From positions 124,001 through 188,000 of the forward strand of contig CALSSW010000001.1 of NCBI GenBank assembly GCA_943789105.1: 64,000 nucleotides of DNA, given 5' to 3'. Positions 1 through 64,000 of the stretch are shown here, piece by piece. The notes beneath the pieces are model-generated. The model had not been told where the DNA came from, did no database searches, and saw only the letters and a program-made list of their open reading frames with translations. Position numbers and translations under genes: made by a program. Positions within the stretch are counted from its first letter, which is position 1. Every line of letters starts with the position of its first letter. This stretch comes from an uncultured Ulvibacter sp. (GTDB taxonomy: Bacteria; Bacteroidota; Bacteroidia; Flavobacteriales; Flavobacteriaceae).

Positions 1-762
1 ATCACAGAGCTGTTTATTGCATGGTACTCTGGTGTAGAGTACGAACAGTATGCATTTTTAAACAGAGCTACTGGACCCTACTGGTGGGCCTATTGGGCTA
101 TGATGACTTGTAATGTGTTCTCTCCACAGTTTATGTGGTTTAAAAAATTACGCACAAGTATTATGTTCTCTTTCTTTATTTCTATTGTAGTAAACATCGG
201 AATGTGGTTTGAGCGCTTTGTAATTATTGTTACCTCATTACATCGTGATTATTTGCCATCTTCTTGGACCATGTTCTCACCAACTTTTGTTGATATAGGT
301 ATTTTTATAGGAACCATAGGATTTTTCTTTGTGTTGTTTTTACTCTATGCTAGAACCTTTCCTGTAATTGCTCAGGCAGAGGTGAAGTCTATCTTAAAGA
401 GCTCTGGATCAAAATTCAAGTCTTTACGAGAAAAGCATGGAGATGATGTAAAACACTATGATGTTGTAGTACCAGCAAAATCAACAAAAAGCACCTACGA
501 TCAAACTAAATTAAAGACCTTACTAAAAACCCTAGGAACTTTTGACGCTGCTACTCAGACCCCTGATGATCTTAAGAAAATTACAGGTGTGGGTCCAGTA
601 TTACAAAAGAAATTAAATGCGATTGGATTATTTACTTTTCAGCAGATAAGTAATATGACCAATCCAGAGTACGATTTATTCGATGAAATATTAGGCGAGT
701 TACCAGGAAGAGCAAAACGTGATGACTGGGCAGGACAAGCCTCTAAACTTAAAAACAACTAG
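1..762 (+). CDS. actC: Alternative complex III subunit ActC (NrfD-like), 3' part
   Basis: The reading frame is open from base 1, so the start lies upstream of the window; the visible part is about 253 codons. It holds the last membrane helices of an NrfD/polysulfide-reductase-type integral membrane protein (hydrophobic stretches near window bases 165-225 and 290-375). In alternative complex III this subunit is the quinol-interacting membrane core. After the last helix comes a cytoplasmic tail of about 130 residues that ends in a helix-hairpin-helix-like motif ([16 protein letters not shown], about bases 580-627). The next gene, actD, starts one base after the stop, and actE and actF follow, which fixes the identity by context. 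The tail is unusual for a membrane subunit and is listed as a finding. Confidence 0.9.
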
Positions 763-763
763 T

Positions 764-1300
764 ATGGCTTCCAAAGTGATACATGCAATTTATAACGACG
801 ATGATATTTTAATGCATGCGGTTAAACAAACTCGTGCAGCTCACTATCATATCGAAGAAGTCTACACACCTTTTCCGGTGCACGGTCTAGATAAAGTAAT
901 GGGTCTTGAGCCAACTCGTATTGCCATAACATCATTTATGTATGGTATTGTAGGGCTATGTGTTGCAATTACAATGATGAATTTCATTATGATTGAAGAT
1001 TGGCCTCAAGATATTGGTGGTAAGCCAAGTTTTAGCTACATCGAAAATATGCCTGCTTTTGTGCCAATTATGTTCGAAATGACTGTGTTTTTTGCAGCCC
1101 ATTTAATGGTAATTACTTTTTATATGAGAAGTAAACTATGGCCATTCAAAAAAGCTGAAAATCCTGATGTAAGAACAACTGACGACCATTTTCTAATGGC
1201 TGTTGATACCGCACATCATGATATAGACAAAATGTCTAAGTTCTTGCAAGATACAGGAGCTGTTGAAATTAGTATAGTAGAATCTGATGATGATCATTAA
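764..1300 (+). CDS. actD: Alternative complex III subunit ActD (DUF3341)
   Basis: A 178-residue membrane protein of the quinol:cytochrome c oxidoreductase (alternative complex III). The N-terminal soluble region begins MASKVIHAIYNDDD and contains the family feature VHGLDKVMGL; two hydrophobic helices follow (about residues 50-75 and 100-125), then an acidic, His-containing tail. ActD is a structural membrane subunit without cofactors in known complexes. I chose ATG 764, one base after the actC stop, because the 15 codons further upstream lie inside actC and look unlike the family N-terminus. The following gene, actE, starts two bases after this stop. Confidence 0.93.
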   Translation: MASKVIHAIYNDDDILMHAVKQTRAAHYHIEEVYTPFPVHGLDKVMGLEPTRIAITSFMYGIVGLCVAITMMNFIMIEDWPQDIGGKPSFSYIENMPAFVPIMFEMTVFFAAHLMVITFYMRSKLWPFKKAENPDVRTTDDHFLMAVDTAHHDIDKMSKFLQDTGAVEISIVESDDDH

Positions 1301-1301
1301 T

Positions 1302-1916
1302 ATGAAAAAGATACTCCAACTAAGTATTGCTCTTGTAGCATTGATAGGATTGGTTTCTTGCGGAGGTGACACCAAACCTAGCTTCCAATATATGCCAAAT
1401 ATGTACCAGCCTGTAGGATATGAAACCTATGGTGAATACGAGGTTTTTCCAAACCAGCAAGAAGCAATGTTACCTGTTTTAGGAACCGTGCCAAGAGGAT
1501 ACACTCCTTATGAGTACCCAGATACAACAAAAGGCTCAGATGCTGCCAAGAAAGAGTTGAAAAACCCATTAGAGGTTACTCAAAAAAACTTGGACGCAGG
1601 TAAAGAATTATATACCATATATTGTGCTGTTTGTCACGGAGATAAAGGAGACGGAAATGGAATTTTAATGCAACGGGAGAAGATTCTTGGGATACCAAGT
1701 TATGCTGCCCCGGGAAGATTAATTACTCAAGGGGGTGTGTATCATGTCCAGATGTATGGGCTTAACTCTATGGGATCCTATGCCTCTCAAACCAATGAGT
1801 TGGAGCGTTGGCAAATAACACAACATGTTATGAATCTCAAAGCTACATTAGAAGGGACACCACTGCTTGTTCCAGAACTTGAAGAAGTTGCTGGCTCTAA
1901 TCAATCAAATGATTAA
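1302..1916 (+). CDS. actE: Alternative complex III subunit ActE, monoheme cytochrome c lipoprotein
   Basis: A 204-residue lipoprotein with one c-type heme site. The signal peptide ends in a lipobox (LIGLVSCGG), so the mature protein should be tethered to the outer face of the inner membrane. The heme motif CAVCH is at about residue 105, followed by a GDG-containing loop; a Met about 25-60 residues further on can supply the second axial ligand. In alternative complex III this subunit passes electrons from the complex towards the oxidase. ATG 1302 is preferred to the in-frame ATG at 1287 because it places a normal Lys-Lys signal-peptide start right after actD. The gap to actF is 39 bases. Confidence 0.93.
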   Translation: MKKILQLSIALVALIGLVSCGGDTKPSFQYMPNMYQPVGYETYGEYEVFPNQQEAMLPVLGTVPRGYTPYEYPDTTKGSDAAKKELKNPLEVTQKNLDAGKELYTIYCAVCHGDKGDGNGILMQREKILGIPSYAAPGRLITQGGVYHVQMYGLNSMGSYASQTNELERWQITQHVMNLKATLEGTPLLVPELEEVAGSNQSND

Positions 1917-1955
1917 CAAAAACATTAAACAAAAGAACAATAGAATAGCTTAGAT

Positions 1956-3302
1956 ATGAATTATACGCTACCTAGTAAACTTAAATTATTCGCTATCATA
2001 TTGATGGTACTTGGTGCTGTTGGTATTGGTGCAGGATTTTTGTCTGCTCCAGGATCTACTGCAGAGGTGAAGGAAATGATGGCAGCACATGGTGATGATC
2101 ACGGTGAGGCCTCAACACAGAGCCACCATACAGCTAAAGACAGCCATGGTGATACAGCTCATAGCGCCTCTCATGACGCCTCAGACGAACAGAAACATTT
2201 AGAACACACCTTGCATCAACTACAAAACAGGCCTTGGTCTGCCTTGTATGTTGCTTGTTTCTTTTTCTTTATGATTGCACTAGGGGCCTTGGCTTTTTAT
2301 GCAGTAAATTTTGCTGCTCAGGCCGGTTGGTCTCCAGTACTCTTTAGGGTAATGGAAGCAATCACCGCATACTTAGTGCCCGGAGGAATCATTATGTTTG
2401 TTTTATTAGGATTATCAGGATTCCACATCAACCATCTATTTGTATGGGCAGATCCAGAGGTTGTTGCACATGATGTACTTCTTCAAGGAAAAGCTGGATG
2501 GCTCAACGGAACATGGATGCTTATAAGGGCAGCTATATTTTTAGGGGGTTGGATTACCTATCGCCACTTCGCAGTTAAGTTTTCTCGTGCAGGAGACATC
2601 GCAAAAGAAAATGACTATAGTAACTTTAAAAAGACCTTCAGAATTTCAGCTGGATTTTTAGTATTCTTTTTATACACCGAGTCTATGATGTCTTGGGATT
2701 GGATTATGAGTTTTGATCCGCATTGGTTTTCAACGCTATTTGGTTGGTACGTTCTTGCTGGTATGATGGTGTGTGCCATTACAACAATTGCTCTGATTAC
2801 AATATTTTTAAAATCTCAAGGATATCTAGAAATAGTGAACGACAGTCACATCCATGACTTGGCTAAGTTTATGTTTGGATTTAGTATTTTCTGGACCTAC
2901 TTGTGGTTCTCTCAGTTCATGTTGATTTGGTATGCAAACATACCTGAAGAGGTTACCTATTTCATGACACGTATAGAAGACTTTAACTTACCATTCTTTG
3001 GCATGTTGGCAATGAACTTTGTATTCCCATTATTACTGTTAATGAACAGTGATTACAAGCGTGTTAATTGGTTTGTGGTACTAACAGGTATTGTTATTCT
3101 AGTTGGACATTATATAGATATTTTTGTGATGGTAATGCCTGGAACAGTTGGTAAAAGCTGGTTTATAGGAATACCAGAAATAGGGTCTGTATTATTCTTC
3201 CTTGGACTTTTTATTCTTGTTGTTTTTACAGCATTAACAAAAGCGCCACTGTTGTTGAAAAACAACCCATTTATGAAAGAAAGTAAAAATTATCATTATT
3301 AA
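1956..3302 (+). CDS. actF: Alternative complex III subunit ActF
   Basis: A 448-residue polytopic membrane protein with about ten hydrophobic segments, related to the NrfD/ActC fold and the last Act subunit of the operon. After the first helix (residues 8-30) comes a strongly His/Asp-rich stretch, about residues 45-90 with 13 or more histidines, which should lie outside the membrane. The family-typical WDWIMSFDPHWFSTLFGWY motif sits near residues 246-264. ActF anchors the complex and helps associate it with the terminal oxidase. The oxidase subunit II gene begins 21 bases downstream, consistent with one transcript encoding a complex III/caa3 supercomplex. The role of the His-rich segment is unknown; metal binding would be inference. 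Confidence 0.92.
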   Translation: MNYTLPSKLKLFAIILMVLGAVGIGAGFLSAPGSTAEVKEMMAAHGDDHGEASTQSHHTAKDSHGDTAHSASHDASDEQKHLEHTLHQLQNRPWSALYVACFFFFMIALGALAFYAVNFAAQAGWSPVLFRVMEAITAYLVPGGIIMFVLLGLSGFHINHLFVWADPEVVAHDVLLQGKAGWLNGTWMLIRAAIFLGGWITYRHFAVKFSRAGDIAKENDYSNFKKTFRISAGFLVFFLYTESMMSWDWIMSFDPHWFSTLFGWYVLAGMMVCAITTIALITIFLKSQGYLEIVNDSHIHDLAKFMFGFSIFWTYLWFSQFMLIWYANIPEEVTYFMTRIEDFNLPFFGMLAMNFVFPLLLLMNSDYKRVNWFVVLTGIVILVGHYIDIFVMVMPGTVGKSWFIGIPEIGSVLFFLGLFILVVFTALTKAPLLLKNNPFMKESKNYHY

Positions 3303-3323
3303 TTATTTAGAAGACAAATAACG

Positions 3324-4391
3324 ATGACCGCATTTTTAATTGTATTAGTAATTATTCTTTTCGGAATCACTGTGTTGCAGATGGCGAAGATTTTTGGTAT
3401 GTCAAAAACACCCGAACAATTAGGTGAATCTTCAGAGATTGCTTCAGACAAAGACAACAATATTAACGGATGGTTGATGCTCATGTTTGTGTTTGTCACC
3501 TATGCTATATTAATTGTTTCATTCTGGAAATGGGGCGAGGTTTTATTACCTAAAGCCGCCTCAGAGCATGGACAAGGAATTGACGATTTATGGTTGATCT
3601 CCATGGTGCTTATTTTCTTTGTAGGGTTTATTACACTTTGGTTGTTAAGCTATTTCGCTTTTAAGTACAGGGGAAATAAAAACAACCGTGCGTTGTACTT
3701 TGCAGACAACGATAAGTTAGAATTTATCTGGACTGTAATTCCTGTAATTGTTTTAGCAGGACTTATTATCTACGGGCTATTTACCTGGACAGATATCATG
3801 AACGTTAGTGAAGATGAAGATCCAATGATTGTTGAATTGTATGCATATCAGTTTGATTGGAGAGCTCGTTACAGCGGTGAAGATAACACATTGGGTGAGG
3901 CCAATGTGCGCTTAATTGAAGGGGCAAACCAATTGGGTGTAGACACCTCAGATCCTAACGCACAAGATGATATAGTTGTTAATGAACTACACTTGCCACT
4001 GGGCAGAAAAATATTATTTAAAATGCGATCTCAGGATGTGCTTCACTCTGCGTACATGCCGCACTTTAGAGCTCAAATGAATTGTGTTCCTGGTATGATT
4101 ACCCAATTTGCATTCACGCCCTCTGTAACCACAGAACAAATGAGATTGGATGAAGAAGTTATGGGTAAAGTGAGCAGAATTAACTCCATTCGAAGAAAAA
4201 ATTCTATTGAATTAATGGCCAAAGGCGAAGAGGCATTAGAGCCTTACGAGTTTGATTACTTGTTGCTTTGCAACAAGATTTGTGGAACCAATCACTACAA
4301 TATGCAGATGAAAATTATAGTTGAAACTCAAGAACAGTATGACGCTTGGATTGCACAACAAGCAACCATTGCTACATCCCTAAATAAATAA
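3324..4391 (+). CDS. coxB: Cytochrome c oxidase subunit II (CuA subunit)
   Basis: A 355-residue subunit II of an aa3/caa3-type cytochrome c oxidase. It has an extra N-terminal hydrophobic helix (residues 1-25), a second one (about 50-70), then the two canonical transmembrane helices (about 90-115 and 130-160) and a periplasmic cupredoxin domain. The binuclear CuA ligands are visible: the His in VLHSAYMPH, and the CNKICGTNHYNM block giving C-x3-C-x3-H-x2-M. CuA accepts electrons from cytochrome c and passes them to heme a in subunit I. The gene lies between actF and coxA with gaps of 21 and 16 bases. No heme c domain is fused, so electrons presumably come from ActE or a separate cytochrome. 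Confidence 0.96.
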   Translation: MTAFLIVLVIILFGITVLQMAKIFGMSKTPEQLGESSEIASDKDNNINGWLMLMFVFVTYAILIVSFWKWGEVLLPKAASEHGQGIDDLWLISMVLIFFVGFITLWLLSYFAFKYRGNKNNRALYFADNDKLEFIWTVIPVIVLAGLIIYGLFTWTDIMNVSEDEDPMIVELYAYQFDWRARYSGEDNTLGEANVRLIEGANQLGVDTSDPNAQDDIVVNELHLPLGRKILFKMRSQDVLHSAYMPHFRAQMNCVPGMITQFAFTPSVTTEQMRLDEEVMGKVSRINSIRRKNSIELMAKGEEALEPYEFDYLLLCNKICGTNHYNMQMKIIVETQEQYDAWIAQQATIATSLNK

Positions 4392-4407
4392 AAAAACGAG
4401 CTAAGAT

Positions 4408-6225
4408 ATGTCAGCACACGCACAAGAACACGCAGTAGATGATCACGGTCATCATCATAAAGAGACATTTGTAACTAAATATATTTTTAGTACAGACCAT
4501 AAAATGATTTCTAAGCAATACCTTATTACAGGATTGTTTATGGGTATTATTGGTATCGCAATGTCTATTTTAATGAGAATGCAGCTTGCATGGCCAGAAG
4601 AGCCATTTGTAGTATTCGAATTGCTACTTGGTAAATGGGCAGAAGGTGGTGTTATGGACCCAAGTGTATATCTTGCACTGGTTACCATACATGGAACGAT
4701 CATGGTCTTCTTTGTGTTAACCGCTGGTCTTAGTGGTACCTTCAGTAACTTATTAATTCCCTTGCAAATTGGCGCAAGAGATATGGCATCAGGTTTTTTA
4801 AACATGGTTTCTTATTGGTTATTTTTCTTATCAAGTTTAATTATGATTATGTCATTATTTGTTGAAGCTGGACCAGCTTCTGCAGGTTGGACTATCTACC
4901 CACCCCTTAGTGCATTGCCTCAGGCAATTCCCGGTTCTGGTGCAGGGATGACGCTTTGGCTTGTCTCTATGGCTATTTTTATTGCATCTTCTTTACTTGG
5001 ATCATTAAATTACGTGGTAACGGTTATAAACTTAAGAACAAAAGGAATGCGTATGACACGTCTTCCTCTTACTATATGGGCGTTTTTTGTAACAGCTATT
5101 ATTGGTATTGTATCTTTCCCTGTACTTTTATCTGCAGCACTTATGCTTATTATGGATAGAAGTTTTGGTACTTCTTTCTTCTTGTCAGACATTTTTATTG
5201 CCGGAGAGGTTTTGCATAATCAAGGAGGGTCACCAGTTTTGTTTGAACACTTATTTTGGTTCTTAGGTCACCCTGAGGTGTATATTGTTATACTACCTGC
5301 CATGGGTATGGTTTCAGAAATATTAGCTACAAATTCTCGTAAGCCAGTGTTTGGTTACAGAGCGATGGTTGCTTCCATTCTAGCCATTGCATTTCTATCA
5401 ACCATCGTATGGGGTCACCATATGTTTATCTCTGGCATGAATCCATTTTTAGGATCTGTATTTACTTTTACAACCCTACTTATTGCCATACCATCTGCGG
5501 TAAAATCTTTTAACTGGATTACAACTCTCTGGAGGGGGAATTTGCAGATGAACCCTGCCATGTTATTTTCTATTGGTTTTGTATCAACATTTATCACTGG
5601 AGGATTAACAGGTATTATCTTAGGAGATAGTGCACTAGATATTAATGTTCATGATACTTATTTTGTAGTGGCTCACTTTCATTTAGTAATGGGTATATCT
5701 GCACTATATGGTTTGTTTGCTGGAGTATACCATTGGTTCCCGAAAATGTTTGAGGGGCGTATGCTGAACAAAAACTTAGGTTTTGTTCATTTCTGGATTA
5801 CCGTTATTGGCGCATATGGTGTATTCTTCCCAATGCACTTTATAGGTATGGCAGGACTACCTAGACGTTACTACACAAACACTGCATTTCCATATTTTGA
5901 CGATCTAGCAGATGTGAACGTTGTAATAACCATTTTTGCAATCATTACAGCAGCAGCACAAATTGTATTTTTATACAACTTTATTCATTCTATGTACTAC
6001 GGAAAGAAAGGTCCTAAGAATCCTTGGAAGGCCACAACCCTTGAATGGACTGCAGAGGTAAAACACATTCATGGAAATTGGGATGGTCCTCTTCCAGAGG
6101 TACATCGTTGGCCTTACGATTATAGTAAGCCTAATAGCGACGATACAGATTACATGATTGCGGGTCAGGATTTTATACCACAGGACGTTCCAATGATGGA
6201 AAACGAAGAAGAGTTGCATCATTAA
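4408..6225 (+). CDS. coxA: Cytochrome c oxidase subunit I (heme-copper catalytic subunit)
   Basis: A 605-residue catalytic subunit of the heme-copper oxidase, which reduces O2 to water and pumps protons. It has twelve or more transmembrane helices. Seen motifs: HGTIMVFF (low-spin heme ligand), GHPEVYIVILPAMG (CuB His, with the Tyr that crosslinks to it and the K/D-channel region), GHHMF (CuB His pair), and VHDTYFVVAHFHLVMG (both heme ligands). The N-terminus carries a His-rich segment before the first helix. This is the last gene of the act-cox operon; a strong hairpin terminator follows at 6237. Subunits III and IV are not here but about 19 kb downstream. Confidence 0.97.
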   Translation: MSAHAQEHAVDDHGHHHKETFVTKYIFSTDHKMISKQYLITGLFMGIIGIAMSILMRMQLAWPEEPFVVFELLLGKWAEGGVMDPSVYLALVTIHGTIMVFFVLTAGLSGTFSNLLIPLQIGARDMASGFLNMVSYWLFFLSSLIMIMSLFVEAGPASAGWTIYPPLSALPQAIPGSGAGMTLWLVSMAIFIASSLLGSLNYVVTVINLRTKGMRMTRLPLTIWAFFVTAIIGIVSFPVLLSAALMLIMDRSFGTSFFLSDIFIAGEVLHNQGGSPVLFEHLFWFLGHPEVYIVILPAMGMVSEILATNSRKPVFGYRAMVASILAIAFLSTIVWGHHMFISGMNPFLGSVFTFTTLLIAIPSAVKSFNWITTLWRGNLQMNPAMLFSIGFVSTFITGGLTGIILGDSALDINVHDTYFVVAHFHLVMGISALYGLFAGVYHWFPKMFEGRMLNKNLGFVHFWITVIGAYGVFFPMHFIGMAGLPRRYYTNTAFPYFDDLADVNVVITIFAIITAAAQIVFLYNFIHSMYYGKKGPKNPWKATTLEWTAEVKHIHGNWDGPLPEVHRWPYDYSKPNSDDTDYMIAGQDFIPQDVPMMENEEELHH

Positions 6226-6236
6226 ATAATAGACTA

Positions 6237-6273
6237 TAAAAAAGCCCTCTCTATTTAGAAAGGGCTTTTTTTT
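6237..6273. terminator. Bidirectional rho-independent terminator
   Basis: AAGCCCT and AGGGCTT arms form a GC-rich stem around an AT-rich loop of about 11 bases, with an A run on the left and eight T on the right. It sits between the convergent coxA (+) and ppc (-) genes and can end transcription from both sides. Confidence 0.88.
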
Positions 6274-6307
6274 GGACCATAAAGATTTTAAAAAAACTTT
6301 GCAGACC

Positions 6308-8887
6308 TTATGCAGAATTTCTACTTGCATTAATGTTTCCAAATAAAGAGCGCATCACCAACTTCTGGTAAATAGCAATTTTAGCGACATCTTTAACGGG
6401 TTCTTTTTCTAGCTGCTGAATTTTCTTTAATGCAAATTGCTGTATGGTTAACAAGGGCAACACAATAGACTCCCTAACGGCAATAGAGGCATTCCCTGCA
6501 GGTTCTTCCTCCATGAGTTGCGCGTATCCAGTAAGTTTTAAAAGAAGGCGTTTTGATGTCTTATACTCTGTGTAAATAACATTCCAAAACTCCCCATACT
6601 CATCATCCTGGCTCATGTATTTTGTGAGTCCTAAAAATGATTTAGTCAAAGACATCATACTATTTTCTATAAGTGTTTTAAAGAACTCAGATGTTTTAAA
6701 CAAATGCTGTACTTTTTCAAATTCATTGGTATCTTCATAATGTTTCAAAGCAGTTCCAACACCAAAAAATCCAGGAACATTTTGCTTTAATTGACTCCAC
6801 GAACCTACAAATGGAATAGCCCTTAAATCTTCAAAGACTAGACCTTCTGCTTTTCCGCGTTTAGAAGGGCGGCTTCCTATATTTGTTTTAGCATAATACT
6901 TTAAGGTACTCATGTGCTCTAAATAGGGTATAAATTTAGGATGCGATTTAAAACTTGAATATGCTTTATAGCTTCGTTGGGCCAAATCTGTCATGACCTC
7001 CGTATTTGCCTTGGTCATGTTCAACTCTTTATCAAGCAAGCTATTGCTAATACCAGAGGTGATTAATTGTTCTAAGTTGTATTGTGATGATTCTAGGGTT
7101 CCGAAATTTGAAGAAATGGTTTGCCCTTGAATGGTTAATTGCACTTCCTTATCTTCAATTGTTGGTCCTAAAGAGGCATAAAAATTATGTGTTTTTCCAC
7201 CACCACGGGCTGGCGGTCCTCCACGACCATCAAAGAAAATAACGGTAATACCGTATTGTCGTGATATTCTAGTTAGGTTTTCTTTTGCTTTATAGATGGC
7301 CCAATTTGCCATTAAATACCCTCCATCTTTTGTGCCATCGCTAAACCCTAACATAATGGTCTGTTTGTTTGCTCTAGTTTTTAAATGTGCAGCATAGTAA
7401 GGGTTTGTGTACAACTCCTCCATGACCTTTGGCGCATTTTCTAAATCTGTAATGGTTTCAAATAATGGCCCAATATCAACAGTTAGAGCGTCATCAAATG
7501 CAACGATTTTTAACATTGCAAAGAGTTGCATGACATGCAGGGTACTTTGATTATTGCTTATGATATATCTGTTTGCAGCGGCCTGCCCATTTGTTGATTG
7601 AATGGTTTTTATTGCCTTCATTGTATGTAAGGCCTTAAGCGTTTCTTCATCTTTAATTAAAGATAAGTCAACCTTTCCCTGCACCTTAGAGAGTATTTGT
7701 ATTTGTTGGTCTTCTTGTAAATCAAAATAGTTCTCCGGAAATATAGTGCTACCACTTTTTATTAAGGCGGTAACTAAGGTGATGAAAAACTGAGCATGTT
7801 TACGGCTATCTTGCCTAATATCAAGATTTGCAAAATGAAAACCAAAGAGATGAACTTTATTCAACAAACTGTTTATTTGAGAGACATACAGCGATTGATG
7901 CTGGTCAATAATAAGCTGTTTTATTTCTTTTAGTTCTTGGGTAAAAGACTCTAAGGTAAGAGAAGATTTTTGATGTGAGATACTGTTATAAAGTTCTGTT
8001 TCTAGTTTAATGATACGCTGCTCTACACCACTAAAGGTTAATTTTCTTCTTAATTCTCTAATATCTCTGTGGTAGTTTTTAATGATTGTTTCGCGCAATC
8101 TAGCGGCAACTTTTAAGGTTATTTCTGGAGTGACAAATGGATTCCCGTCTCTGTCTCCGCCGGGCCAAAACCCTATATCAATGATGTCATTTTCTATGTG
8201 TTTTCCATCAAAGATGTTTTGCTGTATGTAGTCATAGATTGTTCCGAAGGATGTATAAAATACATTCTCTAAATACCAAATTAAACTTACAGCTTCATCG
8301 TAGGGAGTAGGTTTTTTATGTTTGAAAAAAGGCGTTTTACCTAATTGTGCCAATAATTCATTAATGCGAAGCAAATCATTTTCACGGATGGCCTGAGTTA
8401 AATCTGTGATAATTCCTAATACTGTGCCGGGGTAAAACTGAGTTGGGTGGGCTGTAAGTACAATACGCACTTTAAATTCTTCAAGATATTTTTTTAGGGT
8501 TTCTAGTTTCTTTTCAGCAGTTGCACTTTCCTTTAAAGAACGTAATGTGCCAATTCCATCCATGTTATTCACAATAGGAAAACTTGCATCTTCAATGGCG
8601 TCAAACAAAACCACTTGCCGTTCTATGTATTGAATAAATCTGAACAGTAAATTAATCTGGCTCTCCTTGGAGCGTCTATCTTGATATTTTTTAAAAAATG
8701 TCTCAACAATAGTAGTCGGGTCTTGCTCTTTTTCAAAACCTTTCTGGCAGGTTTCATGAAAAAGAGGCAAAAGTGCTCCGGTTTTGGTAATGGTGTCAAA
8801 GGGCAGGGTCATAAATATACTGTTGTATATTTGATATTTTGACAATACATTTTGATTAAATCGGGTAAGTTTTGGTTGTGTAGGCAT
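6308..8887 (-). CDS. ppc: Phosphoenolpyruvate carboxylase
   Basis: PEP carboxylase (about 859 residues from ATG 8887) adds bicarbonate to PEP to give oxaloacetate, an anaplerotic reaction. Visible motifs: VLTAHPTQ with the catalytic His, GGDRDGNPFVT, LGFSDGTKDGG, the mobile loop FFDGRGGPPARGGG, and the C-terminal GSRPSKR / LRAIPFVGSWSQ block. The usual active-site loop reads FHGRGG; here it is FFDGRGGPPARGG, a variant I believe is common in Bacteroidota. I prefer ATG 8887 because the upstream in-frame ATG (8935) adds a 16-residue basic stretch that does not look like the family N-terminus. Anaplerotic carboxylation has been linked to light-stimulated growth in proteorhodopsin flavobacteria, which may matter given the rhodopsin gene in this window. 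Confidence 0.95.
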   Translation of the reverse strand: MPTQPKLTRFNQNVLSKYQIYNSIFMTLPFDTITKTGALLPLFHETCQKGFEKEQDPTTIVETFFKKYQDRRSKESQINLLFRFIQYIERQVVLFDAIEDASFPIVNNMDGIGTLRSLKESATAEKKLETLKKYLEEFKVRIVLTAHPTQFYPGTVLGIITDLTQAIRENDLLRINELLAQLGKTPFFKHKKPTPYDEAVSLIWYLENVFYTSFGTIYDYIQQNIFDGKHIENDIIDIGFWPGGDRDGNPFVTPEITLKVAARLRETIIKNYHRDIRELRRKLTFSGVEQRIIKLETELYNSISHQKSSLTLESFTQELKEIKQLIIDQHQSLYVSQINSLLNKVHLFGFHFANLDIRQDSRKHAQFFITLVTALIKSGSTIFPENYFDLQEDQQIQILSKVQGKVDLSLIKDEETLKALHTMKAIKTIQSTNGQAAANRYIISNNQSTLHVMQLFAMLKIVAFDDALTVDIGPLFETITDLENAPKVMEELYTNPYYAAHLKTRANKQTIMLGFSDGTKDGGYLMANWAIYKAKENLTRISRQYGITVIFFDGRGGPPARGGGKTHNFYASLGPTIEDKEVQLTIQGQTISSNFGTLESSQYNLEQLITSGISNSLLDKELNMTKANTEVMTDLAQRSYKAYSSFKSHPKFIPYLEHMSTLKYYAKTNIGSRPSKRGKAEGLVFEDLRAIPFVGSWSQLKQNVPGFFGVGTALKHYEDTNEFEKVQHLFKTSEFFKTLIENSMMSLTKSFLGLTKYMSQDDEYGEFWNVIYTEYKTSKRLLLKLTGYAQLMEEEPAGNASIAVRESIVLPLLTIQQFALKKIQQLEKEPVKDVAKIAIYQKLVMRSLFGNINASRNSA

Positions 8888-9039
8888 TATGGTTTTATTG
8901 AAAATCTTAAAAGAATGATTTGTAAAAATATGCATTATAAAACGAATACTGATAGCCTTTAATTACTTGTTGTAGTTTCTTTAAATCATTTTGTTTATAT
9001 CTTAGTTTTATAGGCTTCTCTTTGTAATGAATCCCTTTG

Positions 9040-9047
9040 TATATTTG
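9040..9047 (+). promoter_or_regulatory. TAnnTTTG promoter core, ruvB
   Basis: TATATTTG matches the Bacteroidota -7 consensus exactly. The last G is only four bases before the ruvB ATG at 9052, so transcription would begin at or next to the start codon. A TTTG lies 15 bases upstream (9021-9024), slightly closer than the usual -33 spacing. Confidence 0.6.
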
Positions 9048-9051
9048 TTAT

Positions 9052-10074
9052 ATGAACGAACATCTGGATCCATCTCAAGAGCACTTAACACCAAAAGATA
9101 CAGAAATCGAAAAGAAGTTAAGACCCCTAAGTTTTGATGACTTTACAGGGCAAGACAAAGCCTTAGAAAACCTGCAGATATTTGTTCAAGCTGCCAATCA
9201 AAGAGACGAGGCTCTAGATCACACACTTTTTCATGGACCTCCTGGGCTGGGTAAAACCACCTTAGCACACATTTTAGCCAATGAGCTAGAAGTGGGTATA
9301 AAAGTTACCTCTGGTCCTGTTTTGGACAAGCCTGGAGATTTAGCAGGACTGCTCACAAATCTTGAGGAGCGTGATGTGTTGTTTATTGATGAGATTCATA
9401 GATTAAGCCCCGTAGTTGAGGAGTATTTATACTCTGCTATGGAAGATTATAAGATTGATATCATGATAGAATCTGGGCCTAATGCTCGTTCTGTTCAAAT
9501 ACACTTAGCCCCATTTACTTTGGTGGGCGCTACAACACGATCAGGTCTATTAACCGCTCCTATGAGAGCGCGTTTTGGGATTACATCTAGATTACAATAT
9601 TATACCACAGAACTTTTGACAACTATCTTGCAGCGAAGTGCTGGTATTTTAGAAGTCCCTATATCTATGGAAGCTGCTATTGAAATTGCAGGTAGAAGTA
9701 GAGGTACCCCAAGAATTGCAAATGCTCTTTTACGTAGAGTGCGTGATTTTGCCCAAATTAAAGGGAATGGCTCTATAGACATATCTATCGCTAAATTTTC
9801 ATTGGAGGCTCTGAGTGTAGACGCCCATGGACTGGATGAAATGGATAATAAAATACTAAATACCATTATCGATAAATTTAAAGGAGGCCCTGTGGGGATT
9901 ACCACCATTGCAACTGCGGTTTCAGAAAGTCCAGAAACCATAGAAGAGGTCTATGAGCCATTTTTGATTCAGCAAGGATTTATTATGCGCACACCAAGAG
10001 GGCGTGAGGTAACTCAGGCGGCCTACAACCATTTAGGAAAAGTAAAGGATGCCTCACAAGGAGGCTTGTTTTAA
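9052..10074 (+). CDS. ruvB: Holliday junction branch migration ATPase RuvB
   Basis: A 340-residue AAA+ motor that, with RuvA, drives branch migration of Holliday junctions during recombination and repair. Seen motifs: Walker [10 protein letters not shown] (about residue 62), Walker B LFIDEIHR, sensor GATTRSG, arginine-finger region RARFGI, and the C-terminal winged-helix domain ending in TPRGREVT. The length matches the family. ATG 9052 is chosen over the upstream TTG (9037), which would overlap the likely promoter core. The partner ruvA is at 13559, separated from it by queG and the malic enzyme gene rather than adjacent. Confidence 0.97.
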
Positions 10075-10130
10075 TAAAGATATCCTTCATTTTTTTATTT
10101 GGTTGGGCTACTATGTAAAACACCACAACT

Positions 10131-11054
10131 ATTAACTCAAAATACCAACATACTGCTTTTATTAAAGACCAGGCCAAGCGCCTTGGGTTTATGTCATGTG
10201 GTATTAGTAAAGCAGGGTTTTTGGAACAAGAAGCTCCAAGACTTGAGGCTTGGCTAAACCAAAATAGGCATGGTCAGATGCAGTACATGGAAAATCATTT
10301 TGACAAACGCCTTGATCCAACAAAGCTTGTAGAGGGCTCTAAAAGTGTTATTTCTTTACTGTTAAATTACTACCCTGAGCACCACCAAAGAGAGGATAGT
10401 TATAAAATATCTAAATATGCCTACGGTACAGACTACCACTTTGTTATTAAAGACAAATTAAAAGAGCTGCTGTACTGTATTCAAGAGCAAGTAGGTGATG
10501 TTCATGGACGCGCTTTTGTTGATAGCGCTCCGGTTTTGGACAAAGCTTGGGCCGCAAAAAGTGGTTTGGGTTGGATTGGTAAACATAGTAATTTACTCTC
10601 CAAGCAAGCAGGTTCTTTTTATTTTATAGCAGAGCTTATTGTGGATCTAGATCTAGACTATGATACCCCCGTTACAGATCATTGTGGGAGCTGCACCGCC
10701 TGTATAGACGCTTGCCCAACTCAGGCTATTGTGGAGCCCTATAAAGTAGACGGCAGTAAATGCATTAGTTATTTCACCATTGAACTTAAAAATGAAATCC
10801 CTTCAAGTGTTAGTGGTCAGTTTGATCATTGGATGTTTGGATGTGATGTTTGCCAAGATGTGTGTCCTTGGAATAGATTTAGCAAAGCCCATAAAGAACC
10901 TTTGTTTGATCCTCATCCAGATATATTGTCCAACTCAAAGAAAGATTGGGAAGAAATTACACAAGAAGTATTTTCAGAAATTTTCAAAAAAAGTCCTTTA
11001 AAGCGCACTAAGTTTGAGGGATTGCGCAGAAACATAGAATTCTTAAAGCCGTGA
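10131..11054 (+). CDS. queG: Epoxyqueuosine reductase QueG
   Basis: Cobalamin- and iron-sulfur-dependent enzyme that reduces epoxyqueuosine to queuosine in tRNA. Seen: the active-site VDSAPVLDK region, [10 protein letters not shown], and two [4Fe-4S] motifs, [14 protein letters not shown] and the [12 protein letters not shown] block. The first ATG is at 10191, but codons before it continue the family N-terminus ([17 protein letters not shown]) back to base 10131, where the codon is ATT. The next in-frame stop upstream is at 10116. There is no ATG, GTG or TTG between, so either ATT is the start or the protein lacks its first 20 or so residues. Coordinates here assume ATT; the conservative alternative is 10191-11054. 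Confidence 0.9.
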
Positions 11055-11140
11055 TACTATAATGAACTACCAAGCTATTAACTAGTGTTTAAAGCCAATA
11101 ATTATTCTATAATTTAGACTCTGTTTTAACTTCACTCTGT

Positions 11141-11148
11141 TACATTTG
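11141..11148 (+). promoter_or_regulatory. TAnnTTTG promoter core, malic enzyme gene
   Basis: TACATTTG lies 29 bases before the ATG at 11178, giving an inferred leader of about 23 bases. I see no clear -33 TTG at the ideal spacing. Confidence 0.5.
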
Positions 11149-11177
11149 TAGTATACCATAAAAAACAATCTGTTGTT

Positions 11178-13472
11178 ATGAGTAAACAAAGTAAACGCAA
11201 AGAAGCCCTTTTATATCACTCTAAGCCAAGACCCGGTAAGATTCAAGTTTTGCCTACCACAAAATATGCAACACAAAGAGATTTATCCCTAGCATACTCT
11301 CCTGGTGTGGCAGAGCCTTGCCTTGAGATAGCCAAAGATGTTGAGAATGTATATAAATATACCGCTAAAGGGAATTTGGTGGCGGTTATAACTAATGGTA
11401 CAGCGGTGTTAGGACTCGGAAACATAGGTCCTGAGGCCTCTAAACCTGTCATGGAAGGAAAAGGATTATTGTTTAAGATATTTGCAGATATTGATGTTTT
11501 TGATATCGAAATAGACACCGAAGATGTTGATGCTTTTGTTGAAACAGTAAAAAATATTGCACCCACATTTGGTGGAATTAATCTAGAAGATATTAAAGCT
11601 CCAGAGGCTTTTGAGATTGAAAGAAGGTTAAAGGAAGAGTTGGACATACCCGTTATGCATGATGACCAACATGGTACGGCAATTATTTCTTCTGCAGCAC
11701 TTTTAAATGCACTTGAGTTAACACATAAAAAAATTAATGAAGTAAAAATTGTTATAAGCGGTGCTGGTGCTGCTGCAGTATCTTGCACAAGACTCTATAA
11801 AGCCTTTGGCGCAGTTGGGACAAATATTGTCATGTTAGACAGTAAAGGAGTAATTAGGGATGACCGCTCTGAGCTGTCACCGGAGAAATCAGAATTTGCA
11901 ACCCACAGAAAGATAGACTCCTTAGATGAGGCTATGGTTGATGCAGATGTTTTTGTTGGGCTTTCTATTGCAGATATTGTAACCCCAAGTATGCTTAAGT
12001 CTATGGCTGCAGATCCTATTGTTTTTGCTATGGCAAATCCAAATCCTGAGATTGAATATAAGCTCGCCTGTAAAACCCGAGAGGATATTATCATGGCAAC
12101 AGGCAGGAGTGATCATCCTAATCAAGTAAATAATGTATTAGGCTTTCCTTTTATTTTTAGAGGAGCGCTAGATGTTCGTGCCACCAAGATAAACGAGGCC
12201 ATGAAAATGGCTGCTGTAAAAGCCTTGGCTGCACTAGCCAAAGAATCTGTGCCAGAACAAGTTAATATTGCCTATGGAGAGACCAAACTTATTTTTGGAA
12301 GAGATTATATCATCCCAAAACCCTTTGATCCAAGACTCATAGACCATATCCCTCCGGCTGTTGCAAAAGCGGCTATGGAAAGTGGCGTGGCCACTGCGCC
12401 AATTAACAACTGGAAAAAGTACAAAGATGAGTTAAACCAGCGCATGGGTGGAGATAATAAAATCATTCGCATGTTGCTAAGCCGTGCAAAGCAAAACCCA
12501 AAACGCATTGTCTTTGCAGAGGCAGATCACCTAAACGTATTAAAAGCAGCTCAGATTGTCTATGAAGAAGGAATAGGGATCCCTATTTTGTTGGGCAGAA
12601 AAGCTGTAATTCAGGAGCTTATGGAGCAAATTGAATTTGATGCAGACATAAAGATAATGGACCCCAAGGCAGATGATCAAGCCGAAAACTTGACAAGATA
12701 CGCTCAGAAGTTATTTGAAAATAGACATAGAAATGGTGTAACTCTATTTGATGCAGAAAAATTAATGCGAGAGCGCAATTACTTTGCAGCCATGATGCTT
12801 AACCAGGGAGATGCAGATGCAATGATTTCTGGCTATTCTAGAGCCTATCCTTCTGTGTTGCGTCCTGTGTTAGAGGTTGTAGGTCGTTTTGATGGGGTAA
12901 GTAAAGTGGCAACAACCAATATGATGCTCACTAAAAGAGGGCCTATTTTTATAAGTGACACCTCTATAAATATTGATCCTACTGCTAAAGAACTGGCCAA
13001 AATTGCCCAGATGACTAATTATACCATGAAGCTATTTGGACTCACGCCAGTAATTGCGATGATAAGTTATGCTAATTTTGGTTCTTCAAAAGACCCGCAT
13101 GCTACAAAGGTGCGTGATGCCGTGGCCTATTTGCATAGAACCAATCCAGACATGCATATAGATGGTGAGTTGCAAACAGACTTTGCTTTAAATCCAGAAA
13201 TGTTGCAGAGTAAATTTCCGTTTTCTAAGCTTGCAGGAAAAAAAGTAAACGCGCTTATATTTCCAAATTTAGATGCTGCCAACAGTAATTATAAATTATT
13301 AAAGGAGATCAATGGCGTTGACTCTGTAGGGCCTATTATGCTTGGAATGCGAAAGCCAGTTCACATTCTTCAACTAGGTGCTAGTGTAGAAGAAATTGTA
13401 AACATGGCAGCGGTGTCTGTGGTTGATGCTCAGCAAAAAGAAAAACGAGAGGAAACAGCCCAGCAGCAGTAA
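11178..13472 (+). CDS. maeB: NADP-type malic enzyme with C-terminal phosphotransacetylase-like domain
   Basis: A 764-residue two-domain protein. Residues 1 to about 410 are malic enzyme, which decarboxylates malate to pyruvate while making NAD(P)H: SPGVAEPC, the metal/catalytic region MHDDQHGTAI, the nucleotide-binding motif ISGAGAAAVSC, and MANPNPEI. Residues about 430-755 form a phosphate acetyl/butyryl-transferase-type domain (IVFAEADHLNVLKAA, DADAMISGYSRAYPS, TMKLFGLTP). In MaeB-type enzymes this domain is regulatory (acetyl-CoA) and is thought not to catalyse acetyl transfer. The length is normal for the fusion family. Together with PEP carboxylase in the same window it forms an anaplerotic/cataplerotic pair around the PEP-pyruvate-oxaloacetate node. 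Confidence 0.96.
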   Translation: MSKQSKRKEALLYHSKPRPGKIQVLPTTKYATQRDLSLAYSPGVAEPCLEIAKDVENVYKYTAKGNLVAVITNGTAVLGLGNIGPEASKPVMEGKGLLFKIFADIDVFDIEIDTEDVDAFVETVKNIAPTFGGINLEDIKAPEAFEIERRLKEELDIPVMHDDQHGTAIISSAALLNALELTHKKINEVKIVISGAGAAAVSCTRLYKAFGAVGTNIVMLDSKGVIRDDRSELSPEKSEFATHRKIDSLDEAMVDADVFVGLSIADIVTPSMLKSMAADPIVFAMANPNPEIEYKLACKTREDIIMATGRSDHPNQVNNVLGFPFIFRGALDVRATKINEAMKMAAVKALAALAKESVPEQVNIAYGETKLIFGRDYIIPKPFDPRLIDHIPPAVAKAAMESGVATAPINNWKKYKDELNQRMGGDNKIIRMLLSRAKQNPKRIVFAEADHLNVLKAAQIVYEEGIGIPILLGRKAVIQELMEQIEFDADIKIMDPKADDQAENLTRYAQKLFENRHRNGVTLFDAEKLMRERNYFAAMMLNQGDADAMISGYSRAYPSVLRPVLEVVGRFDGVSKVATTNMMLTKRGPIFISDTSINIDPTAKELAKIAQMTNYTMKLFGLTPVIAMISYANFGSSKDPHATKVRDAVAYLHRTNPDMHIDGELQTDFALNPEMLQSKFPFSKLAGKKVNALIFPNLDAANSNYKLLKEINGVDSVGPIMLGMRKPVHILQLGASVEEIVNMAAVSVVDAQQKEKREETAQQQ

Positions 13473-13526
13473 TGTTTCAGTAATAAATTTAGGTTTTAAC
13501 CCTTCAGATAAGCCAATAAAATATAC

Positions 13527-13534
13527 TATATTTG
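13527..13534 (+). promoter_or_regulatory. TAnnTTTG promoter core, ruvA-sprA
   Basis: TATATTTG is 24 bases before the ruvA ATG (13559). Because sprA begins three bases after the ruvA stop, this core probably also serves sprA. Confidence 0.55.
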
Positions 13535-13558
13535 GCAGCAATAACATAAGAAAAACGT

Positions 13559-14140
13559 ATGATAACCCAATTACAGGGAAGACTTGTTGAAAAATCACCT
13601 ACAGATGTAGTTATAGACTGTCATGGTGTAGGGTATTTTGTGAACATTTCATTGCATACTTTTGCACAATTACCTTCATCAGAAAATGTTAAGCTATACA
13701 CGCATTTACAAGTTCGTGAAGACGCACATATTTTGTATGGTTTTTCTAGTGTGGTAGAGCGAGAGATATTTAGGTTATTAATCTCGGTTTCGGGAGTTGG
13801 AGCAAGTACAGCCAGAACAATGCTGTCTTCGTTATCTCCAAAGCAAGTGACTGAGGCCATTGCATCAAGTGATGTGGCAACCATACAATCTGTGAAAGGA
13901 ATTGGAGCTAAAACAGCCCAACGCGTGTTGTTGGATTTGAAAGATAAAATAGTAAAGGTGTATGGCTTAGACGATGTTTCTATGGTTTCAAGCAATACCA
14001 ATAAAAACGAAGCGTTATCTGCTCTGGATACTTTAGGTTTTACACGCAAACAAGCTGAAAAGGTTTGTGATGCTGTGATTAAGCAATATCCGCAGGCATC
14101 CATTGAGGAAATTATAAAACAGGCTTTAAAAAAATTATAA
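13559..14140 (+). CDS. ruvA: Holliday junction DNA-binding protein RuvA
   Basis: A 193-residue tetrameric protein that binds the four-way junction and loads RuvB. Domain I starts MITQLQGRLVEKSPTDVVID and contains the GVGYFVNIS OB-fold strand; domain II carries the two helix-hairpin-helix motifs (LISVSGVGASTARTML and SVKGIGAKTAQRVLLDL); domain III is the C-terminal UBA-like helix bundle (ALDTLGFTRKQAEKVC). Length and domain order are normal. It is followed after three bases by sprA, an arrangement I recall as common in flavobacteria. Confidence 0.97.
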   Translation: MITQLQGRLVEKSPTDVVIDCHGVGYFVNISLHTFAQLPSSENVKLYTHLQVREDAHILYGFSSVVEREIFRLLISVSGVGASTARTMLSSLSPKQVTEAIASSDVATIQSVKGIGAKTAQRVLLDLKDKIVKVYGLDDVSMVSSNTNKNEALSALDTLGFTRKQAEKVCDAVIKQYPQASIEEIIKQALKKL

Positions 14141-14143
14141 GTA

Positions 14144-17100
14144 TTGGGTACAAATTTCACCAAGTTTAAAAATAACTTTTTTAAACAATTCGTATTTTTA
14201 AGTATCATTTTGGGGTCTCTCTCTGTTACAAATGCACAGGATTCTACCGCAACAGGTTCTTCTATGGGGCGTATTGAGCTGCCCCCATCCTCTACTATAG
14301 AGAATCTATACACCTATGATCCTGTTACAGATAGCTATTACTACAGTGAAATGTTGGGTGATTTTAATGTGGGTCTTCCCCTAGTGTTAAGCCCACAGGA
14401 GTATCGTGATCTAATTTTAAAAGAGCAGATGCGCGATTATTTCAAAGAAAAAATTGATGCTGCCGACGGAAGAAAAGATGGCTCTGATGATGCCCAGAAA
14501 AATTTACTACCCAAATTTTATGTCAATTCTAGCTTTTTTGAATCCGTATTTGGAGGCAATACCATTGAGGTAATACCCCAAGGTACTGTAGAGATGGATC
14601 TTGGACTATTGTACACCAAGCAAGACAACCCAGCATTTTCTCCAAGAAACAGAAGTAACTTCTCTTTTGATTTTGACCAACGTATTAGTTTAAGCTTACT
14701 TGGAAAAGTAGGAGAGCGTTTGCAGGTTACTGCAAATTATGACACCCAATCAACCTTTGATTTTCAAAATCAAGTAAAACTAGAATTCACGCCCACCGAG
14801 GATGACATCATTAGATCCATAGAGGTAGGTAACGTGAGCATGCCCCTTAACAGTACTTTAATACCCGGTGCTCAAAGCTTATTTGGTGTAAAAACAGAAT
14901 TACAATTTGGGAAAACAACAATTACTGGCGTGTTCTCTGAGCAGCAATCTGAAACTAGAAACGTAACCACAGAAGGTGGAGGTACCATTACAGATTTTGA
15001 TATCTATGCCCTAGACTATGATGAAAACCGTCACTTTTTCTTAGCTCATTATTTTAGAGACACTTATGATAGAGCCTTGCAGCAATATCCTTTTATCCGG
15101 TCCAACGTTCAGATCACCAGAGTAGAGGCCTGGATAACCAATAGGGGTAACCAAACTCAAGATGTGCGTAACATTGTAGCCCTTCAGGATGTTGGGGAGT
15201 CAGACATATCAAATATTGGTCTAAATAATATTCCAGGTGGATTTTTAAATAAACCAGCTACTTCTTTTCCAGATAATGGCAACAATGATTTTAATCCATT
15301 TGGTATTGATGACCCTAGTGCACAAGGAATCTTAAATGAACAAATAAGAGATATAGCCACTGTACAACAAGGGTTTGGTGGTTTACAAGTACAAGACGGC
15401 TCAGACTTTTTAACCCTAGAAAACGCAAGAAAATTAAGAGCCAGTGAATTTACTATTAACTCTCAGCTAGGATATATTTCATTAAACCAACGATTAAATA
15501 ATGACGAAGTTATTGCCGTTTCCTTTCAATATACCGTTAACGGAAAAGTATACCAAGTTGGTGAGTTTTCTACAGATGGTGTAGATGCCACCGGAGGCCT
15601 TGTAAGACCAGGTGAGCCTGGTAATCCAGGAATGGATGACATAGAAGGTATCCCTCAAAACCTTATTGTTAAATTATTAAAAAGTAACATCACCAATGTA
15701 ACAGAGCCTATCTGGGACTTGATGATGAAAAATATATACAGTCTAGGGGCATTTCAGCTAGAGCAGGAAGACTTTAGGTTAGACATTCAATACAGAGATC
15801 CAGCACCACTAAACTATATAATTGCTGCTGAAGGGACTATTACAAACCCTGCCATTGCTCTGCCTGAAGATATTGATAATAAAACCTTGTTAAGGGTTTT
15901 TAATCTAGACAGGTTAAATTTCAATAATGATCCTCAACAAGGGGGAGATGGTTTTTTCGATTTTATACCAGGACTTACCGTAGATCAGCAAAATGGGCGT
16001 ATTATATTTACAAGTGTCGAGCCATTTGGAGAATACCTGTTTAATAAACTAGATGACACAACTGCAGGCTCTTCTTTATATAGTGTGCCTTCTACCTACA
16101 ATGCCAATCAAGACAAATACGTATTTAGATCTTTGTATAGATCCACCAAAACTCAGGCAGAACAAGAGGATAGTGATAAGAATAAATTTCAGTTAACAGG
16201 AAGGTACAAATCCAGTGGTGGAAACGGAATACCTATCGGGGCCTTCAATGTACCGCAGGGTTCTGTGGTGGTTACTGCTGGTGGAAGAACCCTATCTGAA
16301 GGTGTGGATTATACGGTTAATTATCAAGCAGGAACGGTTCAAATTTTAGATCCATCTTTACTAGCCTCAAATACTCCTGTAAATATAACAGTAGAAAACA
16401 ACACAATGTTTGGGCAACAAACAAAGCGTTTCACGGGTTTAAATATTGAACATAAATTTAATGATAATTTTATCATAGGGGGTACCTATTTGAAGTTAAA
16501 CGAGCGCCCTCTTACGCAAAAATCTAGCTACGATGTAGAGCCAATTAACAATCAAATATTTGGTATTAATTTAAATTATGCTACCCAGGTTCCTTTCTTT
16601 ACGCGCCTTGTAAATAAGCTTCCAAATATTGATACAGATGTGGAGTCAAACTTTTCTATACGTGGTGAATTTGCCTATTTATTACCAAGTGCTCCAGAGG
16701 TTTCAGACTTTGGGGGAAGAACTACGGTATATATCGATGATTTTGAATCTTCACAAACAGAGTTTGACATTAGCGCTCCAACATCTTGGCGATTGTCTTC
16801 ATCTCCAGATGGTTTTGGGGGAGAAGAGCCCAACAGTGTTTTGGGTTATAACTACAAACGTGCCCGTTTAAACTGGTATACCATTGATCCTATCTTTTAC
16901 AGTAGCCAAAGACCTGATGGAATCACAGATCAAGACTTATCCTCCCCATTTACAAGGCGTATCTTTAGAGATGAAATATTTCCAGCGCAAGATATTATTC
17001 AAGGACAAACACAAGCGCTATTCTCTTTAGACCTTTCTTTTTACCCTAGCGAGCGTGGAGAGTATAACTTTAATCCAGCTGCCGCAGGGACCAATGATTT

Positions 17101-20100
17101 GCCAAATCCAGCAGCTAATTTTGGAGGGATTTCTAGGCAGTTAACCACTACAGATTTTGAGAGAAGCAATGTAGAATTTATCCAGTTTTGGGTAATGGAT
17201 CCATTTATATACGAAGAAAATAATACCAATAATGGAGGAACTCTAAGTTTTAACTTAGGAAACATTTCTGAAGATGTTTTAAAGGATGGTAGAAAGCAAT
17301 ACGAGAACGGTTTGCCTCAAGATGGCGGTTCACAAAACACAACGCCAACAGTTTGGGGTAAGGTGCCTACCAACCAATCTTTAGTATATACTTTTGATAC
17401 TGAAGGGGAGCAGCGCATCAACCAAGATGTTGGATATGATGGTTTAAACAATGCCCAGGAAAGCGAAATGTTCACAAATTTTAGTGGACTTGCCGATCCT
17501 GCAAATGACAACTATCAATACTTTTTGCAAGCCTCTGGAGATATAAGAAGTCGTTACAAATTATACAATGGTACAGAGGGAAATTCTCCCGTTGAGGTTA
17601 CAAATACAAATCGTGGTTCTACCACACAGCCAGATGTAGAAGATATTAACCGTGACAACTCTATGAATACCGTAGATAGTTATTATGAATATAATATTCC
17701 TATTTCTCGTGATGCTCTTACTCCAGCTACCAATGATTTTGTAACTGATGTACGTGAGAGTACCATTACCCTCCAAGACAATAGTTCTTTGGATGTTAGG
17801 TGGGTTCAGTTTAAAGTTCCTGTTGCAGATTATGACAGGGCAGTAAATGGCATTTCAGACTTTAGATCTATACGTTTTATGCGTATGTATCTCTCTGGTT
17901 TTGAGCAGCCAACGACACTTCGTTTAGGAACTCTGGAGCTAGTTAGAGGAGATTATAGAAGATACCTGCAGACTCTTGATAATGTAACACAAGAAGACCC
18001 TGAGTTGGATGACACTGTTTTTGAAGTGGAGGCTGTAAATATTATTGATAATGAGAACAGGCAACCCATACCTTATACATTACCTCCTGGAGTCGTTAGA
18101 GAGCAACTCAACAATAACAACAACATTATAAGACAAGATGAGCAATCTCTTGCCCTACGTGTTTGTGGTCTAGAGCCAAATGATGCTCGAGGGGTGTATA
18201 AAAACTTTAGCGTGGATATGCGTCAATATAAAAATCTAGAAATGTTTATTCATGCAGAATCTATTGTCAATCAAACAGCTTTGGCAGATGGTGATTTGGT
18301 TGCATTTATTAGAATGGGTAATGATTTGACCGAAAGTTTCTACGAGGTACAGGTGTCATTAAAACCCACAGCTTTCAATACCACTAGCGCTGAAGAAATT
18401 TGGCCAGTAGAGAATAGACTGGACCTGCCTCTTAGTTTATTACAAGATTTAAAATCTACGATACTTGGAGATCCTGCTTCCTATGCTCCTAATCAATTAC
18501 ATTTCTTTGAAGAGGGTCAAATTGATGGATTACCATCAAACATATTACGAGTAGGAATGAAAGGAAACCCTAGTTTTGGAGATGTACGCATTGCAATGAT
18601 TGGTGTTCGTAACGAAACTAATACAGAGTTGTGTGGTGAGGTTTGGTTTAACGAATTACGCCTATCTGAGTTGCAAAATCAAGGGGGTTGGGCAGCTGTT
18701 GCCGCAATGGATGCGAACTTTGCAGATTTTGCTAATCTAAGTGCAACAGGTAGAGTAAGTACCATAGGTTTTGGTTCTTTAGAGCAAGGTCCAAATGATC
18801 GTAGTAGAGAAGATGTAGAAGAATATAATTTGGTTACCAATTTTAACTTAGGGCAGATGCTACCAAAGAAATGGGGTATTCAGTTGCCATTTAATTATGG
18901 TAGGTCAGAAAAACTAATTACACCTCAATTTGATCCAGAGTATCAAGATGTAGAATTACAAACTAGATTAGATAACGAGGGAAATGCTCAAAGAAGAGAT
19001 GAGATTTTAGGACAATCTGTAGATTATACAAAAAGACAAAGCATTAATTTTATTGGGGTTCGAAAAGAACGTACCTCAGAGGGTAAGCCAAAGGCATATG
19101 ATATAGAAAACCTTACACTTTCTGCCTCATACAATCAAATAGATCACAACGATTTTGAAATTCAAGACGCTCTAGATCAAAACGTGCGTTTGGGCGGGAC
19201 GTATGCTTATAACTTTACACCAAAAACATTTGAACCATTTAAAAAGAATGATTCTATTTTTACAGGAAAATATTGGCAGTTTTTAAAAGACATTAACTTA
19301 AATTATTTACCAACAAGTATATCAGTAAACTCAAATATTTTGCGTCAGCACAATGAGCAAAAATTTAGAGAATTAAACCTAGAAGATGGTAATATAGGTT
19401 TGCCGGTGCTCTACCAAAGAAATTATTTATTTGACTGGGATTATGCAATTAATTATAACCTAACAAAGTCGTTCCGTTTCAATTTTACAACTTCAAACAA
19501 TAGAATTGTCACCAATTATATTGATGACGATGGTGTTGCCAACAATCAAATTGGGGTCTTTGATGGTCTGTTTGATATTGGAGATCCCAACCAGCACTTT
19601 CAATCATTGCAGTTAAATTATGATTTACCTACTGCCAAATTTCCGTTCTTGAAGTGGATTCGAGCCACCTATTCATACACTGGTGATTTCCAATGGCAAG
19701 ACGGCAGTGATTTGTTTAATAATATTGATATTGAATTATCTGACGGTTCTGTTCAAACCTATGATTTAGGAAATTCTATACAAAACGCAAGTACACATCG
19801 TATTAATTCAACCTTCGATTTCAGTGCTTTTTATAGGTATATTGGTCTTTCTAAAAAGAAAGCCAGTAGAAATACAGGGAATACTAGAAATAGCACATCA
19901 AGAAATGGAGGGGGCTTTAGCCCAAAAGGTGTTGCAGGTAAAGGCGGTAAAGACTCTAAAGCAAGTTCCAAGAACGATGCCCAAGGCTTTGCAGCCAAAG
20001 GTGGTAAGAATTCTTCTGGTAACGCAGCTAATTCTGGAGGTGGTTTTGGAAATGGTTTAAGTGGTGGAGATAAAGCAGTAAACACACTTATTGGTTTGGC

Positions 20101-21436
20101 TACCATGATTAAAAAAGTGCAATTTAATTACCAAGAAACCAACGGTATTTTCTTGCCTGGATATAAGCGATCAATTGGTTTTGTAGGTACTTTAAAACCA
20201 ACGGCAGGTTTTACCTTTGGAAGCCAGGCTGAGGTTAGAGATCAGGCGGCAAGAAACGGTTGGTTAACACTGTATCCAGAATACAATGAACAATACACAG
20301 AGAATGAAACCAACCAGTTAGATGTTCAAGTTAATCTTGAACCCATTAGAGATCTTAAAATCGATATTAATGCCAGTAGAATTTACTCAGAGAATTACTC
20401 AGAGAATTATATCATTGAAGATGGTCTTTATAATTCTTTAACACCAGTTACCTCTGGAAACTTTAATATTTCAACCCTACTAATTGCAACGGCTTTTCAA
20501 AGTACTACAGATGCGCTGTCTGAACCCTTTGATGCCTTTAGAAGCAATAGACTTATTGTTGCCAATAGCTTGGCCTCAGAATTTTATGGCACAGACACCT
20601 TTCCTGTAGATCCAGAAACAGGATATCCTGTTGGATTTGGCCCTACAAGCCAAGATGTATTGTTGCCATCTTTTATTGCTGCCTATAAAGGCGCTGATGT
20701 GCAGAGTGAGAAAAAAGGTATATTAAGAGATATTCCTTTGCCAAATTGGGATATAAAATACACTGGCTTTATGCGCTTGGGATGGTTTAAAAAACACTTT
20801 AAAAGATTCTCACTCCAGCATGGATACACTGCCGGGTATACCGTGAACCAATTTCAAACCAATTTAGATTACAACCGCTCTAGAGATGGCAATCCTGTAA
20901 CAGCCTCTACAAATCAAGCTGGAGACTTTAAAAGTGAACAGTTTTTAACAAATGTTAACCTCACCGAGCAATTTTCACCTTTATTAAAAATTGATCTTGA
21001 GATGAAAAACTCTATTAAAGTAAGTGCAGAATACAGAAAGGACAGAGCACTAGGTCTTAGTTTTGCCAACAATCTTTTAACTGAAATAAAAGGAGATGAA
21101 ATTATTATTGGCCTTGGGTATAGAATAAAAGACCTGCGTATTGGAACTAATTTTGGAGGAAAAAAACAAATATTAAAAAGTGACTTAAACTTTAAGCTAG
21201 ACCTTTCAAGAAGAGATAACAGGACTATTATACGCTATTTAGATATTGAGAATAATCAAACCACGGCAGGGCAAACCATTTATGGCGCTCAGTTATTGGT
21301 AGACTATGCCTTAAGTAAAAACTTAACTGCAGCCTTTTATTATGACCATACTTTCTCTGAGTATGCAATATCAACTGCCTTCCCGCAAACAACCATACGC
21401 AGTGGTCTGACTTTAAGATATAATTTCGGTAATTAA
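14144..21436 (+). CDS. sprA: Cell-surface protein SprA, type IX secretion outer-membrane translocon
   Basis: A very large protein (2430 residues) of the SprA/Sov family, the giant beta-barrel through which type IX secretion substrates cross the outer membrane; it is needed for secretion and gliding in gliding species. The signal peptide ends near SLSVTNAQ. Repeated family blocks include RISLSLLGKVGERLQVTANYDTQ and the VYIDDFESSQ and WFNELRLSE motifs. Residues about 1900-1980 are a Gly/Ser/Lys/Asn-rich low-complexity insert, probably an extended loop or plug linker. The C-terminus ends with barrel-like strands (SGLTLRYNFG). The start is TTG 14144, three bases after ruvA; the first in-frame ATG is about 40 codons in and would delete the signal peptide. 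The frame is uninterrupted over 7.3 kb. Confidence 0.96.
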   Translation: MGTNFTKFKNNFFKQFVFLSIILGSLSVTNAQDSTATGSSMGRIELPPSSTIENLYTYDPVTDSYYYSEMLGDFNVGLPLVLSPQEYRDLILKEQMRDYFKEKIDAADGRKDGSDDAQKNLLPKFYVNSSFFESVFGGNTIEVIPQGTVEMDLGLLYTKQDNPAFSPRNRSNFSFDFDQRISLSLLGKVGERLQVTANYDTQSTFDFQNQVKLEFTPTEDDIIRSIEVGNVSMPLNSTLIPGAQSLFGVKTELQFGKTTITGVFSEQQSETRNVTTEGGGTITDFDIYALDYDENRHFFLAHYFRDTYDRALQQYPFIRSNVQITRVEAWITNRGNQTQDVRNIVALQDVGESDISNIGLNNIPGGFLNKPATSFPDNGNNDFNPFGIDDPSAQGILNEQIRDIATVQQGFGGLQVQDGSDFLTLENARKLRASEFTINSQLGYISLNQRLNNDEVIAVSFQYTVNGKVYQVGEFSTDGVDATGGLVRPGEPGNPGMDDIEGIPQNLIVKLLKSNITNVTEPIWDLMMKNIYSLGAFQLEQEDFRLDIQYRDPAPLNYIIAAEGTITNPAIALPEDIDNKTLLRVFNLDRLNFNNDPQQGGDGFFDFIPGLTVDQQNGRIIFTSVEPFGEYLFNKLDDTTAGSSLYSVPSTYNANQDKYVFRSLYRSTKTQAEQEDSDKNKFQLTGRYKSSGGNGIPIGAFNVPQGSVVVTAGGRTLSEGVDYTVNYQAGTVQILDPSLLASNTPVNITVENNTMFGQQTKRFTGLNIEHKFNDNFIIGGTYLKLNERPLTQKSSYDVEPINNQIFGINLNYATQVPFFTRLVNKLPNIDTDVESNFSIRGEFAYLLPSAPEVSDFGGRTTVYIDDFESSQTEFDISAPTSWRLSSSPDGFGGEEPNSVLGYNYKRARLNWYTIDPIFYSSQRPDGITDQDLSSPFTRRIFRDEIFPAQDIIQGQTQALFSLDLSFYPSERGEYNFNPAAAGTNDLPNPAANFGGISRQLTTTDFERSNVEFIQFWVMDPFIYEENNTNNGGTLSFNLGNISEDVLKDGRKQYENGLPQDGGSQNTTPTVWGKVPTNQSLVYTFDTEGEQRINQDVGYDGLNNAQESEMFTNFSGLADPANDNYQYFLQASGDIRSRYKLYNGTEGNSPVEVTNTNRGSTTQPDVEDINRDNSMNTVDSYYEYNIPISRDALTPATNDFVTDVRESTITLQDNSSLDVRWVQFKVPVADYDRAVNGISDFRSIRFMRMYLSGFEQPTTLRLGTLELVRGDYRRYLQTLDNVTQEDPELDDTVFEVEAVNIIDNENRQPIPYTLPPGVVREQLNNNNNIIRQDEQSLALRVCGLEPNDARGVYKNFSVDMRQYKNLEMFIHAESIVNQTALADGDLVAFIRMGNDLTESFYEVQVSLKPTAFNTTSAEEIWPVENRLDLPLSLLQDLKSTILGDPASYAPNQLHFFEEGQIDGLPSNILRVGMKGNPSFGDVRIAMIGVRNETNTELCGEVWFNELRLSELQNQGGWAAVAAMDANFADFANLSATGRVSTIGFGSLEQGPNDRSREDVEEYNLVTNFNLGQMLPKKWGIQLPFNYGRSEKLITPQFDPEYQDVELQTRLDNEGNAQRRDEILGQSVDYTKRQSINFIGVRKERTSEGKPKAYDIENLTLSASYNQIDHNDFEIQDALDQNVRLGGTYAYNFTPKTFEPFKKNDSIFTGKYWQFLKDINLNYLPTSISVNSNILRQHNEQKFRELNLEDGNIGLPVLYQRNYLFDWDYAINYNLTKSFRFNFTTSNNRIVTNYIDDDGVANNQIGVFDGLFDIGDPNQHFQSLQLNYDLPTAKFPFLKWIRATYSYTGDFQWQDGSDLFNNIDIELSDGSVQTYDLGNSIQNASTHRINSTFDFSAFYRYIGLSKKKASRNTGNTRNSTSRNGGGFSPKGVAGKGGKDSKASSKNDAQGFAAKGGKNSSGNAANSGGGFGNGLSGGDKAVNTLIGLATMIKKVQFNYQETNGIFLPGYKRSIGFVGTLKPTAGFTFGSQAEVRDQAARNGWLTLYPEYNEQYTENETNQLDVQVNLEPIRDLKIDINASRIYSENYSENYIIEDGLYNSLTPVTSGNFNISTLLIATAFQSTTDALSEPFDAFRSNRLIVANSLASEFYGTDTFPVDPETGYPVGFGPTSQDVLLPSFIAAYKGADVQSEKKGILRDIPLPNWDIKYTGFMRLGWFKKHFKRFSLQHGYTAGYTVNQFQTNLDYNRSRDGNPVTASTNQAGDFKSEQFLTNVNLTEQFSPLLKIDLEMKNSIKVSAEYRKDRALGLSFANNLLTEIKGDEIIIGLGYRIKDLRIGTNFGGKKQILKSDLNFKLDLSRRDNRTIIRYLDIENNQTTAGQTIYGAQLLVDYALSKNLTAAFYYDHTFSEYAISTAFPQTTIRSGLTLRYNFGN

Positions 21437-21466
21437 AATAAAAACACATAAAAAAAGCACGTAACT

Positions 21467-21847
21467 ATGAACATTCCATCAAATTTAAAGTACACTAAAG
21501 ACCACGAATGGGTTGCTATTGATGGCGATACCGCTACAGTAGGAATTACAGATTTTGCACAAGGTGAGCTTGGAGATATTGTATATGTTGAGGTTGAAAC
21601 ACTTGATGAAACTATGGATGCCGATGAGGTATTTGGATCTGTAGAGGCTGTTAAAACAGTGTCAGACTTATTTTTACCACTCTCTGGTGAAATTATAGCA
21701 TTTAATGACTCCCTAGAGTCTGATCCTGAAAAAGTAAACAATGACCCTTATGGAGAAGGCTGGATGATAAAGATTAAAATTTCTAATCCAGATGAAATTG
21801 AAAACTTATTAGATGAGACAGGGTATAAAGAACTTGTTGGGGCCTAA
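21467..21847 (+). CDS. gcvH: Glycine cleavage system H protein
   Basis: A 126-residue lipoyl carrier of the glycine cleavage system; it shuttles the aminomethyl group between the P, T and L proteins. The lipoylated lysine is in SVEAVKTVSD (about residue 64), followed by the typical LPLSGEI strand and the NDPYGEGWMIKI region. The length is standard. The 3' end overlaps the VanZ-like gene by about 35 bases in another frame, so the two are probably translated from one message. Confidence 0.97.
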   Translation: MNIPSNLKYTKDHEWVAIDGDTATVGITDFAQGELGDIVYVEVETLDETMDADEVFGSVEAVKTVSDLFLPLSGEIIAFNDSLESDPEKVNNDPYGEGWMIKIKISNPDEIENLLDETGYKELVGA

Positions 21848-22247
21848 ACTCCTTCTGGGGATTGCCATTGCCTATACGCTGCTTGTTACTGCGGCTTTAT
21901 TGACTCCTATAACAGGCGCCCCAAAAATAGAAATTCCTTTTGCAGATAAGATGGTGCATCTTATTATTAATGCAGGACTTTTTGTGGTTTGGGCAAGTTA
22001 TGTTTTCTCTGGCAAGACCAATACCAAGACTACAAAGACCTACACATTACCCCTGTTATTTGTTTGCACCTTGCTTTACGGCATACTTATTGAAGTGATA
22101 CAAGGGAGTTTCATACCCACAAGAGGGGCAGACTTTTTTGATGTAGTAGCAAATGTTTGTGGCTTGATTCTCGGTTCTTTTGCAGTTAAGACTGTCAAAG
22201 AAATTTATTTACTAATATTACAGCGCTATTGTTTTACAATACAATAG
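21813..22247 (+). CDS. VanZ-like family membrane protein
   Basis: A small membrane protein (144 residues from ATG 21813; a TTG at 21834 would give 137) with four hydrophobic helices at about residues 12-32, 45-65, 77-97 and 112-132. The conserved VanZ pattern is visible: DKMVHLIINAGLF after helix 1 and the IEVIQGSF-PTRGADFFDVVANVCG block before helix 4. VanZ-family members have no settled function outside teicoplanin resistance. It overlaps the end of gcvH, an arrangement I recall from other flavobacteria. Which start is used is uncertain. Confidence 0.85.
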   Translation: MRQGIKNLLGPKLLLGIAIAYTLLVTAALLTPITGAPKIEIPFADKMVHLIINAGLFVVWASYVFSGKTNTKTTKTYTLPLLFVCTLLYGILIEVIQGSFIPTRGADFFDVVANVCGLILGSFAVKTVKEIYLLILQRYCFTIQ

Positions 22248-22287
22248 ATTTTCTATATTTTTATCAGCCGATAATTTAAATTCAATT

Positions 22288-23006
22288 ATGGAACCTAAAA
22301 AAAATCCAAAAGCAGATTTAAAACAATGGAGTGGAGTCTACTTTTCTAGCAGGCCTTGCTTTTATGTTGTTTTTGTCTTGGCAAGCAGTAGAGTGGAAAT
22401 CTTATGATAGAGATCTCTCACTAGACACTTTAAATGTGGGTGATGATCTTGATGAAGATATTCCGATCACAGAGCTGTTAACACGCCACCGCCACCACCG
22501 CCACCCCGCCACCAGCTCCAGAGGTTATTGAGGTAATCGAGGATGAGGCAGACGTGGAAGAAACAATTATCGAATCTACAGAGATTAGTCAAGAAGAAGA
22601 AATTGTAGAGATTGAAGAGATCGATGAAGCTGGAGAAATCATTGATGATGTTCCCTTCGCTGTAATTGAGAATGTGCCAATATACCCTGGTTGTGAAAGT
22701 GCAGGTAACAATGCTGCTAAGAAGAAGTGCATGTCTAGTAAAATTCAGAAATTTGTACAAAAGAAATTCAACACAGATCTGGCAAGTGATTTAGGGTTGG
22801 AAGGAATTCAGCAAATATATGTGCAATTTAAAATTGACAGAACGGGTAACATTACCAATGTTCAGGCACGAGCGCCGCACCCAAAATTAAAACAAGAAGC
22901 AATTAAAACCATCAAAGCTTTGCCAAAGATGACACCAGGAAAGCAACGTGGTCAAGCGGTAGGGGTATTGTATTCCCTTCCAATTAGATTTCAGATAGAA
23001 AACTAA
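22288..23006 (+). pseudogene. tonB: Energy transducer TonB, interrupted by three apparent single-base shifts
   Basis: The C-terminal half (from about 22500) is a clear TonB domain: PIYPGCES, the YVQFKIDRTGNITNVQARAPHP block and the ALPKMTPGKQRGQAV end, about 150 residues. The front half needs three frame changes to rebuild the usual TonB. From ATG 22288 the frame reads MEPKKNPKADLKQWSGVYF; then one surplus T near 22340 moves to the frame reading LAGLAFMLF and AVEWKSYD. One base appears missing near 22480, entering a run of prolines. One C appears missing in the CCCC near 22503, entering APEVIEVIEDEADVEE. Corrected, it would be a normal TonB of about 239 residues: N-terminal helix, Pro-rich spacer, C-terminal receptor-binding domain. 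The indels may be sequencing errors. Confidence 0.85.
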
Positions 23007-23018
23007 AACACACTGATT

Positions 23019-23525
23019 ATGAAATTATTTAGACACATATTTGCATTTATTGTTGTTGTATCATTAGCCAGTTGTACTAGCGATGATCCACCTGCCTATC
23101 AACTTAACACCGAAAATTTAAGTGCTGGCACTTATGAGGTTACCTACCTAGCATCAAACAATACAGAAACCATAAACATAAACGGTCTTGATATAATTAC
23201 AGAAGCCTCATCCATAGGTGAAACATTTCAACTCACTGTTGATTTTTTTGGAAATGGAACTTATGTTTTAGATGGTCAATACGTCATCAACACCCTTGTT
23301 ACAGTTGCGGGTGAGACTGTAGAGCAATCAACTTTTATTGTAGACATTGACAACGAGGAAGGCACCTACAGTCCCAACAACAATACTATGCAGCTTCTTC
23401 TCGACGAAACTCTTTTTGATGTAACACTTTTTAATACAAATGAGCTTAGACTTTCATTTAGTGATGCGTACACAGAAGATGGAGTAGATTATTTTGAAAC
23501 ATCTGAAATTAGAATGGTACGATAA
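23019..23525 (+). CDS. Hypothetical lipoprotein
   Basis: A 168-residue protein with a short hydrophobic leader and a lipobox (VSLASCTSDD), so it is probably lipid-anchored and exported. The mature part is acidic, Thr/Asn-rich and predicted to be mostly beta strands (FQLTVDFFGNGTYVLDGQYV). I recognise no family. It begins 13 bases after tonB and is followed by a terminator, so it is probably the last gene of the tonB transcript. A surface-exposed role in uptake is only a guess from context. Confidence 0.75.
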   Translation: MKLFRHIFAFIVVVSLASCTSDDPPAYQLNTENLSAGTYEVTYLASNNTETININGLDIITEASSIGETFQLTVDFFGNGTYVLDGQYVINTLVTVAGETVEQSTFIVDIDNEEGTYSPNNNTMQLLLDETLFDVTLFNTNELRLSFSDAYTEDGVDYFETSEIRMVR

Positions 23526-23544
23526 ATTTAAATAATCATACATA

Positions 23545-23582
23545 AAAAAAGCGCTGTAGATAATTCTGCAGCGCTTTTTTTA
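23545..23582 (+). terminator. Rho-independent terminator
   Basis: An A run, the stem GCGCTG/CAGCGC around an AT-rich loop, and a T run of seven or eight. It ends the sprA-gcvH-tonB-lipoprotein region. Confidence 0.9.
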
Positions 23583-23725
23583 CTGGGTTCTTATTACAAG
23601 TTCATTCACTTGTTTTTTTGAATGGGATTTTTTTGGTTTACGTTCTCTTATCCTGTAGTGTTTTTTTAGGCTTATTTTTAACATAGATAATGTGTTATAA
23701 ATTGGTTAGAATTAGAGTTGTACCG

Positions 23726-23733
23726 TATCTTTG
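23726..23733 (+). promoter_or_regulatory. TAnnTTTG promoter core with -33 TTG, ctaB
   Basis: TATCTTTG preceded by TTG (23702-23704) at a 21-base spacing, a good match to the flavobacterial promoter. It lies downstream of the TTG at 23718, which rules that codon out as the ctaB start. Confidence 0.65.
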
Positions 23734-23771
23734 CACACTCAAAACACAAGGTAAAATTTAAACAGATTCTA

Positions 23772-24665
23772 TTGTCAGTAACACAAACACAGGTGCTTCC
23801 CACCTCATGGGTTAAAAACTTTACAGAAATAACCAAACTTAGGTTGTCTGTAAGTGTTGTGTTTTCTTCGGTTGCAGGGTATTTACTTGGCGCTGCAGAG
23901 GTAGATTTTATGATCTTATTGCTTTTGTGTATTGGAGGATATTGTATGGTAGGAGCCAGTAATGTTTACAACCAAATCATGGAGCGTGATTTAGACTCTT
24001 TGATGGATAGAACAAAAAATAGGCCTATTCCAGCTGGCAGAATGAGTATTGCTGCTGCGCTCTCAATAGCTGTTATTTTAACTATTGTTGGTATTTCTGT
24101 ATTGTATAGTATAAATCCACAAACAGCAATGTTTGGTGCGATTTCCATCTTTATATACGTTTTTTTATACACGCCTTTAAAAACCAAAACACCCTTATCT
24201 GTTTTTGTTGGCGCTTTTCCTGGAGCTATTCCCTTTATGTTAGGATGGGTTGCTGCTACCAATGATTTTGGTATAGAACCAGGGACCTTATTTATGATAC
24301 AGTTTTTTTGGCAATTTCCTCATTTTTGGGCCATAGGTTGGTTTTTATTTGATGATTATAAAAAAGGAGGCTTTTTTATGTTGCCTACAGGAAAAAGAGA
24401 CCGTACCACAGCGGTGCAAGTTGTTTTCTATAGCGTGTGTACGGTGTTGTCTTCATTGATTCCTGCCTTTGGAGTAACAGGAGCGTTTTACATCACTCCA
24501 ATTTCGGCAGTAATTATTGGCGGGCTTGGAATCTGGTTTGTGTATTACGGCTTGCGATTGTACAAACAAAAAACAGACAAATCTGCAAAACAACTTATGT
24601 TGGTGAGTGTAAGTTATATTACCCTACTACAAATAATATATGTGGCAGATAAATTTATTAGATAA
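23772..24665 (+). CDS. ctaB: Heme O synthase (protoheme IX farnesyltransferase)
   Basis: A UbiA-type prenyltransferase of the inner membrane that adds farnesyl to heme B, giving heme O, the precursor of heme A for the oxidase. Seen: the first Asp-rich motif NVYNQIMERDLDSLMDRTKNRPI, the LYTPLKTKT and GAFPGAIPFMLGW motifs, and HFWAIGWFLFDDYKKGGF. It has about nine helices. The frame is open upstream to 23718, but the promoter core at 23726-23733 lies inside that extension, so I chose TTG 23772 (298 residues); GTG 23793 is another option. It heads the second cluster of oxidase genes; the next gene is 25 bases downstream. Confidence 0.94.
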   Translation: MSVTQTQVLPTSWVKNFTEITKLRLSVSVVFSSVAGYLLGAAEVDFMILLLLCIGGYCMVGASNVYNQIMERDLDSLMDRTKNRPIPAGRMSIAAALSIAVILTIVGISVLYSINPQTAMFGAISIFIYVFLYTPLKTKTPLSVFVGAFPGAIPFMLGWVAATNDFGIEPGTLFMIQFFWQFPHFWAIGWFLFDDYKKGGFFMLPTGKRDRTTAVQVVFYSVCTVLSSLIPAFGVTGAFYITPISAVIIGGLGIWFVYYGLRLYKQKTDKSAKQLMLVSVSYITLLQIIYVADKFIR

Positions 24666-24690
24666 GTAAAGCTATTAAAAATATTAAAAT

Positions 24691-25272
24691 ATGGACTACA
24701 CACAAGGCACAGAAAATGATAAAATAGCACGCGCTAAAAAGAACATGCTTCTTTTTGGTATGATAAGTCTAGGGATGAGTTTTGCAGGTCTTACTAGCGC
24801 ATACATAATAAGTAAAGAGCGCGTAGACTGGTTAACAGATTTTGAAATACCAGAAGCTTTTTTTATCAGTCTTGCTGTTATCATAGCAAGTAGTTTTACA
24901 TTTATAATAGCCAAAAATGCGGTAAAAAAAGAGCAGAAATCCAAAGCAATGGTGTTATTAATAACAACGTTTATACTAGGAGTTGTTTTTGTGTATTTAC
25001 AGTTTCTTGGCTTTTCTCAAATTATAGAAAATGGCTATTTTTTCACTGGTAGTGAAAGTAGTATTACCACCTCATTTATTTATTTAGTGGTGTTATTGCA
25101 CCTTGCTCATATTATTGCTGGCCTAATTTGTGTCTTAGTAGTAATTTATAATCATTACAAATTAAAATACACGAACGGAAAAACCCTTGGAATTGAACTT
25201 GCTACTACTTTTTGGCACTTTGTAGACGTCCTGTGGGTGTATCTGTTTTTGTTTTTATATTTCGTGAGATAA
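24691..25272 (+). CDS. Cytochrome c oxidase subunit III family protein (short form)
   Basis: A 193-residue membrane protein with five hydrophobic helices and the subunit III signature in its second half: LLHLAHIIAGLICV and TTFWHFVDVLWVYLFLFLY. This matches the short CoxC/CyoC-like subunit III found beside a longer paralog in Bacteroidota. It lies between ctaB and the longer subunit III gene (25318). Whether both are present in one oxidase complex cannot be told from sequence. Confidence 0.92.
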   Translation: MDYTQGTENDKIARAKKNMLLFGMISLGMSFAGLTSAYIISKERVDWLTDFEIPEAFFISLAVIIASSFTFIIAKNAVKKEQKSKAMVLLITTFILGVVFVYLQFLGFSQIIENGYFFTGSESSITTSFIYLVVLLHLAHIIAGLICVLVVIYNHYKLKYTNGKTLGIELATTFWHFVDVLWVYLFLFLYFVR

Positions 25273-25282
25273 AAAAATAATG

Positions 25283-25290
25283 TATTTTTG
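25283..25290 (+). promoter_or_regulatory. TAnnTTTG promoter core, long subunit III gene
   Basis: TATTTTTG lies 27 bases before ATG 25318, in the gap between the two subunit III genes, so the downstream part of the cluster may have its own promoter. Confidence 0.45.
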
Positions 25291-25317
25291 AACCAAATTA
25301 AAAATTGATTTCTATTT

Positions 25318-26298
25318 ATGGAAACAACTGTTGCAACAACGGCGTCTCAAGGCGATGTTTGGGGAGGTGGAAACCAACCTTTAAGAGCTAGTTATGGTAA
25401 GATGATGATGTGGTTTTTCATCGTCTCTGATGCTTTAACCTTCTCTGGATTTTTAGCTGCTTACGGCTTTTCAAGATTTAAATTTGTAGACGCTTGGCCT
25501 ATCGCCGATGAGGTGTTTACTCACTTTCCGTTTTTACATGGAGTGCCAGCACCTATGTTTTATGTAGCCTTCATGACCTTTATCCTTATTTTCTCTTCTG
25601 TGACCATGGTATTGGCCGTAGATGCAGGACATAAAATGAAGCAAAGTAAAGTGGCCATGTACATGTTTTTAACCATCATTGGTGGAGCGGTATTTGTTGG
25701 TTCTCAAGCCTGGGAATGGGCAACTTTTATAAAAGGAGAATACGGAGCCGTAGAAACAAAAGGGGGTAAAATACTACAGTTTTTAGACACAGAAGGAAAT
25801 CGTGTGGCCATTGGTAGTTTTGCCGAATCTATGCATAGCGAAGCCACCGAGCACGAGCCAAGTAATGGCATTTGGTTTATGAGCGGAAACGATCAAACCT
25901 CTTACAACTTTGAAGAAGTAAAAGCTGGGTTTTTAGCGAATGATAATTTGTTGATACGCACCCAGTACTTAGATGAAAATGGGCATCCAACGGTTCTCTC
26001 AAGAGAGGCATCTGTTGCAAAAATTCAGAAAGACGGTAAACTAGTTGTTGAGGGTGCAAACCTAAAGCGCAATGAGTATGGCCATCCCTTATTTGCAGAT
26101 TTCTTTTTCTTTATTACAGGATTTCACGGTTTTCACGTTTTCTCTGGAGTACTAATTAACATCATTATTTTCTTTAATGTTGTTATAGGTACCTATGAGC
26201 GTAGAAAGAGTTATGAAATGGTAGAGAAAGTAGGATTGTACTGGCACTTTGTCGATCTGGTTTGGGTATTTGTATTTACCTTCTTTTACCTTGTTTAA
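25318..26298 (+). CDS. coxC: Cytochrome c oxidase subunit III (long form)
   Basis: A 326-residue subunit III. Helices at about residues 25-45, 75-100 and 110-130 are followed by a hydrophilic insertion of roughly 120 residues (about 140-255), then GFHGFHVFSGVLINII and the family end VGLYWHFVDLVWVFVFTFFYLV. Subunit III stabilises the catalytic core and its proton uptake. The insertion is unlike classical subunit III but I believe it is typical of Bacteroidota homologues. It is followed after 23 bases by subunit IV. Confidence 0.94.
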   Translation: METTVATTASQGDVWGGGNQPLRASYGKMMMWFFIVSDALTFSGFLAAYGFSRFKFVDAWPIADEVFTHFPFLHGVPAPMFYVAFMTFILIFSSVTMVLAVDAGHKMKQSKVAMYMFLTIIGGAVFVGSQAWEWATFIKGEYGAVETKGGKILQFLDTEGNRVAIGSFAESMHSEATEHEPSNGIWFMSGNDQTSYNFEEVKAGFLANDNLLIRTQYLDENGHPTVLSREASVAKIQKDGKLVVEGANLKRNEYGHPLFADFFFFITGFHGFHVFSGVLINIIIFFNVVIGTYERRKSYEMVEKVGLYWHFVDLVWVFVFTFFYLV

Positions 26299-26321
26299 TA
26301 ATAATATTTTTAGCTTATATA

Positions 26322-26765
26322 ATGGGACATCACGAGCACAGTTTAGCAATCTTTAGAGGAAGGCTTAAGTTCAAGTCAATCGAACAAAAAATTTGGGGAG
26401 TTTTCACTTTCCTATCTATCATCACAATAGTTGAGGTTATATTTGGAATTATAAAGCCAGAGGCTTTAATGGTTCCTTTCATGTCTGCTTTTGAAGGTGG
26501 GTTTATGGCAACAATGGCAAATATCTTCTTGTCACCCTTTATCTTTATGAAACCCTTAAATTTAATATTTATAGTCCTTACCATCGTAAAGGCATATTAC
26601 ATTACCTGGGATTTCATGCACATGCGTGATGAGACAAAAGCCTTAAGACGTATGGTTGTTTGGACGGCTATTTTCTTGATCTGCTACTTGATTTTAATTC
26701 TACTTGTTGAAGGAGATTACATTTTCGAAGTATACAAAAGCAACTATGTTAAGTTTGATTTCTAA
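26322..26765 (+). CDS. Cytochrome c oxidase subunit IV family protein
   Basis: A 147-residue membrane protein with four hydrophobic segments in the C-terminal part (about residues 20-40, 55-75, 85-105 and 115-140). The prokaryotic subunit IV pattern is visible: WGVFTFLSIITIVEVIFGI, FIVLTIVKAYYITWDFMHM. The N-terminus begins MGHHEHSLAIF. ATG 26322 is preferred; the open frame upstream runs through the end of subunit III. Small subunits of this family are thought to help assembly or stability of the oxidase. Confidence 0.92.
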   Translation: MGHHEHSLAIFRGRLKFKSIEQKIWGVFTFLSIITIVEVIFGIIKPEALMVPFMSAFEGGFMATMANIFLSPFIFMKPLNLIFIVLTIVKAYYITWDFMHMRDETKALRRMVVWTAIFLICYLILILLVEGDYIFEVYKSNYVKFDF

Positions 26766-26795
26766 TACATAACCCGACATTAAAATAATCTTTAA

Positions 26796-26824
26796 ATCCT
26801 ACCAACTTGGTAGGATTTTTTTAT
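26796..26824 (+). terminator. Rho-independent terminator
   Basis: ATCCTACCAA and TTGGTAGGAT are a perfect 10-base inverted repeat followed by seven T. It ends the subunit III/IV transcript. Confidence 0.9.
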
Positions 26825-26883
26825 AGGGTCATTTTTAATTGAATATTAACTATATGCTTTTTGGTTAACATTTTTTTGTGGTG

Positions 26884-26891
26884 TATTTTTG
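26884..26891 (+). promoter_or_regulatory. TAnnTTTG promoter core, SCO operon
   Basis: TATTTTTG lies 17 bases before the TTG start at 26909, directly after the terminator of the previous unit. Confidence 0.55.
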
Positions 26892-26908
26892 CAAACTAAA
26901 TCAAACGC

Positions 26909-27595
26909 TTGGAAACGCCACAAAACAGCATCAAAAAGAAAATAGTACTTGGGGTATTGTTCTTACTTCCCATTGCCATTTATATGTTTTTTGCCACTGG
27001 AGTTAATAATTTTGGGAAGTTACCGGTGCTATCACAGGATGTGGTAAGTGTCTCAAATTTCAAGGATCTTAACGGCGCCCCTGTTACCTTAGATAATAAA
27101 ATTACCATTCTTGGTTTTTTTGGAGATACGCCACTACAAACCAAAGCCTATACCTACAACCTTGCACACAAGATTTATAAAAAGAACCATGAATATAAAG
27201 AGTTTCAGTTTTTGGTTTTATTACCCGAAAAGGCAAGAAACGGCGCAAAGATTTTAACAAATAAGATTTCTGAGATTGCACCTACAACCGCTTGGAAATA
27301 TGCCTTCGGAACTCCCCAAGATATACAAGAGGTATTTGCTTCTCTTAATAGTGGTTATTCTCTTGATAGCTCATTGGCTAGTAGTTTTGTGTTTATCATA
27401 GACAAGGATGCCCATTTGCGAGGTAGAAATGATGACCAGGACATGCCAGATGGTTTAGTATATGGGTATAACTCTGCAGATATTGGAGATATCAATAACA
27501 GAATGAGTGATGATGTTAAAGTTGTTTTGGCAGAATATAGAAAAGAAACAAAAGAAAATAGTAGAAGAAATCAAATTCTAGTAAAACAACAATAA
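26909..27595 (+). CDS. Membrane-anchored thioredoxin-fold-like protein without active-site cysteines
   Basis: A 228-residue protein starting at TTG 26909. It has one N-terminal signal-anchor helix (residues 11-30) and a periplasmic domain that resembles the SCO/thioredoxin fold in its pattern (KITILGFFGDTP where SCO proteins have a Cys-containing loop, and SSFVFIIDKDAHLRGR near the end). I find no cysteine in it, so it cannot bind copper or do thiol exchange in the SCO way. It overlaps the SCO gene start by one base. A scaffold or partner of SCO is plausible; the function is unknown. Confidence 0.8.
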   Translation: METPQNSIKKKIVLGVLFLLPIAIYMFFATGVNNFGKLPVLSQDVVSVSNFKDLNGAPVTLDNKITILGFFGDTPLQTKAYTYNLAHKIYKKNHEYKEFQFLVLLPEKARNGAKILTNKISEIAPTTAWKYAFGTPQDIQEVFASLNSGYSLDSSLASSFVFIIDKDAHLRGRNDDQDMPDGLVYGYNSADIGDINNRMSDDVKVVLAEYRKETKENSRRNQILVKQQ

Positions 27596-28284
27596 TGAAA
27601 GCAAAGTATATAGGTCTTTTTGCTGTTATTTTAATTTTTGGGATCATTTTTATCCCAAAAATACATGATCGTATTGTAAATAATACCGTTGTAGATAATA
27701 CTAGAATGAGCACGTCAAAAAGTCAAGAGGCTGATGTGGTTGTTGATACCTCAAAAACCTTATTGGCCTTGCAACAGGTGCCATCTTTTGATTTTATAAA
27801 CCAAGACAGTCAGGGGATAAGCAATGATTTCTATAAAGGAAAAGTGTATGTTGTGGAGTTTTTCTTTTCTAGTTGCACCACCATATGTCCTATCATGAAT
27901 AGAAATATGTTGCAGGTTTCCAAGGAGTTTGCAAATCAAGAAAATTTTGGAATTGCTTCTATTTCCATAGACCCCTCTTTTGATACTCCACAGGTGCTAA
28001 AGGCCTATGCAAGTAAATATAATGCAACACATCCAAACTGGCATTTTTTAACAGGAGATAAAGATACTACCCACACACTCTCTAATGAGGGCTTTAAGCT
28101 ATTTGCTGCTCAAGACAAAGACGAGATAGATGGTTTTTCTCATTCTGGTTTATTTGCCTTGATAGATCAAAACGGGATAGTGCGCTCAAGAAAAGATACC
28201 CACGGCAATCCTCTTTTTTATTACAATGGTCTTGAACAAGAAGGTATTGATATGTTAATCCAAGACATTAAAAAACTTTTATAA
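27595..28284 (+). CDS. SCO1/SenC family copper chaperone
   Basis: A 229-residue protein that delivers copper to the CuA centre of oxidase subunit II or keeps its thiols reduced. It has an N-terminal membrane anchor (residues 5-25) and a periplasmic thioredoxin fold. Copper ligands seen: the CxxxC in FSSCTTICPIMNRN (about residues 98-102) and the later His in FSHSGLFALID. It starts on the stop of the previous gene (27595) and ends on the start of the next (28284), so the three are translationally coupled. Confidence 0.95.
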   Translation: MKAKYIGLFAVILIFGIIFIPKIHDRIVNNTVVDNTRMSTSKSQEADVVVDTSKTLLALQQVPSFDFINQDSQGISNDFYKGKVYVVEFFFSSCTTICPIMNRNMLQVSKEFANQENFGIASISIDPSFDTPQVLKAYASKYNATHPNWHFLTGDKDTTHTLSNEGFKLFAAQDKDEIDGFSHSGLFALIDQNGIVRSRKDTHGNPLFYYNGLEQEGIDMLIQDIKKLL

Positions 28285-28862
28285 TGAATACAAACCAAGC
28301 AGTACCAAAAAACAAGTACAACATCTGGATATGGATCGTTTCTATTGCCATTCCTGTAGTGGTTGCTATATTATTTACTATCAGGATACCTGGTGTAGAA
28401 CGCATGGGTTTTCTGCCTCCCATTTATGCATCTGTGAATGCCCTTACGGCCCTTGTTTTAATTATGGCGCTATTTCAAATTAAAAAAGGCAATAGAAAAA
28501 CACACGAGCGTTTTATGAAACTTGCCATAGGTCTCTCTGTTTTATTTTTACTGATGTATGTAGCCTATCACATGAGTTCAGACTCCACAAAGTTTGGAGA
28601 CACAAATGGAGATGGACTACTCTCCGGTGCAGAGTCAAGCGCTATAGGTGCTATAAAATATGTGTACTACTTCATTTTATTTTCTCATATTTTATTGTCT
28701 GTAACGGTAATCCCTTTTGTGTTGGTTACTTACGTTAGGGCAATTAATGGAGATTTTAAAATGCATAAAAAAATAGCTAGAGTTACATTTCCCCTGTGGT
28801 TGTATGTGGCTGTAACAGGTGTTATTGTGTATTTAATGATTTCACCTTATTATCCCCTGTAG
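28284..28862 (+). CDS. DUF420 membrane protein (oxidase assembly-linked)
   Basis: A 192-residue protein with five hydrophobic helices. DUF420 features are visible: LPPIYASVNALTALVLIMALF, the KTHERFMKLA motif after helix 2, YYFILFSHILLSV and HKKIARVTFPLWLYVAVTGVIVY. In other bacteria DUF420 proteins (CtaM-like) are needed for heme-copper oxidase assembly. Its place between SCO and a small CxxC protein fits this. The start overlaps the SCO stop. Confidence 0.9.
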   Translation: MNTNQAVPKNKYNIWIWIVSIAIPVVVAILFTIRIPGVERMGFLPPIYASVNALTALVLIMALFQIKKGNRKTHERFMKLAIGLSVLFLLMYVAYHMSSDSTKFGDTNGDGLLSGAESSAIGAIKYVYYFILFSHILLSVTVIPFVLVTYVRAINGDFKMHKKIARVTFPLWLYVAVTGVIVYLMISPYYPL

Positions 28863-28863
28863 T

Positions 28864-29079
28864 ATGAAAGCGGGCTTGTTTTTATTGTTACTTGTTATTT
28901 GTACTCTTCCAGCAGAGGCTCAGTGCGCTATGTGCCGGGCTGTACTTGAAAGTGAGCAAAGCGGCACAGCTGCCAAGGGAATAAACAACGGAATTATGTA
29001 CCTAATGGTTTTTCCTTATTTACTTGTTGGAACTGTTGGTTATTTAGTCTACAGAAATCGCCAGAAAATAGTACGGTAA
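28864..29079 (+). CDS. Small CxxC membrane protein, possible oxidase assembly factor
   Basis: A 71-residue protein with a cleavable-looking signal (LLLLVICTLPAEAQ), a CAMC motif immediately after it, and one C-terminal helix (about residues 46-63) ending in a basic tail. The motif would face the periplasm. It begins one base after the DUF420 gene, in the SCO operon. I do not recognise a named family; small proteins of this kind recur beside flavobacterial SCO/DUF420 genes as I recall. Metal or redox handling during oxidase maturation is inference. Confidence 0.75.
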   Translation: MKAGLFLLLLVICTLPAEAQCAMCRAVLESEQSGTAAKGINNGIMYLMVFPYLLVGTVGYLVYRNRQKIVR

Positions 29080-29190
29080 TTAGTTGTTTTTTTACTTGAA
29101 AAAAACGTAATAAAAAATGTTAATTAGTGTCTTACAAGAGACATTTAATTAATAGATACACCAAAAAGTCTTAACAAGAATTTCACACAA

Positions 29191-29210
29191 TAACACCCCA
29201 AAGGGTGTTA
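29191..29210. promoter_or_regulatory. Perfect 8-base inverted repeat upstream of the ABC exporter operon
   Basis: TAACACCC-CAAA-GGGTGTTA lies 25 bases before the ATPase start (29235). Its right arm runs into TACTTTG, a TAnnTTTG-like core one base short, so a protein bound here would cover the likely promoter. No T run follows, so it is not a terminator. It could be an operator for an unlinked regulator. Confidence 0.5.
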
Positions 29211-29234
29211 CTTTGTAACTCAATATAATACAGC

Positions 29235-29957
29235 ATGATTGAAATAAAAGATTTACATAAATCATACCATATGGGTAGCAACTCTCTGCATGTTTTAAAG
29301 GGTATTGATTTTTCTGTAAAAGAAGGTGAGATGGTTTCTATTATGGGGTCTTCGGGATCTGGCAAATCTACTTTATTGAATATTTTAGGGATGCTAGACG
29401 AGGCAGATTTAGGTTCTTACACACTTGATGGAAGACACATTAAAAACTTAAACGAAAAAGTTGCTGCCAAGTATAGAAATCAATTTTTAGGGTTTGTATT
29501 TCAGTCATTTAATTTAATTAATTACAAAACAGCATTAGACAATGTAGCTATGCCATTGTATTATCAGGGCGTGAAACGTGCCCAGCGCATGGAAAAAGCC
29601 CACCATTATCTAGAAAAAGTTGGATTGGCAAATTGGGCTACGCATTTACCAAGCGAACTCTCTGGAGGGCAAAAACAACGTGTTGCAATTGCCCGTGCAT
29701 TGGCCAGTAATCCTAAGGTGCTCTTGGCAGATGAGCCAACGGGAGCTTTAGACACACAAACCTCTTGCGAGGTTATGGAGCTTATTCAGCAAATTAATGA
29801 TGAGGGTAAAACCATACTTTTAGTGACCCATGAAGATGATATTGCCCACATGACCAAACGTATTGTTAAACTAAAAGATGGTTTAATTATAGACGATACG
29901 CAAGTACCTCAAGTTAGAGCACTTGATGCCCTTGGTAAATCACAAAGTAATGTTTGA
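29235..29957 (+). CDS. ABC transporter ATP-binding protein (MacB/LolD type)
   Basis: A 240-residue nucleotide-binding subunit. Seen motifs: Walker [10 protein letters not shown] (about residue 38), Q-loop FVFQSFNLI, signature LSGGQKQR, Walker [13 protein letters not shown] and the switch His in LLVTHEDD. The closest type is the MacB/LolD/FtsE group that powers mechanotransmission exporters. The stop overlaps the start of the first permease by eight bases. The operon that follows (two permeases, two adaptors, TolC) makes a tripartite efflux or secretion pump. Confidence 0.95.
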
Positions 29958-31194
29958 TATAGATCGTTGGCAAGAAATATTTGAAGCGATAGGGAAAAAC
30001 AAACTCCGTACTTTTTTAACGGGCCTATCTGTTGCTTCAGGTATTTTTATTTTAGTTATCCTTTTGGGTTTCAGTAGTGGGATTCAAAAAGGAGTAAAGA
30101 CACAATTTGAGCAGGACGCCGTAAACCGTGTTTCTGTAAGAACTCGCGTTACAACCAAAGAATACAAAGGGTTGAATCCTGGACGTAGAATTCAGCTCCA
30201 TAATGATGATTTCTCTCAAATCAATACCACCTATGATAACCAGCTTGAATACAAAACAGCCATCTATAATATGTGGTCAAGTCAAGTAACTTATAATGGT
30301 GAAACTGGAAATTATAGATTAGAGGGTGCCAATCCAGACCAACAATTCATTGAAAACGCAAGCCTTGTCGTTGGACGTTTTTTAAGTCAAGACGATATGG
30401 ATGAAACCCGAAAAGTAGCTGTTATTGGTAATATCATTAAACAAGACTTGTTTAAAGAGAAAAGCCCTGTTGGAGAAATCATCTCTATATTTGACGTAAA
30501 TTTTAAAGTAATAGGGGTTTATACAGACCCAGGGGGAGAAAGAGAAGAAGGACGCGTTTTTGTACCACTTCCAACAGCACAAATTGCATTTAATGGAGGT
30601 GATAGAGTTAGATCATTAGCTTACACGGTAAAGATGCATGATGATTTTGATCAGGCCGTAGCTCTCAGTACTGCGCTTTCACAAAACATAAAACAGGACC
30701 TTCAATCAAAATATATTATTGCTCCAGATGATAGAAGCGCAGTACGGGTAGATAACACCCTAGAAGAGGCAAAGAAAATATACAGTCTTATAGATATAAT
30801 ACGCAATGTGTTTTGGTTTATAGGTATTGGGACCATTATTGCAGGTGTTGTAGGGGTGAGTAATATCATGCTTATTATTGTAAAAGAACGCACTAAAGAA
30901 ATAGGTATACGTAAAGCTATTGGCGCTTTGCCAAGTTCTATCATTGGGCTTATTTTGCAAGAGTCGATATTTATTACCTCTATTGCAGGATTTATAGGAC
31001 TTTTTCTAGGAGTAGGGTTATTGCAAATAATAAGCCCTATGATAGATAATGATTTTATTAAATCTCCACAGGTAGATTTTAACACAGCCATTACAACGGT
31101 GCTTATTTTAATTTTTTCTGGCGCCCTTGCAGGCTATTTTCCCGCAAGAAGAGCTGCCAATATTAAACCCGTAGATGCCCTACGAGATGAGTAG
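29950..31194 (+). CDS. ABC transporter permease, MacB-like (first of two)
   Basis: A 414-residue permease with the MacB/FtsX layout: helix 1 (about residues 20-42), a large periplasmic domain (about 43-280), and three C-terminal helices (about 285-310, 335-365 and 375-400). The family sequence GVSNIMLIIVKERTKEIGIRKAIGA is clear just after helix 2. No fused ATPase, so it uses the product of 29235. ATG 29950 is chosen; the nine codons before it lie in the ATPase gene. A second permease follows 32 bases downstream, and the two probably form a heterodimer. Confidence 0.94.
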   Translation: MFDIDRWQEIFEAIGKNKLRTFLTGLSVASGIFILVILLGFSSGIQKGVKTQFEQDAVNRVSVRTRVTTKEYKGLNPGRRIQLHNDDFSQINTTYDNQLEYKTAIYNMWSSQVTYNGETGNYRLEGANPDQQFIENASLVVGRFLSQDDMDETRKVAVIGNIIKQDLFKEKSPVGEIISIFDVNFKVIGVYTDPGGEREEGRVFVPLPTAQIAFNGGDRVRSLAYTVKMHDDFDQAVALSTALSQNIKQDLQSKYIIAPDDRSAVRVDNTLEEAKKIYSLIDIIRNVFWFIGIGTIIAGVVGVSNIMLIIVKERTKEIGIRKAIGALPSSIIGLILQESIFITSIAGFIGLFLGVGLLQIISPMIDNDFIKSPQVDFNTAITTVLILIFSGALAGYFPARRAANIKPVDALRDE

Positions 31195-31226
31195 TTTTTT
31201 TAAATTATAATATAGAAGAAAATAGA

Positions 31227-32486
31227 ATGTTTAATAAAGATCGCTGGAACGAAATACTTGAGGCACTCAATGCCAATAGATTTAGAACAATGCTCACCGC
31301 CTTTGGCGTGTTTTGGGGTATTTTTATTTTGGTTTTATTGCTAGCTCTAGTTACAGGTTTAAGAAATGGAGTGAGTAAAGATTTTGGAGATTTTGCCACC
31401 AATTCTATGTTTGTATGGGGGCAAGGAACTTCAAAGCCCTATAAAGGCTTACCCAAGGGAAGACGTGTACAATTTAAAATGATTGATGGTGAGATTTTAA
31501 AAGAGAAAATACCAGAATTAAAAATTGTATCTCCAAGAAACCAATTGGGCGGCTATCAAGGCACTAATAATGTTACAAGAAAAGAAAAAACAGGCGCCTT
31601 TAAAGTGTGTGGAGACTATCCTGAGTTTATACTGCAGCAGCCCATGGATATACTTGCGGGGCGTTTTATAAGTTATTCAGATATCAACGATAAGCGCAAA
31701 GCCGTGGTTATAGGCAAAGGTGTAGTGGAGAGTTTATTTGACATAGGGGAAAATCCTATTGGAGATTACATAAAAATTAATGGCGTCAATTTTCTGGTCG
31801 TTGGAACCTTTAAAGCGCCAAGCACTGGGGGTGATAACGAAGAGCTAGCCAATACCGTTTATGTTCCTTTTACCACCTTTAATCAGGTGTTTAATAATGC
31901 AGATAATGTAAGGTATTTTGCTATTACAGCCCAAGACAATGTGAGTATCACCACCCTAAAACCAAGAGTATTGGAGATTATGCGACAGCAGCGCACCATT
32001 CATCCCAATGATCAAAGGGCTATAGGTAATCGAGACCTAGCAGAATCATTCGAGAAAATTACTGGCCTGTTTGATATTTTAAAATTTGTAGGCTTTTTTG
32101 TAGGAGCACTGGTATTGTTGTCTGGGGTAATTGGAATTAGTAATATAATGTTAATTGTTGTAAAAGAACGCACCAAAGAAATTGGAGTGCGTCGCGCTTT
32201 GGGTGCAACCCCCTGGGATATTAGAGCACAGGTATTACAAGAGTCATTAGTGCTAACCATACTCTCTGGAATGGTAGGAGTCGCGTTCTCTGCTGGAGGT
32301 ATTTGGATAATGAACTATGTCTTGTCCCTGAGTGGTCCAGTAGAAAATTTTGCCAATCCATCTGTGAATATTCAGGTGATTGGGGTGGCCTTATTAATTT
32401 TAATTGTCTCGGGCCTTTTGGCAGGTTTAATACCTGCAACAAGAGCCACACAAATGAAACCCGTTGACGCGCTAAGAGTAGATTAG
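31227..32486 (+). CDS. ABC transporter permease, MacB-like (second of two)
   Basis: A 419-residue permease with the same topology as its neighbour: N-terminal helix, large periplasmic domain, three C-terminal helices, and the hallmark GISNIMLIVVKERTKEIGVRRALGATP. The two permeases share only the family pattern, so they are diverged paralogs rather than a recent duplication. Both end in the -PVDALR- motif. With the upstream ATPase it would form the inner-membrane part of a MacAB-TolC-like pump. The substrate is not evident. Confidence 0.94.
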   Translation: MFNKDRWNEILEALNANRFRTMLTAFGVFWGIFILVLLLALVTGLRNGVSKDFGDFATNSMFVWGQGTSKPYKGLPKGRRVQFKMIDGEILKEKIPELKIVSPRNQLGGYQGTNNVTRKEKTGAFKVCGDYPEFILQQPMDILAGRFISYSDINDKRKAVVIGKGVVESLFDIGENPIGDYIKINGVNFLVVGTFKAPSTGGDNEELANTVYVPFTTFNQVFNNADNVRYFAITAQDNVSITTLKPRVLEIMRQQRTIHPNDQRAIGNRDLAESFEKITGLFDILKFVGFFVGALVLLSGVIGISNIMLIVVKERTKEIGVRRALGATPWDIRAQVLQESLVLTILSGMVGVAFSAGGIWIMNYVLSLSGPVENFANPSVNIQVIGVALLILIVSGLLAGLIPATRATQMKPVDALRVD

Positions 32487-32564
32487 AAAACCTGTGAAAT
32501 TGTATTATTTCACAAATTATATAAACGTTTAACTAAAAACAACCTTATTTTAAGGGTCATAGAA

Positions 32565-33727
32565 ATGAAAAGAACAGGAACAATCATCACATTACTGGTT
32601 ATAGTAATCGCATTTTCTGCAGGTATTTGGTATATCTATTCAAAAGATAAAACAAATCCTGTGGTGTTTCAAACAGAAACAGCAAGTATAAAGACTATCG
32701 TTAAAAAGACGGTAGCTACAGGTAATATTGTGCCAAAAGAAGAGGTGTTAATCAAGCCTAATATTTCTGGAATTATAGATGAGATATTTGTTGTAGCCGG
32801 AGATGTTGTTCTTGCTGGAGATTTGATTGCTAAGGTGAAAGTAGTCCCTAACATAAACTCTCTTAACAGCGCTAAAAACAATATAAATAGTGCGAAAACT
32901 CAGGTAGAAACAGCACGATTGGCTCTTAGAGAGTCAAAAAAGCATATACTTGCGCCAAAAAGAGTTGTTTGATAAATCAGGTGGTTTCTGCCAATGAATT
33001 TGATCAAGCACTTCTAAGTTACAACCAAGCCCAGCAACGTTACAATCAAGAAAATGTATTACTAACTGCGGCAAAACAAACTTTTGATATTGTAAAGACA
33101 GGTACAGCAAAAGGATTAGGTGCTGCTGCCAATACAGAAATTAGAGCTACGGTTTCAGGTATGATTTTAGATATACCAGTAAAAGTGGGTAACCAGGTCA
33201 TAGAATCAAATAACTTTAATGATGGTACTACCATTGCTACTATTGCCGATGTCGAAAAAATGATTTTTGAAGGAAAGGTAGATGAGAGTGAGGTTGGAAA
33301 AATAACAGAAAACTTACCTTTAGAAATTACTGTAGGTGCTATTGAAAATAAAAAGTTTAACGCAGTTTTAGATTTTATTGCACCAAAGGGGGTAAGTGAA
33401 AATGGAGCGATACAGTTTGAAATAAAAGGAACCCTTAATAATCAAAATGCCACTTTTATTAGAGCAGGGCTGAGTGCCAACGCTTCAATTATTCTTGCAA
33501 GGGCAGAAAATGTATTAAGTATTAAAGAGGCATTGGTACAGTATGATCCAAAAACGAAAAAGCCATATGTAGAGATTGCAATTGGTACTCAAGAATTTCA
33601 GCGCAAAGAAATTAGCCTAGGGGTGAGTGATGGTCTTTTTGTTGAGGTACTTGAGGGGGTAACCCAACAAGACAATATCAAGGTTTGGAATCAATTAAAA
33701 CCTGCTGGAGCTGGAAAGGCTTGGTAG
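32565..33727 (+). pseudogene. HlyD/MacA-type adaptor, interrupted by apparent frameshift(s)
   Basis: A periplasmic adaptor read in two pieces. Codons 1-128 or so (32565 to about 32945) give an N-terminal membrane anchor and the first half of the lipoyl/barrel region (PKEEVLIKPNISGIIDEIFV). The rest (from about 32975 to 33727) continues with VVSANEFDQALLSYNQAQQ and the C-terminal barrel domains. Between them a third frame reads RQKELFDK (32953-32976), exactly the usual motif of the hairpin in this family, so two net +1 shifts, near 32950 and 32977, restore one protein of about 385 residues. A second, intact adaptor is encoded at 35252. The interruption may be a sequencing error; if real, the gene is probably inactive. 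Confidence 0.85.
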
Positions 33728-33804
33728 AAATTAATGTATTATTTTAACAAATAGTGTAACAATTTAAGCAAGCTAAAGACTTACACAACAACTACAATCA
33801 ACGT

Positions 33805-35250
33805 ATGAAAAAGTTAGGAATTTTATTATTTGTCTTAACCATATCAACTTGGGCTAATGCCCAGGTAAAGAAATGGACTCTCTCAGAGTGTGTACAATAC
33901 GCCTTAGACAACAACATATCGGTAAAGCAAAGCGAATTAGATTTAGCAGCCACAGATATTGAAAAAATGTCTGCCACTGGAGCATTTTTACCTTCATTAA
34001 ATTTCAGTACCAATACCTCAGAGAATACGGGCTTGAGTTTTAACCCGCTAACAAACAATGCCGAGACTACAACGTTTTTGTCTGTAAATGGGTCTGTAAA
34101 TGTTGGGTATACCCTTTTTGATGGTTTAAGAAATTATAGAAGAGTGCAGCGGGCAGCATTATCTCAACTCTCTAGCCAGTATAGATTGGCCAAAATGAAA
34201 GATGATATTTCTTTATTTGTTGCAAATGGATACTTGCAAGTATTATTAAATAAAGCAAACGCAGCTGCAGTAGTTGCCCAAAACCAAGTAACCAAAGAGC
34301 AGATAGAGCGCACCAAAAAACTTATAGACGCAGGCGTATTGCCAAGAGGTGATTTATTAGAGATTGATGCCACAGACGCCTCAGAGCAGCAGCGTATTGC
34401 AGTGGCAGAAAATGCGGTTAAAATTTCTTTAATTGGTTTGGCGCAATTACTACTTATAAAAGACTACGAAAACTTTGATATTGTAGATGAGGACTATCAA
34501 GTAGTAAACAATGCGATTGCTTTAAAATCTGTAGATGAGCTTATAGAGGGTGCAAAACAGACGCGCTCAGAGGTAAAAATTGCCGAGCAAAATGTAACTA
34601 TTTCAGAGAAAGATTTACAAATTGCAAAGGGAGCAAGCTTACCTACTTTAAGTGCTTTTTTTGGATATAACTCGCGTTACACCAATGCTGGCTCCTTTAC
34701 TCAAGATCTAGATCCAGACAATCCTTTTATTACTCAAGAAATTGGTATTGTAGAACAAACGGGACAATCTGTAGTTGGTCAATTTCCAAACACTATTAGT
34801 AGAGAAGTTAAGGCAGATCCTTTTGTAGACCAGGCCTATGAGAATGATGGAATTAGTTATGGCTTGCAATTAAACATTCCTGTTTTTAACGCGTTCTCTG
34901 TAAGGGCGAATGTAAGGCGAAGTAAAATTTCTTTAGAAAGAAGTAAACTTCAATTACAGCAAGCAGCCTTAGATTTAGAATCAAATGTCTATCAGGCATA
35001 TGTTGATGCAGAAGGCTCTAGAAAGGCCTATCAGGCAGCTCAAAAATCTGTAGCATCTCAAGAGTTAGCATATCAATATGCAAAAGACAGATATGACGCA
35101 GGTGCTACAAATGCTTTTGATTTCAGTCAATCCAAGCTTCGTTATGATAATGCACAGGTAGAGTTAAATAGAAGTAAGTACGATTATATTTTTAAAATCA
35201 AGGTGTTGGAGTTATATTTCGGTATTCCAGCAACCGAGTTAAAATTTTAA
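33805..35250 (+). CDS. TolC family outer-membrane efflux protein
   Basis: A 481-residue outer-membrane channel. The signal peptide ends at TWANAQ, followed by the typical WTLSECVQYALDNNISVKQSE start of the TolC fold. Two repeats of coiled-coil helices and barrel strands are visible; the second repeat contains YGLQLNIPVFNAF and the long helix RSKISLERSKLQLQQAALDLE. It would provide the exit duct for the ABC exporter encoded just upstream. The next adaptor gene starts one base after the stop. Confidence 0.95.
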   Translation: MKKLGILLFVLTISTWANAQVKKWTLSECVQYALDNNISVKQSELDLAATDIEKMSATGAFLPSLNFSTNTSENTGLSFNPLTNNAETTTFLSVNGSVNVGYTLFDGLRNYRRVQRAALSQLSSQYRLAKMKDDISLFVANGYLQVLLNKANAAAVVAQNQVTKEQIERTKKLIDAGVLPRGDLLEIDATDASEQQRIAVAENAVKISLIGLAQLLLIKDYENFDIVDEDYQVVNNAIALKSVDELIEGAKQTRSEVKIAEQNVTISEKDLQIAKGASLPTLSAFFGYNSRYTNAGSFTQDLDPDNPFITQEIGIVEQTGQSVVGQFPNTISREVKADPFVDQAYENDGISYGLQLNIPVFNAFSVRANVRRSKISLERSKLQLQQAALDLESNVYQAYVDAEGSRKAYQAAQKSVASQELAYQYAKDRYDAGATNAFDFSQSKLRYDNAQVELNRSKYDYIFKIKVLELYFGIPATELKF

Positions 35251-35251
35251 T

Positions 35252-36529
35252 ATGAAGAAAAAAACACTTTTTTGGGTTTTAGGTATTGTTTTAGTTGTTT
35301 TAGTTGTTCTTGTTGGTGGTAAAAAAGCAGGAATGTTTGGTAAAACCAAAAGAGGAAAAGAGGTTGAAACAGCAAAAATCACTCCTATAGATATCATTGA
35401 AACTGTAGCTGCTACAGGAAAAATTCAACCAGAGGTGGAAGTAGCTCTTTCCTCTGAAGTTTCTGGAGAAATTATCTCACTTCCAATAAAAGAAGGACAA
35501 GAGATTAAAAAAGGGGAGTTACTTGTAAAAATTAATCCAGATTTAATACAAGCAGCGGTGAGTCAAAGCCAAGCTGGACTTCAAAACATCAAAGCTCAAT
35601 TAGCCCAAGCCGAGGCCTCAGCTAGAAATGCAAAAGCGAACTATCAAAGAAACAAAACCCTCTTTGACAAGGGTGTGATTTCAAAACTAGATTGGGACCG
35701 CTCTGTTGCAGAGTATGAGGGCGCACAGGCCAATGTAGAATCTGCATTTTATAGTGTAAAAAGTGCAGCGGCAAGTTTAAAACAGGCTAAAGATAATTTA
35801 TCTAGAACGGCTATCTACGCTCCAATGTCTGGTACGATTTCAAGATTGGCCGTAGAGCTAGGGGAACGCGTGGTAGGAACTGCACAAATGGCTGGAACAG
35901 AAATAGTACGTGTTGCAGACCTCACAAACATGGAGGTTGAGGTAGATGTAAATGAAAATGACATCGTAAAAGTGAATGTTGGAGATAAAACCATTGTGGA
36001 GGTAGATGCCTATTTAAAAAGAGAATTTAGAGGTGAGGTTACAGAGATTGCAAACTCAGCCCTCACAGCATTATCTGCAGATCAGGTAACAAACTTTAAG
36101 GTAAAGGTTCGTATTTTGCCAGAGTCATATTCAGATCTAACCCAGGGCAAGCTAGAGAGTTATTCCCCATTTCGTCCTGGCATGACAGCCACCGTAGATA
36201 TTATAACAAATAAGAGAACTCAAATTATTGGTGTACCTATTAGTGCCGTGGTTATAAAAAACGATACAACGTGCACTAAAGAAGAAATAATCAAAAAGAA
36301 AATTAGCTCAGAAAAACAAGAAAAGTATGAGGTGGTTTTTGTTAAAAATGGAGAAAAAGCAGCCCTTAGAGTAATTAAAACTGGAATCCAAGATGATAGT
36401 AATATTGAGGTTTTGTCTGGGCTTATTGCAGGAGATGAAGTAATAACGGGTCCCTACAATACCGTTACAAAATCATTAAAGTGCGATGATTTAATAGATA
36501 TCAAACAAGAGGAAGACGAGCTAGAATAA
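35252..36529 (+). CDS. HlyD/MacA-type periplasmic adaptor (intact)
   Basis: A 425-residue membrane-fusion protein: N-terminal anchor (residues 4-23), lipoyl half motifs (VALSSEVSGEIISLPIKEGQEIKKGELLVKI), an alpha hairpin (about residues 95-185, with RNKTLFDKGVISKLDWDRS), second lipoyl half (IYAPMSGTISRL), and barrel and membrane-proximal domains. It connects the ABC permeases to TolC. The intact hairpin here is a useful template for judging the frameshift in the other adaptor (32565). The stop codon overlaps the tsaB start (TAATG). Confidence 0.94.
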   Translation: MKKKTLFWVLGIVLVVLVVLVGGKKAGMFGKTKRGKEVETAKITPIDIIETVAATGKIQPEVEVALSSEVSGEIISLPIKEGQEIKKGELLVKINPDLIQAAVSQSQAGLQNIKAQLAQAEASARNAKANYQRNKTLFDKGVISKLDWDRSVAEYEGAQANVESAFYSVKSAAASLKQAKDNLSRTAIYAPMSGTISRLAVELGERVVGTAQMAGTEIVRVADLTNMEVEVDVNENDIVKVNVGDKTIVEVDAYLKREFRGEVTEIANSALTALSADQVTNFKVKVRILPESYSDLTQGKLESYSPFRPGMTATVDIITNKRTQIIGVPISAVVIKNDTTCTKEEIIKKKISSEKQEKYEVVFVKNGEKAALRVIKTGIQDDSNIEVLSGLIAGDEVITGPYNTVTKSLKCDDLIDIKQEEDELE

Positions 36530-37197
36530 TGGCAACAATACTTTGCATAGAAACGGCCACTAAAAATTGTTCTGTAGCGCTTTGTGTGAATGGAAATGTT
36601 ATTTCTTTACAGGAAGACAATCCAAAAAATGAACCTGAAACGCATTTTTCTCATGCAGAAAAATTACAAGTTTACATCACCCAGGTATTAACCCAAGCTA
36701 ATATTTCAAAAAATGATCTGGACGCCATTGCCGTGAGCAAAGGTCCAGGGTCTTACACGGGCCTTAGAATTGGTGTTTCTACTGCAAAAGGACTTTGTTT
36801 CGCATTAGATATTCCCTTACTTGCCATTTCTACACTACACTCATTAGCAAGACAGGTTACAGGATCTTTGGTAGTGCCTATGTTAGATGCAAGAAGGATG
36901 GAGGTATACAGTGCTGTTTTTTCAACTGGGATGGAACAAATTAGAGAAATACAGGCCCAAATTATAACCCAAGATTCTTTTAAAACCTACCTTGATAGAG
37001 GCCAGGTAACCTTTATTGGTGATGGGGTAGAGAAATTTGAAGCGGTATGTACCCACCCAAATGCCGTTTTTATTACAAATGCATTGCCATCTGCCTCCCA
37101 AATGGCTGGGGCTGCAGCTCACATGCTTAGCGCTAACCAGATCCAAGATGTTGCTTATTTTGAACCTTATTATCTCAAAGATTTTATTTCTCTATAA
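36529..37197 (+). CDS. tsaB: tRNA threonylcarbamoyladenosine biosynthesis protein TsaB
   Basis: A 222-residue ASKHA-fold protein, the scaffold of the TsaBDE complex that makes t6A37 in tRNAs reading ANN codons. Seen: ILCIETATKNCSVAL at the N-terminus and the AVSKGPGSYTGLRIGVSTAKGL block (about residues 68-89). It starts on the last base of the preceding adaptor stop, so it is translated with the exporter operon although unrelated in function. The length is normal. Confidence 0.95.
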   Translation: MATILCIETATKNCSVALCVNGNVISLQEDNPKNEPETHFSHAEKLQVYITQVLTQANISKNDLDAIAVSKGPGSYTGLRIGVSTAKGLCFALDIPLLAISTLHSLARQVTGSLVVPMLDARRMEVYSAVFSTGMEQIREIQAQIITQDSFKTYLDRGQVTFIGDGVEKFEAVCTHPNAVFITNALPSASQMAGAAAHMLSANQIQDVAYFEPYYLKDFISL

Positions 37198-37292
37198 TTG
37201 GTTAGTTGCCTTTTTTTGTTTTAAGATCTTTCATTTAAAATGTCGTGGGCTGAAGATCAAAAAATCAACTCAATTATACGTATTTTTAACCT

Positions 37293-38534
37293 GTGAATAC
37301 AAAAACATTTGATGTTATAGTAATTGGTGGTGGTGCGGCAGGATTTTTTGCTGCAATCAATCTTAAAACCGAATCTCCAAATCTTAAAGTTGCTATTCTA
37401 GAGAGAGGAAGCCAAGTGCTTACAAAGGTTAAAATTTCTGGAGGTGGAAGATGTAATGTTACCCATGGGGAGTTTACACCCAGTGAGCTTTCCAAAAATT
37501 ACCCAAGAGGAGAAAAAGAATTGTTAGGGCCTTTTCATACTTTTATGACGGGAGATACCCTGGCATGGTTTGAGCAAAGAGGTGTTACTTTAAAAATGGA
37601 AGAAGATGGAAGAATGTTTCCTACCTCAAATACCTCCCAAACTATTATAGACTGTTTTTTAAATGAAATTTCTACCCTTGGCGTTGCTCTTTTAAAAGAG
37701 CAACCTGTTAAAGAAATTCATAAACTAGATAGCTCATGGAGTATTACTACAAGCAAGGAAACATTTTTAGCCCAAAAGATTGTTGTTGCTACAGGGTCTA
37801 ATCCAAAAATATGGAATATTTTAAGTGCCCTGCAACATACCATTGTTGCTCCTGTCGCATCTTTGTTTACTTTCAATATTAAAGACCAAAGAATTAAAGA
37901 CCTCCCGGGTGTCTCTGCCCAAGTTAGTATAAAGGTAATGGGCCAAAAAGATAAGGTTGTTTTGCACAGTGAAGGGCCTTTGCTTATAACGCATTGGGGG
38001 ATGAGTGGGCCTGCTATTTTAAAACTATCTGCCTGGGGTGCAAGGATTTTAGAGGCCTTAGATTATACATTTACTATTGTTGTTAATTGGTTGTTGTATA
38101 ACAACCAACAAGATGTGTTGGAGGATTTGCTGCAACTTAAATTAAAAAACCCAAAACAAACCATAGCCAAGTATCCTCAATTTGATATCCCAAAGCGGTT
38201 GTGGCAAAGTATTGTAAAAACAAGTGGTATTACCACCACAGAGATTTGGGCAGACATACCTAAGAGCAAACTACAAAACCTAGCACAGCAGCTTACACAA
38301 TCTTATTTTGAGGTATCTGGTAAAAGCACCTTCAAAGAGGAGTTTGTTACTGCCGGAGGTGTGGCTTTGGAGGAGGTTAATTTTAAAACCTTTGAGAGTA
38401 AAATACATCCTACTTTATATTTTGCCGGAGAGGTTATTAATGTTGATGCTATCACTGGAGGTTTTAACTTTCAAAATGCTTGGACTAGCGCCTATATTGT
38501 ATCAAAGGCAATTTCTAAAGAGTTAAAGCAGTAG
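37293..38534 (+). CDS. HI0933/YhiN-family flavoprotein (NAD(P)/FAD-dependent oxidoreductase)
   Basis: A 413-residue putative FAD enzyme of the HI0933 (YhiN/BaiN-like) family. The dinucleotide-binding motif VIVIGGGAAGFFAAI is at the N-terminus; the family signature KISGGGRCNVTH is at about residue 50, and the second FAD motif (TLYFAGEVINVDAITGGFNFQNAWTSAY) is near the C-terminus. The start is GTG 37293. The physiological substrate of the family is not settled. It is not clearly linked to its neighbours. Confidence 0.92.
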   Translation: MNTKTFDVIVIGGGAAGFFAAINLKTESPNLKVAILERGSQVLTKVKISGGGRCNVTHGEFTPSELSKNYPRGEKELLGPFHTFMTGDTLAWFEQRGVTLKMEEDGRMFPTSNTSQTIIDCFLNEISTLGVALLKEQPVKEIHKLDSSWSITTSKETFLAQKIVVATGSNPKIWNILSALQHTIVAPVASLFTFNIKDQRIKDLPGVSAQVSIKVMGQKDKVVLHSEGPLLITHWGMSGPAILKLSAWGARILEALDYTFTIVVNWLLYNNQQDVLEDLLQLKLKNPKQTIAKYPQFDIPKRLWQSIVKTSGITTTEIWADIPKSKLQNLAQQLTQSYFEVSGKSTFKEEFVTAGGVALEEVNFKTFESKIHPTLYFAGEVINVDAITGGFNFQNAWTSAYIVSKAISKELKQ

Positions 38535-38622
38535 ACAAATAGTACCATTTCTTCATTTTTAAAAGAAAGCTATTTGCGTATCTTTACGGTTTAAACCTTT
38601 GCCCACTAATTTAGGCCCATAT

Positions 38623-39714
38623 ATGACCATTGAAGATTTTATTCCACAGCCTTATACAGAAATTGCCCAAAAAGCAAGTGTGTCTTATCAATCTCCTAGT
38701 AATATAGCTTTGGTGAAATACTGGGGAAAGTACGGCGAGCAACTTCCTCAAAATGCCTCTATAAGCTTCACACTAAGTAAGTGTAGAACGGAAACTACTC
38801 TGCACTATGAAAAAAAATCCAAAGGCGGGTATGATTTTAAGGTCTATCTTGATGGAGTACGTGAGGAAGGTTTTGAGCCTAAAATCCATAAATTTTTTCA
38901 ACGCGTTGAGCAGTACCTTCCTTTTATTGATGAGTATCGTTTTTTGATTAAAACACAAAACACCTTTCCTCACAGCAGTGGTATTGCTAGTTCTGCAAGT
39001 GGAATGAGCGCCCTTGCAATGTGTCTAGTATCCCTAGAGGCTAAACTAAACAAAACCAATACCACATCAACACAAAACAAAACCTTCCAGTTACAGAAAG
39101 CATCTTTTCTCGCTCGTTTAGGTTCGGGGAGTGCAGCTAGAAGTATTAATGGGCCGCTAGTTGTTTGGGGTGCACACTCAAAGATAAAGGGTAGTAGCAA
39201 CCTTTTTGGGACACCATATCCTTATAAAGTACATGAAAATTTCAGTAAGTATCACGACACTATTTTATTAGTAGATAAAGCACAGAAGCAGGTAAGTAGT
39301 ACTGTGGGTCATGATTTGATGCACAATAATCCTTATGCCACCCAGCGTTTTGAGAAAGCAAATAGCAATTTAGAGCAACTTGTTTCTATTTTCGAATCTG
39401 GAGATTTAGATTCTTTTATTGCCCTGGTAGAGAGTGAAGCCTTGCAATTACATGCCATGATGATGGCCAGTTCCCCCTATTTTATTTTAATGAAACCAAA
39501 CACTCTAGAGATTCTTGATTGTATTTGGAACTACAGAAAAACAACAAATAGCAAGGTCTGTTTTACACTAGATGCAGGGGCTAATGTACATGTATTATAT
39601 CCATCGAGTGAAAAAAAGAAGGTGCAACAATTTATAAAAAATGAGCTTTCTAAGTACTGTAAAGACGGTACTTACATTGATGATATTGTAGGAGTGGGAG
39701 CCTCTATAATGTAG
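38623..39714 (+). CDS. mvaD: Diphosphomevalonate decarboxylase
   Basis: A 363-residue GHMP-superfamily enzyme that converts mevalonate 5-diphosphate to isopentenyl diphosphate. Seen: SPSNIALVKYWGKYGEQLPQNASISFTLS near the N-terminus, the phosphate-binding loop PHSSGIASSASGMSAL, and RLGSGSAARSINGPLVVW. ATG 38623 is chosen over the upstream TTG at 38599. The GHMP kinase at 39852 supports a mevalonate route to isoprenoids, including carotenoids needed for retinal. Confidence 0.95.
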   Translation: MTIEDFIPQPYTEIAQKASVSYQSPSNIALVKYWGKYGEQLPQNASISFTLSKCRTETTLHYEKKSKGGYDFKVYLDGVREEGFEPKIHKFFQRVEQYLPFIDEYRFLIKTQNTFPHSSGIASSASGMSALAMCLVSLEAKLNKTNTTSTQNKTFQLQKASFLARLGSGSAARSINGPLVVWGAHSKIKGSSNLFGTPYPYKVHENFSKYHDTILLVDKAQKQVSSTVGHDLMHNNPYATQRFEKANSNLEQLVSIFESGDLDSFIALVESEALQLHAMMMASSPYFILMKPNTLEILDCIWNYRKTTNSKVCFTLDAGANVHVLYPSSEKKKVQQFIKNELSKYCKDGTYIDDIVGVGASIM

Positions 39715-39804
39715 TGTTGTTTAATAACTTGTAGGCTAGTATTGACAGTGTATCTTTACTTTTGTTTTTAGGATTTCCATAACAATATATTTGCTCTTTT
39801 AGAG

Positions 39805-39812
39805 TATCTTTG
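39805..39812 (+). promoter_or_regulatory. TAnnTTTG promoter core, GHMP kinase gene
   Basis: TATCTTTG lies 39 bases before the ATG at 39852. No well-spaced -33 element is seen. Confidence 0.5.
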
Positions 39813-39851
39813 TAATTATTATGTACCTTTAGTGGTGCAATACAAACATTT

Positions 39852-40790
39852 ATGAAAGGTCCTCTTTTTTATTCAAAAATATTACTCTTCGGAGAGTATG
39901 GTATTATCAAAGACTCAAAAGGACTCTCTATCCCTTACAATTTTTTTAAAGGTGCCTTAAAAACAGACAAGCAATTAACTGATCTTACCGCAAGTTCCAA
40001 TGAGAATCTGAATCACTTTGCAGGATATTTAAAACAGCTTCAACAAGACAATCCTGAGCTTGTCGCCTTTAATATACAAGCATTACAAAATGACATTGAT
40101 AAAGGGATGTATTTTGACAGCAGTATTCCTCAAGGATATGGTGTTGGAAGTAGTGGCGCACTAGTTGCAGCTATTTATGATAAATACGCAACACAAAAAA
40201 TCACAATACTTGAAAACTTAACACGCGAAAAACTACTGGCATTAAAGAAAATATTTGCAGCCATGGAATCTTTCTTTCACGGTAAATCTTCCGGTCTTGA
40301 TCCATTAAACAGTTATTTAAGCTTACCGATACTTATTAATAGCACTGAAGACATAGAAAGCGCAAACATCCCCTCTCAAACCATAGATGGTAAAGGCGCA
40401 GTGTTTTTGTTGGACACAGGTATTATTGGAGAAACAGCTCCTATGGTACATATCTTTATGGAGAAAATGAAACAAGAAGGTTTTAGAAATATGTTAAAAA
40501 ATCAATTTGTAAAACATACAGATGCTTGTGTGCATGATTTTTTAAAAGGAGATGTTAATTCTCTTTTCTCAAACGTCAAACAACTCTCTAAAGTAGTTTT
40601 GGATAATTTTTCACCTATGATTCCTAAAGCATTTCAATCTGTTTGGAAAAAAGGAATTGAAACCAATACCTATTATCTCAAACTTTGCGGCTCTGGAGGA
40701 GGCGGTTATATGTTAGGTTTTACCGAAGACATTGATAAGGCTCGAACAGCGCTCAAGGGACACACTTTAGAAGTGGTTTATAATTTCTAG
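39852..40790 (+). CDS. mvk: GHMP kinase, probable mevalonate kinase
   Basis: A 312-residue GHMP kinase. The N-terminus (YSKILLFGEYGIIKDSKGLSIPY) matches mevalonate kinases; the ATP loop is QGYGVGSSGALVAAIYD (about residue 97), with HGKSSGLDPLNSY further on and the C-terminal KLCGSGGGGYMLGF motif. It would phosphorylate mevalonate to mevalonate 5-phosphate. It lies directly between the decarboxylase and a UbiA-type prenyltransferase. A related GHMP role such as phosphomevalonate kinase cannot be fully excluded by eye. Confidence 0.88.
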   Translation: MKGPLFYSKILLFGEYGIIKDSKGLSIPYNFFKGALKTDKQLTDLTASSNENLNHFAGYLKQLQQDNPELVAFNIQALQNDIDKGMYFDSSIPQGYGVGSSGALVAAIYDKYATQKITILENLTREKLLALKKIFAAMESFFHGKSSGLDPLNSYLSLPILINSTEDIESANIPSQTIDGKGAVFLLDTGIIGETAPMVHIFMEKMKQEGFRNMLKNQFVKHTDACVHDFLKGDVNSLFSNVKQLSKVVLDNFSPMIPKAFQSVWKKGIETNTYYLKLCGSGGGGYMLGFTEDIDKARTALKGHTLEVVYNF

Positions 40791-40815
40791 ATAACGCTCA
40801 ATTCATTTCATCTTT

Positions 40816-41721
40816 ATGTTAAGCAGAAAACAAAAACACATTATGTTAAAGTTTTTTAGCTTGTTCTCTGTAGTAAGAGGGTATAATATTTTGGTTATTA
40901 TTCTTGCCCAATACCTTACCTCAATTTACATTTTGGCTCCCAACCTACCTCTTGGTGATGTCCTCCTTGATGTTAATCTACTGATGTTAGTCCTATCGTC
41001 AGCAGCAGCAATTGCCGCTGGATATATCATCAATAGTTTTTATGACAGTGATAAAGACCTTATCAATAGGCCAACTAAAACAATTTTGGATAGATTGGTG
41101 AGCCAAAACACAAAGCTGTCTGGATACTTTATTCTGAATTGCCTTTCTCTTGTGTTTGCAAGCTATGTCTCTTTTAGAACAGTGCTTTTCTTTTTAGTCT
41201 ACATTTTTACAATTTGGTTTTACTCTCACAAACTCAAAAAATTTTTATTTATAGGAAATCTTACTGCTGCAATTTTAGCGGTCATTCCGTTTTTTGCAGT
41301 GTTTATTTACTATCAAAACTTTAACAATGTAATTTTTGTACATGCTACTTTTTTGTTTTTGCTCATTGCCATGAAAGAGCTTACCAAAGATTTAGAGAAC
41401 ATCAAAGGTGATTTAGCCCAAAATTACAAAACCATCCCGGTTGTATATGGAGTTGATGTAGCAAAAACGATGCTTACCGCCCTTAGTATTGCCACGTTAA
41501 TCCCTGCTGTATTACTACTGCTGTATTTTTCAATAGGGTACATGGATTATTATTTTTACGGTAGTAGTATAGCTCTAGTATTTTTTGATGTTTTTCTCTG
41601 GAAATCCAGTAAAAGGAGCCACTTTCTTACCTTACATAATATATTGAAATTAATCATTGTTGTGGGTGTGTTTAGTATTGTTTTGATAAATGTCAATCTA
41701 GTTTTGAGCAAGGTTTTTTAA
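40816..41721 (+). CDS. UbiA family prenyltransferase (geranylgeranylglycerol-phosphate synthase-like)
   Basis: A 301-residue membrane enzyme with about nine helices. Both Asp-rich motifs are present: NSFYDSDKDLINRPTK (about residues 74-89) and KELTKDLENIKGD (about 191-203). The pattern matches the UbiA subgroup called geranylgeranylglycerol-phosphate geranylgeranyltransferase-like in Bacteroidota, whose true acceptor is not established. It starts 25 bases after the mevalonate kinase gene, consistent with use of the isoprenoid products. ATG 40816 is used; ATG 40843 is possible. Confidence 0.85.
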   Translation: MLSRKQKHIMLKFFSLFSVVRGYNILVIILAQYLTSIYILAPNLPLGDVLLDVNLLMLVLSSAAAIAAGYIINSFYDSDKDLINRPTKTILDRLVSQNTKLSGYFILNCLSLVFASYVSFRTVLFFLVYIFTIWFYSHKLKKFLFIGNLTAAILAVIPFFAVFIYYQNFNNVIFVHATFLFLLIAMKELTKDLENIKGDLAQNYKTIPVVYGVDVAKTMLTALSIATLIPAVLLLLYFSIGYMDYYFYGSSIALVFFDVFLWKSSKRSHFLTLHNILKLIIVVGVFSIVLINVNLVLSKVF

Positions 41722-41767
41722 GCTGCTATTATTGGCCTTGATGCAATAAAATTACTAACTTAGTGCC

Positions 41768-42739
41768 ATGCAAAAAGAAAATTTACTCAATGTTGCCTTA
41801 TCTCAAATTGCTCCTGTATGGTTAGATAAAGAGGCTACGCTGCAAAAAATATATACTCAAATACAACAAGCAGCAGCAAAGCAAACAGAGCTTATTGTCT
41901 TTGGTGAGGGATTGCTACCCGGCTATCCATTTTGGCTTGCCTTAGCAGATGGAGCACTCTGGAATACTTCCCTAAATAAAGAGCTGTATGCACACTATCT
42001 TCGTAATTCTATCACCATAGAAAATGGTGATTTAGACCCCCTATGCGCTTTGGCAAAAAAACACCACATGGCAATCTACTTGGGTATTATTGAGCGTCCA
42101 TTAGATAGAGGCGGCCATAGTGTTTACGCCTCCTTGGTTTATGTTAATCAAAAAGGAGAAATTCAATCTGTACACCGTAAATTACAACCCACCTATGATG
42201 AGCGTCTAGCTTGGGCCCCCGGAGATGGAAATGGCCTGCAAGTACACCCTCTCAAAAAATTTACAGTGGGAGGCCTAAACTGCTGGGAAAACTGGATGCC
42301 ATTGCCAAGAGCAGCATTATATGGGCAAGGCGAGAATTTGCATGTTGCCGTCTGGCCAGGGAGTGATCATAACACCAAAGATATTACTAGATTTATAGCA
42401 AGAGAGTCTCGCAGTTTTGTGCTCTCTGTATCTGCCTTAATGTCTAAAACTCATTTTCCTTTAAACACTCCACACTATTCAAAAATCACAGAAAATTGCC
42501 CAGACATATTAGCTAATGGCGGTAGTTGCATTGCTGGGCCAGATGGCGAGTGGATTTTGGAGCCAGACATCCATACAGATGGAAACATCTACCATACCCT
42601 TGATTTTAATAAAGTCTATCAAGAACGCCAAAATTTTGATCCTGCAGGGCATTATTCTCGTCCAGATGTAACCAAATTAACTATAAATACAGAGCGGCAA
42701 TCTACCATCAGTCTTGTTGATTCTAAAGAGCAGTTATAG
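41768..42739 (+). CDS. Nitrilase-family carbon-nitrogen hydrolase
   Basis: A 323-residue hydrolase. The catalytic triad is visible: Glu in LIVFGEGLLPGYPFW (about residue 47), Lys in HRKLQPTYDERLAWAPGDG (about residue 138), and Cys in GGLNCWENWMPLPR (about residue 172). The motif spacing fits branch-1 nitrilases, which hydrolyse nitriles to acids and ammonia, though amidase activity is possible. Real substrates cannot be inferred. It stands alone between the UbiA gene and rluB. Confidence 0.9.
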   Translation: MQKENLLNVALSQIAPVWLDKEATLQKIYTQIQQAAAKQTELIVFGEGLLPGYPFWLALADGALWNTSLNKELYAHYLRNSITIENGDLDPLCALAKKHHMAIYLGIIERPLDRGGHSVYASLVYVNQKGEIQSVHRKLQPTYDERLAWAPGDGNGLQVHPLKKFTVGGLNCWENWMPLPRAALYGQGENLHVAVWPGSDHNTKDITRFIARESRSFVLSVSALMSKTHFPLNTPHYSKITENCPDILANGGSCIAGPDGEWILEPDIHTDGNIYHTLDFNKVYQERQNFDPAGHYSRPDVTKLTINTERQSTISLVDSKEQL

Positions 42740-42830
42740 CTATTGGCTTTGCTTGCTATACCTTTTCTTTGCGCCATTTTTGTTTCAAGTATGAGCGTTA
42801 ACCAATCAACGAAATTATTAAATTAAAGCG

Positions 42831-42838
42831 TATCTTTG
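42831..42838 (+). promoter_or_regulatory. TAnnTTTG promoter core, rluB-like gene
   Basis: TATCTTTG lies 40 bases before ATG 42879, giving a leader of about 34 bases. Confidence 0.55.
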
Positions 42839-42878
42839 CGCCCAATTTAAAATCACCTGGATTTCAGGAATTTACATC

Positions 42879-43754
42879 ATGAGTAGAAACGATAACAAAA
42901 GAAAGGGAGCCAGCAAAGGGCAAGGTAAAAACGCGAAGTTTAAAAGCAATGATCGCAATTCAGTGTCTAAGCCAAGGGTTGGAAAATCTAGAGCGGGTGA
43001 GGTAAAGCCAGGGGGTATTACCCCAAAACCAGCTAAGAGGAAACACGATGTTGTTGATGGTATTCGTTTAAATAAATACATTTCAAACAGTGGTATTTGT
43101 TCTCGAAGAGAGGCAGACACCTATATAGCTACTGGATTGGTTACCGTGAATGGTAAAATTATTAATGAAATGGGCTATAAGGTAAAACTTGAAGATGATG
43201 TCCGTTTTGATGGGCGTCGTCTCAATCCAGAACCTATGTCATATGTGCTGTTAAACAAGCCAAAAGGATTTGCCACCACCACAAGTGATAGCAAGGGTAA
43301 TACTGTTATGGATTTAGTAGCTAATGCATCTTCTGGGCGTATTACTCCCATTGGTAGATTGGGTAGAAATGCTACTGGCCTACTGTTTTTTACCAATGAT
43401 GATAAACTCAAAGAAAAACTTAGCAAAAAAGGAATGGAACGATTATTTCATGTAGAGCTCGATAAAAACCTAAAAGCTGCAGATTTAAAGGAAATTTCTG
43501 AAGGAATTCAAATAGGGCCAAAGAAAATACAAATCGAAGAAATAAGCTACGTTGATAATAAACCTAAAAGGGAAGTTGGCCTAAAAATAAAGCATATGGG
43601 CAATAGTGTGATTCGTCAAATTTTCGATCACTTAGGATACAATATTTTGCGTCTAGACTGTGTTACTTTAGCACATTTAACCAAAAAAGACCTTCCAAGA
43701 GGACGCTGGAAAACTCTTACTAAAGAAGAATTAGAATTGTTTTCTATGCTCTAG
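42879..43754 (+). CDS. RluB/RsuA-family pseudouridine synthase with altered catalytic motif
   Basis: A 291-residue rRNA pseudouridine synthase homologue. A basic, low-complexity N-terminal extension (residues 1-60) precedes the S4 RNA-binding domain (RLNKYISNSGICSRREADTYI, about 66-125) and the synthase domain. The family motif II, normally GRLD followed by S/T-x-GLL, reads GRLGRNATGLLFFTND here (about residue 162): the catalytic Asp is Gly. The remaining motifs (YVLLNKPKG, LRLDCVTLAHL, LPRGRWKTLT) are normal. If the substitution is real the protein may bind RNA without modifying it; it could also be a base error, as one A-to-G change (GAT to GGT) explains it. Confidence 0.9.
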   Translation: MSRNDNKRKGASKGQGKNAKFKSNDRNSVSKPRVGKSRAGEVKPGGITPKPAKRKHDVVDGIRLNKYISNSGICSRREADTYIATGLVTVNGKIINEMGYKVKLEDDVRFDGRRLNPEPMSYVLLNKPKGFATTTSDSKGNTVMDLVANASSGRITPIGRLGRNATGLLFFTNDDKLKEKLSKKGMERLFHVELDKNLKAADLKEISEGIQIGPKKIQIEEISYVDNKPKREVGLKIKHMGNSVIRQIFDHLGYNILRLDCVTLAHLTKKDLPRGRWKTLTKEELELFSML

Positions 43755-43780
43755 AACCTAGAAAAAACATTTTTATAAAA

Positions 43781-45115
43781 TTATTGTAGAACTCCCTTTT
43801 TAGGGAGTTTTTTAATGAATATTTCCCAAAGTGCGAAACCTATTACCACACAATATTCTATGGCAACTAGCAGTAGGTTTTCATTAAATCCATTTGCCCC
43901 ATATCCTGCATAACTAAAACAAATCATAAAGCTCCACAGCAGTGGGAATTTATATTTGGTAAACACGCTAAGCAATACGGGTGTTGCTATGTACCACGGG
44001 TGAACTGTAGTGGCCAATAAAAAGTAAATTGAAATCGCCAGTAACATCCCAGTGATGAGTTTTTGTGTGGTATTGTATTTTTTAAATACAGCAAGCAACA
44101 TAATACAAATAAAAACCACCATTGGCAAAATGAGGCCAACTGTGGCTATGATGTTCCAACCAATAGTTTGAAATCCTATCCAACGTATGATGTAGTAAAC
44201 ACTTGCGTTAAATTCAAAGCTTTGAAACCATAAGCTAATAGTTGCACTAAAATTAGAAATAAAGGTCTTGGAGACAAAGGGCGCAAAACATAGTGCTGTG
44301 ATGGCAAGGATTACCCAATAAAATTTTTTCATTTTCCAAAATCCTTTCTTAAATAGACCCTCTGGCGCTAGATATTTATAAAATAGTGGCAGAAAAAGTA
44401 AAGGCAATAACTTTACAGAAACAGAGATGCCAAGAAGTATTGCTGCCAATACCCATCTTTTTTTATCTAGCAAGTACAAAGCCCAAATAACAAAAAAGAG
44501 CATCACTGCTTCAAAGTGCAAATTTCCAGTAAGTTCTATAATGATAAAGGGGTTTAAGAAATACCAAAAAATATTTTTTACAGGCAGCTTGAGTCTTTCT
44601 AATAGTTTTTTTGCGAAATATAATATGCCCAAATCTGCCCCAATGATTATAATACGCAGCACAACCACAGACCCAAGGATCGATTTTTTTGCAAACAGGG
44701 CTGCCAAGGTAAAACACAGTTGGTTGATTGGAGGGTAGTTGCTATAATGGCTTGCGTTTAGACTCCCCATGCCTTGGATAAGTACCTTGGCATTTGAGAT
44801 AGCCTCTAGAGAAGTTAGCCCTGTAGTATTAAGTACTCCATTTGATAGTTGTTGTGGAGAAAAAATATAAGGATTTATTCCTAAAACAAGGAGCCTTCCG
44901 TCCCAAATAAAGCGATAAAAGTCCTGAGAAAGATTCGGGATTGCAGGTAAAAATAACACTCTTGCTGTTATACCGATAACCGCCCAGGTCCAAAAATTAA
45001 ATTTTGTGCGTTGAATAATTCTCCAGGCTGCGTAAAACAAACCACTGTATAAAAGTAGTAGGTTTAAAAAGTCACTCCGTTCTAGAAAATAGGCAAAAAG
45101 AAAATACAGTAACAT
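43781..45115 (-). CDS. GT-C/GT87-like polytopic glycosyltransferase
   Basis: A 444-residue membrane protein with about eleven hydrophobic helices, no signal peptide, and an early extracytoplasmic loop with acidic residues (LSQDFYRFIWDGRLLVLGINPY, with a DxxRFIWDG pattern). This is the layout of GT-C mannosyltransferases of the DUF2029/GT87 group, which use polyprenyl-phosphate sugars. It lies 92 bases after the GT2 gene at 45208 and is the last gene of the minus-strand run. Its last codons (KKLPKKGVLQ) overlap the terminator hairpin at 43786. Confidence 0.82.
   Translation of the reverse strand: MLLYFLFAYFLERSDFLNLLLLYSGLFYAAWRIIQRTKFNFWTWAVIGITARVLFLPAIPNLSQDFYRFIWDGRLLVLGINPYIFSPQQLSNGVLNTTGLTSLEAISNAKVLIQGMGSLNASHYSNYPPINQLCFTLAALFAKKSILGSVVVLRIIIIGADLGILYFAKKLLERLKLPVKNIFWYFLNPFIIIELTGNLHFEAVMLFFVIWALYLLDKKRWVLAAILLGISVSVKLLPLLFLPLFYKYLAPEGLFKKGFWKMKKFYWVILAITALCFAPFVSKTFISNFSATISLWFQSFEFNASVYYIIRWIGFQTIGWNIIATVGLILPMVVFICIMLLAVFKKYNTTQKLITGMLLAISIYFLLATTVHPWYIATPVLLSVFTKYKFPLLWSFMICFSYAGYGANGFNENLLLVAIEYCVVIGFALWEIFIKKLPKKGVLQ
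43786..43812. terminator. Bidirectional terminator inside the end of the GT-C gene
   Basis: AACTCCCT and AGGGAGTT form a perfect 8-base stem with a short T-rich loop and a T run of six on the right. It ends the rluB transcript (+) but lies within the last ten codons of the convergent glycosyltransferase gene (-). Confidence 0.8.
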
Positions 45116-45207
45116 GCTCCCAATACCAGGGATTAGAAACGGTTTATATGGGAGCAGATGTTTAATAGTTTGTGATGATTTATATTACAGATAGTATTGC
45201 CTTTATA

Positions 45208-46698
45208 TTAATCTTTGTTTGTGAGACTTTTAAAGAACACAAAGCCAAAACCTATACAAAGCATTAGGTGGAATGGAAACAATCCAAAATCACCTCCTTG
45301 GTCACCCACCACAAAAGCCGCATACATACCAAAGCCGAAGTAGCACATTAACATACCTTCAAAAATAACATGTACTGAAATGTTTTTTTTTAAGTATTTG
45401 TTTCCTTTCCATTTATCTTTTAGGGTGTTAATGTTAAATTTTGGAGTTCGTACAAAGTCACTTTTTTTCCCCATATGCCCTTCAATAACTGCAATGGTAT
45501 TGTGTAGAGAAAAGCCCATAGCAACAGAGAAAAAAGCAAAGAACATCCCTATGTATTTTATAAATTGTTTTACACCTCCACCATATATAGATTTGAAGGT
45601 ATACCAGTAACAAACAAAGAAAATAGCAGTGCTCACCACAAAGAAACTCATCACGATGAAATAGCCTTTTAAATACAAATTTTCATTTTTAATATACAGC
45701 ATGGGGATGCTTAAAATAGCTACTAAAAAAATATTTAAAAACATAGTACTATTTAGTAAGTGAAGTAAGCTATGTATTTTGGTTTTTGAAGACACATGGT
45801 TACTTTTCAAGACACGCCTAGACATTTTTTGAAAGTTCTCTGCGCCTCCTTTATTCCACCTAAATTGTTGTGAGCGTGCTGCGCTAATTACAACAGGGAG
45901 TTCTGCAGGTGTTTCTACATCTTCTAAGTATTTAAACTTCCAGCTTTTTAGCTGTGCTCTGTAACTAAGGTCCAGATCTTCTGTAAGGGTGTCTCCCTCC
46001 CAGTTTCCGGCATCCAATATACAGGCGCGTCTCCAAACACCAGCGGTACCGTTAAAGTTGATGAAATGTCCTTTGCTGTTTCTTCCTACTTGCTCTAGGG
46101 TAAAGTGGGCATCAAGCGCAAAGGCTTGTACTTTAGTTAGCAGGGAGTAGTTTTTATTAATATGTCCCCAGCGTGTTTGCACCACGCCTATTTCTAAGTC
46201 TTTAAAATAGGGTATGGTTTTATATAGCCAGTTGTGTTGAGGTAAAAAATCTGCATCAAAAATTGCAATATACTCTCCTTTTGCTATTTCCAATCCTTGC
46301 TTTAATGCCCCTGCTTTAAAACCAGATCTGTTGCTGCGGGTAATGTGTTTTATGTCCAGTCCTGTTGCCTGTAGCTGCTTTATTTTTAAGGCCGTTGTTT
46401 TAAGGGATTCATCTGTAGAATCATCCAATACTTGTATTTCAAGCTTCTCTCTTGGGTAGTCAATTTTTGCTATGTTATCAAGAAGCCGCTGCATTACATA
46501 CATTTCATTATACACAGGAAGCTGGATGGTCACCGCTGGAATTTCTTCTGGGTTTTCAAAATCAAACACGGGGCAATGTGCTGTTTTTTTCTTGGCACTT
46601 AGGTAGTTAATAAGCAGGTTTAATTGCGCTAAAGCATACATGAGTATAAGTAAGAGCGAGCCGGTGTAAACAACCATGATAATGGTTTGCAGTATCAT
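45208..46698 (-). CDS. Cellulose synthase-like processive GT2 glycosyltransferase
   Basis: A 496-residue inner-membrane GT2 enzyme: one N-terminal helix (residues 5-28), a cytoplasmic GT-A domain with the D,D,D,QxxRW set (QVLDDSTDES, AIFDADFLPQ, EDLDLSYRAQ, QQFRW), and four or five C-terminal helices. The pattern fits CslA/mannan-synthase-like enzymes more than true cellulose synthase. The start overlaps the stop of the upstream GT2 gene (ATGA). It probably makes or extends a polysaccharide or glycolipid. Its functional tie to the arsenosugar genes is by operon only. Confidence 0.9.
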   Translation of the reverse strand: MILQTIIMVVYTGSLLLILMYALAQLNLLINYLSAKKKTAHCPVFDFENPEEIPAVTIQLPVYNEMYVMQRLLDNIAKIDYPREKLEIQVLDDSTDESLKTTALKIKQLQATGLDIKHITRSNRSGFKAGALKQGLEIAKGEYIAIFDADFLPQHNWLYKTIPYFKDLEIGVVQTRWGHINKNYSLLTKVQAFALDAHFTLEQVGRNSKGHFINFNGTAGVWRRACILDAGNWEGDTLTEDLDLSYRAQLKSWKFKYLEDVETPAELPVVISAARSQQFRWNKGGAENFQKMSRRVLKSNHVSSKTKIHSLLHLLNSTMFLNIFLVAILSIPMLYIKNENLYLKGYFIVMSFFVVSTAIFFVCYWYTFKSIYGGGVKQFIKYIGMFFAFFSVAMGFSLHNTIAVIEGHMGKKSDFVRTPKFNINTLKDKWKGNKYLKKNISVHVIFEGMLMCYFGFGMYAAFVVGDQGGDFGLFPFHLMLCIGFGFVFFKSLTNKD

Positions 46699-47390
46699 TT
46701 TTTAATAGAATATTTAAAAATCCAAGTTAAGATTTTAACACCAGCAAAGATAGCACCTTTTAGTGTCCCTGACACTTTCGATACTCCAATTCTATTGCGG
46801 TATCTCATCGGGACCTGTGTATAGGTGTAGCTTTTTTTCAGTGCTTTTAATTGCATTTCAACGGTCCAGCCGTAGGTTTTGTCTTGCATTTCTAGTGCAA
46901 GTAGCTTAGAATATTTTATAGCCCTAAAAGGACCAAGATCTGTAAAACGGGCACCAAAAAAAAGCTTCATTAAAGATGTTGCCAACCAGTTTCCAAATTC
47001 CTGAGGGTAGGTCATGGCGCCATCTTCCCTCAATGCCTTTACTCTTGCTCCTATAACAAGGTCTATGTCTTTTTCTATAATTGGGGATATGAGCTGGGTT
47101 AGCTGCTGGGGATAGTCACTATAATCACCGTCTAAAAAGACAATGATATCTGGCTTGGTTTTTTGTAATGATATATAGCTCATGGCTTTTAGACAGGCAT
47201 GGCCATAGCCTCTTTTAAGCTCATTGATAACCGTAGCTCCAGCAGTTTTGGCAACCCTTTCTGTGGCATCTGTAGAGTTGTTATTAACTACTATAATTTC
47301 ATCAACAATAGGCGGTATGTCTTGAATGACTTTACCTATGGAGTTTTCTTCATTGAAGGCGGGAATGATGACCTTAATTATAGTGCTCAA
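46695..47390 (-). CDS. Family 2 glycosyltransferase (DPM/DPG synthase-like)
   Basis: A 231-residue soluble GT2 enzyme: IKVIIPAFNEENSIGKVI at the N-terminus, VDEIIVVNNNSTD, the metal-binding FLDGDYSDYP and the LGPFRAIKYSKL region. It resembles polyprenyl-phosphate glycosyl donors such as dolichol-phosphate mannose synthase, and has no extra membrane helices except a weak one at the C-terminus. It overlaps both neighbours by four bases (MerT-like gene and GT2 gene), so the three are translated together. A polyprenyl-phosphate sugar made here could feed the GT-C enzyme at 43781. Confidence 0.9.
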   Translation of the reverse strand: MSTIIKVIIPAFNEENSIGKVIQDIPPIVDEIIVVNNNSTDATERVAKTAGATVINELKRGYGHACLKAMSYISLQKTKPDIIVFLDGDYSDYPQQLTQLISPIIEKDIDLVIGARVKALREDGAMTYPQEFGNWLATSLMKLFFGARFTDLGPFRAIKYSKLLALEMQDKTYGWTVEMQLKALKKSYTYTQVPMRYRNRIGVSKVSGTLKGAIFAGVKILTWIFKYSIKK

Positions 47391-47821
47391 TTGTCTTTTA
47401 TAGGAATGTTGAGTTCTTTTTGTTGGGCAGGTACAATGTGTTCATCAAAATACCAAGAAGACCATTTTTCTATTGATAAAAATAGACCCACACCTACAAA
47501 GAGGGTTATAATAATTAGTAGCATTAAATTTTTTCGTTTACTTTTTTTATCAATTGCGCATTGATTTTGTTTTTTTCTAAAAGAATACACACCATAGATA
47601 CCTATACAAAGTGCGATCCCTTTTAACACCCATGCTCCCGTACCAGAGCTTCCGTCATCTTTGTAAAAAAAATCAGCAAAGGATATGGCATACACACCAC
47701 TCATTAGACCAAACATAAATAAAATGGCAGGTGCAACACAACACAAAATACCTGCAATTGCAGCGCTAATAGAGTACTTTAAGCTCCACTTAATTAAATT
47801 TGGTTTTTTTTCTTGAGTCAT
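47387..47821 (-). CDS. Small membrane protein with MerT-like CC motif
   Basis: A 144-residue protein with three hydrophobic helices (about residues 16-44, 64-80 and 97-115). In helix 1 it has a vicinal cysteine pair in GILCCVAPAILFMFGLMSG, which closely resembles the CC-P-x-LLxxLG pattern of the MerT mercury transporter, and helix arrangement and size are also MerT-like. One more Cys lies in helix 2 and one just after it (CAIDKKSK). It is between a glycosyltransferase of the arsenosugar set and another GT2. Transport of a thiophilic metalloid such as arsenic is an attractive but untested inference. Confidence 0.7.
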   Translation of the reverse strand: MTQEKKPNLIKWSLKYSISAAIAGILCCVAPAILFMFGLMSGVYAISFADFFYKDDGSSGTGAWVLKGIALCIGIYGVYSFRKKQNQCAIDKKSKRKNLMLLIIITLFVGVGLFLSIEKWSSWYFDEHIVPAQQKELNIPIKDN

Positions 47822-47850
47822 GATGTTTTATTTAAGATTACTCAAAGTTA

Positions 47851-48568
47851 CTAAATATGTTTTTTATAATACGTGTAAATCTCCTCTGCAGACGCTCCCA
47901 ACCATTTTTTTAGGTATATCATCAAAAAGTGATATTGCAAGTGCCAAACCCCTTTTTTTTCATACAATCGGGCAGAGGTGATAATCCAATGTTGGATTAC
48001 AACAAATTGTTTTTTTTTGTAGAGTTGGTTGGTGAGTATTTGGTCTTCATAGATCGTATACTTCTGGTCAAAACCTCCTATTTCATTAAAAAGAGCTTTG
48101 GTGATAAAAAGACTTTGATCACCACCACGGCATATTTTCCAATTAAAGCGTGTTGCCCAACTCACCAGGGCTAACCACCAATGATTGCTGTCAAATCTCA
48201 TCTTAAAACATCCTGCTAGGCGTTGTTTTTTAATTTCAGATATAATACATGTATCAAAACCTTTTGGAGGGTATGAATCTGCGTGTAAAAAATATAAAAT
48301 TGAACTTTTGCTGAGGTTTGCCCCAGCGTTCATTTGTTTGGCACGACCTCTTTTTGATACAATTATTTTAATGTCAATACTGGCAGTTTATAGAAAACTC
48401 TTGGATCAAAGCAACAGTATTGTCCTGGCTATGGCCGTCTACCACAATAATTTCTGAAATATAACCTCCCGCTTGTTTTTCAATAAGATAGGCTAACAGG
48501 CCCTTAACATTTTCTGCTTCATTGAGAACCGGAATGATAATACTAATACTGTTTGCAGCTATTGGCAT
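47851..48568 (-). pseudogene. Arsenosugar-type GT2 glycosyltransferase (TIGR04283-like), one apparent frameshift
   Basis: Two reading frames make one glycosyltransferase of about 239 residues. The first (48568 to about 48383) gives ISIIIPVLNEAENVKGLL and EIIVVDGHSQDNT; the second continues with IIVSKRGRAKQMNAGANLS, YFLHADSYPPKGFD and the GGDQSLF-TKALFNEIGGFD and YEDQILTNQL blocks, all in the right order. One surplus base near 48382 explains the break. The family is the small GT2 group found in bacterial arsenosugar clusters. It lies six bases after the DUF547 gene. If the shift is real, the gene is dead; more likely it is a sequence error. Confidence 0.85.
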
Positions 48569-48574
48569 AGGGTT

Positions 48575-49363
48575 TTACTTGTTTAATTCCCAGTTATAAT
48601 CCAAGTAGTTTATGTTAGCATTACGCTGTATTTTTATCGTAGAATAGGTGTTTAGAAATTCAATTAAGCTTTGGTTTTTCTTGAAATCTTTAGAGAACCA
48701 CTTAAATATTTTTGAGATAGTAATGGCCTGTGGAGTGATTGTATTTCGCTGCATGTCATTTATAAATCGTACAGTCAAGGCTTCAAGTTGGGTATCTACG
48801 CTATGGGCAGTAAAGGCTTCATTTAATAAAACTGGGCATGAAAAAGAAGCGCAATTAATGGCAAAGTGGATTCGTGGATCCTCCATTTTTCTTAAAATTT
48901 GATGCTCTATTGTATCTAGGTTGTACATGGCGCCCCCCAGTTTCCATAAAGTCTGTTTCCAAGGATTGTCTATGTCTTTAATACTGCCAATGGGTTGGTT
49001 TCTGATAATTAAATCTATGGTCATTGCATTATATGCATTGATCCAGTAGGCTAGTTTCTCCTGTTTGCTCCAATTCTCTGTAGGTGTTTTTCTGCCAAGT
49101 GCATGCAAGTACATGCGCAGTACAGTCCTGTCTTTTTTAAACGCTTTGTAGTTTACCTTCCCTTCTGCGCTAACATTTTTTTGCAATAGGGCGTTAAATC
49201 CAGAGTGGTCAAAAACCTCCTTGTGTATAGAGTCTTTGGCAATCTTTGTTTTTAAAACAAAAGATGGTAAAGCATCTTGATTTGTTGTAGGATAAGCTGT
49301 TACCATTCCAACACTTGCCAAAATGATTGCTGTAATTGTTGCTATATAAAGGTAGTTTTTCAT
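48575..49363 (-). CDS. DUF547 domain protein, exported
   Basis: A 262-residue protein with an N-terminal signal sequence (residues 1-23) and a DUF547 domain: VNYKAFKKDR, KLAYWINAYNAMTIDLII, IRNQPIGSIKDID, and HFAINCASFSCPVLLNEAF. The conserved His/Cys and Tyr residues suggest an enzyme of the papain/transglutaminase-like group, but no activity is established. It lies between arsM and the TIGR04283-like gene with gaps of 15 and 6 bases. A role in arsenosugar metabolism is inferred from context. Confidence 0.9.
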   Translation of the reverse strand: MKNYLYIATITAIILASVGMVTAYPTTNQDALPSFVLKTKIAKDSIHKEVFDHSGFNALLQKNVSAEGKVNYKAFKKDRTVLRMYLHALGRKTPTENWSKQEKLAYWINAYNAMTIDLIIRNQPIGSIKDIDNPWKQTLWKLGGAMYNLDTIEHQILRKMEDPRIHFAINCASFSCPVLLNEAFTAHSVDTQLEALTVRFINDMQRNTITPQAITISKIFKWFSKDFKKNQSLIEFLNTYSTIKIQRNANINYLDYNWELNK

Positions 49364-49378
49364 CTTTTTTGAATTGTA

Positions 49379-50326
49379 TTAACAGCAACCACCACCATCA
49401 TAATGGTAAGTAGATTCGCTAAAATAGATGTCATCTCTATCTAGTGCTTTTAGGGCCTTTGCAGTTTTATCGCAAATGGCTAAGGGTTGATTTTTCAGTA
49501 AAATATGTCCTTTGTTATCGTCAAAGAAATCCTCGCCGCCATAATAAATTGCAGCTTTGCCTGTAAATATACAAGGGCCATCCTCTGGCATAGGATCTTT
49601 GATGGCCGCAACCTCAATAGATTCAATGTAAATTAATTCTTCAGTAGGGTAGTTTTTCGGGTCTAAAATTCTGTAGGGTTTTCGGGCTCTAATTTCTATG
49701 GTTCCAAATCCTACATCTGTGAGTGCCTTTACATAGTCTTTTATTGGCAAACTACCACTTAAACAAAGCGCACGCAAACGCGCATCGTTTCTTAGGGTGT
49801 CATTCATCTGCTGCTCACATGTTGGATCACTCATTACTAGTTTTCCGTGGGGTGTTAATACGCGGTACATTTCTTCTATGGCCCGTTTTAAGTCTTCTGC
49901 TTTAAAGATATTAAACAAACAGTTTTGTGCAGCTACATCAATGCTATTGTCATCAACGGGAAGGTGTAGAGCGTCTCCTTTTTTAAGAGTAACAAACTCA
50001 GATTTAAACCAAGGGTTTTGCGCTTCGGCAATTTTAAAATTTGCGGCAGAGGCCTCTAACATTTCGTCTACAACATCAACCCCAACAACTCCGCCCCTTT
50101 GACGATTAAAATATGAGAACTGTAATAATTCCATGCCGCCTCCAACTCCCACATAGAGCATTTTGGGATTGTTTGATAGATCTCGCGCATGTACGGTGCT
50201 TCCACAGCCGTAATTCATCTCTTGCATTATTTTAGGAATCTTTAAGCCGGGGAGTTCCCAAATAGGATTGGTGGTGCAGCAAAGCCCAACATCTGGAGTA
50301 AGTGCTGCCTTGTTTATAAACATCAT
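49379..50326 (-). CDS. arsM: Arsenite methyltransferase of the arsenosugar type
   Basis: A 315-residue SAM-dependent methyltransferase that adds methyl groups to As(III). Seen: N-terminal Cys pair in VGLCCTTNPIWELPG, another Cys in MNYGCGSTVHARDL, the SAM motif MLYVGVGGGMELLQF (about residue 57), VGVDVVDEM, the post-motif DVAAQNCLFNIF, and a C-terminal GGGCC. The conserved cysteines bind arsenic in this family. The long C-terminal part with YIESIEVAAIKDP matches the form found in arsenosugar clusters rather than plain detoxification ArsM. Tandem ATGs (50326 and 50323) are both possible starts. Confidence 0.92.
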   Translation of the reverse strand: MMFINKAALTPDVGLCCTTNPIWELPGLKIPKIMQEMNYGCGSTVHARDLSNNPKMLYVGVGGGMELLQFSYFNRQRGGVVGVDVVDEMLEASAANFKIAEAQNPWFKSEFVTLKKGDALHLPVDDNSIDVAAQNCLFNIFKAEDLKRAIEEMYRVLTPHGKLVMSDPTCEQQMNDTLRNDARLRALCLSGSLPIKDYVKALTDVGFGTIEIRARKPYRILDPKNYPTEELIYIESIEVAAIKDPMPEDGPCIFTGKAAIYYGGEDFFDDNKGHILLKNQPLAICDKTAKALKALDRDDIYFSESTYHYDGGGCC

Positions 50327-50366
50327 GTGTGGTATCTAAGTAGCTCATTCTTTTTTTTGGTGTTTT

Positions 50367-51180
50367 CTAAAGCGATTGTATCAGTTCTGTAAATAGGGTA
50401 ATCATAGCAGGTTCTGCTTTTCCAGCTTGCGCAATAATATCTGTAATGTCAACAGGTTTTAAATTATCTGGATCACACTCATCTGTTAATACAGAGAGGG
50501 CTATAACCGGTATTTGTAGATGATTGGCAACAATAATTTCTGGCACGGTACTCATTCCTACCGCATCTGCGCCAATAATTTTTAGGTATCTATATTCTGC
50601 TCTTGTTTCTAGTTGAGGTCCTACAACACTTGCGTATACACCCTTGTGCAGATTTATGTTGTGTGCGGCTGCAATTTCTTCTATTTTGGCGTTCATTTTT
50701 GCATCATAGGGTTGGTTTAAGTCTACAAAACGCTCTCCTAGTTTTTCAACACCTTTAAAGGCTAAAGGTGATCCACCTTGCAAATTGATGTGATCATCAA
50801 TAAGCATAATTTCTCCTTTTTTAAAGTTTAAATTTATAGCACCAGAGGCGTTACTTACAAATAATCTTGTTATTCCTAGTCCTTTCATAACACGAACTGG
50901 AAAGGTGACATCAAGCAGGGAATACCCTTCATATAAATGAAAACGACCTTGCATTAACACTACTTTTTTCCCTGCTAGTTCTCCGTATATTAATTTTCCT
51001 TTATGAAACTCAACAGTAGCTGTTGGAAAATTAGGAATATGGTTGTAGCTCATTTCTGCCTCAACAGCTACGTGATCAATAATTTTCCCTAAGCCAGTTC
51101 CTAAGAATAATACCTATATCTGGGGTTCCAAAACCTCTGCTTTGTAAAAATTCTACAGCCTCTTGTATGTGTTTTATCAT
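50367..51180 (-). pseudogene. Purine-nucleoside phosphorylase, one apparent frameshift
   Basis: PNP/MTAP-family phosphorylase. The main frame (51053 down to 50367) starts at MSYNHIPNFPTATVEFHKG and includes VVLMQGRFHLYEGY, LFVSNASGAINLNFKKGE and ADAVGMSTVPEIIVA. The family N-terminus lies upstream: ATG 51180 reads MIKHIQEAVEFLQSRGFGTPD, and after one surplus base near 51101 the frame reads GTGLGKIIDHV, the usual phosphate-loop region, straight into MSYNHIP. Corrected length is about 271 residues. In this cluster the enzyme could split adenine from the deoxyadenosyl-arsenical made by ArsS. It may also be an ordinary purine-salvage enzyme. The shift may be a sequencing error. Confidence 0.85.
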
Positions 51181-51324
51181 ATGCTAAACTATTTTTTTGT
51201 TGCTTTTTGGGGTTTTAAAAAACCAAGTATCAAGAGCAAGTTGTATTGTGATATCTGGTATTGAAATTCTGTCTTAACTACCTCCTGGTTGGCTAGCTGT
51301 TCAAAAATACGTATTTCTAAAAGC

Positions 51325-52006
51325 TTAGTCTTTCATGTGAGGGAAGAATTTTTTAAACACGGCAATGTCTTTGATATCTTCATAGTGATCTACGTCATTT
51401 TTCTCTGCCAAGATTGCTAGGTTTTCCTAATTCTAAATCTTGTAATGTGTCATTTAAAACACGTTGTGTCCCCCATTTTTTATTTTTAAAAAGGGGAGGC
51501 TTTAGGTGTTTCATGCCAAGTAGGTAATAGCCTCCATCTTGTGCAGGGCCTATTACAAACTCTTTGTCTTCTAGTTTTAAAAAAGCATCCTCCAGCTCTT
51601 GGGTAGTGAGATCATACAAGTCACTACCAATAATGATAGCCCTTTGATAACCCATATTAAATACCTCTGTAAATGCGTGTTGCATCTTATGGCCTAAATC
51701 ATGACCTTGTTGTTGTTTTTTCCTAAAAATAGAAGTATCCCAAATATCAACATCTTTAATTTTTTCAGAATAATACACATACACATCTGCTGCAAGGGGA
51801 GTTGTTATTTTTACTGTGTGGTCTAATAAAAACCGATACACATCAAGGGCGCTTTGATCTCCAATTGTGGCTGCAAGTCGTGTTTTGCATTTGCCCAGTT
51901 CTGGGTTTCTTGTAAAAACGATAAGAGCACTTTTTGAACTTGGCAGATGAAACACTTTTTTTGATTGCTGATTACCAAGATTTGTTTTAACTCCTAAAAT
52001 TGCCAT
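51325..52006 (-). pseudogene. Arsenosugar-type GT-A glycosyltransferase (DUF2064/TIGR04282), one apparent frameshift near its end
   Basis: The first 197 codons give a typical DUF2064 protein: SALIVFTRNPELGKCKTRLA at the N-terminus, YVYYSEK, DLGHKMQHAF, RAIIIGSDLYDLTTQEL, and FVIGPAQDGGYYLLG. Near 51420 the frame hits a stop after PSNLGREK, but one base further the sequence continues LAILAEKNDVDHYEDIK and ends at a stop at 51325-51327, which is the usual family C-terminus. One surplus base in the ...AAAACCTAG stretch explains it; corrected length is about 226 residues. It starts 19 bases after the rhodanese gene. Confidence 0.85.
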
Positions 52007-52025
52007 AGTATTTTGGGATAAGGTA

Positions 52026-52529
52026 TTATTTATTGGATACTTTAATGCCTTTGGTGAGCCATTTCCCCCATTGTTTTGAGTACACGTGTACGCTGTCTGT
52101 GGGTTTTTGCTGCCTATTCACTACTGGTAAATTATTGTTTTTCCAGTTAAAGATACCTCCGTATAGGTTTTTGATATTTGTGTACCCTGCCTTTTGAAGT
52201 GTCTCTGCTATATCTTCACTTCTAACCCCTAAAGAGCAGTACACAATAATTTGGGCGTCTTTGCTTTTAATGTTTTTTGAAACTTTTTGTAAATCAAAAT
52301 CTTCATAACCTGCATGCACAGCTCCTTTAATGTGGCTTACTTTATATTCCTTTTTTTCTCTAGTATCTAGTAGTACCACAGTGGGGTCATTTTGAACCTC
52401 TACAAGCATTTTAGCAGAAACATAAGGGATACTTTGTTTGTTGTATTTTAATAAAACCTGCTCTAATGTTTGCTGGGCAAGGCTGGTTGTTGCCTCAAAA
52501 AAAAGTACTATGTAGCAAAGTGTTTTCAT
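52026..52529 (-). CDS. Exported rhodanese-domain protein
   Basis: A 167-residue protein with an N-terminal signal sequence (through SLAQQ) and one rhodanese domain: VLLDTREKKEYKVSHIKGAVH and the active-site loop VYCSLGVRSEDIA with the catalytic Cys (about residue 94), then LYGGIFNWKNNNLPV. Rhodaneses move sulfane sulfur and occasionally have arsenate reductase activity in related folds. It starts five bases after arsS and therefore is co-transcribed. Its exact task in the pathway is unknown. Confidence 0.92.
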   Translation of the reverse strand: MKTLCYIVLFFEATTSLAQQTLEQVLLKYNKQSIPYVSAKMLVEVQNDPTVVLLDTREKKEYKVSHIKGAVHAGYEDFDLQKVSKNIKSKDAQIIVYCSLGVRSEDIAETLQKAGYTNIKNLYGGIFNWKNNNLPVVNRQQKPTDSVHVYSKQWGKWLTKGIKVSNK

Positions 52530-52534
52530 GTTAT

Positions 52535-53602
52535 TTATGTTGTAACTACTCCCTGACAGCTGCTTCCTGCTCCAGCGGTACAGCCATAACAGTGCTGGGA
52601 AATAACAATATCTCTATTGTTTAAAATAGATTCATTATACTGGTTTATATGGGTGACTTTACTAGCAACTTTGAGCCCTAACATTTGATTGAAATCACAG
52701 TCATACAAATACCCGTCCCATGAAATAGAAATTGTATTGTTACACATAACGCTTTTAACAGCCTTTGGATTGTATGCCTCTACAAGTTGGTACATATAAT
52801 CTTCATAGTTTTCACTGGCAATGAGATAGTCAAGAAATCTTGAAATAGGAAGATTGGTAATGGCAAAAAGATTGTGAAATTGTATATTAAAATCTGCTAG
52901 CATGGCACTTTTAAACTCCTTTTCCATGCTGGCTTGATTTCCTGGTAAGTAGGCTCCGTTTGGATTGTAGACTAAATCTAGTTTTAAACTACTGCCAGGC
53001 ATTCCATAACCTACTGCATTTAATTGCTTAAGTGCAGTGATAGATTTATCAAAGACTCCTTCTCCACGTTGTTTATCTGTTTTACCTTTTGTCCAGTGGG
53101 GCATTGAGCTAACCACATGAACATTGTATTTTTTAAAGAACTGTGGTAAATCATGGTATTTTTTATTGGCTCTTATGATGGTAAGGTTGCTTCTTACTAT
53201 AAAATCTTTAATACCTGCCTGGCTCGCCCTTTCTACAAAACGTATAAAGTTAGGGTTCATCTCTGGGGCGCCACCTGTAAGGTCTAGGGTATGAGCTCCA
53301 GTGTTCTTTATGATTTCAAGACACTTTTGCATAGTTTCCCAAGTCATGATCTCTTTTCTGTCTGGCCCTGCATCAACATGGCAGTGTTCACACACTTGGT
53401 TACACATATAACCAAGATTTATTTGAAGGATTTCCAACTTTTTTGGACGAAGTGGGAACTGGTTTGTCTGTGTTATTTTTTTTGCAAAAGTGGGTAGTTC
53501 TCCATTTTCGAAAATACCACCATTTAAAATTTCTAATTGGCGGTTTGGGTTTGCCAATTGGTTTTCTCTTTTATGAAGGGATTGTTGTTTTAGTTTTGAC
53601 AT
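52535..53602 (-). CDS. arsS: Arsenosugar biosynthesis radical SAM protein ArsS
   Basis: A 355-residue radical SAM enzyme. The cluster-binding motif CNQVCEHC (CxxxCxxC) is at about residue 70, with DLTGGAPEMNP and the SSMPHW region. The C-terminal Cys-rich tail (CNNTISISWDGYLYDCDFNQ, CYGCTAGAGSSCQG) marks the TIGR04167 type. These enzymes are established as transferring the 5'-deoxyadenosyl group of SAM onto dimethylarsenite, giving the precursor of arsenosugars. It lies next to the peroxidase-like gene upstream and the rhodanese gene downstream, and arsM, pnp and two glycosyltransferases follow. Confidence 0.94.
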   Translation of the reverse strand: MSKLKQQSLHKRENQLANPNRQLEILNGGIFENGELPTFAKKITQTNQFPLRPKKLEILQINLGYMCNQVCEHCHVDAGPDRKEIMTWETMQKCLEIIKNTGAHTLDLTGGAPEMNPNFIRFVERASQAGIKDFIVRSNLTIIRANKKYHDLPQFFKKYNVHVVSSMPHWTKGKTDKQRGEGVFDKSITALKQLNAVGYGMPGSSLKLDLVYNPNGAYLPGNQASMEKEFKSAMLADFNIQFHNLFAITNLPISRFLDYLIASENYEDYMYQLVEAYNPKAVKSVMCNNTISISWDGYLYDCDFNQMLGLKVASKVTHINQYNESILNNRDIVISQHCYGCTAGAGSSCQGVVTT

Positions 53603-53709
53603 ACAAGTGTTTCAGAGTAATAGTTTGGTTTTTTAATTGCGATATAAATCGCAGCATTTTTGTGAATGCTGTTGCATTTTTCTTGTGCGTATTTTTTACT
53701 CTTTTAGTA

Positions 53710-54045
53710 TTACATTTCTAGCTTGTTTACTTTGTTCATCATCATGGTACCATGCACAAGAGTTGCCCCACTTTTAATGGCTGCTCCTACATGAATGGCT
53801 TCCATCATTTGTTCTTTGGTTACACCGCGCTCAAGAGAGTCTTTGGTATAGGCATCTATACAATAGGGGCATTGTTCTGTGTGAGATACTGCCAGGGCAA
53901 TTAATGATTTTTCGCGAGCTGTTAAGGCGCCCTCTTCAAAGACTTTGCCATAATAATCAAAAAACTTGTTGCCAAGTTCTTCACTCCATTGTGTAATGTT
54001 ACCAAATTTTCTAAGGTCTGCAGGGTCGTAATAATTGTTTGCCAT
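53710..54045 (-). CDS. Arsenosugar biosynthesis-associated AhpD/peroxidase-like protein
   Basis: A 111-residue CMD/AhpD-fold protein starting MANNYYDPADLRKFG. The redox motif CPYC (EQCPYCIDAYTKDSLE, about residue 64) and the downstream His in EAIHVGAAIKSGATLVHG are in place. This is the small family that accompanies ArsS in arsenosugar clusters (TIGR04169-like). It may reduce an As(V) or peroxide intermediate. ATG 54045 is chosen because the in-frame extension to 54126 adds an unlikely Cys/Phe/Tyr-rich stretch. It is the first gene of the minus-strand run; arsS follows 107 bases later. Confidence 0.9.
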   Translation of the reverse strand: MANNYYDPADLRKFGNITQWSEELGNKFFDYYGKVFEEGALTAREKSLIALAVSHTEQCPYCIDAYTKDSLERGVTKEQMMEAIHVGAAIKSGATLVHGTMMMNKVNKLEM

Positions 54046-54123
54046 AATTAGTTTTGTATAAGTGAAGCAAAAGAAGCAACACGTGTCTGATTTAAAAAGT
54101 AAATATAAGCAATAGTATAAAGG

Positions 54124-54131
54124 CAAAAGTA
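54124..54131 (-). promoter_or_regulatory. TAnnTTTG promoter core, arsenosugar operon
   Basis: On the minus strand the sequence reads TACTTTTG, 79 bases before ATG 54045. No clear -33 TTG. It is the only such core between the tRNA-Phe terminator and the first gene of the cluster. Confidence 0.45.
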
Positions 54132-54191
54132 TACAGCGCTGCTTTGTGTTGACATTTTTTATATTGCTTGGAGGTAGAGAGAAAGTATATT

Positions 54192-54220
54192 AAAAAAAAC
54201 CCACTCATTGAGTGGGTTTT
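54192..54220 (-). terminator. Rho-independent terminator of tRNA-Phe
   Basis: On the minus strand AAACCCACTC-AAT-GAGTGGGTTT forms a strong stem, followed by eight T. It starts directly after the CCA end of the tRNA gene, so the tRNA is a single-gene transcript. Confidence 0.9.
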
Positions 54221-54296
54221 TGGTGGTGCCTCCAGGAATCGAACCAGGGACACATGGATTTTCAGTCCATTGCTCTACCAACTGAGCTAAGGCACC
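54221..54296 (-). tRNA. tRNA-Phe (GAA)
   Basis: A 76-base tRNA on the minus strand with encoded CCA. The acceptor stem GGTGCCT pairs fully with AGGCACC; D loop AGCTCAGTTGGTAGAGC, anticodon arm ATGGA-CTGAAAA-TCCAT with anticodon GAA, and T arm with GGTTCGAATCC. The discriminator base is A. All are normal for tRNA-Phe. Confidence 0.97.
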
Positions 54297-54329
54297 ATTT
54301 GCTATGTCAAATAATTAACTTAGCGGCTG

Positions 54330-54337
54330 CAAATATA
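54330..54337 (-). promoter_or_regulatory. TAnnTTTG promoter with -33 TTTG, tRNA-Phe
   Basis: On the minus strand TTTTG is followed after 18 bases by TATATTTG, a full match to the two-part flavobacterial promoter, about 34 bases before the mature tRNA end. Confidence 0.75.
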
Positions 54338-54511
54338 ATGGTATTTTAATTGCAGCAAAACAATTTTTTGAAAAATATCTTTATTTAAATATGGGTCTTA
54401 AAACTCTCTAACATATGCAATGTCTGTCATGCATTTTTGTTTTTTTGGCCCCTTTTTTGACTAAGAATCAATTCAATGCCCTTTTTGTTCTTTGCTGTTG
54501 AAATAACTATG

Positions 54512-54519
54512 TATTTTTG
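54512..54519 (+). promoter_or_regulatory. TAnnTTTG promoter with -33 TTTG, coaX
   Basis: TATTTTTG preceded by TTTG (54491-54494) at a 17-base spacing, 17 bases before the ATG at 54536. Confidence 0.65.
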
Positions 54520-54535
54520 TCGTCTTTGCAACGAT

Positions 54536-55264
54536 ATGAATCTTACAGTAGATGTTGGAAACACCCTATACAAGTTTGCTATTTTTAATGGCAATACGCT
54601 TGTGGAAACACAAGGGTGTGAAAAACAACGGGTTTTACAACACATTAAAAAGCTTTTTGTAAGCTATCCTGAAATTACACACTGTATTGTATCTTCGGTG
54701 GTTAGTTTGCCTTCTGAGGCAATCACACTTCTTGAAGATTTCAGTAGTGTACATGTGCTATCCTATCTCAGTAAGCTTCCTTTTACAAGCACCTATAAAA
54801 CTCCAGAAACATTGGGTCCAGATAGAATTGCACTTGTTGCAGCTTCAGCCATGAAATTTCCAAAACAAGATGTGCTTGTAATAGATGGGGGTAGTGCCAT
54901 CACCTATGATTTTTTATCTGCAAATAACCAGTATCTTGGAGGCAGTATTGCTCCCGGGATTGCCATGCGTTACAAATCCTTACACAGCTTTACAGCAAAA
55001 TTACCTTTGCTGGAAAAAACAGCCGCCATTGCTATGATTGGCAATAGCACAGAAACAGCTATTCATTGTGGTGTTATACAAGGAATTACATTTGAAATTG
55101 ATGGTGTGATACACCAATATAAAAAACAATACCCTGATTTAACAATTATTTTAACAGGTGGAGACACTCATTTTTTGCGAGATAGATTAAAAAATGACAT
55201 CTTTGCCAACTCAAATTTTCTGTTAGAGGGCTTAAATTATATTTTAGAACTTAATAAAGATTGA
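54536..55264 (+). CDS. coaX: Type III pantothenate kinase
   Basis: A 242-residue ASKHA-fold kinase that phosphorylates pantothenate in the first step of CoA synthesis. Seen: LTVDVGNTLYKFAIF with the Asp-Gly-Asn-Thr phosphate loop, LGPDRIALVAAS, VLVIDGGSAITYDF, and GGSIAPGIAMRYKSLH. ATG 54536 is used because the open extension upstream contains the promoter core. The stop overlaps the start of the following outer-membrane protein gene (TGATG). Confidence 0.95.
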   Translation: MNLTVDVGNTLYKFAIFNGNTLVETQGCEKQRVLQHIKKLFVSYPEITHCIVSSVVSLPSEAITLLEDFSSVHVLSYLSKLPFTSTYKTPETLGPDRIALVAASAMKFPKQDVLVIDGGSAITYDFLSANNQYLGGSIAPGIAMRYKSLHSFTAKLPLLEKTAAIAMIGNSTETAIHCGVIQGITFEIDGVIHQYKKQYPDLTIILTGGDTHFLRDRLKNDIFANSNFLLEGLNYILELNKD

Positions 55265-56505
55265 TGCTGATGCGAATAATTATTGGAGTTTTCTTACTCA
55301 TTTCTACTGTTACGATGGCTCAAAACGGGACTTCATCTCCCTATTCGTTTTATGGCATAGGTTCCCTTAATTTTAAAGGAACCGTTGAGAACAGAACAAT
55401 GGGAGGTATTAGCGTATACTCAGATAGTATTCATTTAGGGGTTCAAAACCCTGCCTCAATTGCAGATCTTGAGTTAATTAATTACGCAGTTGGTATTAGC
55501 CACAAAGAAAATACTCAAAAAACAATTTCGCAAAATCAACAACAATCTACTACTTCTTTTGATTATTTTGCTGTTGCAATTCCAATGGGCAAACTAGTTT
55601 CTAGTTTTGGATTATTACCCTACTCATCTGTTGGCTATGACACACAAAATGTTGATGGTGATGTAACAACAAGATATACCGGTCAGGGAGGTCTTAACAA
55701 AGCTTTTTTGACATTTGCCTACAGAGTATCACCAAATTTTAGTTTTGGTATAGACACTAATTATAACTTCGGAAATATAGAGAACACAGCATTTAGCCAG
55801 CAGGAGGATATTGAGTTAGGTGCTAGAGAGCAAAACAGATCAGACCTGCTTGGATTTAGTTTTAATTTTGGTGCTCGTTACAAAGCTAAAATCTCTAGAA
55901 ATTTACAGATACAAACAGCAGTTGCCTATACTCCTGAGACTAACTTTAAGGCTGAGAACTCACGTCAGAGAGCCACTGTTTTTGTGCTTCCATCTGGATC
56001 ACAAGTGGTGCGTGAAGAAATTGAAGTTGCTGTAGCAGATACAGACTTTACATTTCCCTCTCAACTAAGTATAGGAGCAGGTATCGGAAAACCAAAAAAT
56101 TGGTTTATTGGTCTTGAGTATGTAAATCAAAAAATTAGTAACTTGACCAATCGTACCTTTGAATTGGAGAACATTACCTATACAGATGCTACAAAATATA
56201 AACTAGGAGGATTTTATATTCCAAAGTACAACTCACTCACAAGTTACTACAAACGAATTGTTTACAGAGCTGGAATACGTTTTGAAGAAACAGGAATAAA
56301 CCTAAACGGACAAGACATTAATGAGTTTGGCATATCTTTTGGAGTTGGAATACCTGTTGGAAGATTATTCTCTAATGTAAATATTGGTTTTGAGATTGGA
56401 AAAAGAGGAACTACAGACTTTGGCTTAATACAAGAAAACTTTTTTAACACATTTATTAGTCTATCGTTTAACGATAGGTGGTTTGATAAAAGATATTTAG
56501 ATTAA
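55264..56505 (+). CDS. Predicted outer-membrane beta-barrel protein
   Basis: A 413-residue protein with a cleaved-type signal (through STVTMAQ) and a pattern of alternating hydrophobic strands ending in an aromatic C-terminus (SLSFNDRWFDKRYLD). The start of the mature part (NGTSSPYSFYGIGSLNFKGTVENRTMGG) and the INPASIADLE-like VQNPASIADLE motif resemble FadL/OmpP1-like proteins of Bacteroidota. Whether it transports fatty acids is not shown. It starts on the coaX stop and is followed by a TPR gene after three bases, a conserved flavobacterial order in my recollection. ATG 55270 is an alternative start. Confidence 0.8.
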   Translation: MLMRIIIGVFLLISTVTMAQNGTSSPYSFYGIGSLNFKGTVENRTMGGISVYSDSIHLGVQNPASIADLELINYAVGISHKENTQKTISQNQQQSTTSFDYFAVAIPMGKLVSSFGLLPYSSVGYDTQNVDGDVTTRYTGQGGLNKAFLTFAYRVSPNFSFGIDTNYNFGNIENTAFSQQEDIELGAREQNRSDLLGFSFNFGARYKAKISRNLQIQTAVAYTPETNFKAENSRQRATVFVLPSGSQVVREEIEVAVADTDFTFPSQLSIGAGIGKPKNWFIGLEYVNQKISNLTNRTFELENITYTDATKYKLGGFYIPKYNSLTSYYKRIVYRAGIRFEETGINLNGQDINEFGISFGVGIPVGRLFSNVNIGFEIGKRGTTDFGLIQENFFNTFISLSFNDRWFDKRYLD

Positions 56506-56508
56506 CAC

Positions 56509-57891
56509 ATGAAGATTATTACAATGAAAATGAAAACCTTTTTAACTGGAATGACACTTGCCCTTGCCCTTATAACAACTTCGGGTAAAGCTCAAGACGC
56601 TCAAGAGTGTATAGCGATGGTGTCACTATTTACAGAGCCAGCAAAAGCAAAAAATTATCAAGAAGCTTACAAGCATTATGACAATGTTATTACAAAATGC
56701 CCTCAAACTACTATGGCGGTATATCAATATGCGGCCAAGATGTTTGGAGACTTTATCACCAATGGAGATACCGCTAAAATTTCTGATTTAGAAAAATCCT
56801 ACCAATTAAGGATGCAGTACTATCCATCAAAAACAAAACAAGGGGCTGTATTAAGTAAATTGGCTCAAGTTCGTTTTGATAATGGTATTGGCTCAAAGAA
56901 AGAACAATTCTCTTATTTTGATGCGGCATTTAAAAAAGATGAAACAAATTTTAAAAGCCCAAAAGCTTTATATACGTATTTCTCTTTAGCAAAAGATCTT
57001 TATATAGATGGCGAGAAAGACTTGCAAGAAGTTTTTAACCTCTACGATGTGGTGAAAAATAAAATGGAGGTAGAAGAAGGTAAGCTGGCAAAACTACTCA
57101 CAGCTCTTATTGACAAAGAAGATGCCGGTCAAGGGTTGTCTAGCAAAGAAAAAAAGAGATTGAGCGCCTATGAGAAAAACCTGCGTATTTTTGGAAAAGT
57201 AAAAGGTAGTGTAGACACAAAGCTAGGAAACGTTGCAGATTGTCCTAACCTTGTTATTTTATATAACAAAGATTTTGAGGCCATGAAAGATGATATTTCT
57301 TGGATTAGAAATGCGGCAGGACGTTTGTCTGGCAAAGACTGTACAGAAGATCCACTTTTTATTAAATTAGTTGAGCAGCTTGATAGACTAGAACCAAGTG
57401 CAGATACAAAAATGTACTTAGGGCAACTTGAGGCGCAGAGTGGTAACGCTTCAAAAGCATTGGTTTATTATGAGCAGTCTGCAACTATGCAAACAGACCC
57501 TAACAAGCAGGCTAGAATTTATTATAAAATCGCAGAAGAAAAACGCAAAACAGGAAGATATAACTCGGCAAGAACATACTACAATAAAGTATTAAATGTA
57601 AAGCCAAATGATGGTAGATCTTACCTTAAAATTGCTGCTATGATTGCAAAAAGTTCTAGTGATTGCGGAGGTACACCCTTTGAAAAAAGAGCTGTAAATT
57701 GGAAAGCTGCAGAGTATGCAGAAAAAGCAGCAAGAGTAGATCCTTCTATTGCATCAAACGCAAGGGCTGCAGCAAATAGTTACAGAGCTCGTGCTCCGCA
57801 AAAAACAGATATTTTCTCTGCCGGCATGGCCGGAAAACTCATTACCCTTAACTGTTGGGTTGGCGGTAGTGTAAGGGTACCAAATTTATAA
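56509..57891 (+). CDS. Exported TPR-containing protein
   Basis: A 460-residue periplasmic protein with a signal sequence (TLALALITTSGKAQ). TPR-like repeats occur near residues 35-75 (AKNYQEAYKHYDNVITKCPQ) and 300-390 (LGQLEAQSGNASKALVYYEQ, IYYKIAEEKRKTGRYNSARTYYNKVL, GRSYLKIAAMIAKSS); the end is rich in Ala/Arg. It is placed between an outer-membrane protein and LptC, so a scaffold role in envelope assembly is plausible. The start could also be ATG 56524 or 56530. No enzymatic motif is seen. Confidence 0.85.
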   Translation: MKIITMKMKTFLTGMTLALALITTSGKAQDAQECIAMVSLFTEPAKAKNYQEAYKHYDNVITKCPQTTMAVYQYAAKMFGDFITNGDTAKISDLEKSYQLRMQYYPSKTKQGAVLSKLAQVRFDNGIGSKKEQFSYFDAAFKKDETNFKSPKALYTYFSLAKDLYIDGEKDLQEVFNLYDVVKNKMEVEEGKLAKLLTALIDKEDAGQGLSSKEKKRLSAYEKNLRIFGKVKGSVDTKLGNVADCPNLVILYNKDFEAMKDDISWIRNAAGRLSGKDCTEDPLFIKLVEQLDRLEPSADTKMYLGQLEAQSGNASKALVYYEQSATMQTDPNKQARIYYKIAEEKRKTGRYNSARTYYNKVLNVKPNDGRSYLKIAAMIAKSSSDCGGTPFEKRAVNWKAAEYAEKAARVDPSIASNARAAANSYRARAPQKTDIFSAGMAGKLITLNCWVGGSVRVPNL

Positions 57892-57892
57892 T

Positions 57893-58468
57893 ATGACTAT
57901 TAAATCATACAGCATACAAAGCGTGATGTCCCTTCTTGTGGTCATTACGCTTTTTGCCTGTGATGCAAATTATAAAGACAAACAAAAATTAACTTTAAAA
58001 GATGATCAGCCCCTGGCCATTGGCAAGCAAATCAACCTAAAATATACAGATAGCGGCAAGGTGGTTTCTAATTTAATATCAAAGAGTTTGCTAGACTATT
58101 CTAACTATGACTTTCCCTACCAAGAGTTTCCCCAAGGAGTTGAGGTTCATTTTTGGGAAGATGGCAAGAAAAGTACTGTTACCTCAGATTATGCGATTCG
58201 CTACGGTGGTACAGGTATGATAGATTTGCGAGAAAATGTAGTGTTAATTACAAGTGATAGTTTAATCTTAAAGGCAGATCAATTGTATTGGTATCAAACA
58301 AAACAATGGGTATTTACAGACCAGCCCTATCAAATAAAATTTAAAGACGGCTCTTATAATGATGGCTCTCGCTTTGATTCTAGCCAGGATTTCACGGAGT
58401 TTATATCAAGAAAAAACACAGGGGTACAACTTATAGAACCACAAGAAACTCAAGAAGATGCAAAATAA
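57893..58468 (+). CDS. lptC: LPS export protein LptC
   Basis: A 191-residue periplasmic component of the LPS transport bridge. It has an N-terminal membrane anchor with a Cys near its end (VVITLFACDANY), so it may be a lipoprotein. The jellyroll strands are recognisable: GVEVHFWEDGKKSTVTSDYAIRYGGTGMIDLRENVVL, SLILKADQLYWYQTKQWVFTDQ. LptC links LptBFG to LptA. It starts one base after the TPR gene and overlaps the next small gene by eleven bases. Confidence 0.9.
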   Translation: MTIKSYSIQSVMSLLVVITLFACDANYKDKQKLTLKDDQPLAIGKQINLKYTDSGKVVSNLISKSLLDYSNYDFPYQEFPQGVEVHFWEDGKKSTVTSDYAIRYGGTGMIDLRENVVLITSDSLILKADQLYWYQTKQWVFTDQPYQIKFKDGSYNDGSRFDSSQDFTEFISRKNTGVQLIEPQETQEDAK

Positions 58469-58667
58469 AATCTACAGACTTTTCGAATACGCATATATTG
58501 TTATGGCTGCTTTTTCGCTATACCTAGTTACAACACATTGGGCAGATAATAGAGGGCGCGCCTATATGTTTATCTTTTTTGCTATTTTGGCTGTGTTTAT
58601 GTTTTTCTTCAAAAGAAAGTTTAGAAAAATGACCCAGCAGCGAAATAAAGATTTAAATAAAAAATAA
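58458..58667 (+). CDS. Small two-helix membrane protein
   Basis: A 69-residue protein with two hydrophobic helices (residues 9-26 and 33-50) and a very basic C-terminus (KRKFRKMTQQRNKDLNKK). It overlaps the lptC stop and is therefore translationally coupled to it. No named family is recognised. Its genomic position next to lptC suggests an envelope role, but nothing more can be said. Confidence 0.75.
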   Translation: MQNKIYRLFEYAYIVMAAFSLYLVTTHWADNRGRAYMFIFFAILAVFMFFFKRKFRKMTQQRNKDLNKK

Positions 58668-58710
58668 CAAGGCTATTTTCTAAGTATTTCAACCCTTGTT
58701 GATCATTTAC

Positions 58711-58718
58711 TATATTTG
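58711..58718 (+). promoter_or_regulatory. TAnnTTTG promoter core, CNNM/CBS gene
   Basis: TATATTTG lies 29 bases before the TTG start at 58748. Confidence 0.55.
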
Positions 58719-58747
58719 TAGCCCACCTAATCATTTATAACATCCTG

Positions 58748-60004
58748 TTGGAATATCAAATTATTATTATTTTATTGGCACTTATATGCTCCGCTTTTTT
58801 TTCTGGAATGGAGCTTGCTTACGTTTCCTCCAACAAGATTTACATTGAGATTGAAAAAAAACAACAGAGTTTTTTAGCAGGGATTCTCAAAAAAATCACC
58901 GAAAGACCCTCCAAGTTTATAGCCACCATGCTTATTGGTAATAATATTGCTTTGGTGGTATATGGATTTTTTATGGGAGATATATTGATGCAATATTTAC
59001 CCATACAAGGGCCCTCTGGTCTTTTGGTGCAGACCATTGTCTCTACCTTATTGATTTTGCTCACAGCAGAGTTTTTGCCCAAAGTATTTTTTCAGATATA
59101 TGCCAATGATCTAGTGAAGTTTTTCGCTGTCCCGGCGTACTTTTTCTACATTGTCTTTTCCTTGGTGTCTGAATTTATTTTATGGATTTCAGACCTGGTT
59201 TTAAAATACATCTTTAAAACAGATGGAGATAAGGTAAGGCTTAGTTTTAGTAAAATTGAGCTAGGAAATTACATTAGCGAACAAATGCAGGCTATTGAGA
59301 CAGAAGATGAGGTGGATTCTGAAATTCAAATATTCCAAAACGCGTTAGATTTCTCAGAGATAAAATCTCGCGAGGTCATGATACCCAGGACCGAAATAAT
59401 TGCCGTTGATATTAGCACTTTAATTGATGAGCTGAGCCTGCAGTTTACTGAAACAGGACTTTCCAAAATAATAGTTTATAAAGACAATATTGATGATGTC
59501 GTTGGCTATGTTCATTCTTTTGATTTGTTTAAAAAACCAGAGACGCTCCAGGGTGTGATTATGCCTGTAGTGTTTGTTCCAGAAACCATGTTGGCTAAAG
59601 ATGTGCTCAATATTTTAAGTAAAAAACACAAGAGCATTGCCGTTGTTGTGGACGAATATGGAGGCACCAGTGGGGTTATCACGGTAGAGGATATTATTGA
59701 GGAACTCTTCGGAGAAATAGAAGATGAGCATGATAATACAGAACTTATAGAAGAGGTTATTGAAGAAAACTACTATCGTTTTTCGGCGCGCTTAGAGGTC
59801 GATTATTTAAATGAAAACTACAAACTTTCTCTGCCAGATGATGAGCATTATGAAACCCTTGGAGGCATGATTGTTAATTTCACACAAGGCATACCACAAG
59901 CTGGAGAAACCCTTGTAATAGGAAATTACCAGATAGAAATCATAGAAGTTTCTAACACCAAAATTGACCTTGTTTGCGTTAAAATGTGCAATCCAGATAC
60001 CTAA
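58748..60004 (+). CDS. CNNM-domain/CBS protein of the hemolysin C/CorC family
   Basis: A 418-residue protein: DUF21/CNNM membrane domain with four helices (residues 1-150; SAFFSGMELAYVSSNK, IGNNIALVVYGFFMGD), a CBS pair (about 200-325, with REVMIPRTEI and VDEYGGTSGVITVEDIIEELFGE), and a C-terminal CorC_HlyC domain (RLEVDYLNENYKLSLPDDEHYETLGGMI). Family members are linked to Mg2+ or other cation handling; flavobacterial GldE has the same layout. The start is TTG 58748, as no ATG lies before the first conserved helix. It is followed by the PpiD gene after 179 bases. Confidence 0.93.
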   Translation: MEYQIIIILLALICSAFFSGMELAYVSSNKIYIEIEKKQQSFLAGILKKITERPSKFIATMLIGNNIALVVYGFFMGDILMQYLPIQGPSGLLVQTIVSTLLILLTAEFLPKVFFQIYANDLVKFFAVPAYFFYIVFSLVSEFILWISDLVLKYIFKTDGDKVRLSFSKIELGNYISEQMQAIETEDEVDSEIQIFQNALDFSEIKSREVMIPRTEIIAVDISTLIDELSLQFTETGLSKIIVYKDNIDDVVGYVHSFDLFKKPETLQGVIMPVVFVPETMLAKDVLNILSKKHKSIAVVVDEYGGTSGVITVEDIIEELFGEIEDEHDNTELIEEVIEENYYRFSARLEVDYLNENYKLSLPDDEHYETLGGMIVNFTQGIPQAGETLVIGNYQIEIIEVSNTKIDLVCVKMCNPDT

Positions 60005-60143
60005 GCAATTTTGCAGTGGGTTAATCAAAATTTATAGCTAGTTGTTTCTCTTTAGAATTTCATGTGGCTTTTAGCTGTAACTTTTCACCAAAACTATTTT
60101 ATTAATGCAGGGAAAATGGTATTTTCGCCCACTAAATTAATGT

Positions 60144-60165
60144 GAACACTATAGGTAGAGTGTTC
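60144..60165. promoter_or_regulatory. Perfect 7-base inverted repeat before the PpiD gene
   Basis: GAACACT-8 bases-AGTGTTC, 18 bases upstream of the ATG at 60184. No T run, so not a terminator. It could be a regulator site or a leader hairpin. Confidence 0.35.
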
Positions 60166-60183
60166 TTAAATTAAAAATGACAG

Positions 60184-62307
60184 ATGGCAATATTAAACAG
60201 CATTAGAAAAAGAGGAGTTTTCCTTATTATCATTATAGCATTAGCATTATTTTCATTCATCCTGGCAGATGTAATTCGTAACGGTGGATTTTCTTCAGAA
60301 AAATCATTGACTACAGTAGCTACCATAAACGGAGAAACACTTACCCGTGACATCTTTATGAAGCAAGTAGAGTTGACCCAACGTAACTTGGGAGAAAATG
60401 GAACTACTGCTCAGGCAATGAATATGGTTTGGGATCGTGAACTTCGCAATGTCTTACAACAACAGCAATACGATGCTTTGGGTCTTACGGCTCAAAAACA
60501 GCAACTAGAAGAGTCACTGCGTATGGGGCTAGCCTCAAATCCAACCTTTCAAGACGCCGATGGTGTTTTTAGCGCTTTAAAAGTGCAGGAATATATTGCA
60601 AATGTTAAGGCAACCAACCCAACGGCATACCAGCAGTGGTTAGATTATGAAAATAATTTAAAGAGCGGCGCTTTGCAAACTACCTATTACAACATGATTA
60701 AAGCAGGTATGAGAAGCACTCTTAGTGAAGGTGAACAAGAGTATCGTTACCAGAATGATAAAATCAATATGCAGTATGTATATGTACCTTTCACCTCTAT
60801 CCCAGATACAGATGTAAGTGTTACAGATTCAGAAATTGAAGCATACATTAAAAAAAATGCTGCAGATTATGAGCAAACTCCTCAGGTTGATGTCCAGTTT
60901 GTGTCTTTTTCTGAAGCACCTTCAGATGAAGATATTGCAGACGCAGAAACAGCTATCACAAGTCTTTTAAAAGACCGTGAGGTTTACAACTCCAATATAA
61001 AAGCTACAGAGATTTTAAAAGGCCTAGAAAATACCCAGGATTACCAAAACTTTATAAATGACAATAGTGATGTTCCTTTCCAGGACAGGTATTTTTTTAA
61101 AAGTGATATTCCTGAGGCTATCGCAGAAGATCTTTTTGCAACCCCTTTAAATGGTATTTACGGTCCTTACAAACTGGGAAATAATAATAATATTTCAAAA
61201 GTGATTGGTATTACACAAATGCCAGACTCTGTGCAGTCAAGGCATATCTTGATAAGATACCAAGGTTCTTTTAGAGCCTCTGATGCTATCACGCGTAGCA
61301 AAGAAGATGCAAAGTCTATGGCAGACAGTATTACAAGAGTTTTAAAAAGAAATAAAAATAAATTTGAAGCCCTAGCCAAAACATTGTCTGACGATAAATC
61401 AAACAGTGATACAGGAGGTGATTTAGGGTATGTAGGTCCAGGAAAAATGACCAAAGAATTTAATGACTTTATTTTTGACAACAAAACAGGTGTTCTTGGT
61501 GTTGTTGAAACAGAGTTTGGCTTTCATGTTGTTGAGGTTCAAGAACAAAAGAACAAACAAAAAGCGATGAAGTTTGCAACACTTTCTAAAGAAATAGAAG
61601 CCTCAGAAAAAACACTTAATGAAGTGTTTGCAAATGCTTCTAGATTTGAGCTAGCTGCTCAAAAAGGTGATTTCTCTCAGATTGCAAAGGAGCAAGAACT
61701 TGCATTAAAGCCAGTAAATAAAATTGGAGCCTTAGACGCTACCATTCCAGGAGTTGGAAACAATCGTAGTATTGTAAACTGGGCCTTTGAAGAGGATGTA
61801 TCTGTAGGCGATGTAAAACGTTTTAGTATACTAGATGGCTATGTTGTTGTGCAACTTACTAGAAAGAGTCCAAAAGGGCTTATGAGTATTGCTGAGGCAT
61901 CTTCTTTGGTAATGCCAAAACTTAGAAACGCTTACAAAGCCAAACAAATCATGGCTACCATTTCTGGTGATGATTTAAATGCTATTGCCTCAAGTCAAGG
62001 CATTACAGTGCAAAATGCTACTGCCATTACCATGGCTGCACCAACCATACCAGGAGCTGGCGCAGAACCTGAAGTAGTAGGAGCTGCATTTGCAAAAGCT
62101 GCTGGAGAAACTACTAGTTTAATAGCTGGAGAAAAAGGGGTGTTTAAAGTACGTGTAACGGCGGTCAATAATGCGCCGGTTTTAGAAAATTATGCGTCCT
62201 ATGCAAACCAATTAAATAGCGCAGCCACACCGGCTGTAAATACAAAGGTCTACCAAGCACTTAAAAATGCTGCAGAGATTGAAGACAATAGAGCTAATTT
62301 CTTCTAA
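60184..62307 (+). CDS. PpiD-like peptidyl-prolyl isomerase/periplasmic chaperone
   Basis: A 707-residue protein with one N-terminal inner-membrane anchor (RKRGVFLIIIIALALFSFILADVIR), a SurA_N-like chaperone region (about residues 40-250, EGEQEYRYQNDKINMQYVYVPF), and a parvulin-type PPIase domain (about residues 345-455: SRHILIRYQG, GGDLGYVGPGKM, FGFHVVEVQEQ). It probably folds outer-membrane proteins leaving the translocon. A T-rich hairpin follows the gene. The arrangement is a PpiD rather than a SurA layout because of the single N-terminal anchor. Confidence 0.93.
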   Translation: MAILNSIRKRGVFLIIIIALALFSFILADVIRNGGFSSEKSLTTVATINGETLTRDIFMKQVELTQRNLGENGTTAQAMNMVWDRELRNVLQQQQYDALGLTAQKQQLEESLRMGLASNPTFQDADGVFSALKVQEYIANVKATNPTAYQQWLDYENNLKSGALQTTYYNMIKAGMRSTLSEGEQEYRYQNDKINMQYVYVPFTSIPDTDVSVTDSEIEAYIKKNAADYEQTPQVDVQFVSFSEAPSDEDIADAETAITSLLKDREVYNSNIKATEILKGLENTQDYQNFINDNSDVPFQDRYFFKSDIPEAIAEDLFATPLNGIYGPYKLGNNNNISKVIGITQMPDSVQSRHILIRYQGSFRASDAITRSKEDAKSMADSITRVLKRNKNKFEALAKTLSDDKSNSDTGGDLGYVGPGKMTKEFNDFIFDNKTGVLGVVETEFGFHVVEVQEQKNKQKAMKFATLSKEIEASEKTLNEVFANASRFELAAQKGDFSQIAKEQELALKPVNKIGALDATIPGVGNNRSIVNWAFEEDVSVGDVKRFSILDGYVVVQLTRKSPKGLMSIAEASSLVMPKLRNAYKAKQIMATISGDDLNAIASSQGITVQNATAITMAAPTIPGAGAEPEVVGAAFAKAAGETTSLIAGEKGVFKVRVTAVNNAPVLENYASYANQLNSAATPAVNTKVYQALKNAAEIEDNRANFF

Positions 62308-62333
62308 TAGCGCTTAAAAGATTATTTTAATGT

Positions 62334-62371
62334 AATCCGCTTACTTTTTTAAAGTAGGCGGATTTTTTTTG
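62334..62371. terminator. Bidirectional terminator within the blh 3' end
   Basis: AATCCGC-T-TACTTT pairs with AAAGTA-G-GCGGATT around a T-rich loop, followed by eight T on the right. It ends the PpiD transcript but its right arm encodes the last codons (PPTLKK) of the convergent blh gene. Confidence 0.8.
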
Positions 62372-63240
62372 AACATTTTTGTAATCACAAAAGAATGTGC
62401 AAAGGTAATTGCTCCTAAAAAAGAAAAAATAATAGGCAGAAAAATTTGCTTGTCGTCTTTGAAGAAATACAATAAACTGCCAATGGCTAAAATAGAGATG
62501 AGCCATACTAGAAATGATTTTTGAATGTACTTTAAAAACGATTTCCAGGAAATTTCTTTATATAGGTAATCTAACTGCTCAATAATTGATGGGATGCTAT
62601 GCCAAAGAATAAAGTAAATAGCAAAGCTCCATATAAGGTTTGAGCTACTAAAGACAATAAAGAAAACTAGTAGCAAAAAAAGCTCATAGGCTATTGTTTT
62701 GAGACCAAAGGTATGGTCTAGGTAGTATTTAATGCCTACCAAAATAAAGACAATAAAGGACCCAAGCAGGCAGTAGTAATATATACTACTATCAATGGTA
62801 TTGCCAATGATGTCTTTTATAATGTTTGAAACCTCTGCTAAATTTAAGGCAAGTATTAAAAATAATACGACCAAACCATAGCTCATGTATAATATAGCAC
62901 TTGTAAGAGAACTTTCCTTTATACTTTTATGAAAGTGTTGCTCTCCAAAATGATACCCACTAAATAAAATGAAAAATAACATAGCAATTTTGGGTGCCAC
63001 GTAAAATACAAGCGCTGCCACTAAAACCACTAAGATATATCCAGACAAAAATAGACCTAACCTTTTTAGGGTAGTCACTTGTTTTATTTTACTTACAATA
63101 GAGAGGTCATTAGATCCATGAAGGATCCCTAATGTGAAAATAAAAAACAAACCGATGATGTATTGTGCGTTTTCTGGGATTTGGCTAGTAAGCCAGAGGC
63201 AGAAAAAGGTTGTGGTAATCAAGATATTACTAATATTCAT
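62341..63240 (-). CDS. blh: Brp/Blh-family beta-carotene 15,15'-dioxygenase
   Basis: A 299-residue membrane enzyme with about eight or nine helices that cleaves beta-carotene into two retinals. The conserved His-containing motifs are visible: LGILHGSNDLSIV (about residues 37-49), SGYHFGEQHFHK (about 94-105), and ILWHSIPSIIEQLDYLY (about 211-227), which bind the catalytic iron. It lies head-to-head with the proteorhodopsin gene, 127 bases apart, so retinal made here can fill the rhodopsin. I see no promoter match for this strand. Confidence 0.92.
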   Translation of the reverse strand: MNISNILITTTFFCLWLTSQIPENAQYIIGLFFIFTLGILHGSNDLSIVSKIKQVTTLKRLGLFLSGYILVVLVAALVFYVAPKIAMLFFILFSGYHFGEQHFHKSIKESSLTSAILYMSYGLVVLFLILALNLAEVSNIIKDIIGNTIDSSIYYYCLLGSFIVFILVGIKYYLDHTFGLKTIAYELFLLLVFFIVFSSSNLIWSFAIYFILWHSIPSIIEQLDYLYKEISWKSFLKYIQKSFLVWLISILAIGSLLYFFKDDKQIFLPIIFSFLGAITFAHSFVITKMFKKNPPTLKK

Positions 63241-63367
63241 GGGCTAAATTTATCGAATTAATAATATTATTTATTCACTTTTGTCAAATTACTTTAAAAA
63301 GTGTTTGGTTGTTGTGTTTTTTTTTGTTTTATTTATACCTATTAACAATAAACAAAATTAATAAAAC

Positions 63368-64000
63368 ATGACAAATTCTACTTTACTAATTCTTTTGGGA
63401 GATGTAAATAGCCCAGTGAATTTCACATTCTTTATAGGATGTATGGCAATGATGGCAGCTTCTGCTTTCTTTTTCTTATCGTTAAATCAATTTGACAAAA
63501 AATGGAGAACTTCTGTTTTAGTGTCTGGTTTGATTACTTTTATTGCAGCAGTGCACTACATGTACATGCGTGACGCAGCTATGGCTGGAGATGTAATGAA
63601 CATTACCGCATTTAGATATGTGGATTGGATCTTAACTGTTCCGCTGATGTGCGTTGAATTCTACTTAATCTTAAAAGTAGCTGGAGCCAAAAAGTCTTTA
63701 ATGTGGCGTTTAATTTTCCTTTCTGTGATTATGTTAGTTACGGGATATATGGGAGAATCTGGTGGTGACGCTGTAGTTTGGGGAACAATATCTGGTTTAG
63801 CTTATTTCGTAATCGTTTACGAAATATGGTTAGGTGGAGCCGCAAAACTAGCAAAAGAAGCTGGTGGAGATGTATTACATGCTCACAAGATACTTTGTTG
63901 GTTCGTGCTTGTTGGTTGGGCAATTTACCCAATCGGTTACATGGCAGGAACTGCAGGATGGTATGGTGATGCAGGTTTATTCTTTGGAATGGAACTTGAC
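63368..64000 (+). CDS. Proteorhodopsin, 5' part (cut by the window end)
   Basis: The first 211 residues of a light-driven proton pump. A short leader is followed by at least six helices. Key residues: counter-ion/acceptor Asp86 in RYVDWILTVP (equivalent to Asp97), donor Glu97 in MCVEFYLIL (equivalent to Glu108), His63 in AVHYMYMRD (likely the pair of Asp97's His75), and Met94 at the spectral tuning site, as in green-tuned flavobacterial rhodopsins. The Schiff-base Lys in the last helix lies beyond the window, so the pump cannot be called complete. The neighbouring blh gene supports a working retinal supply. The upstream gap is T-rich, without a clear promoter match. Confidence 0.95.
   Translation, partial: MTNSTLLILLGDVNSPVNFTFFIGCMAMMAASAFFFLSLNQFDKKWRTSVLVSGLITFIAAVHYMYMRDAAMAGDVMNITAFRYVDWILTVPLMCVEFYLILKVAGAKKSLMWRLIFLSVIMLVTGYMGESGGDAVVWGTISGLAYFVIVYEIWLGGAAKLAKEAGGDVLHAHKILCWFVLVGWAIYPIGYMAGTAGWYGDAGLFFGMELD

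Follow-up and report, generated by a model that had tools for sequence, protein, structure and literature searches.

A trimeric purine nucleoside phosphorylase in the arsenosugar operon of Flavobacteriaceae is a candidate enzyme for adenine removal

We analyzed a window of 64,000 nucleotides of DNA from an uncultured Ulvibacter sp. of the family Flavobacteriaceae (positions 124,001 to 188,000 of contig CALSSW010000001.1, assembly GCA_943789105.1), in which a purine nucleoside phosphorylase (PNP) gene lies within a run of minus-strand genes. In minus-strand order, the run begins upstream of arsS with a gene for an AhpD/CMD-like protein (53710–54045; TIGR04169, 188.3 bits against a cut-off of 120, with 53710–54036 scanned). 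It is followed by arsS itself (52535–53602; TIGR04167, 428.9 bits, cut-off 300), encoding a radical SAM enzyme that should link dimethylarsenic to 5'-deoxyadenosine, and by genes for a rhodanese-domain protein (52026–52529; NF045521, 195 bits, cut-off 145) and a TIGR04282 protein named as a glycosyltransferase (51395–52006; 197.5 bits, cut-off 134), the C-terminal end of which is in another frame. Next are the PNP gene (50367–51180) and an arsM of the arsenosugar type (49379–50326; NF038099, 544.9 bits, cut-off 400), whose first codons, from about 50348, are in another frame. The run ends with genes for a DUF547 protein (48575–49363; PF04784, 100.6 bits) and a TIGR04283 family-2 glycosyltransferase, which lies in two frames (47851–48574) and whose longer piece scores 177.6 bits (cut-off 182). 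The sequence-only reading of this DNA had placed the PNP inside an arsenosugar run, and this is confirmed: the gene lies 1.4 kb downstream of arsS and is flanked by the TIGR04282 gene and arsM, all on the minus strand. Between 47851 and 51395 there is a frame break in each of four genes (TIGR04282, PNP, arsM and TIGR04283), and these breaks are probably errors of the draft assembly rather than decay.

The PNP open frame spans 50367–51113, and a single frame break interrupts the gene close to its start, between 51113 and 51180, because the ATG at 51180, the end coordinate of the earlier reading, is in a different frame. The encoded protein scores 314.9 bits against the trimeric PNP family NF006054 (cut-off 218) and 164.8 bits against PF01048 (PNP_UDP_1; cut-off 25.1), while the piece without the N-terminus reaches 281 against TIGR01700, below the cut-off of 293.35. 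The label of methylthioadenosine phosphorylase (MTAP), which had been used to argue that a 5'-arsenical is a sensible substrate, does not hold, as the match to TIGR01694 is 83.8 bits, far under the cut-off of 274.85. Because NF006054 is exceeded and TIGR01694 is not approached, the window protein is a PNP and not an MTAP. Compared with the PNP of a congener (G076), the window gene has 42, 18 and 125 differences at codon positions 1, 2 and 3 across 245 codons, and by this pattern it looks to be under selection apart from its frame break. The predicted structure of the G076 protein (277 amino acids, pLDDT 92.1) has the PNP fold, and its best match is PNP I of Spirosoma linguale (4lna; Z 41.3, rmsd 1.2 over 268 residues), with PNP I of Planctomyces limnophilus also close (4m1e; Z 40.8, rmsd 1.5 over 273). 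The two solved enzymes share with it an Asp at the base-recognition place and have Leu at the place of human His257. These two PNPs were compared by structure and sequence; the branch of the window gene is located at arsenosugar loci and, within one genus, follows arsS.

A set of 249 Flavobacteriaceae genomes contains ArsS over the cut-off in 184 and a trimeric PNP in 223, with exactly one trimeric match in 220 of those 223. By score and by tree, the PNPs of the family split into an ordinary class and a subfamily that includes the window gene. For the family counts the split was made by score, an NF006054 E-value of 1e-108 or better marking the ordinary class, and none of the rows that we inspected (97 rows from 96 of the 207 subfamily genomes, and 17 of 17 ordinary) contradicted the score; G146, in which the PNP is broken, stands in the subfamily count and outside the residue counts. 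The subfamily is present in 183 of the 184 genomes with arsS, the exception being G232 (80% complete), versus 24 of the 65 genomes lacking arsS. Another 16 of these 65 carry the ordinary class and 25 are without any trimeric PNP; six PNP-less family genomes were identified by subtraction. At this scale, the association between arsS and the PNP is confounded by descent.

Gene order is conserved in the family well beyond chance. Among the matches listed, 66 of the 104 family genomes for which both places are listed have the PNP downstream of arsS, on its strand and less than 5 kb away, and in the remaining 38 it is either 9–11 kb from arsS (10 genomes) or far off or on another contig (28 genomes). 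We inspected 26 of these 28 unlinked genomes, G103 and G164 being left out, and found that the PNP adjoins the TIGR04282 gene in all 26 and arsM in 19. One genome, G178 (L140, L147), has two ArsS genes and two subfamily PNP genes. Six genomes with arsS, namely the congener G076, G152, G050, G075, G225 and G080, gave no arsenosugar-type arsM at an E-value of 1e-60.

We also compared 199 genomes of a single genus, which we take to be Flavobacterium, as the PNP from L237 (Flavobacterium turcicum) groups with the rows of this genus. Twelve of these genomes carry arsS, 11 over the cut-off and one (G628) as a fragment that was counted as positive. The subfamily PNP is present in 12/12 genomes with arsS and in 0/187 without it (Fisher p 1.7e-19). 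The two classes were told apart by A1 score, with subfamily E-values running from 8.4e-139 to 5.8e-116 and the best among the 187 genomes lacking arsS at 2.4e-100; we inspected 12/12 subfamily rows and 20 ordinary rows. The expectation that this PNP subfamily tracks arsS across genomes is thus borne out in the genus and in the family.

Among the places listed, the PNP is less than 2 kb from arsS in 10 of these 12 genomes. It lies 8 kb from arsS on the same strand in G541, and on a separate small contig in G628, a very fragmented assembly. Two arrangements occur, one with the PNP in line with arsS and arsM, the other with the PNP divergent from a DUF547-CMD-arsS-arsM-TIGR04282 run. G508 and G518 have the order CMD, arsS, PNP, arsM with no intervening gene of 100 amino acids, and in G647 the PNP again lies between arsS and arsM. 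Two loci have, near CMD-arsS-PNP-arsM, genes that we named by eye as methionine sulfoxide reductases (L298, 4149–4769; L299, 10304–11477). In the divergent arrangement of L305, the TIGR04282 gene is followed by a gene for a PlsC-like acyltransferase, also named by eye (12552–13505), which perhaps serves arsenolipids.

A separate, ordinary PNP is encoded elsewhere in 9 of the 12 genus genomes with arsS, and no second PNP was found in G508 and G611. We count nine rather than ten because the second match of G628 could be another fragment of one and the same gene, which is broken there. As a stand-in for the species tree, we used a tree of ordinary PNPs from 9 genus rows with arsS and 11 without, on which the arsS label needs six changes, four of them forced by well supported branches. 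Additionally, the subfamily PNPs form two clades within the genus. With two arrangements, two PNP clades and repeated changes in arsS, the pairing of arsS and PNP is unlikely to be one inherited accident.

The subfamily also occurs without arsS. In 12 of the 24 arsS-less subfamily genomes of the family the PNP adjoins the TIGR04282 gene, and the PNP flanks of 1.5 to 5 kb fetched from the remaining 12 showed no cluster gene; an arsM of the arsenosugar type was found in 0/24. The former 12 are G018, G129, G184, G199, G227, G001, G203, G242, G037, G104, G247 and G236 (loci L103, L107–L110, L123, L124, L127, L129, L131, L134 and L136), and 11 of these 12 loci also carry a rhodanese, DUF547 or TIGR04283 gene. 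On the PNP tree, arsS-less rows are scattered among rows with arsS, as would be expected if arsS had been lost in them. A role confined to arsenic is not upheld by the 12 genomes that keep the PNP beside TIGR04282 without arsS, and, given these genomes without arsS and arsM, the NCBI name of TIGR04282, 'arsenosugar biosynthesis glycosyltransferase', may be too narrow.

Outside the family there is no tracking. A PNP is present in 91/91 genomes with arsS and 125/129 without; the gene tracks the maker of a 5'-modified adenosine in the tested genus, and this does not hold outside the family. No PNP or uridine-phosphorylase-like gene was found in 20 arsS loci of other Bacteroidota families, at about 20 kb each. 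Across phyla we read the best 80 arsS loci of a larger set, whose flanks range from short ones up to 10 kb; eight contain a PNP, all eight titled Bacteroidota, and the four cyanobacterial loci among the 80 contain none near arsS. The link between arsS and PNP is also seen in the families of loci L240, L248, L261, L274 and L276, and intact relatives of the PNP are encoded, for example, at L237 and at L260 (Aureivirga sp. CE67). Generality of the proposal is not supported, as no PNP beside arsS was seen outside Bacteroidota in these 80 loci. There, another enzyme would be needed, perhaps MTA phosphorylase, which is reported in cyanobacteria in the accessible part of PMC8102628. We dropped a provisional finding that Synechococcus elongatus has no PF01048 proteins, since the same text reports an MTA phosphorylase in that organism.

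The 5' pocket of the subfamily differs from that of ordinary PNPs, as had been anticipated. The place of human His257 was set by alignment to solved bacterial PNPs; we take a familiar motif to mark the human residue in this alignment, and the human numbering is in part presumed. According to the accessible text of PMC3214022, Asn243 and Glu201 of human PNP hold the purine and His257 binds the 5'-hydroxyl. Ordinary PNPs have His at this place in 17/17 family rows and 20/20 genus rows, versus Ile or Val in 74/74 subfamily rows from family genomes with arsS and Ile in 12/12 genus rows. The contact with the 5'-hydroxyl thus appears to be lost in the subfamily, which is what a 5'-arsenical substrate would allow. 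The portion of PMC12648331 available to us gives a hydrogen-bonded 5' side chain in 81 of 89 nucleoside phosphorylase complexes versus 1 of 21 MTAPs.

The substitution is not specific to arsenic and looks older than its use here, because it is general elsewhere: Leu, Ile or Val is found in 22/22 PNPs from other Bacteroidota families, and Ile, Val or Leu in 22/23 arsS-less subfamily rows, the remaining row having Phe. Comparing 74 subfamily rows with arsS to these 23, we found no residues that clearly separate the two groups. Asp at the place of Asn243 was considered as a discriminating residue and set aside, being present in 37/37 ordinary PNPs as well. Solved E201Q/N243D forms of the human enzyme bind 2-fluoroadenine, going by their entry titles, and with Asp at the 243 place in both PNP classes, adenine is plausible as a base for both. 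Two arsS-less loci (L280 and L284, of G425 and G295) carry tandem PNP genes whose base-recognition residue is Asn in one copy and Asp in the other, and offer a natural pair for work on specificity.

In this family, we propose, the arsenosugar operon has recruited a trimeric PNP, which would phosphorolyze the arsenonucleoside made by ArsS to a sugar-1-phosphate that is passed onward, a reading to which we assign a probability of roughly 0.6. The ArsM and ArsS steps are known from other organisms. Here, ArsM would make dimethylarsenite, which ArsS would join to the 5' carbon of 5'-deoxyadenosine; the adenosylation of arsenic by ArsS is described in the accessible part of PMC12159101. From the PNP onward, everything, its substrate and product included, is as we infer it: with phosphate, the PNP would release adenine and leave 5-deoxy-5-dimethylarsinoyl-ribose-1-phosphate, which would perhaps be taken up first by the TIGR04282 protein, similar to nucleotidylyltransferases, and next by the glycosyltransferase TIGR04283. 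Where it is the sole PNP of a genome, the subfamily enzyme probably serves ordinary purine salvage as well.

The handling of the sugar phosphate is suggested by the TIGR04282 protein. The window member matches PF01983 (CofC) at 24.9 bits (cut-off 22), and a relative from L305, modelled at pLDDT 93.6, has 3cgx as its best structural match (Z 26.4, rmsd 1.9 over 194). This model also resembles 3-phosphoglycerate guanylyltransferase (7p97; Z 20.4, rmsd 2.4 over 185) and the nucleotidylyltransferase 2i5e (Z 19.4, rmsd 2.2 over 178), with the glycosyltransferase mannosylglycerate synthase more distant (Z 13.9, rmsd 3.1 over 161). The modelled fold is thus nucleotidylyltransferase-like, though fold alone shows no function. 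The pairing of a nucleotidylyltransferase-like protein with a neighbouring producer of a sugar-1-phosphate suggests a route by phosphorolysis and a nucleotide sugar; the 18 kb read in G508 and G518 revealed no TIGR04282 gene. PNPs turn a β-nucleoside into an α-1-phosphate, and family-2 glycosyltransferases invert. Natural arsenosugars are β-ribosides, according to the accessible portion of PMC10456119, and the stereochemistry of a nucleotide-sugar route would fit. Tentatively, and with considerable doubt, we can imagine the altered-pocket PNP giving α-arsenoribose-1-phosphate, a misnamed TIGR04282 protein converting it to NDP-arsenoribose, and TIGR04283 inverting to the β-riboside, the same three enzymes also running on non-arsenic 5-deoxyribose-1-phosphate. 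Such use of the non-arsenic sugar would account for the genomes that retain the three enzymes after the loss of arsS and arsM.

The plainest alternative is that the gene encodes an ordinary purine salvage enzyme which cleaves inosine, guanosine or adenosine and has come into the operon by chance, with no link to arsenic. A single trimeric PNP in nearly all PNP-bearing family genomes (220/223) would fit this, as would retention of the subfamily in 24 genomes lacking arsS, 12 of them without cluster genes in the fetched flanks. The sequence-only reading took the lack of a second, independent PNP as a sign of a salvage enzyme, a sign that is not decisive, as the lack does not apply to the group as a whole: in the window's own assembly (83% complete) only a uridine-phosphorylase-like gene was found apart from the PNP, while a DeoD PNP is present in 108 of the 184 family genomes with arsS, including G076, and a second PNP in 9 of 12 in the genus. 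A further family genome, G033 (apparently Aureivirga), has an ordinary PNP elsewhere besides its subfamily PNP. We consider a pure salvage role unlikely, given the strict tracking of arsS in a genus where most positive genomes also have an ordinary PNP, the position of the gene between arsS and arsM, and the replacement of His257. That replacement would also suit a 5'-deoxy group, and the PNP might instead clear 5'-deoxyadenosine or methylthioadenosine, protecting ArsS from an inhibitor of radical SAM enzymes rather than forming an arsenosugar. ArsS is, however, redox neutral, its adenosyl group being joined to arsenic rather than released as 5'-deoxyadenosine, and such bacteria generally have other radical SAM enzymes, yet 187/187 arsS-less genus genomes do without the subfamily. 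Clearance is therefore improbable here, even though radical SAM enzymes are inhibited by 5'-deoxyadenosine, which the MTA phosphorylase of Synechococcus elongatus cleaves (PMC8102628, accessible part).

The retention of PNP and TIGR04282 genes in 12 genomes lacking arsS, in 11 cases together with rhodanese, DUF547 or TIGR04283 genes, raises the further idea that these genes encode a separate pathway to another (deoxy)ribosyl glycoside, with the arsenic genes as an optional input. The absence of arsenosugar-type arsM from all 24 arsS-less subfamily genomes agrees with this. We nonetheless think it very improbable: in the tested genus the subfamily PNP never occurs without arsS, the 18 kb read in G508 and G518 showed none of the partners, and retention after the loss of arsS may be mere residue. 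Lastly, given a dithiol, mammalian PNP can reduce arsenate in vitro (PMC12608789, accessible part), so the enzyme could take arsenate in place of phosphate and, with a thiol, supply arsenite as the substrate of ArsM. For this any PNP would do, including the ordinary one already present in 9 of the 12 genus genomes, and a changed 5' pocket would not be needed; an arsenate-reducing role is hardly credible.

Known systems offer partial parallels to the proposed phosphorolysis of an arsenonucleoside. The closest working parallel is FlB of the fluorometabolite pathway, an MTAP-like enzyme and in this unlike the window PNP. Its substrate is 5'-fluoro-5'-deoxyadenosine, in which the 5' oxygen is likewise replaced by another element (PMC8694150, in the part accessible). 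The same text describes NucPNP of the nucleocidin pathway, a PNP in a biosynthetic cluster with a radical SAM gene that acts on MTA and adenosine; it is, however, a proposed adenine supplier and not a processor of the radical SAM product. MTA phosphorylase (MTAP/MtnP) shares the type of substrate, a 5'-modified adenosine, and is unlike the window PNP in family, as the TIGR01694 score indicates. The arsenosugar pathway of Synechocystis has the same first two enzymes, ArsM and ArsS (PMC8552651, accessible portion), whereas the four cyanobacterial loci that we read have no PNP near arsS.

To our knowledge, the adenine-removal step of arsenosugar synthesis has not yet been assigned to an enzyme. 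In titles and the opening parts of abstracts, with most subscription papers outside the scope of the search, we found no paper making such an assignment, and the accessible parts of PMC12608789, PMC12159101, PMC8552651 and PMC10456119 contain none. The suggestion that this PNP removes adenine from the product of ArsS was first drawn from gene order and chemistry. Its account of gene order, of tracking with arsS and of the pocket has stood; the MTAP label, an exclusive tie to arsenic and generality beyond Bacteroidota have not. The idea thus has partial support, more than gene order and chemistry by themselves had given it, and the PNP is a strong candidate for the step. Because the genus pattern names one enzyme and provides an ordinary PNP of the same cell as a built-in control, the depurination step is directly testable, and if the enzyme works as a phosphorylase and not as a hydrolase, the intermediate to expect next is an activated sugar-1-phosphate. 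If the proposal is true, a PNP would have turned biosynthetic in the arsenosugar synthesis of these bacteria, acting after the known steps of ArsM and ArsS.
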